DNA of 33,506 nucleotides from Erythrobacter sp. (GTDB taxonomy: Bacteria > Pseudomonadota > Alphaproteobacteria > Sphingomonadales > Sphingomonadaceae), in the NCBI GenBank assembly GCA_030731635.1, contig JANQTR010000227.1:1-33506 (forward strand), written 5' to 3'. The number at the start of each line of letters is the position of its first letter. The first letter of the stretch is position 1. The position numbers were made by a program, and so were the translations under genes. The notes under the pieces are model-generated. The model ran no database searches, had not been told where the DNA came from, and saw only the letters and a list, made by a program, of their open reading frames with translations. Of the stretch, positions 1-33,506 are shown one piece after another.

Positions 1-2
1 GG

Positions 3-1181
3 ATGACATCGGCCCGCGCCCGGCTGCTCGCGGCGACGTTGCTGACAGCGGCAGCGCACCCGGCGAGTGCCGCAACGTCGGCAGCCACGAGTATGTGGAG
101 CGGTTTTTCCGCGGCGTGGGATGGCGGCGTCACAATCGCCTTGTTCGTTCCGCCGATCGTTCTCATCAGCTTTTCCGCTGCAAGTGTGCTGGCCAAACGG
201 CATCACTCGGCCAAGCCTGGCGCGATGCGCGGCGCGGGGCTGCGACACAAAGCGCTCCGTGATGCACGGCAAAGCGTGATCCATCACCGGCGCGATCCTC
301 CGAAAAATTCCGGCGATACCGCCAGCGAGGAAGCGGCAGAAATCGTGCATGTTACCAACCCGCTCCTTGGCATGTTGCGGCAAATGGGAGACAGCCTTGG
401 TGCAATCGCCGGGCTGATCGGCACAGCATCGGGCACGCTGGCAGCGATATCGCGAGGGAGCCCGCCCGGTGGGCACGGCGTGCAAGCTTGGCGCAGAGAC
501 GCTCTGAGCCAAGCGTCGTCCGTTGATCTCAGCGCTAGCGATGACCCCAGCATCGCAGCCGCGATCCGCAGCGAATCCGCCTTCGTGCTGGGCGCTGCGC
601 AGTCGCTCGAAGCAAGCATTGGGGATGCCGCCGACGCGATCAACGAACTTGCCGAGATGTTATCCAGTGCGGCGGCTTCTGCATTATCAGCATCAGACTT
701 GTCGGCCCGCGCCGCAGACGTGCTACAGGTAGCTGCGGTAAGCCTCACGCGGCTTGATGACACGGCGCTGCGGATAGCCGAAATCGCCGCGTTCATTGAA
801 ATGGTCGCCTCGCAGACCCAGCAGGCGACCGCGATCACCTTCGCTTCTGTCGCCAATATCATTGGCGGCGCGGTCCAGGCGCAGCAATCCATCGACGAGG
901 CAAGCAGCCTGATTGCCAAGCTTCACGATACCATGTGGGCGGTACCGGAGAATTTCGGAAGTCCCGCACAAGAAACCAGAAACATGAGCACCCCGGTGGT
1001 CGGCGCCAGGGCCGTGACCGATCATCTGGCCCAGTCGCTCAGCGTTATGCAGCAGCGGTCCAATACCACGACCGACAGCGCGGCCACCCCCCGCCAACAG
1101 GCCCGCCTGCCGGTCGTGCAGGACGACCGCAGCGTTGACGATGTGATCCCGGTGGACAGGCTGCCGTGCAAGCTAGGGTGA
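3..1181 (+). CDS. Putative membrane protein with degenerate chemoreceptor-like helical region
   Basis: The 392-residue product starts with a signal-like, Ala-rich N-terminus (residues 1-23), followed by a clear membrane segment at about 43-64 and a basic stretch (KRHH). The rest is mostly Ala/Ser-rich helix. Residues about 255-285 read I-x-E-I-x-x-F-I-E-M-V-A-S-Q-T, which resembles the helix leading into the tip of methyl-accepting chemotaxis proteins. The expected hairpin-tip motif (LALNAAIEAARAGE-like) is absent and no HAMP domain is recognisable. I infer an eroded or highly diverged MCP-like protein, but a generic coiled-coil membrane protein is possible. The ATG lies two bases from the window edge, so its ribosome binding site cannot be seen and the true start could be upstream. 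Confidence 0.5.
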   Translation: MTSARARLLAATLLTAAAHPASAATSAATSMWSGFSAAWDGGVTIALFVPPIVLISFSAASVLAKRHHSAKPGAMRGAGLRHKALRDARQSVIHHRRDPPKNSGDTASEEAAEIVHVTNPLLGMLRQMGDSLGAIAGLIGTASGTLAAISRGSPPGGHGVQAWRRDALSQASSVDLSASDDPSIAAAIRSESAFVLGAAQSLEASIGDAADAINELAEMLSSAAASALSASDLSARAADVLQVAAVSLTRLDDTALRIAEIAAFIEMVASQTQQATAITFASVANIIGGAVQAQQSIDEASSLIAKLHDTMWAVPENFGSPAQETRNMSTPVVGARAVTDHLAQSLSVMQQRSNTTTDSAATPRQQARLPVVQDDRSVDDVIPVDRLPCKLG

Positions 1182-1205
1182 AGCGACGCACTCGCTAGAA
1201 TGCGT

Positions 1206-1242
1206 TTGAGATAACTGCGCCCCATCGAGGGGAAAATCTCAA
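1206..1242. other. Nested stem-loop between the MCP-like gene and tRNA-Ser
   Basis: TTGAGAT (1206-1212) pairs with ATCTCAA (1236-1242), and CCCC (1220-1223) pairs with GGGG (1229-1232) inside it. The structure lies downstream of both the plus-strand gene and the minus-strand tRNA, so it could end either transcript. There is no T-run after the stem, so it is not a textbook intrinsic terminator. Confidence 0.25.
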
Positions 1243-1258
1243 TCTTCTCAGAGGCCGG

Positions 1259-1349
1259 TGGCGGAGACGGAGGGATTCGAACCCTCGGTACCCTGATAGA
1301 GTACGGTTCCTTAGCAGGGAACTGGTTTCAGCCACTCACCCACGTCTCC
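1259..1349 (-). tRNA. tRNA-Ser (anticodon GCU)
   Basis: On the minus strand the acceptor arm GGAGACG (from 1349) pairs with CGTCTCC (1269-1263). It is followed by discriminator G and an encoded CCA (1261-1259). The D-arm GTGAGTGGCTGAAA, anticodon loop CTGCTAAG with anticodon GCU at 1315-1313, a long variable arm and the T-loop GGTTCGAATCC are all readable. The long variable arm and about 91-nt length are the class II form expected of tRNA-Ser. This isoacceptor reads AGC/AGU codons. Confidence 0.95.
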
Positions 1350-1635
1350 GGGCAACAGCGTTGGCTGCGAGTGCGGCGCTATAGTCACCATGTGTGCCAG
1401 CGGCAAGGTGGCTTGCAAGAAAAACCGCATTAAGCAGCCAGATCGGCAGAACGGGCGAAAAAATGACCCTGCACAGAACCGATGATTCGGCCCGCATTCA
1501 GGCAAGCCGCTTTAGCCCGGATCGTCTCGTCGCGAATCTGATTCGGCTCGGCGACAAGCGATTGCAGCATGGCACGCGAAGCCGTTTGCTGCACCACGCA
1601 TCAATCCGGGCTGACTTGGCCCGGCGAAAGGCTGC

Positions 1636-2460
1636 ATGATGATTGTGATGACCCCGCGCCCCGCCGATCTTCGCCGCTGGTTTTCAGGCCTTGCCTTGGC
1701 TGCCGTGGCAGCACTGATGCTGGGCGGGATATCGGTCGCACCGCTTGCCGCGCAGGACCTTGAAAGCTTTGACCCTGATCAGGCTTATGACGGGCCAAAT
1801 AGCGGCGCCGCGGGCGGGGTCGACGCTGATCTGGCCACTCCTGCTGCGCCAGAAGCATCTGCGACCAATCCGGGTTTCGATAGCGAATTTGGCGATCTGG
1901 CTAACCCTGCCGCCGTTGATGCACAACCTGTTCAAACCGGCCCCGCTACCACCGCGCCGACTGCCGCCAGCACCACTACCACCTACGGCGAAGACGACCT
2001 GATTGGCGCGGCCGAAGGCGTTTTCGGCAAGGGCGCAGAAGGGCTCGCCAAGCTGATTGAGGATATGCTCAAGAAGCAGGGCGAACCCAATGGCTATATT
2101 GTGGGGCGCGAAGCAGGCGGGGCCTTTATCGTCGGTGCGCGTTATGGTTCGGGCACGCTGCACCACAAGATCGAAGGCGAACATAAGGTCTACTGGACCG
2201 GCCCTTCGATCGGATTTGATGCCGGAGCCAACGCGGCCAACACGTTTGTGCTGGTCTATAACCTTTACGACACCGACGATCTCTACAAACGCTTTCCGGC
2301 GGGAGAGGGGCAGGCCTATTTCGTCGGTGGGCTCAACGCGAGCTATCTGCGGCGCGGTGATATTGTGCTGATCCCGATCCGGGTCGGTGCGGGCCTGCGA
2401 CTGGGGATCAATGCGGGATACATGAAGTTCTCCAAGGAGCAGCGCTGGCTGCCTTTTTGA
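1636..2460 (+). CDS. eipA: EipA-like envelope protein (DUF1134 family)
   Basis: The 274-residue product has a signal peptide (hydrophobic core about 18-34, likely cleavage after LAA before QDLE). An acidic, Ala/Pro/Thr-rich linker follows to about residue 115. The C-terminal DUF1134 domain shows the family pattern: GYIVGREAGGAFIVGARYGSG, VYWTGPSIGFDAGANA, FVLVYNLYDTDDLYKRF, and AYFVGGLNASYLRRGDIVL. This is the family of Brucella EipA, a periplasmic protein needed for envelope integrity; a role in the envelope here is inferred. A purine-rich GAAAGG lies just upstream. Three in-frame ATGs (1636, 1639, 1648) could serve as the start. The sequence is preceded by about 285 bp with no convincing gene. 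Confidence 0.85.
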   Translation: MMIVMTPRPADLRRWFSGLALAAVAALMLGGISVAPLAAQDLESFDPDQAYDGPNSGAAGGVDADLATPAAPEASATNPGFDSEFGDLANPAAVDAQPVQTGPATTAPTAASTTTTYGEDDLIGAAEGVFGKGAEGLAKLIEDMLKKQGEPNGYIVGREAGGAFIVGARYGSGTLHHKIEGEHKVYWTGPSIGFDAGANAANTFVLVYNLYDTDDLYKRFPAGEGQAYFVGGLNASYLRRGDIVLIPIRVGAGLRLGINAGYMKFSKEQRWLPF

Positions 2461-2518
2461 TCAAATCAGTGCAATGCCGGTTGCGATGCGCGCGGCGGCG
2501 CGCCATGGCCAAGCCATG

Positions 2519-3694
2519 ATGCTTGAACGACTCAGCCCACAAGCGCCTGATGCGCTGCTCGCCCTGATCCGTCTCCACGCGGCTGACCCGCGGGAAGACA
2601 AAATTGACCTTGGCGTTGGCGTCTACCGCACCGAAGACGGCGCAACCCCGGTGTTCGCCGCAATCAAGGCGGCGGAACAGCATCTGGTCGATACGCAGGA
2701 CTCAAAGTCCTATCTTGGGCCAGAGGGCGACACCGGCTTCGTCAACGCCTTGATGCCCTATATCTTCGGCGCTGACCCGACCATGGGTGGCCGCATTGCG
2801 GGGATGCAGACCCCAGGTGGCACCGGAGCAGTGCGGTTGGCGCTGGCATTGGCGCAAAAGGCTGGGGTGAAACGCGTGCACATGGGCGTGCCGAGCTGGC
2901 CCAACCATGCACAGATCCTCGCCGATCTCGGCATGGAGCTTGCCCCCTTTGATCACGCCAACACCAATGGCAGCGCGAACCTTGATGCGGTGCTCGCCGC
3001 GGTCAATGGCGCAGGCGCAGATGAGGCGGTGCTGCTCCATGCGTGCTGTCACAACCCGACCGGAATCGATTACACCGGCGACCAGTGGGCGGCGATTGCC
3101 GATGCCTTTGCGGCCAGTGGCACCTTTCCGATCATCGACAGCGCCTATCAGGGGCTTGGCTATGGGATGGAAGAAGACGCGGCAGGAATGCGCGCCGTGC
3201 TCGCAAAGGTGCCCGAAGCCTTTATCGCCTATAGTTGCGACAAGAATTTCGGCCAATATCGCGACCGGGTGGGTGCGTTCTATATTCTCAGCGACGATCA
3301 CGCCGCGCTGGACACCGCCTTTTCCAATGCCAATGCGCTGGCCCGTGCGTGCTGGTCAATGCCGCCCGATCATGGCGGCGCGGCGGTGCGGATCATCCTG
3401 CGCGATCCCGACATGACCAAGGCGTGGCTGGCCGAGCTTGACGATATGCGCGCGCGGATGCGGCAGGTGCGCGACGCACTGGCCAAGGCGGGCAGTGCAG
3501 GGCGGATTGACCTCACCCCGCTGGGCACGCAGCACGGGCTGTTCGCGATGCTGCCGGTGACCAAGGACGAGGTCACGCGCTTGCGCGAAGAACACGGAAT
3601 CTACATGGCCGGATCGGGCCGCATCAATATCGCCGGTCTGACGATGGGCAACCTGCCCAAATTCATCGCCGCGCTGGCGGCAGTCGCAGGCTAG
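2519..3694 (+). CDS. Class I aspartate/aromatic aminotransferase (PLP-dependent)
   Basis: This is a fold-type I transaminase of the AspC/TyrB subgroup, moving amino groups between aspartate or aromatic amino acids and 2-oxoglutarate in the cytoplasm. Visible motifs are DLGVGVYRTEDG near the N-terminus, PSWPNH (ring-stacking Trp), HNPTGIDYTGDQW, the PLP lysine in SCDKNFGQYRDRVGA (lysine codon at 3242-3244, residue 242 from this start), and the substrate-carboxylate Arg in GSGRINIAGL. The 391-residue length matches the family. The frame opens at ATG 2474, but homologues begin with MxxRL-like sequence, so ATG 2519 (or 2516) is preferred; none of these starts has a strong ribosome binding site. 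Whether aspartate or aromatic substrates are preferred cannot be told from sequence alone. Confidence 0.9.
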   Translation: MLERLSPQAPDALLALIRLHAADPREDKIDLGVGVYRTEDGATPVFAAIKAAEQHLVDTQDSKSYLGPEGDTGFVNALMPYIFGADPTMGGRIAGMQTPGGTGAVRLALALAQKAGVKRVHMGVPSWPNHAQILADLGMELAPFDHANTNGSANLDAVLAAVNGAGADEAVLLHACCHNPTGIDYTGDQWAAIADAFAASGTFPIIDSAYQGLGYGMEEDAAGMRAVLAKVPEAFIAYSCDKNFGQYRDRVGAFYILSDDHAALDTAFSNANALARACWSMPPDHGGAAVRIILRDPDMTKAWLAELDDMRARMRQVRDALAKAGSAGRIDLTPLGTQHGLFAMLPVTKDEVTRLREEHGIYMAGSGRINIAGLTMGNLPKFIAALAAVAG

Positions 3695-3704
3695 GGGCCC
3701 GCCT

Positions 3705-4262
3705 TTGCTCGATCGGCAGCCGGTGCTGGAAGGGGAGCGGCTGATGCTGAGGCCCTTGCACAGGGATGATTGGAACGCGCTGTTAGCAGTTGCCTCCGAT
3801 CCGCTGATCTGGGAGCAACACCCCGCGCATGATCGCTGGCAAGAGCCGGTATTCCGGGCCTTCTTCGATGATGCGCTGGCGCAGGGCGGGGGGCTGGTGG
3901 CGATCGACAAGGCCAAAGGACAGAGCGCCGACGCGATAATCGGCTCCTCACGCTTTCAGGGGCTGGAGGAAGCCGGTGGCGGCTCGGTTGAGATCGGCTG
4001 GACGTTTCTGGCCCGCGCCTGCTGGGGCGGCCACTTCAACCACGAAATGAAGCGCCTGATGCTCGCCCATGCGCTTGCCAGCGTGGCCGAATGCCGTTTT
4101 CTGGTGGGAGAAAACAACAACCGCTCGCGCCGCGCGCTGGAAAACATCGGCGCAAAGCTGACCGACCGATGCGAGGAGCGGATCATGGCAGGCGGTGCGG
4201 TAATCCCGCACGTCACCTATGTCATCCGGCGCGAGGATTTCACTGCAGGGTTGCCAAGCTGA
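3705..4262 (+). CDS. GNAT-family N-acetyltransferase (RimJ/RimL-like)
   Basis: The 185-residue protein has the GNAT layout of the RimJ/Acetyltransf_3 group: LEGERLMLRPLHRDDWNAL at the N-terminus, VEIGWTFLARACWGGHFNHEMKRLML covering the beta4/acetyl-CoA region, and FLVGENNNRSRRALENIGAKL, the typical N-x-x-S-x-x-x-x-E-x-x-G motif before the C-terminal strand. It should transfer an acetyl group from acetyl-CoA to an amine, but the acceptor is unknown. The start is TTG at 3705, ten bases after the aminotransferase stop codon, so the two genes are probably co-transcribed. No ATG near the N-terminal motif is available; the next Met is inside the first strand. Confidence 0.85.
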   Translation: MLDRQPVLEGERLMLRPLHRDDWNALLAVASDPLIWEQHPAHDRWQEPVFRAFFDDALAQGGGLVAIDKAKGQSADAIIGSSRFQGLEEAGGGSVEIGWTFLARACWGGHFNHEMKRLMLAHALASVAECRFLVGENNNRSRRALENIGAKLTDRCEERIMAGGAVIPHVTYVIRREDFTAGLPS

Positions 4263-4819
4263 CAGAAGGGACACTTCGTCCGCTTAGAAGTGGGCGGACA
4301 GGGGATGTGGGCTGAATTTGCGGTCCTAAACCGTGCAATAACGTTCGCGAGCCAGAGGACATCGACGATGGCAAAGAGCCGTCGTCCCAATCCCTTCGCG
4401 CCACAGCTTAGGAAAATCGGGAATGACCGCTTTCGGACAGATGCTAGGTGTGTGTGACGGTTCGGAAAGTGGTTGGAAAGGCGAACTGGGGTTTCGACCA
4501 AATGATTGGAGGTTGCGGTCATCGGGCCGGAGTGTGCTCTTTTGAAACCCCTGCACCCTGATTCCCCGTGTGCGCCATGACACCTCTGGAGCCTGAAAAC
4601 AGGTCAAGCCCTCCGCGTGCACCGTGTGCGGGGTCGGCCTTCCAGGCTTCGAACTTGTGTCTCCCCCCGCCATTGGGCGTGCAGGGACATTTCGCAAACT
4701 GCCCGAATGGAAAGTGCCAGTCGAGCAATTGACACCGGTGTCGGAAACGTGAAAGGCCTGCGCTAGGGAATGGACGGCATCAGCAGGAAGCGTGCCGACA
4801 CAAGAGAGGCAGCAAGGGT
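4263..4819. other. Gene-free stretch of about 560 bp ahead of the uronate locus
   Basis: No convincing gene is seen on either strand; the short minus-strand frames look like random open frames with no family motif. At its left end two mutually exclusive hairpins overlap: CACTTC (4272-4277) with GAAGTG (4287-4292), and GTCCGC (4278-4283) with GCGGAC (4294-4299). Its right end holds the LacI-type operator and promoter described separately. The middle (about 4320-4700) holds nothing I can name and may be decayed coding sequence. Confidence 0.5.
4729..4743. promoter_or_regulatory. LacI-type operator 1 upstream of the beta-helix gene
   Basis: The sequence TTGACACCGGTGTCG contains a perfect 12-bp palindrome GACACCGGTGTC (4731-4742) with the central CG typical of LacI-family operators. 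It recurs at 7715-7730 and, with one change, at 9922-9935, all near genes of the same locus. TTGACA (4729-4734) inside it could be a -35 element. It lies about 80 bp upstream of the beta-helix start codon. Confidence 0.8.
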
Positions 4820-6547
4820 ATGGCCTTCCGACATTGGGAAAAGCTAGCTAGGTTAGGTGTTGCGACGATCAGTGTCATTTCCGTCGCCTTGGTAAGCACT
4901 GCGCCCAGCGCTGCCTCAGAGGAACGTTTACCACGCCTGCTCGCAATCGAGAACGGCGCTCCGGACTTCAGCTATGCGGGTTATCGGTTCGGCTTGACGC
5001 CCTTGCCGACAGCACAAGGCACGATCATTGACGCGCGATTGCACGGCGTTGTTCCCGATGATGGGAAAGACGATGCAAAGGCCTTGCTTCACGCGATTGC
5101 CGCAGCTTCCCAGATCGACGGAAAGGTCACGGTGCAATTGCCCGCAGGCCGCATCCAGATTGGTGAGGTTATTCCTCTGGAGCGCAGCAATTTCGTTTTG
5201 CGGGGCACAGGCTCCGATGCTGGTGGAACGGAACTCTATTTTCCTCGCCCGCTCAAGATTGTCGACGATCCGGCGCGGCAGGAAGAGCTGCGCGGCTATC
5301 TGAAACATGAAAACAAGTTCGAGGTGATCCCGGACCAGAACATCAACTTCCTGTTTAGCGAGTATAGCTGGTCCGGGGGGTTTCTGTTGGTCGGCCCGAA
5401 AAAGGGCCGGCCGGTGTCTTATGATCCCGCGCGCGACCGCCGTACACCGGTTCTGGCCGATCCGGTTTCAGCGGCGCAATTCGCCCGGATGATCAAGGTC
5501 AAGGACGCCTCGTCACTCAAGGTTGGACAGGTGGTGCAGGTCCAGTGGTATTCAGTCGATGGCCCGGACAGCGCGATCCTGCGCTCAATGTATAGCGATC
5601 TTTCGGACTGGAATGAAAGCGAAGCGGGGACAGCTGCCCCGCTCAAGATCGGATCACATCACTGGACTTTTGCCAACCGGCCGGTCGTGGCGCAGCCGAC
5701 ACGGATCACCGCAATCAAGGGCAATGTCGTGACCATCGGCGATCCGCTGTTGCATGGTATCTCTACCGGTCAGCCAGCGGTGATTGCCGCCTGGGAGCAT
5801 CTTGAAGAGGTGGGGATTGAGGCGATGAAGCTGACATTCCCCGACAATCCGTGGTTCGGCCACCACCTCGAAGCGGGCTATAACGGGATCTATCTGACCG
5901 GCCTATTCGATGGCTGGGTGCGCGATGTCGAAATTCACAATGCCGACAGCGGTATCCTGACGGACAATGCTGGCTCGATCACCATCGACACGGTCCGCAC
6001 CACCGGCGAACACAAGGCCCATTACACAGTTCATGTCGGCGCGGTGCACAATGTGTTGGTGCGGGATCTGATAGCCGAGAACCCGGCGGTTCATCCCGTA
6101 AGCGTCAACACTCGCTCAACCCGTTCGGTGTTCCTGCGTGCTGACGTGCGCCAGGCTGCCATCATTGATCAGCATTCGGGATCCAACCATCAGAATCTGT
6201 TCGATCAGCTAACCTTGCATGTTGCGCCGTTCGCCACCGCCAATGGCTGGACTTACCGTCTGTGGGAGGGCGGTGGAGCACCCTATTGGAAGCCGGGGCA
6301 CGGGCTTTATAATACTCATTGGAACCTCAAGCTGGTGTTTCCCGACACCGTGCCAAACGACGCGGTTGTTGCCATCACCAGCGGGCTTGAAGGGCCGGGA
6401 GCACGGATCGTCGGGCTGCACGGCAATCGTCGGCTGGCAGCGGATTACCGGCCTGCACCTTACATCGAAATGCAGAACGAGGCGGTCAGCTCTGCCCCGT
6501 CGCTTTACGAATATCAGCTCGCACTGCGCCGGGTGCGGATGAGGTGA
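4820..6547 (+). CDS. Secreted right-handed beta-helix protein, putative polysaccharide lyase/hydrolase
   Basis: The 575-residue product has a signal peptide (core about residues 12-27, likely cleavage near APSAAS). After DFSYAGYRFG comes the Pectate_lyase_3-like start IIDARLHGVVPDDGKDDAKALLHAI (about 69-93), then many short beta-strand repeats (for example FDGWVRDVEIHNADSG, ITIDTVRTTG, VHNVLVRDLIAENP), the pattern of a right-handed parallel beta-helix. The GH28 signatures (NTD, DD, GHG, RIK) are not seen, so it is not an ordinary polygalacturonase. Position, operator and neighbours point to degradation of a uronic-acid-containing polysaccharide in the periplasm or outside the cell. The exact family and substrate are unknown to me; a non-catalytic glycan-binding role is possible. 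Confidence 0.7.
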   Translation: MAFRHWEKLARLGVATISVISVALVSTAPSAASEERLPRLLAIENGAPDFSYAGYRFGLTPLPTAQGTIIDARLHGVVPDDGKDDAKALLHAIAAASQIDGKVTVQLPAGRIQIGEVIPLERSNFVLRGTGSDAGGTELYFPRPLKIVDDPARQEELRGYLKHENKFEVIPDQNINFLFSEYSWSGGFLLVGPKKGRPVSYDPARDRRTPVLADPVSAAQFARMIKVKDASSLKVGQVVQVQWYSVDGPDSAILRSMYSDLSDWNESEAGTAAPLKIGSHHWTFANRPVVAQPTRITAIKGNVVTIGDPLLHGISTGQPAVIAAWEHLEEVGIEAMKLTFPDNPWFGHHLEAGYNGIYLTGLFDGWVRDVEIHNADSGILTDNAGSITIDTVRTTGEHKAHYTVHVGAVHNVLVRDLIAENPAVHPVSVNTRSTRSVFLRADVRQAAIIDQHSGSNHQNLFDQLTLHVAPFATANGWTYRLWEGGGAPYWKPGHGLYNTHWNLKLVFPDTVPNDAVVAITSGLEGPGARIVGLHGNRRLAADYRPAPYIEMQNEAVSSAPSLYEYQLALRRVRMR

Positions 6548-6572
6548 AGCTGTGCCTTCCGACCGTGCGGCC

Positions 6573-7619
6573 CTATGCAACAGGCGGCGGCGCGATTGAG
6601 GCACGCTCAACCAGTTCTGACGGCAAGTGAACGAAATCGCTCGAAAAGCGGCGGCTGGGCAGGAAATCACCAACCAGTTTTTCCGCAGCGAGAACACCCA
6701 TGTCGCGGATCGGCCAGCGGACCGTAGTGAGCGATGGCCAGACATGTGTGGCCGTGGGCGAATCGTCAAAGCCCACCAGCGACAGGTCGCGCGGGATCTG
6801 GAGGTTGCGCTCAAAGGCGGCGTGCATGACGCCTGCGGCCATTTCATCATTGCTGGCAAAGATCGCTGTTGGGCGCGGATCGAGGCTGAGTAGCAGGCGA
6901 CCGGCAGAGCGGCCGGACTCGAAACGGTAATCACCCTGAGCACTATAATCTGGCGGAACAGGCAGGCCAGCTGCCTCCATCGCTGCATGAAACCCAAGTT
7001 CGCGCTCAGCTGCCGAACGGAACCCCTGCGGTCCGCGGACAAAGCCGATCCGCCGATGCCCCATCGCAATCAGCAGGCGGCACGCTTCCGTGACCGCGAT
7101 CCTGTCGGTCGAGGTGACGCTATGGTCATCATCATCAAGCGCAGCCGAACCTACCCGGACAAACCGCACACCCATTGATCGGCACAGCGCGCCGATCTCG
7201 TCACGCTCTGAAATCGGAGGAAGGATGATGGCACCGATCGGGCGCTGCTGCTGAAGGAATGCGGCCACATCGTCGAGCATCGCGGGGGAGCGGCGGTCAA
7301 CCGGCCGCACCATCAGCGCCAGCTCGCTGTGCCGGATGGCGTCGAGAATGCCGCGCTCGAAATTCTGCACCGTTTGTGCATTGGGATTGTCGTGTAGCAA
7401 CACAATTGCAAAATTGCGCCCAAGTGCCAGCGCGCGTGCCTGCGGATTGGGGACATAGCCGAGAGCAAGGATAGCCTGCTCCACCCGTTCCCTTGTGGTG
7501 ACGCTGAGTCCCTGCGAACCGTTGATGACCCGGCTGACCGTCTTCTTGGAAACGCCCGCCTGTGACGCGACATCATTGATAGTAGGCTTGCGGTTGGGCT
7601 GATTTGAACCGGATGACAT
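6573..7619 (-). CDS. LacI-family transcriptional regulator of the uronate locus
   Basis: The 348-residue protein starts with a LacI helix-turn-helix (PTINDVASQAGVSKKTVSRVIN, about 12-33) and hinge helix region (YVPNPQARALA). A periplasmic-binding-protein-like effector domain follows, with AIILPPISE, GHRRIGFVRGP, AIFASNDEMAAGVMHAA and DLSLVGFDDSPTATHVWPSLTTV, all usual for the family. It is convergent with the beta-helix gene (25 bp between stops) and divergent from the hydratase. A perfect 16-bp operator lies 96 bp upstream of its start, so autoregulation is likely. I infer that it represses the locus until a uronate catabolite binds; the effector cannot be told from sequence. Confidence 0.92.
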   Translation of the reverse strand: MSSGSNQPNRKPTINDVASQAGVSKKTVSRVINGSQGLSVTTRERVEQAILALGYVPNPQARALALGRNFAIVLLHDNPNAQTVQNFERGILDAIRHSELALMVRPVDRRSPAMLDDVAAFLQQQRPIGAIILPPISERDEIGALCRSMGVRFVRVGSAALDDDDHSVTSTDRIAVTEACRLLIAMGHRRIGFVRGPQGFRSAAERELGFHAAMEAAGLPVPPDYSAQGDYRFESGRSAGRLLLSLDPRPTAIFASNDEMAAGVMHAAFERNLQIPRDLSLVGFDDSPTATHVWPSLTTVRWPIRDMGVLAAEKLVGDFLPSRRFSSDFVHLPSELVERASIAPPPVA

Positions 7620-7714
7620 GCTATGCCGTGTGTTCCTGATCCAGCGCTAACGTCAAGTGAAATGCACCCCTGCCGCGCCTGCCGCTACGGGCGACACACA
7701 TGTAAGATCATGGA

Positions 7715-7730
7715 TTGACACCGGTGTCAA
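7715..7730. promoter_or_regulatory. LacI-type operator 2 between lacI and the hydratase (perfect 16-bp palindrome)
   Basis: TTGACACCGGTGTCAA is identical to its reverse complement over all 16 bases. It lies in the divergent intergenic region, 96 bp from the lacI start and 43 bp from the hydratase start, and its first six bases form a consensus -35 hexamer (TTGACA). It is the best copy of the three sites and could control both divergent promoters. Confidence 0.85.
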
Positions 7731-7773
7731 CGTGCGTCATGTTGATATTCGCAGAGGGGAATTGGGTCAAGCC

Positions 7774-8571
7774 ATGAGCGACCACGGGAAAATTGCGCGG
7801 GCATTTGTCGACGCGCGGCGGGATGACACGTTGTTGCATGCCTATCCCGGGGCAATGCCTGCCTCCCTCGCTGACGCTTACCGTATTCAGGATCGGGCCA
7901 TCGCCAGCGACGGCCGGTCAATCGGCGGCTGGAAACTTGGCCGGATTCGGTCGCCCGAGGCGAGCCAGTTTGGCGCCGAACGCCTCGCAGGACCGATCTT
8001 CAGCAATTCGATTGTGATCCCTGAGAACAGCGATCCCGTGGCGGTCCAAGTTCTGAGCGGCTTTGCTGCAGTCGAAGCCGAAGTCCTGCTACGGGTGTCA
8101 TCGACGCCGCCAGCCAACCTTTCGACTGAGGACGCACCCAAATTCGTCGATGAGGTGCGACTGGGAATCGAAATCGCAAGCTCGCCCTTTTTAGGGATCA
8201 ACCAGAATGGGCCCGCGGTCACGGTGTCGGACTTCGGCAATAATTTTGGACTGGTGGTGGGCCCGCCGATCCCAGACGCAATGGCGCCAGGCGCGCTGGA
8301 CCAGCTCGCGGAGCTCACGATAGACAATGTCACGGTCGGCACTGGCCTTGTGGTGGATATGCTCGACGGACCGTTCGGTTCACTCGCCTTTCTCGCGCGC
8401 CTGCTAGCCGAACGCGGACGTAGGCTCGAGCCGGGGCAATGGATATCGAGCGGCGCGATCACTGGGGTGCATCCGGTCAGGCATGGGCAGCACGTGCGCG
8501 CCACTTTCGGAAGTGGCCTTGCCATCGAGTGCACCACTGTCCCGGCACTGCTGCCGGAGAGCGCGAAATGA
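7774..8571 (+). CDS. MhpD/FAH-superfamily hydratase (2-keto-4-pentenoate hydratase-like)
   Basis: The 265-residue product matches the length and layout of 2-oxopent-4-enoate hydratase and 4-oxalocrotonate decarboxylase: ADAYRIQD, GWKLG, the acidic metal-binding strand AAVEAEVLL, GIEIASS, and WISSGAITGVHPV near the C-terminus. Family members bind a divalent metal and add water to, or decarboxylate, 2-keto acids. The open frame continues upstream to ATG 7657 but that would include the operator, so ATG 7774 with upstream AGAGGGGA is chosen. It overlaps the transporter gene by ATGA. Its place in a uronate locus is unusual, since known DhuI/KduD/KdgK routes have no such step; the substrate is unknown. 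Confidence 0.82.
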   Translation: MSDHGKIARAFVDARRDDTLLHAYPGAMPASLADAYRIQDRAIASDGRSIGGWKLGRIRSPEASQFGAERLAGPIFSNSIVIPENSDPVAVQVLSGFAAVEAEVLLRVSSTPPANLSTEDAPKFVDEVRLGIEIASSPFLGINQNGPAVTVSDFGNNFGLVVGPPIPDAMAPGALDQLAELTIDNVTVGTGLVVDMLDGPFGSLAFLARLLAERGRRLEPGQWISSGAITGVHPVRHGQHVRATFGSGLAIECTTVPALLPESAK

Positions 8572-9872
8572 GTAGCGCACCGTTCAGCAAGGACAAATCC
8601 GGCGCGATCGGGGCAGGCGCAGCGCTTGGGCGCCACCGCTGGCTGGTGGTCGCGCTGCTGTTTCTGGCGACCACAGTCAACTACATCGACCGCACCATGC
8701 TAGGCTTGCTCAAGCCGGAGCTTTCGCTCGAGCTTGGCTGGAGCGAGGATGATTACGGCAACATCGTAACCGCCTTCCAGTTTGCTTACGCCTTCGGCTT
8801 TCTGTTCATGGGCTGGCTGATCGACAAGGTCGGCCCGCGAATCGGCTATGCCATTGCGATAGGGATCTGGACGGTTGGCCATGCGGCGCATGGATTTGCA
8901 TCTTCCATTGTGGCGTTCATGTCGGCCCGCGCTGTGCTTGGTGTGGGTGAAGCGGGGCATTTCCCCGCAGTCGTGCGCGCCAGCAGCGAATGGTTCCCCC
9001 AGAAAGAGCGCGCTTATGCGATCGGCTGGGTAAACTCGGCGACCACGATTGGTGTGATCCTGACCGCGCCGACATTGTGGTTGTGTATGGAAGTGATCGG
9101 CTGGGGATGGCGCGAGACTTTCATTTACACCGGAATGTTCGGCATTATGCTCGCGACAATTTGGTGGTGGGTCTATACCGCGCCGCGCCAAAGCCGCCGC
9201 GTGAACGCCGCAGAGCTTGAATGGATCGAGCATGATCCGCCCGAATCCGTGCAGCAGATCGGCTGGGGCGCGCTGGTCACAAAGCGCGAGGCATGGGCCT
9301 TTGCCGCAGCAAAGTTCCTGACCGATCCGGTCTGGTTCCTGATGCTGTTCTGGCTGCCGAGCTATTTCAGCGCCACTTACGGGATTGATCTCAAGGTTGT
9401 GCTGCTGCCGATGATTGGGATGTATCTCCTGTCGGATGTGGGGAGCATCGCGGGAGGATGGATGTCCTCACGGCTGATCCAGCGCGGCCACAGTGTCAAT
9501 TTCTCGCGCAAGGTCACGATGATGTGCGCCGGACTTTGCGTTGTGCCCTTGCTGTTCGTCTCAGGGCTGGAAAACATGTGGTTGGCGGTGCTCCTGATTG
9601 GTCTGGCGCTGGCAGGGCATCAGGCCTTTTCCACCAACCTGCTCGCCCTGCCGCCCGATATGTTCCCCAAGCGTGCGGTCGGCTCGGTGATAGGTCTTGG
9701 CGGGTTCATGGGCGGGATCGGCGGGATGATTATGGCTAAGTCGACCGGGATGGTGCTCGATGCCACTGGAGGGGATTATTCGGTCATCTTTGCCGTGTGC
9801 ACCACGGTCTATTTCGTCGCCGTTTTGGCGATCCATAGTCTGTCACCACGTCTCGCACGGGCAGAAATCTAG
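8568..9872 (+). CDS. MFS transporter, ExuT-like hexuronate symporter (ACS family)
   Basis: The 434-residue protein has about 12 hydrophobic segments. The N-terminal half closely follows the hexuronate transporter pattern: NYIDRTMLGLLKPEL, LGWSEDDYGNIVTAFQFAYA in and after TM1, then GWLIDKVGPRIGYAIAIGIW, the MFS loop 2-3 motif. It should be an inner-membrane proton symporter for uronates or related sugar acids. The start ATG 8568 overlaps the hydratase stop (ATGA), so the two are translationally coupled. Context (KduD, KdgK) supports a uronate substrate, but whether it takes free uronates or unsaturated products is not resolved. Confidence 0.88.
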   Translation: MSSAPFSKDKSGAIGAGAALGRHRWLVVALLFLATTVNYIDRTMLGLLKPELSLELGWSEDDYGNIVTAFQFAYAFGFLFMGWLIDKVGPRIGYAIAIGIWTVGHAAHGFASSIVAFMSARAVLGVGEAGHFPAVVRASSEWFPQKERAYAIGWVNSATTIGVILTAPTLWLCMEVIGWGWRETFIYTGMFGIMLATIWWWVYTAPRQSRRVNAAELEWIEHDPPESVQQIGWGALVTKREAWAFAAAKFLTDPVWFLMLFWLPSYFSATYGIDLKVVLLPMIGMYLLSDVGSIAGGWMSSRLIQRGHSVNFSRKVTMMCAGLCVVPLLFVSGLENMWLAVLLIGLALAGHQAFSTNLLALPPDMFPKRAVGSVIGLGGFMGGIGGMIMAKSTGMVLDATGGDYSVIFAVCTTVYFVAVLAIHSLSPRLARAEI

Positions 9873-9921
9873 GTTTTGAATACCGAGAATTGAGCAACAA
9901 GCAAAGCGGCCGGCGCACGAA

Positions 9922-9935
9922 TGACACCGGTATCA
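9922..9935. promoter_or_regulatory. LacI-type operator 3 upstream of the TonB receptor
   Basis: TGACACCGGTATCA differs from the perfect palindrome by a single base in the right arm. It lies 23 bp before the receptor start codon, between the transporter stop and the Shine-Dalgarno, so it would act on a separate receptor promoter or by roadblock of readthrough transcription. Confidence 0.7.
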
Positions 9936-9958
9936 AAAAAATCAGGCAGGAGAGGCAA

Positions 9959-12595
9959 ATGCACAAGAAAATCTGGCTCATGAGTTCGGCGGCATGTCTG
10001 GCAGTTGTTTGCCAGGAGCCCGCTTATGCCCAAGCCCAGCCCGCTGAGGCGGACAACGCGGATCAGGGTGAAAGCAGCACGATCATCGTTTCGGGTATCA
10101 GGGACTCCCTACGCAAGGCTGCGCAGGTCAAGCGTGACGCCGATCAGGTGCTAGATGTCATCACTGCCGAAGACGTGGGCAAACTTCCTGACGACAACGT
10201 CGCCGAAGCGCTCCAGCGCGTCACCGGGGTGCAGATCACCCGCGTGTTTGGCGAAGGGCAGGCGGTCAATATTCGCGGCCTCAATCAGGTGCGGGTCGAA
10301 GTTGACGGACGCACGCTACTGGGCTTTTCGGCACGGGTCTCGCCGCCGGAAAACGATAACCTCGGCCGTTCTTCCGGTCTTGATGCCGTGCCCTCTTCGC
10401 TATTTGGCCGCCTTGAAGTGGCCAAATCATCCATTGCCAGTCAGGTCGAAGGCGGGCTCGGCGGCACGGTGAACCTCAAAACTCCAAAGCCATTCGATTT
10501 CAAGAAGCCAACCATCTCGGTCAGCGCGCGGGGCACCTATTCGGACGAATCCGAACAGTTCGAACCAGCCTTCCAGGGCCTTTTCACCACCACCTTCGGC
10601 GGCGATGACCAGTTCGGTGTCTTGCTCTCGGGCGAGTATCAGAAGCGCACCTCGCGGCTCCAATTGTTCGAACGGAACAATTTTCTCCAGCGCAATAACG
10701 GCGATCCGACCGCAACCAATCGGCTTGCGCCGCTGCAACTGCAATATGAAAACGTGCTGATCGACCGTTCGCGTATCGGCGTGAGCGGAGCGTTCCAGTG
10801 GAAAGCGTCAGACAATCTGACCCTGACGGCGGATGCTCTCTATTCGCGGGTGGATGCCGATCGCACCAATCAGGCAGTGACCTTCATCCTGCCAACCAAC
10901 CAGAACCTCAATTTCCGTAACCCGGTGTTCCAGGAGTTCGACGGTTTCCAGTACATCGTCTCCGCCCAGTCGACCGGACGCATCCGCACTCAGAGCCAGC
11001 GGCGCAAGGACCCGACCGATAACCTGCTGATCGGCTTCAATGCCAAATTCGACAGCAATGATGGTTTCACCGTTGAAGGCGACGCCTATTACAGCCGGGG
11101 TACGCTGCGGCAGGAAATCGAGGTCGTCGTACTCGACACGCCGTCAAACGTGATCGGGACTTTCGACTTCCGCAACGGCACGGTGCCCAGCCTCGTGCTT
11201 GAACGCCCGGCTGGCACGCCGTTCACTTTGACGGATCCCAGTGTTTACAACTTCCCAACCTCCGGCAACCTGACGCTGCGTGCCAACCAGCTGCCCGGCA
11301 ATCTTGAAGAATACGCCGCTCGGGTCGATTTCGGTTATGAAGTGAGCGATGGCATCAAGCTCACGGCAGGCTTGCGCTATGTCGATCTGAGTGCCGACCA
11401 GACCTCGTTCCGCAGCCGCGGGCTGGCCACGCGCGCCGAACTCGAGCCGTTCTTTGTCGCGGGCGATCCGAATTTCCTCGGCAGCATCGACGGTGATTTT
11501 CCGCGCGAATTTGCGACCTTCTTCCCCGATCGCGACTTTCTGCTGGACCGGGTGCTGACCAGCGAGCCGGGCGACGGGCCGAACGGATTCGCCCGCAACA
11601 ACCTGCGCGACTTCGTGCTGAACGAGAAGACCTATACCGGCTATGTCATGGGCAATGCCGAGTTCGACCTGCTCGGCCGGCCAGCCAAGTTCAATGCTGG
11701 CGTAAGGGTCAGTCATACGGAATTCCGTGCCAATACGCTGACACAGTTGCCGGGCAATGTGCTGGTGCCGACGATCGACACCAACAGCTTCACCAATGTG
11801 CTGCCCAGCGCCAACCTGGTCGTGAATGTCACGGATGATTTCCTGGTGCGTGTTGCCGCGTCGCAGACAATGCAGCGCGCGGGCCTTGCTGATCTTGCGC
11901 CGAGCACTTTCATCAACCCGACCAACCTCACGTCGGGCGGCGGGAACGCCCAACTGACGCCTCCGCTCTCGACCAACTTCGACATCTCGTTCGAATATTA
12001 CACCGGCGGATCAAACCTTATTTCGGCGGCGGTGTTCTACAAGGATGTCAAAGATGCGATCAGCACCGGCACGATCCAGGAAGACATTATCTTCGAAGGC
12101 GCGCCACTGACCGTTCAAACTTCGCGCCCCTTCAACATAGACAGTGCCAAGGTGAAGGGTTTCGAAGTCGGCATTACGCAGTTCCTCGACTTCCTGCCTT
12201 CGCCGTTCGACGGGCTGGGGGTGATCGCCAACTACACCTTTGCCGATAGCGAGGACAGCGCAGGCTTCCCGCTGGTGGCGACCTCGAAGCATAGCTACAA
12301 TCTCGTCGGGCTGTATGAGAAGGGCCCGCTTTCGGCCCGTGTCGCCTATAACTGGCGCGACGATGCAGTGTTCGAATTCACGCAAGGGCGACCCGACGTG
12401 ATTGCAGCCTTGTCGCAGCTTGATGCCCAGATCGGGATCGACCTGACCAAGCAGGTCACCCTGCAACTGCTGGGCCAGAATCTGCTGCCACGTCAATCGG
12501 CAACGGTCGAGATCAGCAACTTCAATCCGATCGCGCTTAACAGTTACGCTCTTTCCGAACGTCGCTTCTCAATCGGCGTACGGGCTAAGTTCTAG
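9959..12595 (+). CDS. TonB-dependent outer-membrane receptor (TonB-Xanth-Caul type)
   Basis: The 878-residue product starts with a signal peptide (MHKKIWLM..., cleavage near AYAQA), a TonB-box-like STIIVSGIRDSLRKA, and a plug domain with DVGKLPDDNVAEALQRVTGVQI, GEGQAVNIRGL and SSLFGRLEVAKS. A long beta-barrel follows, ending in a terminal aromatic residue (IGVRAKF). The pattern LRKAAQVKRDADQVLDVITAEDVGKLPD is characteristic of the large sphingomonad/Caulobacter/Xanthomonas receptors used for plant and algal glycans. It likely imports uronate oligomers into the periplasm with TonB/ExbBD energy. The frame opens at TTG 9890, but ATG 9959 has a strong AGGAGAGG and leaves the operator outside the gene. 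Confidence 0.93.
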   Translation: MHKKIWLMSSAACLAVVCQEPAYAQAQPAEADNADQGESSTIIVSGIRDSLRKAAQVKRDADQVLDVITAEDVGKLPDDNVAEALQRVTGVQITRVFGEGQAVNIRGLNQVRVEVDGRTLLGFSARVSPPENDNLGRSSGLDAVPSSLFGRLEVAKSSIASQVEGGLGGTVNLKTPKPFDFKKPTISVSARGTYSDESEQFEPAFQGLFTTTFGGDDQFGVLLSGEYQKRTSRLQLFERNNFLQRNNGDPTATNRLAPLQLQYENVLIDRSRIGVSGAFQWKASDNLTLTADALYSRVDADRTNQAVTFILPTNQNLNFRNPVFQEFDGFQYIVSAQSTGRIRTQSQRRKDPTDNLLIGFNAKFDSNDGFTVEGDAYYSRGTLRQEIEVVVLDTPSNVIGTFDFRNGTVPSLVLERPAGTPFTLTDPSVYNFPTSGNLTLRANQLPGNLEEYAARVDFGYEVSDGIKLTAGLRYVDLSADQTSFRSRGLATRAELEPFFVAGDPNFLGSIDGDFPREFATFFPDRDFLLDRVLTSEPGDGPNGFARNNLRDFVLNEKTYTGYVMGNAEFDLLGRPAKFNAGVRVSHTEFRANTLTQLPGNVLVPTIDTNSFTNVLPSANLVVNVTDDFLVRVAASQTMQRAGLADLAPSTFINPTNLTSGGGNAQLTPPLSTNFDISFEYYTGGSNLISAAVFYKDVKDAISTGTIQEDIIFEGAPLTVQTSRPFNIDSAKVKGFEVGITQFLDFLPSPFDGLGVIANYTFADSEDSAGFPLVATSKHSYNLVGLYEKGPLSARVAYNWRDDAVFEFTQGRPDVIAALSQLDAQIGIDLTKQVTLQLLGQNLLPRQSATVEISNFNPIALNSYALSERRFSIGVRAKF

Positions 12596-12603
12596 CGCGA
12601 CAG

Positions 12604-12658
12604 GCGCCAGCGGGTCGGCGGGATGCTTCCTTCCGGCCCGCCGCCTTCGGGCTGGCGC
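12604..12658. terminator. Long stem-loop between the receptor and dhuI
   Basis: GCGCCAGC (12604-12611) pairs perfectly with GCTGGCGC (12651-12658), and GGCGGG (12617-12622) pairs with CCCGCC (12637-12642) inside. No T-run follows, so it is either a leaky terminator or an RNA-stabilising hairpin that sets the level of the downstream isomerase genes relative to the receptor. Confidence 0.5.
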
Positions 12659-12714
12659 ACCTGTAACAAAGACGACAAAAAGAACCGTGAAACTCCCATC
12701 GGAAAGCCCATCCC

Positions 12715-13347
12715 ATGAAGATTGCCCTGATTATCGAGAACAGCCAGGCAGCCAAGAATGCCACTATTCATCAGGCTCTGGCCTCGGTGGTCGAGCCGTT
12801 GGGGCATCAGGTGTTCAATTACGGGATGTACACGCCCGAAGATAAGGCCTCGCTGACCTATCCGATGAATGGCCTGCTGGCGGGCATCCTGCTCAATTCC
12901 GGAGCGGCGGATTTTGTCGTCACCGGCTGCGGCACTGGGATGGGATCGATGCTGGCCTGCAACGCCATGCCCGGCGTATTCTGCGGCCTGCTGATCGACC
13001 CCACCGATGCCTTTCTGTTCAACCAGATCAACGCCGGGAACTGCATTTCCATGCCCTATGCCAAGGGCTTCGGCTGGGCGGCAGAACTGAACCTTGCCGA
13101 TTGCTATCGCAAGCTGTTCGAAAACGAGCCGGGGCTGGGATACCCGCGCGAACGCGCCACCTTCATGGCGGCCAATCGCGGCGTGCTGGCCGATCTCAAG
13201 TCGGTGACCTGCCACGACATGCTGACCGTGCTTCGCAATGTCGATCAGGACTTGCTTCGGGCCGCGATTGCGAGCGAAAAATTTGCCGAATATTTCTATC
13301 CCAATTCGCAGGATGAGGAAATTTCAGGCCTGCTGCGCAGATTGTGA
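12715..13347 (+). CDS. dhuI: RpiB/LacAB-fold sugar isomerase, DhuI-like 4-deoxy-5-hexosulose-uronate isomerase
   Basis: The 210-residue protein has the RpiB/LacA/LacB start MKIALIIENSQAAKN, then the conserved FVVTGCGTGMGSMLACNAMPGVFCG (about 63-87) where the family's active-site Cys-Gly-Thr-Gly motif lies, and NAGNCISMPYAKG (about 104-116). Ordinary RpiB is about 150 residues; the longer form with the C-terminal extension matches DhuI, described from streptococci, which converts 4-deoxy-L-threo-5-hexosulose uronate to 3-deoxy-D-glycero-2,5-hexodiulosonate and replaces KduI. The next two genes encode the following two steps, which strongly supports this job. It is a cytoplasmic enzyme. A pentose-phosphate or other ketose isomerase is the alternative. 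Confidence 0.8.
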   Translation: MKIALIIENSQAAKNATIHQALASVVEPLGHQVFNYGMYTPEDKASLTYPMNGLLAGILLNSGAADFVVTGCGTGMGSMLACNAMPGVFCGLLIDPTDAFLFNQINAGNCISMPYAKGFGWAAELNLADCYRKLFENEPGLGYPRERATFMAANRGVLADLKSVTCHDMLTVLRNVDQDLLRAAIASEKFAEYFYPNSQDEEISGLLRRL

Positions 13348-13355
13348 GTGCGATA

Positions 13356-14111
13356 ATGGACAATCCATTCGACCTTTCTGGCAAGGTGGCCGTCGTGACC
13401 GGAGCCAATACCGGCATCGGACAGGGCATTGCCGTGGCACTGGCGCGCGCTGGGGCGGACATCGCGCTGGTAGCGCGCAGCGATGCCAGCGAAACCGCTG
13501 CGTTGATCGAGCAGGCCGGGCGACGGGTGGCCATCATCAAAGCGGATCTGGCGACGATCGAACCATGCGGGCGGATTGTCGATGAAACGATCCGCGAACT
13601 GGGCGGGCTGGATGTTCTGGTGAACAATGCCGGCATCATTCGCCGCAATGATGCGCTCGATTTCACTGAGGCGGATTGGGACGCGGTGCTCGATACCAAC
13701 CTCAAGGTTGCGTTTTTCCTCGCGCAAGCGGCGGCGCGGTACATGGTCAGCCATGGTGGGGGCGCGATCATTAACATCGCCTCGATGCTGACCTTTCAAG
13801 GCGGCATCCGCGTGGCGAGTTACACCGCATCCAAAAGCGGGATCGGCGGGCTGACCAAGTTGCTGGCCAACGAATGGGCCGCGAAAGGCATCAACGTCAA
13901 CGCCATTGCGCCGGGCTATATCGCCACCAATAATACCGCCGCATTGCAGGCCGATGTAGACCGCAATCGCCAGATCCTCGAACGCATTCCGGCGGGCCGT
14001 TGGGGGGAACCCAGCGATCTGGGCGGCGCGGCCGTCTTCCTCGCTTCGGACTCGGCGCGCTATGTGCAAGGCCACATCCTTGCCGTCGACGGGGGCTGGC
14101 TGGCACGCTGA
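13356..14111 (+). CDS. kduD: 2-dehydro-3-deoxy-D-gluconate 5-dehydrogenase (KduD), SDR family
   Basis: The 251-residue short-chain dehydrogenase carries the Rossmann motif TGANTGIGQG, NNAG, the catalytic Ser in INIASMLTFQGGIRV, and YTASK (Tyr/Lys). It ends DGGWLAR exactly as E. coli KduD does, and NAIAPGYIATNNT and RIPAGRWGEPSDL also match closely. It interconverts 3-deoxy-D-glycero-2,5-hexodiulosonate and 2-keto-3-deoxygluconate with NAD(P)H. The gene follows dhuI closely: GTG 13344 overlaps the dhuI stop and ATG 13356 lies eight bases beyond it. ATG is preferred because it starts the family's N-terminus directly. It abuts kdgK with no gap. Confidence 0.93.
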   Translation: MDNPFDLSGKVAVVTGANTGIGQGIAVALARAGADIALVARSDASETAALIEQAGRRVAIIKADLATIEPCGRIVDETIRELGGLDVLVNNAGIIRRNDALDFTEADWDAVLDTNLKVAFFLAQAAARYMVSHGGGAIINIASMLTFQGGIRVASYTASKSGIGGLTKLLANEWAAKGINVNAIAPGYIATNNTAALQADVDRNRQILERIPAGRWGEPSDLGGAAVFLASDSARYVQGHILAVDGGWLAR

Positions 14112-15125
14112 ATGACCGGGGTGGTTGCAAGTTTTGGGGAAGTGCTGCTGCGCTACAGCCCGCCAGCACCGCTGCTGCTGGCCCAGGCGCGGCAGTTGGA
14201 GATTTGCACCGGCGGTGCAGAGGCCAATGTCGCGGCCGCGCTGGCCCGCCTCAGCCATCGCAGCCGGATGCTGACGGTGCTACCCGAGAATGTCCTCGGC
14301 CAGCGAGCCAAGGCCGATCTGGCGGCGCATGGAGTGGATACAAGCCATGTCCTCCATCGGCAGGGGCGGATGGGGAGCTATTTCCTAGATGTCGCGAGCG
14401 GGCTGCGCACGGGCAAGGTCACCTATGATCGCCAACACAGCGCATTCGTGCAATCGGCCGCAGTGGACTGGCCGATTGCCGATTGGCTGGATGGCGTGTC
14501 CCACTTGCACCTTTCGGGGATAACCCTTGCTTTGAGCGAGGAGCTGGCCGACGCAACCCTCGCTTTAGCCATGGCAGCGAAAGCGATTGGTGCCACAATA
14601 TCCTTCGATGGCAACTTCCGTGCGGCTTTGTGGGAGAGCTCGCAGCGCGACCCGCGCGTGCCGATCTCCCGCATGTTTGCTGTCGCCGATATCATTTTTG
14701 CCAATCATAAGGATGCGGGGCTCGTGCTGAGCGAGGAATTCAGCGGGGAGGGACCGGCGCGCAGGCGCGAGGCTGCGCTTGCACTGCTTGATGCCTTTCC
14801 CGGCATCGCAGCCATCGCGTCAACCGCGAGGACTATCGAAGATGCGGCGACCCATCATATTTCGGCCCGCATCGATACGCCGCAAAGTGCTGAGGAAACC
14901 GATACGTGGCGAATAGCCGCAATTGTCGACCGGATCGGCACCGGGGACGCCTATGCGGCCGGAGTTTTGCATACCTGGCTTCATGATCCAAAAGACCTTG
15001 TCAGTGCGGCAAGAAACGGGCTGGGTCTCATGGCGCTGAAGCATGCAAGCTGGGGCGATGCCTCACTTGCGTCGGCAGATGATCTTGCGGCCGTGGTTAG
15101 CGGCGCAAAGGATGTTGCAAGGTAA
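14112..15125 (+). CDS. kdgK: PfkB-family sugar kinase, 2-keto-3-deoxygluconate kinase (KdgK)
   Basis: The 337-residue protein is a ribokinase-fold enzyme with signature 1 GGAEANVAAALARLS (about 34-48), SFDGNFRAALWE, the substrate-closing region IIFANHKDAGLVL, and the anion hole/catalytic base GTGDAYAAGVL (Asp near residue 280). The GEVLLRYSPP start and the placement right after kduD (TGA immediately followed by ATG) support phosphorylation of 2-keto-3-deoxygluconate to KDPG. No KDPG aldolase is encoded nearby; it is presumably supplied by the Entner-Doudoroff genes elsewhere. Another PfkB substrate is possible but less likely given the context. Confidence 0.88.
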   Translation: MTGVVASFGEVLLRYSPPAPLLLAQARQLEICTGGAEANVAAALARLSHRSRMLTVLPENVLGQRAKADLAAHGVDTSHVLHRQGRMGSYFLDVASGLRTGKVTYDRQHSAFVQSAAVDWPIADWLDGVSHLHLSGITLALSEELADATLALAMAAKAIGATISFDGNFRAALWESSQRDPRVPISRMFAVADIIFANHKDAGLVLSEEFSGEGPARRREAALALLDAFPGIAAIASTARTIEDAATHHISARIDTPQSAEETDTWRIAAIVDRIGTGDAYAAGVLHTWLHDPKDLVSAARNGLGLMALKHASWGDASLASADDLAAVVSGAKDVAR

Positions 15126-15323
15126 TGATTGCCGGTTCGCCCAGAACCAACATCAGCGCACAGGCTTTCGGCGCGGGTCACTTATGGACGAACGCCTGAA
15201 CGGCGATTTTCGGCAGTAGAATTACAGACACCCGCCGCCCGCTAAGCAGGGGCAACACTCTGCTATCCCCGGCGCGCACTTTGGCGTAGTCTTGCTCCAA
15301 GCATATGGCCTTGGGAGCCCATC

Positions 15324-15728
15324 ATCGAAAAACGCCTGATCTATCGTTCGCAGCCATTCGGCTTTGACAAGTCCATGCTGGCGGGCATTTTGTCAGCAGC
15401 GCGGCGCAACAATCCGCAGCAGGGCATCACTGGCGCACTGATCTGCCGGCACGATGTTTATCTCCAACTGATCGAAGGCCCGGCGGAGGCGATTGATTCG
15501 CTTTACGCCCGCATACTGTCCGATGATCGTCACACCAACGTTGATCTGTTGCTGACAGAAGACATGGGCGAACGAATGTTTCCGGCTTGGGCAATGCTCG
15601 ATGATGAAGCGCCATCGCTGTTCTGGTCAGCGCAGGATGTGGCCGCAGGCGCGCTTGAAAAAGCCAGCCCGGAAGAACTGCGTGCACCGTTTCTGCGGCT
15701 GAGCGCAGCCCATCCGGGTGCGGGTTAG
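15324..15728 (+). CDS. BLUF-domain blue-light photoreceptor, apparently started at a non-canonical ATC
   Basis: Residues match a single BLUF domain that binds FAD and senses blue light: LIYRS (flavin-contacting Tyr), NNPQQGITG (Asn), VYLQLIEGP (Gln) and RMFPAWAM (Trp and Met). The first ATG in frame is 15375, but that drops the first strand with the essential Tyr. The frame is open from TAA 15243 and has no ATG, GTG or TTG before 15375. A well-placed GGGAG (15313-15317) sits six bases before ATC 15324, so start there is proposed, giving 134 residues. A decayed start codon or sequence error are alternatives. There is no output domain, so it is a short BLUF protein acting through a partner. It is convergent with ribE, overlapping four bases. 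Confidence 0.75.
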   Translation: MEKRLIYRSQPFGFDKSMLAGILSAARRNNPQQGITGALICRHDVYLQLIEGPAEAIDSLYARILSDDRHTNVDLLLTEDMGERMFPAWAMLDDEAPSLFWSAQDVAAGALEKASPEELRAPFLRLSAAHPGAG

Positions 15729-16348
15729 ACCGCAGTGACGAGGCTTTGCATCCGCTTGAGATAACGTGCCAGCACGTCGATTTCGAGGTTCACCTTGTCG
15801 TCCACCACCAACAGACCCAGCGTTGTCACGGCTGCTGTGTGCGGGATGATGTTGAGCAGGAAATCGCAAGTGCCATCCGCCCGGTCGCGCACATCGTTGA
15901 CGGTAAGCGACACGCCGTTGACGGTGATAGAGCCTTTTTCCGCGATATAAGGGGCCATTTCAGCCCGCGCGCGGATTGCGACCTGCCAACTGCCGCCTTC
16001 CTGCCGCACCAGCACCACCGTGCCGACCGAATCGACATGGCCGGTGACGATATGCCCGCCCATTTCGTCACCCAGCCTGAGCGAGGGCTCGAGGTTCAGC
16101 TTTTCGCCTGCCTGCCACATGCCGGGGACAGTGCGGCTGACGCTTTCGCCAGACAGATCGACATCAAACCAGGCATTGCCCGCGCTCCCGCCGCGCTCGA
16201 CCACCGTCAGGCATACGCCAGAACAGGCAATCGAGGCGCCAATATCGATCCGCGCCGGATCAAGCGGGGCCGTGATCCTAAGCCGCAAATCGCCGCGCTG
16301 TTCAGCCGTGGCGATGGTGCCGATGGCAGTGACGATACCGGTGAACAT
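15725..16348 (-). CDS. ribE: Riboflavin synthase, alpha subunit
   Basis: The 207-residue enzyme has two tandem lumazine-binding barrels. The N-terminus MFTGIVTAIG is the family hallmark; the first barrel has GASIACSGVCLTVVE, and the second has GGHIVTGHVDSVGTV, then GSITVNGVSLTVNDV and IPHTAAVTTLG. It dismutates two molecules of 6,7-dimethyl-8-ribityllumazine to riboflavin plus the pyrimidinedione, in the cytoplasm. It is 17 bp downstream of ribD on the same strand, so both are likely in one transcript. ribBA and ribH are not in the window. The naming ribE/ribC varies by species. Confidence 0.96.
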   Translation of the reverse strand: MFTGIVTAIGTIATAEQRGDLRLRITAPLDPARIDIGASIACSGVCLTVVERGGSAGNAWFDVDLSGESVSRTVPGMWQAGEKLNLEPSLRLGDEMGGHIVTGHVDSVGTVVLVRQEGGSWQVAIRARAEMAPYIAEKGSITVNGVSLTVNDVRDRADGTCDFLLNIIPHTAAVTTLGLLVVDDKVNLEIDVLARYLKRMQSLVTAV

Positions 16349-16365
16349 GGTGCGCGGGTTCCTCT

Positions 16366-17316
16366 TTAATCTCGAATGCGCAGATAGGCGCTGAAGGTGT
16401 CGCTGCCAAGCTGACGATGTTCGCGGCTGCGCCAGCGGCCGTGCGCTTCGGCAAGGCTAGTGATGTCTAGCGCGCCAAGGCTGCGGCGGCCATCGCCGAT
16501 CAGGATCGGCGCGGTGTAAAGGTGCAATTCATCAACGAGATCAGCGCCGAGGAAGGCAGCAGCAGTGTCTGCCCCGCCTTCGACGTAGCAAGTGAGCACA
16601 TCATGAAGGCTCGCGATGTCCTGCGGCGCGGCGATGCCGGTAACGCCGATAGGGGCAGCCCCGCGGGTCAGCACCACCCGCTGCGGGGAGCGCGCCTCAA
16701 GCCCTGGCAGGCGCACGTCGAGGCGCGGTGCATCCGTCCGCCATGTCCCGCCGCCCACCAGAATAGCATCATGCTGCGCGCGCATGGCGTGAACATGCGC
16801 GCGGGCCGCCTCGCCCGTAATCCATTGGCTCGTGCCATCAGCCATCGCGATACAGCCATCCAGCGATGTCGCCAGTTTCAGCGTCACCCACGGACGTCCT
16901 GCGCGCTGCAGCATCAAAAATCCGGCGAGGCTGGCGGCAGAAGCAGGGTCACCCAGCAAGCGAACGGCAATTCCCGCCGCTTCAATGCGAGCAATGCCTT
17001 GTCCAGCAGTGCGCGGATCGGGGTCGTGCTGTCCGATCACCACCCGCGCGGGCTTTGCAGCGACAATCAGGTCGGTGCAGGCCGGGCCGCGCGGCGATTG
17101 GTGCGCGCAGGGCTCCAGCGTGACGTAAAGCGTTGCTTCGGCCAGGATCTCAGCGGTCAAACCCGCCAGCGCCGCCGCTTCGGCGTGGGGGCGCCCCCCG
17201 GCGGCGGTCCAGCCGCGTGCGATCACCCGCCCCCGGTGGACCACCAATGCGGCAACCCCGGGATTGGGACGGGACAGCGGGCGCGCACGCAAAGCCAGCT
17301 GCGCTGCGGCAGCCAT
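16366..17316 (-). CDS. ribD: Bifunctional riboflavin biosynthesis deaminase/reductase RibD
   Basis: The 316-residue product has an N-terminal cytidine-deaminase-like zinc domain, HAEAAAL (about 44-50) and PCAHQSPRGPACTDL (about 71-85), and a C-terminal reductase domain with WVTLKLATSLDGCIA and DAILVGGGTWRTDAPRLDVR. It deaminates 2,5-diamino-6-ribosylamino-4-pyrimidinone phosphate and then reduces the ribosyl side chain with NADPH. The domain order and motifs are standard though slightly shorter than the about 360-residue average. The start ATG 17316 lies 32 bp after the coiled-coil gene stop; no other usual start is in frame upstream because a TGA stops it. Confidence 0.95.
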   Translation of the reverse strand: MAAAAQLALRARPLSRPNPGVAALVVHRGRVIARGWTAAGGRPHAEAAALAGLTAEILAEATLYVTLEPCAHQSPRGPACTDLIVAAKPARVVIGQHDPDPRTAGQGIARIEAAGIAVRLLGDPASAASLAGFLMLQRAGRPWVTLKLATSLDGCIAMADGTSQWITGEAARAHVHAMRAQHDAILVGGGTWRTDAPRLDVRLPGLEARSPQRVVLTRGAAPIGVTGIAAPQDIASLHDVLTCYVEGGADTAAAFLGADLVDELHLYTAPILIGDGRRSLGALDITSLAEAHGRWRSREHRQLGSDTFSAYLRIRD

Positions 17317-17348
17317 CCAGTCATGATCGGCAGGGATGGGGCCTGCAG

Positions 17349-17798
17349 CTATTGTTTGGCGCTTTCAGCCAGGCGCTGGGCCATTTCTTCGCGCTGCTTG
17401 GCCGCTGCGGCCTCTTCGGCAGCGCGTTCCGCATCGGCCTTGCGCTCGATGGCTTCGACATCCATCCCGGCGGCTGTTCCCAACGCCTTGTAAAGTTCGC
17501 GCTTGCGGGTCGCAGCGCGCTCATCTGCGGCGGCACGCAGGTCCTTGACCTCCTGATTGGTGCGGTTTTCAGCGACGATCTCGGCATCGCTGCGGGCCGG
17601 GTCGAGTGTGGTGATGTAGGTCACCTTGGGTCGTTCGGGCTCACCATAGACCGTGCTGCCAGACGCCCAATACAGCATGACAGCAACCGGCAGGATCGAC
17701 AGCCCAAGGATGGGCCAGCGATAGGGCTGCGGCCGCCGGATCACAGTCCAGAAATCAGCAAGGCCGGGGGCCGGATTGAAGCGGGAAGGGGTCTTCAT
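17349..17798 (-). CDS. Single-pass membrane protein with C-terminal coiled coil, function unknown
   Basis: The 149-residue product has one hydrophobic segment (YRWPILGLSILPVAVMLYW, about 26-44) and then a soluble part, with a charged Ala/Glu/Lys/Arg-rich helix from about 80 to the end that should form a coiled coil. The segment TVYGEPERPKVTYITTLDPARSDAEIVAENRTNQ follows the membrane helix and looks conserved-like rather than random. I do not recognise a named family. It lies between a YgjP-like peptidase gene and ribD in a compact minus-strand run. Topology is probably N-terminus in the cytoplasm and coiled coil in the periplasm. Confidence 0.75.
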   Translation of the reverse strand: MKTPSRFNPAPGLADFWTVIRRPQPYRWPILGLSILPVAVMLYWASGSTVYGEPERPKVTYITTLDPARSDAEIVAENRTNQEVKDLRAAADERAATRKRELYKALGTAAGMDVEAIERKADAERAAEEAAAAKQREEMAQRLAESAKQ

Positions 17799-17843
17799 GC
17801 CGGCAATATAGGGCGCGTCGAGCGCGAAGGCAAAGGCTTCGCT

Positions 17844-18566
17844 TTACCCGAACGCGGCATACAGACTGCGACCATTTTCTTTCAGCCAGCGATCCGCTGC
17901 GGCAATCTCGCCTTCGAAGATTTGCCCAAGCAGCGTGTGAAACGCCGGGCTGTGATCGAAATGCACCAGATGCGCGACCTCATGTGCCACGACCGATCGG
18001 CGGACGTGATCGGGGGCCTGAACCAGCCGCCAGTTGATGCGGATGCGGCTGCGGTCGGAACATGATCCCCAGCGGCGCTGCGCGCGGCTCAGTGCGACCG
18101 GCACAGGTTGGAGCCCGGCTGCCGCGCAATAATCGTGCATGTCGGCTTCGCAAAGGCGCAGGGCTTCGGCTTCCAGCCAGCGGCGCAGGCGGGTTTCAAG
18201 CCCGGTTTGCGGCCCGCCGATATGCAGCGCCTTGTCTCCCAGCTGCGGACGCCGCGACGCGGCCGGGTCCCACGCCAGCCGCAGCATCTGGCCGCGATAG
18301 CGCACCTCGCCCCCGGGAAGAAGCGCGACACGGATCGGCAGCTTGGCCAGCTGATCCGTCAGCCACTCGGCGCGGGTGTGGGCAAACGCAATCGCCTCGC
18401 GCCCTTCGGCCCAGGCTGGCAGAGTGACTCGCACCGCGCTGCCATCTGGCGCCAGCCGTAGCGTCAGCCGCCGCGCATTGCCGAGCCGTTTGAGCACAAT
18501 CGGCACACGTTTCCCGCCCAGCTCGATCTCCGGCTCCAGCGGCGGACGGCGCAGCCAATCGATCAT
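17844..18566 (-). CDS. YgjP-like zinc metallopeptidase (DUF45, M48/SprT-like)
   Basis: The 240-residue protein shows the YgjP/DUF45 pattern: ARRLTLRLAPDGSAVRVTLP near the N-terminus, LSRAQRRWGSCSDRSRIRINWRL in the middle, and the zinc motif HEVAHLVHFDHSPAFHTLL (HExxH with a downstream His) near residue 200. It should be a soluble metallopeptidase, but its substrate is unknown. The open frame extends to ATG 18617; ATG 18566 is chosen because it forms an ATGA overlap with the ycgN stop and gives the usual start MIDWLRR. Translational coupling to ycgN is likely. Confidence 0.88.
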   Translation of the reverse strand: MIDWLRRPPLEPEIELGGKRVPIVLKRLGNARRLTLRLAPDGSAVRVTLPAWAEGREAIAFAHTRAEWLTDQLAKLPIRVALLPGGEVRYRGQMLRLAWDPAASRRPQLGDKALHIGGPQTGLETRLRRWLEAEALRLCEADMHDYCAAAGLQPVPVALSRAQRRWGSCSDRSRIRINWRLVQAPDHVRRSVVAHEVAHLVHFDHSPAFHTLLGQIFEGEIAAADRWLKENGRSLYAAFG

Positions 18567-19045
18567 TCCGCGTCCTCTGCCACAGCGGCTTGGTAGTGCG
18601 CGCGCGGCGAGGGCCATTCGACGATGTGATGTTCAATTGGTCCGGCGTCGACCTCGCTGACGACGCGGCCGACCACCGATACGCCAGCTTGGCGAACCGC
18701 ATCAGGGTCACCGCTTATCAGATAATGCCAGCCGGGCAGCGGGCGACCATCGGCGCGCAGACGATAGGCGCAGGTCGATGGCAGCCAACTGACCTGTTCC
18801 ACAATCCGCAGCGTCAGCCGCAGGCAATCGGGCACGAACGCCTTGCGGTTGCGATAATCGCTGCATTTGGCGGTATTGGTATCGAGCAGGCGGCAGGCAA
18901 TGTTGGTATCGAGGATTGCGCCTGTATCTTCATCCTCGATCTTGTGCAGACAGCATCGCCCGCAGCCGTCGCACAGCGCCTCCCACTCGGGGCGCGTCAG
19001 CTCGCCCAAAGGCAGCTGCCAGAACCGCTCTCTCAGCTCACCCAT
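18563..19045 (-). CDS. ycgN: YcgN-family cysteine cluster protein (UPF0260)
   Basis: The 160-residue product matches the UPF0260 family from end to end: FWQLPLGELTRPEWEALCDGCGRCCLHKIED (CxxCxxCC cluster near 25-32), ACRLLDTNTAKCSDYRNRKAFVPDCLRL, and WLPSTCAYRLRADGRPLPGWHYLISGD. Conserved cysteines suggest binding of a metal or Fe-S cluster, but the biochemical role of the family is unknown. Its start overlaps the end of the upstream sco gene by 13 bp and its stop overlaps the peptidase gene, so it is embedded in one operon. Confidence 0.93.
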   Translation of the reverse strand: MGELRERFWQLPLGELTRPEWEALCDGCGRCCLHKIEDEDTGAILDTNIACRLLDTNTAKCSDYRNRKAFVPDCLRLTLRIVEQVSWLPSTCAYRLRADGRPLPGWHYLISGDPDAVRQAGVSVVGRVVSEVDAGPIEHHIVEWPSPRAHYQAAVAEDAE

Positions 19046-19650
19046 TTGCGAAGTTCCGCCGCTACTGCCTCGCCGCCCTGATCGACCGGCAGCGTTGCCA
19101 GCGGTTCGCCGTCAGGACCGAACAGATAGACGATATTCGAATGATCAACGAGGTATCCGCCGCCTTCGACGGCTGCACCCTTTTGATAGAACACCTTGAA
19201 CGCCTTGGCAGCGGCGGCGATTTGTTCGGGCGTGCCGGTCAGGCCGATGATGTCGGGTGAGAAGGCGGCGGCAAATTCGCCCACCACCTTTGCCGTATCG
19301 CGTTCGGGATCGATCGTGATGAAAATCGGCTGGGTCTTCGCCGCCAGATCAGGGTTGCTGGCCTTGAGCACTTTCAGCCCTTGCGCCACACGCTGCATGT
19401 CGGTGGGGCAGACATCGGGGCAGAAGGCATAGCCGAAATAGACGATCCGGTACTTGCCGGAAAAATCACTCCAGCGCACTGTGCGCCCATCGCTGGCCGT
19501 CAGCGCAAAATCGCCGCCGATTGATGCGCCAGCCAGTGGTGGTTCGGGCGCCGGCGACGATGCACCGCATCCCGTCAGTGCGAGCGCGACTGCCATCGTC
19601 GGTGCCACCAGAAGGGCAAAGGTTGCAGAAGGGGTGTTGATGCGGTTCAT
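19033..19650 (-). CDS. SCO1/SenC-family copper-binding lipoprotein
   Basis: The 205-residue product has a lipoprotein signal with lipobox LTGC (Cys28), then a thioredoxin-like fold with the copper ligands Cys77 and Cys81 in FCPDVC and His170 in LVDHSN. These are the canonical SCO ligands. It should deliver copper to the CuA site of cytochrome c oxidase or reduce its thiols, working at the outer face of the inner membrane. It is first in a minus-strand run that continues through ycgN toward the rib genes; no oxidase genes are adjacent. Confidence 0.93.
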   Translation of the reverse strand: MNRINTPSATFALLVAPTMAVALALTGCGASSPAPEPPLAGASIGGDFALTASDGRTVRWSDFSGKYRIVYFGYAFCPDVCPTDMQRVAQGLKVLKASNPDLAAKTQPIFITIDPERDTAKVVGEFAAAFSPDIIGLTGTPEQIAAAAKAFKVFYQKGAAVEGGGYLVDHSNIVYLFGPDGEPLATLPVDQGGEAVAAELRKWVS

Positions 19651-19744
19651 GCTCTGCTAACTGCTCGCTTGCGAAAGGCGCGAGGCTTGCCCCGCGCGGC
19701 GCCATATAGCAAATATGTGGCAGGAAATGCGAAAGGATCAAACC

Positions 19745-20386
19745 ATGGCGGTCGATGTTGTGCGCAAATTAGGTGCTCGTCGCCAGATTGCGAGGGCAAT
19801 CTTGCCGGTATTGGCGCTGGCGCTTGCCGTTCCCGCAGCGGCACAGTTCCAGTCCGAAGGCTATCAGTTCCTTGAGGCGGTCAAGGATCGCGATGGCGAC
19901 AAGGCCACCGACATGCTGAGCAAGCCGGGCACCCAACTGGTCAATACCCGCGATATTACCAGCGGTGACACCGGGCTGCATGTGGTGGTTGCGCGCAGCG
20001 ACGCCTTGTGGATCCGGTTTCTGCTGCAACGCGGGGCTGATCCCAATATCCGCAACAAAAAAGGTGTGAGCCCTCTGCAGCTCGCCACCGCGATGGGCTT
20101 CACCGAAGGGGTTGAGGCATTGGTAAAAGGCGGTGCCTTGATCAATGTCAGCGACCAGACCGGGGAAACCCCATTGATCGCCGCCGTCCACGCCCGCAAT
20201 GTGCAGATGGTGCGGCTGCTGCTCGAAAAGGGCGCAGACCCCGATCACAACGACAATTCGGGCCGTTCAGCACGCACTTATATGGAACTGCTTAACGGCA
20301 ACACCTTGCTGAAGCAGGAATTCGCCAACGCCGATGCAAAGCGGACCGAGGCGGGAACCAAGCGCGATTACGGGCCTTCCTTCTGA
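19745..20386 (+). CDS. Secreted ankyrin-repeat protein
   Basis: The 213-residue product has a signal peptide (core IARAILPVLALALAVPAAAQ, about 15-34), so it is expected in the periplasm. Three to four ankyrin repeats follow, for example GDTGLHVVVARSDALWIRFLLQRGADPNIRN, KGVSPLQLATAMGFTEGVEALVKGGA and TGETPLIAAVHARNVQMVRLLLEKGAD, with a charged tail. A frame start at ATG 19715 exists, but ATG 19745 has upstream AAAGGA and gives a better signal sequence. It is followed one base later by the COQ9-family gene. The binding partner is unknown. Confidence 0.85.
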   Translation: MAVDVVRKLGARRQIARAILPVLALALAVPAAAQFQSEGYQFLEAVKDRDGDKATDMLSKPGTQLVNTRDITSGDTGLHVVVARSDALWIRFLLQRGADPNIRNKKGVSPLQLATAMGFTEGVEALVKGGALINVSDQTGETPLIAAVHARNVQMVRLLLEKGADPDHNDNSGRSARTYMELLNGNTLLKQEFANADAKRTEAGTKRDYGPSF

Positions 20387-20387
20387 T

Positions 20388-21062
20388 ATGAACACGACTT
20401 CTCCCGATTTTGCCGACCTGACGCTGGATGAACTGCGCATCGCGCTGGCGCCGGATATTGCCGCTTCGGCGATTTTCGATGGCTGGAACGAAACCGCGCT
20501 GATTGCCGCTGCAGAAATGGCAGGCTGCGACGTTGATGTGGCAAAGCTGGCATTTCCGGGCAGCGCCGCGATGGACATGGTCGAAGCGTGGATTACCAGC
20601 GTTGATCAGGCGATGGAGGCCGAATGGCCCGCCGAACGCCTTGCCACGCTGAAAATCCGTGAACGTATTCGCACGCTGGTCGCATTCCGGCTGGATGCGG
20701 TGGCGCATATCGACGAAGCGGTGCGCCGTGCACTTGCGGTGATGGCGCAGCCACAGAACGCGCGCCGTTCGCTGCGCCTCGGCTGGCGTTCGGCCGATAT
20801 CATGTGGCGATTGGCAGGGGATACCGCGACCGATTACAATCACTACACCAAGCGCGCGATCCTAGCGGGCATTTACTCCGCAACGCTGGCGGTGTTCGTG
20901 AACGACGACAGCGATGGCAAGGCCGATACCCATGCCTTTCTCGAACGCCGGATTGATGGCGTGATGCGGTTCGAAAAGGTCAAGGCGCAGTTCCTCGGCA
21001 AAGACCGCGAGCTGCCGAGCGTGACGCGGTTTCTCGGGCGGCTGCGCTACCCTTCAAGGTAA
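20388..21062 (+). CDS. COQ9-family protein (ubiquinone biosynthesis-associated)
   Basis: The 224-residue product has the COQ9 layout: an N-terminal TetR-like helical part (LTLDELRIALAPDIAASAIFDGWNETALIAAA), LKIRERIRTLVAFRLD, then WRSADIMWRLAGDTATDYNHYTKRAILAGIYSATLAVFVNDDS, the signature of this family. Mitochondrial COQ9 binds lipid and helps the COQ7 hydroxylase in ubiquinone synthesis; the bacterial role is inferred from that. Annotated often as 'RpsU-divergently transcribed', but no rpsU is next to it here. The start ATG 20388 lies one base after the ankyrin stop. Confidence 0.9.
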   Translation: MNTTSPDFADLTLDELRIALAPDIAASAIFDGWNETALIAAAEMAGCDVDVAKLAFPGSAAMDMVEAWITSVDQAMEAEWPAERLATLKIRERIRTLVAFRLDAVAHIDEAVRRALAVMAQPQNARRSLRLGWRSADIMWRLAGDTATDYNHYTKRAILAGIYSATLAVFVNDDSDGKADTHAFLERRIDGVMRFEKVKAQFLGKDRELPSVTRFLGRLRYPSR

Positions 21063-21173
21063 GTCGGGGATAGGCCTTCGGGGCTTGTCGTCTCGCCAGT
21101 ATTGTTGTCCTATGACGCTCATCAGAGTCGCGCAGCCCTGCGCGCAAGCTTTTGATGCAGAAGGAACGTTTCG

Positions 21174-21704
21174 ATGGCGGGTTCGCTCAATAAGGTCATG
21201 CTGATCGGCAATTTGGGGGCCGATCCCGAAATTCGCAGTTTCCAGAACGGCGGCAAGGTCGCCAACCTGCGGATCGCTACGTCGGAATCATGGAAAGATA
21301 AGGCGACCGGCGAACGCAAGGAAAAGACCGAGTGGCACACGGTCGCGATCTTTTCCGAAGGGCTGGTCAGCGTTGTCGAACGCTACCTGAAAAAGGGCAG
21401 CAAGGTTTTCGTCGAAGGCAAGCTGCAAACCCGCAAATGGCAGGACCAGAACGGGCAGGATCGTTACAGCACCGAAATCGTAATTCAGGGCCTTGGCGGC
21501 ACGCTGACCATGCTTGACGGCGCCCAAGGCGGCGGCGGTGGCGGCATGGGTGGTGGCGGTAGTGGCCGCTCGGGCGGCGGTTATGGCGGCGGCGCATCAG
21601 GCGGCAGCAGCGGCGGTTGGGATCAGGGCGGGGGCAGTTCGTCGGGCGGCAGCGGCGGCGGCAGCGGCGGCTACGATGATTTGGACGATGACATTCCGTT
21701 CTGA
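21174..21704 (+). CDS. ssb: Single-stranded DNA-binding protein
   Basis: The 176-residue protein starts [21 protein letters not shown] and has the OB-fold through about residue 113 ([43 protein letters not shown]). A long Gly/Ser-rich disordered linker follows, with the acidic tip DLDDDIPF that docks replication and repair proteins. It binds ssDNA as a tetramer. GAAGGAACG lies just before ATG. No LexA-type direct repeat (GTTC-N7-GTTC) is seen in the 110 bp upstream. Confidence 0.98.
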
Positions 21705-21749
21705 TCGGAGGCAGCTTTCCCGGGCAGCGGGATATCGGCGCTCTGCCTC

Positions 21750-21793
21750 AGAGCGGACCCACCGTCAGCGGTTCCAATGCTCTCATCTTTTTT
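21750..21793 (+). terminator. Probable intrinsic terminator after ssb
   Basis: AGAGC (21750-21754) pairs with GCTCT (21779-21783), with inner pairs GGA/TCC and ACC/GGT separated by small bulges, followed by TTTTTT at 21788-21793. It lies in the 90-bp convergent gap between ssb and the globin gene. Confidence 0.5.
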
Positions 21794-21794
21794 A

Positions 21795-22325
21795 TCAGCG
21801 TTCTACGACCTTGTCTGACATCGGAGCGAGCTTTGCCAGCAGGCGGTTCTGCGCGCCAAATGGCACCCCTTCCTCGCGCATGGCTGCCTGCAGGTTTTCG
21901 ACCAGCGCGTTGAGATCGGCTTTGGTGGCCCCCAACCCCGCGTGGGATGTGCGCATATCGCGCCCGCTATATTCGCAGCCCGCGCCGAGCAGGTAGCAGA
22001 ACTGTTCATCCAGTGTGCGCTTCAGCCGCACCATGTCATGTGCCGCAAAAATACCGGCGATGCGCGGGTCAGCCTCGCTCAGCTCAACTGTGCGGATCGC
22101 GATCCGGCGAATCCCCTCACGCCCGCCGAAGTCGGCGACCAGTTGCGCACTGGTGTAGGGCGCCGCCCCGGAATTGGCGTTGTCCTGCGTATAGGGATCA
22201 ACGGGAAACTCCCCCGTTTCAGGATCGCGCACCTTTTCCTCGACCCCGAACTCGGCGTCCCAGTCAATTCCTTCGGCAGGGGCCTGTTGTAGGAGCATAA
22301 GCACAGCGGCGGCGGACATCAGCAT
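21795..22325 (-). CDS. Truncated hemoglobin (group I-like) with N-terminal extension
   Basis: The 176-residue product ends in a truncated-globin domain of about 115 residues: YTSAQLVADFGGREGIRRIAIRTVELSEADPRI, FAAHDMVRLKRTLDEQF, GRDMRTSHAGLG with the likely proximal haem ligand His128, and FGAQNRLLAKLAPM. The first about 18 residues are hydrophobic and Ala-rich (signal-like), and residues 20-55 form an acidic/Asn/Pro linker not usual in the family, so a periplasmic location is possible. A strong AGGAG lies upstream and it follows the DUF3034 gene by 21 bp, suggesting an operon. Possible roles are oxygen, NO or redox sensing. Confidence 0.82.
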   Translation of the reverse strand: MLMSAAAVLMLLQQAPAEGIDWDAEFGVEEKVRDPETGEFPVDPYTQDNANSGAAPYTSAQLVADFGGREGIRRIAIRTVELSEADPRIAGIFAAHDMVRLKRTLDEQFCYLLGAGCEYSGRDMRTSHAGLGATKADLNALVENLQAAMREEGVPFGAQNRLLAKLAPMSDKVVER

Positions 22326-22346
22326 GGGAACACTCCTGCCTAAGAA

Positions 22347-23381
22347 TCAGAACGCGATCTGCGCGGACAGAAAGCCGCCGCGCTGATCGGAGAAGGTGGC
22401 GATCGAGCCAAGGTCGGCATAGGCAGCGCCCAACGTGACATGATCCGTGACCGCATAGGCAGCGAATAGATCCATCCAATCGTCTTCGCCAAGGCCGAGA
22501 TTGTCGGGCTTGCTGCGATATTCCGCCCCGATCACCGCGCGGCGCGACAATTGGTAGCCAAGCGAACCTTCGAATTGCACCCGGTAGCCCGCGCCCGCAG
22601 CGCTGCCAAAGCCAAGCAGGCCGAGCTGGTTTGCTTCGGTATAGCGTAGCGTCGCATTGACTAGCAGGCTGCGCGCCAGCAGCAGCTTCGTTGCGCTGAG
22701 GGTATAATCGGTGCCGCTGTCATCCGCCGCGCCGAGCGCGCGAACGATTCCGCCGTCGCGGTTGCGCTTGTGTTCGATCCCTACGGCAATCTGCGGCAGC
22801 CATGCCTCGCCATAGACAAGATCGCCTGCCACCCGCAGCTTGGCCCCATAGGTTTCTTGATTGAAGGTATAGCCTTGCCCCAATCCCAGCAATGCACCGG
22901 CATCACGGGTGTCGAAATCAGCGCGGGCAAAGGATAGTTCGAGCCGGTCGCCAAAGCCTATCGCGGCGCCGTAGCTGCGCCAGCCGAAATCGGGTAGTTC
23001 AATCGCGGTCACATGGCCCGAAACGCCGATCCCGCCGGGCGTCTGGCGTCCGGCGATCGTCGCCCAGCTCGCTATGCCGCCGCCCGATCCGCCTTCGACG
23101 GTGCTTATCCCGTTGGTGAGCAGCAATTTGCCACCTTCGAACGCGCGCAGCTTGCCGATCCGAATGCCGCTATCACCCACCGCGCTCGTCTGCCCGAGTG
23201 GTTGCAGCGCGCGGATCGTCGGTGCAGCAGCGATCGGCGCAGGAGCGGTAGTCACCGCAGCCGCCTCCTCTTCCAGCACCTTTGCATAGGCAATCTGCGG
23301 AGCGGCGGGGGCTTCAAGGGGGGCAGCAGTTCCGGCTGCAGCTTGGCACAGCACCAACATAGAGGGAGCAAGTAACACCAT
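22347..23381 (-). CDS. DUF3034-family outer-membrane beta-barrel protein
   Basis: The 344-residue product has a short signal sequence, an Ala/Pro-rich region, and then the DUF3034 opening GGKLLLTNGISTVEGGSGGGIASWATIAG (about 84-112) followed by amphipathic strands with aromatic ends, closing with GGFLSAQIAF, a typical barrel C-terminus. The protein is probably embedded in the outer membrane, function unknown. It is divergent from a MauL-like cupredoxin and a GGDEF-EAL protein across 91 bp, and followed by a truncated globin. The recurring combination suggests a linked function. Confidence 0.85.
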   Translation of the reverse strand: MVLLAPSMLVLCQAAAGTAAPLEAPAAPQIAYAKVLEEEAAAVTTAPAPIAAAPTIRALQPLGQTSAVGDSGIRIGKLRAFEGGKLLLTNGISTVEGGSGGGIASWATIAGRQTPGGIGVSGHVTAIELPDFGWRSYGAAIGFGDRLELSFARADFDTRDAGALLGLGQGYTFNQETYGAKLRVAGDLVYGEAWLPQIAVGIEHKRNRDGGIVRALGAADDSGTDYTLSATKLLLARSLLVNATLRYTEANQLGLLGFGSAAGAGYRVQFEGSLGYQLSRRAVIGAEYRSKPDNLGLGEDDWMDLFAAYAVTDHVTLGAAYADLGSIATFSDQRGGFLSAQIAF

Positions 23382-23472
23382 GCGACACAGCGTTAACGCC
23401 GGAACGTAAATTGCTCCTAAACCAAGAGGCGAGGGTTTTTTAAGATGTGCCGGTTAAGCGCCTTATTCAGTC

Positions 23473-24111
23473 ATGACCTTTCGTTGGCCTTCTCGATTCA
23501 AGTCTTCCGCTGTCGCTGCATGCTTTGGCGTGCTTGCGGGCACAGCGTTTGCCGTACAGGCAGCAGGCGAACCGAGCGTGCGGGTGCAGGTGGTTGACGT
23601 CAACGGCCTGCCGGTGCGCGACGCCGTGGTGGAACTGCACAGCGCGCGCGGCACCGCTGGTCCAATTCGCTTTCCCTGGAAAATGGGCATGGCGCAAAAA
23701 AGCCTGCAATTTACCCCCGGCACACTGGTGGTGGCACAGGGCAGCACGGTAGCCTTTCCCAATCTCGATCAAGTACGCCATTCGATCTACAGCTTTTCCA
23801 AGCCTGCGAAGTTCGAGATTGAATTGTATGGTCGCGATCAGACCCGCACTCAGACCTTCCCGATTACCGGCAGCGTCAAGCTGGGCTGCAACATCCATGA
23901 CCAGATGCGGGGCTATATCCGGGTCACCGACACGCCGTTTGCTGGCAAGACCGATGGCAATGGTTATGTCACGCTTGAAGGGATGCCTGCGGGCAACGCC
24001 ACCCTGACAGTGTGGCATCCGCAATTGCGCGCGCCGGGCAACGAATCGAAATCGGCTTTCAATGTGACTGGCCCAGCGCAGGGTCACAAAATCAAGGTCG
24101 CGCTTCGATGA
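23473..24111 (+). CDS. MauL-like periplasmic cupredoxin-domain protein
   Basis: The 212-residue product has a signal peptide (cleavage near VQA, about 30) and a cupredoxin-like domain. Potential copper ligands are His103 (QVRHSIYSF), Cys139 and His142 ([10 protein letters not shown]), and Met145, the type 1 copper set in the usual order. Part of the sequence ([17 protein letters not shown]) resembles a carboxypeptidase regulatory-like fold. Such proteins are often annotated 'methylamine utilization protein', but no other mau gene is present, so that function is not supported. The stop overlaps the GGDEF-EAL gene (ATGA), so the copper protein may feed a signal to it. Confidence 0.82.
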
Positions 24112-26447
24112 GTGCGGGTTTCGCTCAGGCAAAGCCGTTCATGCAAAGGCTGGCCCGGATTGCCCAGCTACGGTTCGGATCACTGCGGCTGCGTATTGCC
24201 GTGCTCTATGCCTCGCTGTTTGCTGTGGTTCTTGCGGTGGTCGTAACGCTGGCGGGCAGCGGATTGACCCGCTTTGCTGAGGCTAGCGCCGCAGGTGATC
24301 TGGCTGCCAATGCCCGGGTGTTCGATGAAATTCTCGCAGCGCGTGCCCGGCAAATGGGTGATCAGGCGGGCGTGTTGGCGCATGATTTCGGCTTTCGCGA
24401 GGCTGTGGCAACCGGCGATGCGCCAACTATTGCCAGCGCGCTCGATAGTCTTGAAGCGCGGGTGAGCAGCGATGCCGCCTTCGTGCTGACGCTTGATGGC
24501 GAGGTGCTGGCGGCGGGCGATACCGGCATCCCCGCGCCCGAAGCGCTGTGGAGCCAGCTTGACGCTGGCGAGACGCGCGGGATTATCGCATCGGGCAATG
24601 GTCTGGCGCTTGCCGCTGCCGCGCCGATCGAGGCACCAGACCTGATCGGCTGGCTGGTAATTGCTCAGCCGCTTGACCGTGCCGAGCTTGACCGGCTGGT
24701 AGAACTCGCCCCGATTGCGCTGGAAGCGCAGGTCATCGAAGCCACCCAACAACCCCAATGGCTGCGGTCGGCTGAGACTGGTGCGGTGTTCGAACGCGCT
24801 GAGGCGGAGCGGATGCTTTATCATGTGTCCGATCTTGCGGTGTTGCAGGAAGGCATTGCGCCCCGGCTGGTGCTGCGTCACTCCCTAGACCAGTCGCTCG
24901 CCGCCTATGCCAGTCTCAAATGGCTGCTCGCCGCCTTGGCCGTAGGCGGGATCGTGCTGGTGCTGGCGCTAAGCTTGCGGGTGGCGCGCAGCGTGACCGA
25001 ACCCTTGCAGCAACTCGACGAGGCCACTCGGCTGATTGGAGAAGGCCGCGAGATTGCGCTCAGTATCGATACTGATGACGAGATCGGACGGCTCGCTGGC
25101 AGTTTTACCCAGATGGTCACCGCGATCGCGGAGCGTGAACGCCAGATCATCCATGTCGGCCTGCATGACGGTTTGACCGGTCTGCCCAACCGCAAATTGT
25201 TTACCGAACAGCTCGCTAATGCCCTCACCCGCCGCCGCGACGGCGAACAGGTGATGATCGCCTATGTCGACCTTGATGACTTCAAGATGGTCAACGACAC
25301 GCTCGGCCATCCGGCGGGTGACGCTCTTTTGCGCATGGTGTCCGATCATCTGCGCGAAGACCATCCCGATGCGCTGATTGCGCGGCTGGGCGGTGATGAA
25401 TTTGCCATTCTGATCGATGGAATTACCGAGGCTGACAGTCTGGGCGGACTAGCTGACGGATTGCAGCGCTGCTTTGAACGCCCGATTACGGTCAACGGCC
25501 AGAATGCCGCCTGCGGGGCCAGCATTGGGATCGCGATGGCCCCCGGTGACGGCACGGACGGCGTTGCCCTGATGAAGAATGCTGATCTGGCGCTTTACCG
25601 TGCCAAGCATGAGGGCAAGGCGACTTACCACTTCTTCGAGCCCTCTCTTGATGAAGCCGCGCGGCATCGCCGCCAGCTTGAAATCGATCTGCGCAGCGCG
25701 ATCCGCGATGGTGAGTTTGAACTCAATTTCCAGCCGCTTTATAGCTTGGTCGAGCGCCGCCTGACCGGATTCGAGGCGTTGATCCGGTGGAACCACCCGA
25801 CCCGCGGGCGGATCAACCCGCTGGAATTTATCGCGTTGGCCGAAGAAACCGGGCTGATTATTCCGATTGGCGAATGGGTAATCCGCGAAGCCTGCCACCA
25901 TGCCAGCACCTGGCCCGATGATGTCTCGGTCGCGGTCAATGTGTCGCCCAAGCAGTTCATGGCCGCAGGCCTGCCCAGCACAATTCTTCAGGCGCTGGCA
26001 GCAAGCAGCTTGGCGCCGCAGCGGCTCGAGCTTGAGATCACCGAGAGCATTTTCATTAGCGATGTCGATGTAACGCTCGCGACCTTGCATAGCCTGCGCA
26101 ATATCGGCGTGCGCATTGCGCTCGATGATTTTGGAACGGGCTATTCGTCGTTGAGCTATCTGCGCTCGTTCCCGTTTGACAAGGTCAAGATCGATCGCAG
26201 CTTCGTCAAGGATCTGGGCACCAGCAATAATGGCCACGCGATCATCCGGGCAATCACCACGCTTGCCGATGCACTGGGAATGGAGACGCTGGCCGAAGGG
26301 GTGGAGGATATCGCCCAGTTCGAAGTGCTCGAACGCGAAGGCTGCCGCCACATCCAAGGTTTCCTGTTTTCGCGCCCGGTGGATGCCGGCGCCGTGGCGG
26401 GCTTGCTGCGCGACGGTGCGGGTTACCAGCGCCAGCTGCGCGCTTGA
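24108..26447 (+). CDS. Membrane GGDEF-EAL c-di-GMP synthase/phosphodiesterase with HAMP
   Basis: The 779-residue protein has a membrane segment ([23 protein letters not shown]), a periplasmic sensor of about 240 residues, a second membrane helix ([18 protein letters not shown]), HAMP, then a GGDEF domain with intact GGDEF at 428-432 and an EAL domain with intact EAL at 556-558, plus the [10 protein letters not shown] loop. Both active sites look complete, so it may make or break cyclic di-GMP. The start ATG 24108 overlaps the cupredoxin stop; the longer upstream frame lies inside that gene and is not used. The sensor may read a signal passed by the cupredoxin. Confidence 0.93.
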
Positions 26448-26485
26448 ACGGCACTCCGCCTACGCATTGGCTGGACCGCGCGCGC

Positions 26486-27028
26486 TCACTCCTTCTTTAG
26501 CGCTGCCAGCATCGCCGCCAGCGGTCCGTCCTGTTCACCCTCGGCCACAATCCCCGCAGCTTGGCGCGCCGCAGCGGCATTCGGCCCTTCGGCATAGGGA
26601 TCGATAGCAAGGCCCAGCGTCTGTGCCACAGCTTCACCCAGATCGAACATTTCACCGGTGAAGGCGATTTCGTCGCAATCATCGGCTTCAAGCTCGATTT
26701 CGCGTTCTTCGTCTTCCGTCATCGGGCGGCCGCTGTCTTCGACGAAGCGCAGGTCGACCGGTTCATCGATGATGACAGGAAAATCCTCGGTCGAGATAGC
26801 GCAAGGTTGCAAGATGTCCGCCCGCAACCGCCCGGTTGCGCGGATCGCGCGGGGTTTCTGATCGAGCGCAATTTCGGCCCTGAGCGAATGTACCGCGCCC
26901 AGCCCGAACCGTGCTGCCAGCGCTGCACGCTCTTTGTCGGTCGCTTCGATCACCACCGCGCCAGCCGGCAAGGGCCGCGCCTTGATCATGCGGGTCAATT
27001 CAGACGGGGGCAGCGGTGTCTCGCTCAC
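26486..27028 (-). CDS. yceD: YceD-family protein (DUF177)
   Basis: The 180-residue product carries the DUF177 pattern: LRADILQPCAISTEDFPVIIDEPVDLRF in the middle, then the acidic region EDEEREIELEADDCDEIAFTGEMFDLGEAVAQTLGLAIDPYA. E. coli YceD affects 23S rRNA accumulation, while the plant homologue acts in plastid 23S processing, so a role in ribosome assembly is inferred. It overlaps the bc1 chaperone stop by four bases. rpmF, the usual neighbour in many bacteria, is not here. Confidence 0.9.
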   Translation of the reverse strand: MSETPLPPSELTRMIKARPLPAGAVVIEATDKERAALAARFGLGAVHSLRAEIALDQKPRAIRATGRLRADILQPCAISTEDFPVIIDEPVDLRFVEDSGRPMTEDEEREIELEADDCDEIAFTGEMFDLGEAVAQTLGLAIDPYAEGPNAAAARQAAGIVAEGEQDGPLAAMLAALKKE

Positions 27029-27552
27029 CAGATCGCACTCGCTTTGAGCATTTCTTCGTCGCTGAACCGGGCAAGCCGCTGTGAAAGCTTCATCAGGCGT
27101 TCGGCCACCATGGCCGCGCTGACGGCTTCGTTGGCCCCGTCGGTAAAGGTCACATTGCGGCCCACTGCGCCGGTCAGCTTTTCCATATCACCGGCATTGA
27201 GCGCGCTGCGATAGGCGCCCAGCCTGCCGCCCAGCACGCTCATCAGCTTGCCAACACGCTTGCCCACTACCACGTCATTCACCCCGAATTCGCGCAGTTG
27301 CCCGTCCATATCCTCGACAAACAATTCAGCAAGCAGGGCGCTTTCCGCGCGCAGATCCGACGCTTCGATCCGCACCATAACTGTGCTCAGGACAGCGGTG
27401 ATCAGGTCGAACCGCCCAGCCACCGTGTCGGCCACCGAACAATCGGCATAATAGGCCGGATCGCGGGCCAGTTCGATCACGCGGTGCCACAGCGGACGCA
27501 CGTTTTCGCGCGGGTCCGGGGCAGTGCCGAGCAGGCGGGAAAGGAAGGACAT
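27025..27552 (-). CDS. Ubiquinol-cytochrome c chaperone family protein (CBP3/UQCC1-like)
   Basis: The 175-residue protein matches the ubiquinol-cyt-C chaperone family: RVIELARDPAYYADCSVADTVAGRFDLITAVLSTVMVRIEA, LLAELFVEDMDGQLREFGVNDVVVGKRVGKLMSVLGGRLGAYRSAL. Such proteins assist assembly of cytochrome b in the bc1 complex. The frame runs to ATG 27630, but ATG 27552 (MSFLSRLLG) is the usual start. It is the first gene of the pair with yceD, a common alphaproteobacterial arrangement, and it is divergent from bamE. Confidence 0.92.
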   Translation of the reverse strand: MSFLSRLLGTAPDPRENVRPLWHRVIELARDPAYYADCSVADTVAGRFDLITAVLSTVMVRIEASDLRAESALLAELFVEDMDGQLREFGVNDVVVGKRVGKLMSVLGGRLGAYRSALNAGDMEKLTGAVGRNVTFTDGANEAVSAAMVAERLMKLSQRLARFSDEEMLKASAIW

Positions 27553-27788
27553 GTGTTCAGGTGCCTTTCGCGGGCGAGGGAATAGAAACAATCCGGGCGG
27601 CAGCGACCCGCCAATCATACGCAAACGCACAAAGCGCGGATGCGTTCAACCGCAGTTCAACCCGCGTGCGCCACCGCTGCGCCATATGGTGCGTTGCAAG
27701 CGCGCGACTAGCCCCTTAAAGCGTTTGCCCCAAGGGACAAAGTGCGCAGGCGCGCGCCGCAAGACGGGACAAACACGGTTTGACGCAG

Positions 27789-28283
27789 ATGAACAAGGCA
27801 AGTCTGGAGAAATCAGGCGCTCGCAAGCTCAAGGCGGCAGTGCTGCTGGCTGGGATGGCGGCAATGCTGCCCGCCTGTGCTTCGATCCGCGATTCGCGCG
27901 GCTACATCGTCGATCCGCTTCTGACCGACGCGATCCAGCCCCGCATCGACAACCAGCAATCGGTTGAAAGCACGCTCGGGCGGCCGACCTTTACCAGCCA
28001 ATATGGCACGCCGACCTGGTATTATGTGGCTAGCATCACCGGCCAGCGCCCGTTCAATCGTCCGCGCATCAAAGAGCACAGCGTCTTGGCGGTGCAGTTC
28101 GACGAAGCAGGTCGGGTCGCCAAGGTTGAGCGTAGCGGCGTTGACCGCGTAGTGTTCCTCGATCCGAATGGCGACAAGACCCCGACGCTGGGCCGCGAAC
28201 GCGGCTTTCTTGAAGACCTGTTCGGCAATATCGGTCAGGTTGGCGGCGCAGGCCTGCCGGGCGGCGGCGCAGGCGGTCCATAG
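27789..28283 (+). CDS. bamE: Outer-membrane assembly lipoprotein BamE (SmpA/OmlA)
   Basis: The 164-residue product has a lipoprotein signal (lipobox LPAC) and a BamE-like domain with RGYIVDPLLTDAIQPRIDNQQSVESTLGRPTFTSQYG, then TWYYVASI and VLAVQFDEAGRVAKVERSG. It should anchor to the outer membrane's inner leaflet as part of the BAM complex. A Gly-rich tail closes it. The frame also opens at TTG 27780, but ATG 27789 is preferred. It is divergent from the bc1 chaperone, with no clear promoter readable in between. Confidence 0.9.
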   Translation: MNKASLEKSGARKLKAAVLLAGMAAMLPACASIRDSRGYIVDPLLTDAIQPRIDNQQSVESTLGRPTFTSQYGTPTWYYVASITGQRPFNRPRIKEHSVLAVQFDEAGRVAKVERSGVDRVVFLDPNGDKTPTLGRERGFLEDLFGNIGQVGGAGLPGGGAGGP

Positions 28284-28339
28284 GCTTTTGCTGACCGCGA
28301 ACGCTTGATCCTGCGGCCATGCGCGCCATATTCGCTGGC

Positions 28340-28897
28340 ATGAACAGCGATCCGGCGAGCCACGGCCTTATCCAGTGGCACGGCACCACCATTATCGGCG
28401 TGCGGCGCGGCGGTACCACCGTCATTGCAGGCGACGGGCAGGTGTCGATGGGCAACACCGTGATGAAACCCAATGCGCGCAAAGTCCGCCGCATCGGCGA
28501 TGGCAGTGTGATGGTGGGCTTTGCCGGGGCGACGGCTGATGCCTTTACCCTGTTTGAGCGGCTGGAGAAAAAGCTCGAACAGCATTCCGGCCAGCTGATG
28601 CGCGCCGCGGTCGAACTCGCCAAGGACTGGCGCACCGACAAATACCTGCGCAATCTTGAAGCCTTGATGATCGTCGCTGACAAGGACACGCTGCTGGTGC
28701 TGACCGGTAATGGCGATGTGCTCGAACCGGTCGGAGAGATTGCGGCGATCGGATCGGGCGGCAATTTCGCGCTCGCCGCCGCCCGCGCGCTGGCCGATTA
28801 CGAAACCGATGCCGAGACGATTGCGCGCAAGGCCATGGCTGTTGCGGCAGAAATCTGCGTCTTCACCAATGGCAATCTGACGGTTGAGACCGTTTAA
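28340..28897 (+). CDS. hslV: ATP-dependent protease subunit HslV
   Basis: The 185-residue product is the proteasome-like peptidase of HslUV. The mature N-terminal nucleophile is Thr16 in [13 protein letters not shown]; other hallmarks are [33 protein letters not shown] and [15 protein letters not shown]. It forms a double hexamer capped by HslU and degrades misfolded cytoplasmic proteins. ATG 28319 is an alternative start with seven extra residues; 28340 gives the usual short alphaproteobacterial propeptide. hslU follows 24 bp later, as a standard pair. Confidence 0.97.
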
Positions 28898-28921
28898 CCC
28901 CTCCCGCCTTCCCGGAACAGC

Positions 28922-30223
28922 ATGACCGAAAACCTCACTCCCAAGGCGATTGTCGCCGCACTCGATGAACATATTATCGGCCAGGCCGATGCCAAGCGCG
29001 CGGTTGCTGTTGCGCTGCGCAATCGCTGGCGGCGACAGCGGCTCGGCGCGGATTTGCGCGACGAGGTGACGCCCAAGAACATCCTGATGATCGGCCCGAC
29101 GGGCTGCGGCAAGACCGAGATCAGCCGGCGGCTGGCGAAACTGGCCGAAGCTCCGTTCATCAAGGTTGAAGCGACCAAGTTCACCGAAGTCGGCTATGTC
29201 GGGCGCGATGTCGAACAGATCGCGCGTGATCTGGTTGAAGAGGCGATCCGGCTGGAAAAGGAACGCCGCCGCGAAGCGGTGCGCGAGGCCGCATCCGAGG
29301 CGGCGATGGACCGGCTGCTGGTGGCGCTGGTTGGCGATAATGCCTCCGAAGCGACCCGCGAAAGCTTCCGTCAGCGGATCGTCCAGAACGCTATGAATGA
29401 TGTCGAGGTCGAGATTGAGGTCAAAGACGGTCCGTCCGCGCCCTTCGATATGGGCAATATGGGCGGTCAGATCGGGATGATCGACCTCAGCGACATGATG
29501 GGCAAGGCGCTTGGCAAGAAGCCCACCCGCCGCCAGAAACTGCGCGTGCCCGATGCCTGGGACCGGCTGGTCGATGAAGAAGCCGACAAGCGGCTCGATC
29601 AGGATGATGTCGCGCGCGTTGCGTTGGCGAATGCTGAAACCAACGGGATCGTGTTCCTTGATGAAATCGACAAGATCGCGGTCAGCGATGTGCGTGGCGG
29701 CAGTGTGTCGCGCGAAGGCGTGCAGCGCGATCTGCTGCCCCTGATCGAAGGCACGACCGTAGCCACCAAGCATGGCCCGATGAAAACCGACCATGTGCTG
29801 TTCATCGCGAGCGGCGCGTTCCACGTGGCCAAGCCTTCTGACATGTTGCCCGAATTGCAGGGGCGCTTGCCTATCCGGGTCGAACTGCGCGCGCTGACCG
29901 AGGCGGATTTCGTCCGCATTCTCAGCGAAACGCGCGCCAATCTGGTGGCGCAGTACAAGGCGCTGCTGGGCACGGAAGATGTGACGCTCGACATTACCGA
30001 GGATGCCGTGGCCGAAATCGCCCATATCGCCGCGCAGGTTAACGCCAGCGTCGAAAACATCGGTGCGCGGCGGTTGCAGACGGTGATGGAGCGACTGCTG
30101 GAGGAAATCAGCTTTGAGGCTGAAGATTTGAAGGGTCAAACCGTCAAGGTCGACGCCGCCTATGTTAAGGAACGGCTGGCCGGGCTCGCAGGCAATACCG
30201 ACCTCAGCAAGTATATCCTGTAA
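28922..30223 (+). CDS. hslU: ATP-dependent protease ATPase subunit HslU
   Basis: The 433-residue AAA+ unfoldase has Walker A GPTGCGKT (58-65), the HslU pore/I-domain region (from about 110 to 230), Walker [11 protein letters not shown], the second-region arginine [16 protein letters not shown] and the C-terminal DLSKYIL that inserts into HslV. It uses ATP to unfold and thread substrates. Its stop codon shares one base with the following ACT gene start (TAATG). Length and motifs are ordinary. Confidence 0.98.
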
Positions 30224-30597
30224 TGGTACGGCCCCCGGTCAGCGATCTTGCAGGGATGCTGGCGGGAATGGCCCCGGTGCTCAACGCCGATCCTTGGCAG
30301 TTCCTGGTGGTCGAGGGCGCGCTGCCCGATGATCCCTTTGCGCTGATCCGCGAGGACGAGGGCATCACCGCGATCATCGCCGGGGCAGGGGAGGGCGCCG
30401 CCTTCGCCCGGATCACCCTGATGGTGCATTCCGCGCTTGACGGGGTGGGGCTGACAGCTGCTGTGTCCGGCATCCTCGCCGAGTCGGGGATTGCGTGCAA
30501 TATCATCGCGGGGTTCCACCACGACCACCTGTTCGTGCCGTGGGAACGCCGCGACGAGGCGCTGGAACTGCTCCAACGCCTCGCACAGGCAGGCTGA
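30223..30597 (+). CDS. ACT-domain protein (COG3602/DUF2241)
   Basis: The 124-residue product looks like two ACT-type units: WQFLVVEGALPDDPFALIREDEGITAIIAG, then ARITLMVHSALDGVGLTAAVSGILAESGIACNIIAGFHHDHLFVPWERRDEALELL, which is the COG3602 pattern. Such domains usually bind amino acids as regulators; the ligand here is unknown. The start ATG shares a base with the hslU stop, so it is probably translated from the same transcript. Its stop directly abuts the convergent S9 peptidase stop with no gap. Confidence 0.88.
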   Translation: MVRPPVSDLAGMLAGMAPVLNADPWQFLVVEGALPDDPFALIREDEGITAIIAGAGEGAAFARITLMVHSALDGVGLTAAVSGILAESGIACNIIAGFHHDHLFVPWERRDEALELLQRLAQAG

Positions 30598-32541
30598 CTA
30601 TTCCCCCAGCAGATATTTCTCCCAGAACATAAGCTGAGCAAGGAAGGCGTAGTCGGAATTGGCCTTCTTGCGGAAGCCGTGGCCTTCATCGGCGGCGACC
30701 AGATGCCATGCCTGGCCGCCATTGGCACGGATTGCCGCGACCATCTGATCGGCTTCGGATTTGGGCACGCGCGGATCGTTGGCACCGGTGATGACGAACA
30801 TCGGCTTTTCGATCTCACTCACGCGGGTCAGCGGGCTGATTTCCGTCAGCTTGGCGCGCTGCACCGGATCGCGCTCGTCGCCATATTCCACCCGGCGCAG
30901 ATCCTGCCGGTAGGGGTTGGTGTTTTCAAGAAAGCTGACGAAGTTGCTGATTGCCACGGTGCATTGTGTCGCCGTCAGCTTGTCCTTCAATTGCACGGCG
31001 GCGGCATAGCACATGTACCCGCCGTATGATCCGCCGGCCAGGCCGACGCGGGCCGCATCAACCGCTGGATCGGCGCGCACGGCGTCGATCAGCGCGGCCA
31101 TGTCTTTCACCGAATCCTCGCGCTTGAACGGGCCATTGTCCAAGCTGACGAAGGTTTTGCCATACCCGGTCGAGCCGCGCACATTGGGGTAGAATATCCC
31201 GATCCCGAGTTCGTTGAGGTGGTAATTGTTGCGGCCTTGAAAGCCGGCGGTGCTCTGCCCTTCGGGCCCGCCATGGACACTGACAATCATCGGGCGTTGG
31301 CCCGGAAATTTCGCTGGATCAGGCAGGTAAAGCAGGCCCGAGACCTCCAGCCCATCAAAGCTTTTGGTCGTCACGATGCGCGGTTCGACATTCACGCTGG
31401 CGTCTAGTCCGCCGGTTTCGCTCTGCGTCCAGCGGGTCAGCTGCATAGTTGCAGGGTCGAGCGACCAGACATCGGCGGCGCTTTTTGCCGAACTGAATGA
31501 GAAGCCAAGCTCACCCCAGGGGGCAAATTCCAGCCCGCCGATCTGGCCTGCGGGCAGGGCATCGACCTTGGTCACCTTGCCGCTTTTCACGTCCATGATC
31601 CGCAACCGGGCGGTGCCCGCTTCGTTCACGACATAGGCGATGGTATTGCCATCATCGGATAGAGCGAACCCGTCCACATCCCATGTTTCACGTGAAACAG
31701 GGCTAAAGGTACCCGAGACGGGGTCTAGACGGCCCAAGCGCTGGAAATCCGACCCCTGATCGCTGGTGACCCACAGCGTGCCATCGGGCGCGACTTCAAG
31801 CGAGCCATAGGCGATTTCGGCGGCTGGATCGCCAATCGGCGCCATCGCTTTGCTCGCAAGGTCGAGCCTGTAGAGATCAAGGTTCTGCACGGATTGGTAA
31901 TCGGCGACATAGGCGGTCTGCTTGTCGGGGGAAAAGCCCAGCAGCGCCCAACCGCCGCCCTGGCTTTCATGCACGATCCGGGTGGAAGCGGGATCGCGGG
32001 GGTTCATTACGTAAAGGTCCGAATCCACACCATTGCGGCGGGTTGAGCTGAACCCGATCAATTCCCCGTCGTTGCTCCACCCGCTCAATCGGTTCTGGCT
32101 CTTGCCGTCGGTCAGCAGAGTCAGGCGCCCATCTTTCAGAGCGTGGAGCTGGAAATATTCATCCCCACCGCGATCTTTGCCCACAAGGATGACGTCACCC
32201 TTGGTCGGGGCATAAGAACCGCGCACTGGCTCATCTTCGAAAGATATCTGCGTGCGCGCGCCCAGCGGCATTTCGACCCGGTGGAGCTGCGGCACATTGG
32301 CAAAGCGGGTGGAGATCAGCACCGCACGGGCATTCGGGTCCCACCCGGCAAAGCTTGCGCCGCGCGCTTCGAGATAGGGGCGGGCTCGCTCTGCCATTTC
32401 CAGCGGGATCGGCGGCATGGCTTCAGCCGTGAGCGCAGCGGGGGCGGGCACTGCGGGCGCATTGGTGGCAGGCGCGTCCTGCGCCGCAAGCGGAACGGCG
32501 ACGGTGGTTAGCAACAGGGCAATCAAGCGGACATGGCGCAT
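30598..32541 (-). CDS. Secreted S9-family prolyl oligopeptidase-type peptidase
   Basis: The 647-residue product has a signal peptide (cleavage near residue 20, LAA before QDAP), an N-terminal beta-propeller of about 350 residues (TolB-like repeats such as GELIGFSSTRRNGVDSDLYVMN) and a C-terminal alpha/beta hydrolase. The catalytic triad is Ser505 (GGSYGG), Asp589 (GANDPRVP) and His621 (DEGHGF). It should cleave peptides in the periplasm or outside the cell. A perfect parS sequence lies in the gene (see that entry), encoding residues about 281-286 in the propeller. It ends flush against the ACT-domain gene on the other strand. Confidence 0.95.
   Translation of the reverse strand: MRHVRLIALLLTTVAVPLAAQDAPATNAPAVPAPAALTAEAMPPIPLEMAERARPYLEARGASFAGWDPNARAVLISTRFANVPQLHRVEMPLGARTQISFEDEPVRGSYAPTKGDVILVGKDRGGDEYFQLHALKDGRLTLLTDGKSQNRLSGWSNDGELIGFSSTRRNGVDSDLYVMNPRDPASTRIVHESQGGGWALLGFSPDKQTAYVADYQSVQNLDLYRLDLASKAMAPIGDPAAEIAYGSLEVAPDGTLWVTSDQGSDFQRLGRLDPVSGTFSPVSRETWDVDGFALSDDGNTIAYVVNEAGTARLRIMDVKSGKVTKVDALPAGQIGGLEFAPWGELGFSFSSAKSAADVWSLDPATMQLTRWTQSETGGLDASVNVEPRIVTTKSFDGLEVSGLLYLPDPAKFPGQRPMIVSVHGGPEGQSTAGFQGRNNYHLNELGIGIFYPNVRGSTGYGKTFVSLDNGPFKREDSVKDMAALIDAVRADPAVDAARVGLAGGSYGGYMCYAAAVQLKDKLTATQCTVAISNFVSFLENTNPYRQDLRRVEYGDERDPVQRAKLTEISPLTRVSEIEKPMFVITGANDPRVPKSEADQMVAAIRANGGQAWHLVAADEGHGFRKKANSDYAFLAQLMFWEKYLLGE
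31684..31699. promoter_or_regulatory. parS site (ParB-binding centromere) within the S9 peptidase gene
   Basis: TGTTTCACGTGAAACA is a perfect 16-bp palindrome and matches the classical bacterial parS consensus exactly. ParB loads here and spreads to organise origin segregation and SMC loading. Sites lie mostly near oriC, often inside genes. No second copy was found on reading the window, and parA/parB are not in it. The gene context (coding for Val-Ser-Arg-Glu-Thr-Trp) tolerates the palindrome. Confidence 0.88.
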
Positions 32542-32612
32542 CTAGGGTCACCTTTTCTGGTTGAAGATTGCCAGAAGGGTAACCGCATGGCCCAAGCCAA
32601 GCAATGGCGCAG

Positions 32613-33506
32613 CTACTCGGCTGCTTCGGCCTTTGAGCCGACGCCATCATCGCTTTGTTCGTTTGCCTGACGCGCCCACATATCGGCATACAGCCCGCCA
32701 TGGTTCAGCAAATCGGCGTGGCTGCCGGTTTCCACCATCTGCCCATGATCGAGCACCAAGATCCGGTCAGCATCCGCAATCGTCGACAAGCGGTGCGCAA
32801 TCGCGATCGTCGTGCGGCCCTTGGCGATGCGCCGCAGCGTGGCGAGGATTTCCTGCTCGGTACGGGTGTCCAAGGCGCTGGTGGCTTCATCAAGCAGCAG
32901 GATCGGCGGGTTCTTCACCAGCGTGCGCGCAATGGCGACGCGCTGTTTCTCACCGCCCGAAAGTTTCAACCCACGTTCGCCGACCATTGTTTCAAACTTC
33001 TCAGGCAAGCGATTGATAAGCGGGGTCAGCGCGGCATCGCGCGCGGCCTGTTCAATCTTGGCCTGATCCGCACCCTCGGCCCCATAAGCGATGTTGTAGG
33101 CAAGGTTTTCGTTGAACAGCACCGAATCCTGCGGAACGATGCCAATCGCGGCGCGCACGCTCGCCTGCATCACGCTTGCAATATCCTCACCACCAACCAG
33201 AATGCGGCCTTCTTGCGGATCATAGAACCGGAATAGCAGCCGCCCGATGGTGCTCTTGCCCGCGCCCGAAGGCCCAACGATGGCAAGGGTCGATCCAGCG
33301 GGCACTTCGAATGACAGGCCTTTGAGGATCGTGCGCCCCGGATCATAGCCGAAGGTGACATTGTCGAATGCCACGGTTGGCCTGCGCACAATCAATGCCG
33401 GCGCGCCGGGCACGTCCTTCACTTCGATGTCGGTATCGATCATGCGGAACATTTCGGCCATGTCGACCAGCCCCTGCCGGATTGTCCGGTAAACCCAGCC
33501 GAGCAT
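32613..33506 (-). CDS. Atm1-like ABC exporter, C-terminal part (permease end and ATPase; truncated by window)
   Basis: The 297 residues visible begin with the end of the transmembrane domain (LGWVYRTIRQGLVDMAEMFRMID, typical of Atm1/HMT1-type exporters) and continue into a full ABC ATPase: Walker A GPSGAGKST, Q-loop VPQDSVLFNENL, signature LSGGEKQRVAIARTL, Walker B ILLLDEATSALD and H-loop AIAHRLST. The true start lies beyond the right edge, where about 300 more residues are expected. Atm1-like proteins export glutathione-linked or Fe-S-related substrates; the substrate here is inferred from similarity only. Confidence 0.9.
   Translation of the reverse strand: MLGWVYRTIRQGLVDMAEMFRMIDTDIEVKDVPGAPALIVRRPTVAFDNVTFGYDPGRTILKGLSFEVPAGSTLAIVGPSGAGKSTIGRLLFRFYDPQEGRILVGGEDIASVMQASVRAAIGIVPQDSVLFNENLAYNIAYGAEGADQAKIEQAARDAALTPLINRLPEKFETMVGERGLKLSGGEKQRVAIARTLVKNPPILLLDEATSALDTRTEQEILATLRRIAKGRTTIAIAHRLSTIADADRILVLDHGQMVETGSHADLLNHGGLYADMWARQANEQSDDGVGSKAEAAE

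Follow-up and report, generated by a model that had tools for sequence, protein, structure and literature searches.

A conserved AUC codon is very likely the start of a BLUF photoreceptor gene in Erythrobacter and its close relatives

Few of the start codons known in bacteria are as rare or as weak as AUC. To our knowledge, AUC starts are nearly missing from bacterial annotation, partly since gene callers usually disallow them. In E. coli, infC starts at AUU, and the AUU start of pcnB is a near-cognate codon that limits expression. AUU, AUC, and AUA all serve as bacterial starts and are discriminated by IF3 (PMC4611024), which disfavors weak third-base pairs in vitro (PMC10158994). The S. aureus infC start is AUA (PMC13009471). 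Staphylococcal ccpN (AUA) and cvfC1 (AUU) are non-infC genes with a near-cognate start and a Shine-Dalgarno sequence, both of them conserved; conserved AUU and AUA starts gave about 10% of the AUG output in S. aureus reporters, which for ccpN and cvfC1 meant about 10-fold less output than AUG (PMC13009471).

Here, we describe a BLUF gene that very likely starts at AUC. It is located in a stretch of 33,506 nucleotides of Erythrobacter sp. DNA (contig JANQTR010000227.1), hereafter the window. As in infC, the start is a conserved near-cognate AUN codon preceded by a Shine-Dalgarno sequence, here AUC in place of AUU or AUA. The infC start is discriminated by IF3, and the BLUF AUC presumably is as well. 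However, infC encodes IF3 and is autoregulated for that reason, whereas the product of the BLUF gene is a receptor, not a translation factor. The gene also resembles ccpN and cvfC1 but belongs to another phylum, uses another codon, and has an ordinary GGAG instead of an extended Shine-Dalgarno sequence. The pcnB gene differs in its codon and encodes an unrelated protein. The BLUF AUC thus joins the short list of conserved near-cognate starts comprising infC, pcnB, ccpN, and cvfC1.

We know of no short BLUF photoreceptor gene with a reported near-cognate start. Our literature searches found nothing linking BLUF with non-canonical start codons, and the literature on ATC or AUC start codons was almost entirely mitochondrial and eukaryotic. 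As far as these searches show, a conserved near-cognate start is new both for AUC and for a photoreceptor. Light-driven transcription has been described for a Porphyrobacter with five BLUF-domain proteins (PMC10674011); nothing ties the present BLUF gene to it.

Translated from the ATC, the product has 134 amino acids. The Pfam BLUF domain spans residues 4 to 91 (profile positions 3 to 91 of 92; 94.4 bits; cut-off, 25), and residues 4 to 57 align to Slr1694 (PDB 2hfn) in a way that keeps the tyrosine of LIYRS and the glutamine of LQLIEG in register. Judged by these matches, the product is a short stand-alone BLUF blue-light receptor. It shares with Slr1694/PixD and BlrB the fold family, both of these residues in register, the stand-alone domain, and the short C-terminal tail. 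The original prediction was that the flavin-contacting tyrosine is encoded ahead of the first ATG, and the alignment to Slr1694 agrees: a start at that ATG would lose it. The window sequence also confirmed that no ATG, GTG, or TTG is present in frame from the TAA at 15243-15245 to the ATG at 15375, and that GGGAG is located six bases from the ATC, at the coordinates predicted (Table 1). A further ATC at 15321, immediately 5' of the one at 15324, is not the conserved one.

Table 1. Features of the BLUF locus and of the neighboring rib genes in the window
Feature	Position	Strand	Details
Promoter-like element TATCCC-N17-TAGTCT	15264..15292	+	From upstream alignment; spacing constant across orthologues; promoter function putative
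Shine-Dalgarno GGGAG	15313..15317	+	6-base spacer to ATC; inside conserved GGGAGCC block
BLUF photoreceptor gene	15324..15728	+	134 codons plus stop; Pfam PF04940, 4.6e-27; BLUF relatives in PDB; synonymous-biased change
ATC start codon (very likely)	15324..15326	+	Same in 17/17 clade sequences; 0 changes at each base
First canonical in-frame ATG (codon 18)	15375..15377	+	Not the start; would remove first strand with conserved Tyr
ribE, riboflavin synthase alpha chain	15725..16348	-	Convergent with BLUF; Pfam Lum_binding 1.9e-45
ribD	16366..17352	-	Apparent start ATA 17352-17350, overlapping the stop of the upstream gene (ATAG)

We searched for orthologues in 121 relatives and 114 genomes of the genus and by a scan of named genomes. 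The closest orthologues, from the same genus and 79 to 86% identical to the window orthologue, form an ATC clade of 17 sequences from 16 genomes, including that of the window (loci L001-L011, L031-L035, and L096; G068 contributes two copies). Its named members are Erythrobacter and Porphyrobacter, for example, Porphyrobacter sp. AAP60 and an Erythrobacter sanguineus MAG. A comparison of start codons had been proposed as a check, and all 17 sequences proved to share ATC at the corresponding codon, preceded by a conserved Shine-Dalgarno sequence. Remoter orthologues (52 to 77%) have ATG, GTG, or TTG at the equivalent codon or at most one codon away, suggesting that the start is usually found here and that weak starts recur. 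L046 has an ATG one codon earlier than the ATC of the clade, and in L060 and L061 an ATG is present just ahead of the start position; the latter two leave the ATC result unchanged. In G026, ATC was found at a shifted start, and its sister G063 has ATG in a near-identical context. The tree requires ATC to have arisen at least twice, with the gain in G026 independent of the main clade. In the orthologue L055 (G392), which is perhaps decayed, the start position is occupied by GTT and a TGA interrupts the gene.

Changes per site at codon positions 1/2/3 were counted on a tree built from the nucleotide sequences of the 17 clade members. Codons 2 to 17 showed 0.50/0.31/3.44 changes per site, and codons 18 to 127 showed 1.05/0.75/3.30. 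By contrast, the upstream codons -13 to -5 showed 6.0/6.2/6.9 changes per site without codon periodicity, and the codon directly before the ATC showed 7/6/6. The ATC itself showed none at any position. Since codons 2 to 17 behave like coding sequence and the upstream codons do not, protein-level constraint begins exactly at the ATC. Furthermore, the GGGAGCC block at -11 to -5 had 0 to 2 changes per site, compared to about 6 in its flanks. Taken together, the position of the ATC, its conservation, the constraint on codons 2 to 17, and the lack of an alternative start, all established by comparison, lead us to accept with high confidence that AUC at 15324 is the start codon, as originally predicted.

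Could the ATC instead be an internal isoleucine codon, with lineage-specific upstream starts, canonical or other, providing an N-terminal extension? ATC is the most frequent isoleucine codon here, and 8 of the 17 sequences have some canonical codon in frame upstream, for example, ATG at -8 in L007 and ATG at -6 plus GTG at -3 in L031. However, these codons are at non-matching places. The other nine sequences, the window among them, have no upstream ATG, GTG, or TTG in frame; six of these nine also lack CTG, ATT, ATA, or another ATC, and in L006 a stop codon is present six codons upstream of the ATC. These genes therefore have no other start available. The free variation of the upstream codons and the Shine-Dalgarno block at start distance from the ATC argue in the same direction, and we consider an internal isoleucine quite improbable. 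An upstream extension of BLUF is rejected in view of in-frame stops and the absence of constraint. Still less probable is a truncated protein starting at ATG 15375, with codons 1 to 17 as the fossil of a lost start. Gene callers restricted to canonical starts would pick this ATG and thereby cut off the strand with the chromophore-contacting tyrosine, but codons 2 to 17, which encode this residue, are under constraint no weaker than that on the rest of the gene, and codon 18 is ATA in two and GTG in one of the clade sequences (ATG in 14). Finally, the source genome of the window is a 271-contig assembly that is 73% complete, and the original prediction itself had named a missed base, an indel restoring an upstream start, or a decayed gene as possible refutations. 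These fail, since the same ATC is present in independent assemblies of 16 genomes, single-contig and isolate genomes among them, the reading frame is constrained with a strong synonymous bias, and the clade copies lack internal stops. A missed base or indel is ruled out by the 16 genomes, and the probability of sequencing error, misassembly, or decay is negligible. We likewise reject a frameshift starting from the ATG at 15305, which is out of frame and not kept in the orthologues.

Given an AUC start, the conserved GGGAGCC block would position the ribosome at AUC. We infer that the initiator tRNA would then read the codon with a third-position mismatch and insert fMet, giving a protein that begins fMet-EKRLIYRSQ. 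Proofreading by IF3 would make initiation inefficient, as for other codons without a 3' G, and, AUC being among the poorest initiators, BLUF output may be very low. The codon could then act as a fixed attenuator that keeps the receptor copy number low and couples its dose to initiation stringency. Such a low-dose role, with its low output, IF3 sensitivity, and selection, is in our estimation somewhat favored; the ATC is no sequencing error but a real start, probably one selected for low output. A doubtful but still sizable alternative, which shares the AUC start and denies only the low-dose role, is that the codon is effectively neutral, a single ancestral mutation that was tolerated and has no regulatory role. 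A single gain accounts for the main clade, and third-base invariance is too common to prove selection: among 69 degenerate codons whose residue is invariant, 7 also lack any third-base change, which makes the invariance weak evidence of selection for AUC over AUU. On the other hand, each of the 13 fourfold sites at which C is in the majority has undergone change within the clade, with a gain of G somewhere at 9 of them. ATG thus had the opportunity to arise at the start codon, yet no reversion to ATG occurred. The independent gain of ATC in G026 and the recurrent GTG and TTG starts in the family also speak against neutrality. The unchanged C of the ATC, set against the 13 fourfold sites, suggests, short of proof, selection favoring AUC over AUU, or acting against ATG. 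Kept over a 17-sequence clade and gained a second time within the family, AUC offers a clean natural case in which to ask if poor start codons serve bacteria to set a low receptor dose.

Upstream of the gene, the aligned promoter-like element reads CTATCcC ... GTAGnCT (15263-15292). Across 1.16 Mb from four genomes, its strict form (CTATC-N18..20-GTARnCT) was seen nowhere except before BLUF. A sigma-70 consensus scan gave no match; the element loosely resembles what we take to be an ECF/ChrR-type promoter (TGATCC-N18-TAAGAA). Its location about 30 bases upstream implies a short leader. The start region folded more weakly than shuffled sequences in all 17 cases (z, 0.2 to 2.0), and thus a structural RNA switch at the BLUF start is unsupported. 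In a 100-nt fold, the Shine-Dalgarno bases showed appreciable predicted pairing, a point against the AUC reading.

The ribE start is located about 1.0 to 1.1 kb from BLUF in 11 of the 17 ATC-clade loci, and ribE was not found within the flanks of about 1.9 to 3.4 kb in the remoter orthologue loci examined. Since ribE was found convergent with BLUF only in ATC-clade loci, its relocation and the BLUF ATC may be of similar age. In the ATC clade, ribD also converges on BLUF. Its apparent ATA start is 12 codons before the first ATG (17352-17316, minus strand), and the gene is conserved in frame ahead of this ATG, back to the ATA. With translation from the ATA, the deaminase match begins at profile position 4 instead of 8. 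The ATA overlaps the upstream stop as ATAG or ATAA in 23 same-genus sequences (those readable by pattern), an arrangement that suggests termination-reinitiation at a near-cognate codon. Because the overlap constrains two of the three bases, the conservation of this ATA carries less weight than the conservation of the BLUF ATC.

In all 30 genomes of the genus searched (L066-L095), the region ahead of the first infC ATG contains a conserved AGGAG, then an ATA and further codons that are likewise conserved, and no canonical start is aligned upstream of this ATA. Thus, infC in this genus apparently starts at AUA. The original prediction had connected the ATC to initiation-factor control; this link is plausible, and it becomes somewhat likelier given that infC of the genus apparently starts at AUA. 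One could go further and suppose that, since BLUF (AUC), IF3 (AUA), and RibD (AUA; an enzyme of the pathway supplying the flavin of BLUF) all apparently start at codons discriminated by IF3, light sensing in this clade would be gated by initiation stringency. We regard this as unlikely; if true, changed IF3 activity would shift the BLUF receptor, IF3, and RibD together.

Finally, 158 families aligned across four genomes and 104 aligned across two were surveyed, with manual reading of flagged families. A constraint test was used, because a filter for families without a shared canonical start misses BLUF, owing to its internal ATG at codon 18. Of these about 262 families, only BLUF and ribD have constrained codons before the first shared canonical start without a better explanation, and starts of this type are thus rare. 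The ribD and infC cases illustrate that comparative scans can uncover near-cognate starts. A separate observation concerns surE, for which the loci of G128 and G148 were among those compared: its start is seemingly CTG in two species and ATG in a third.
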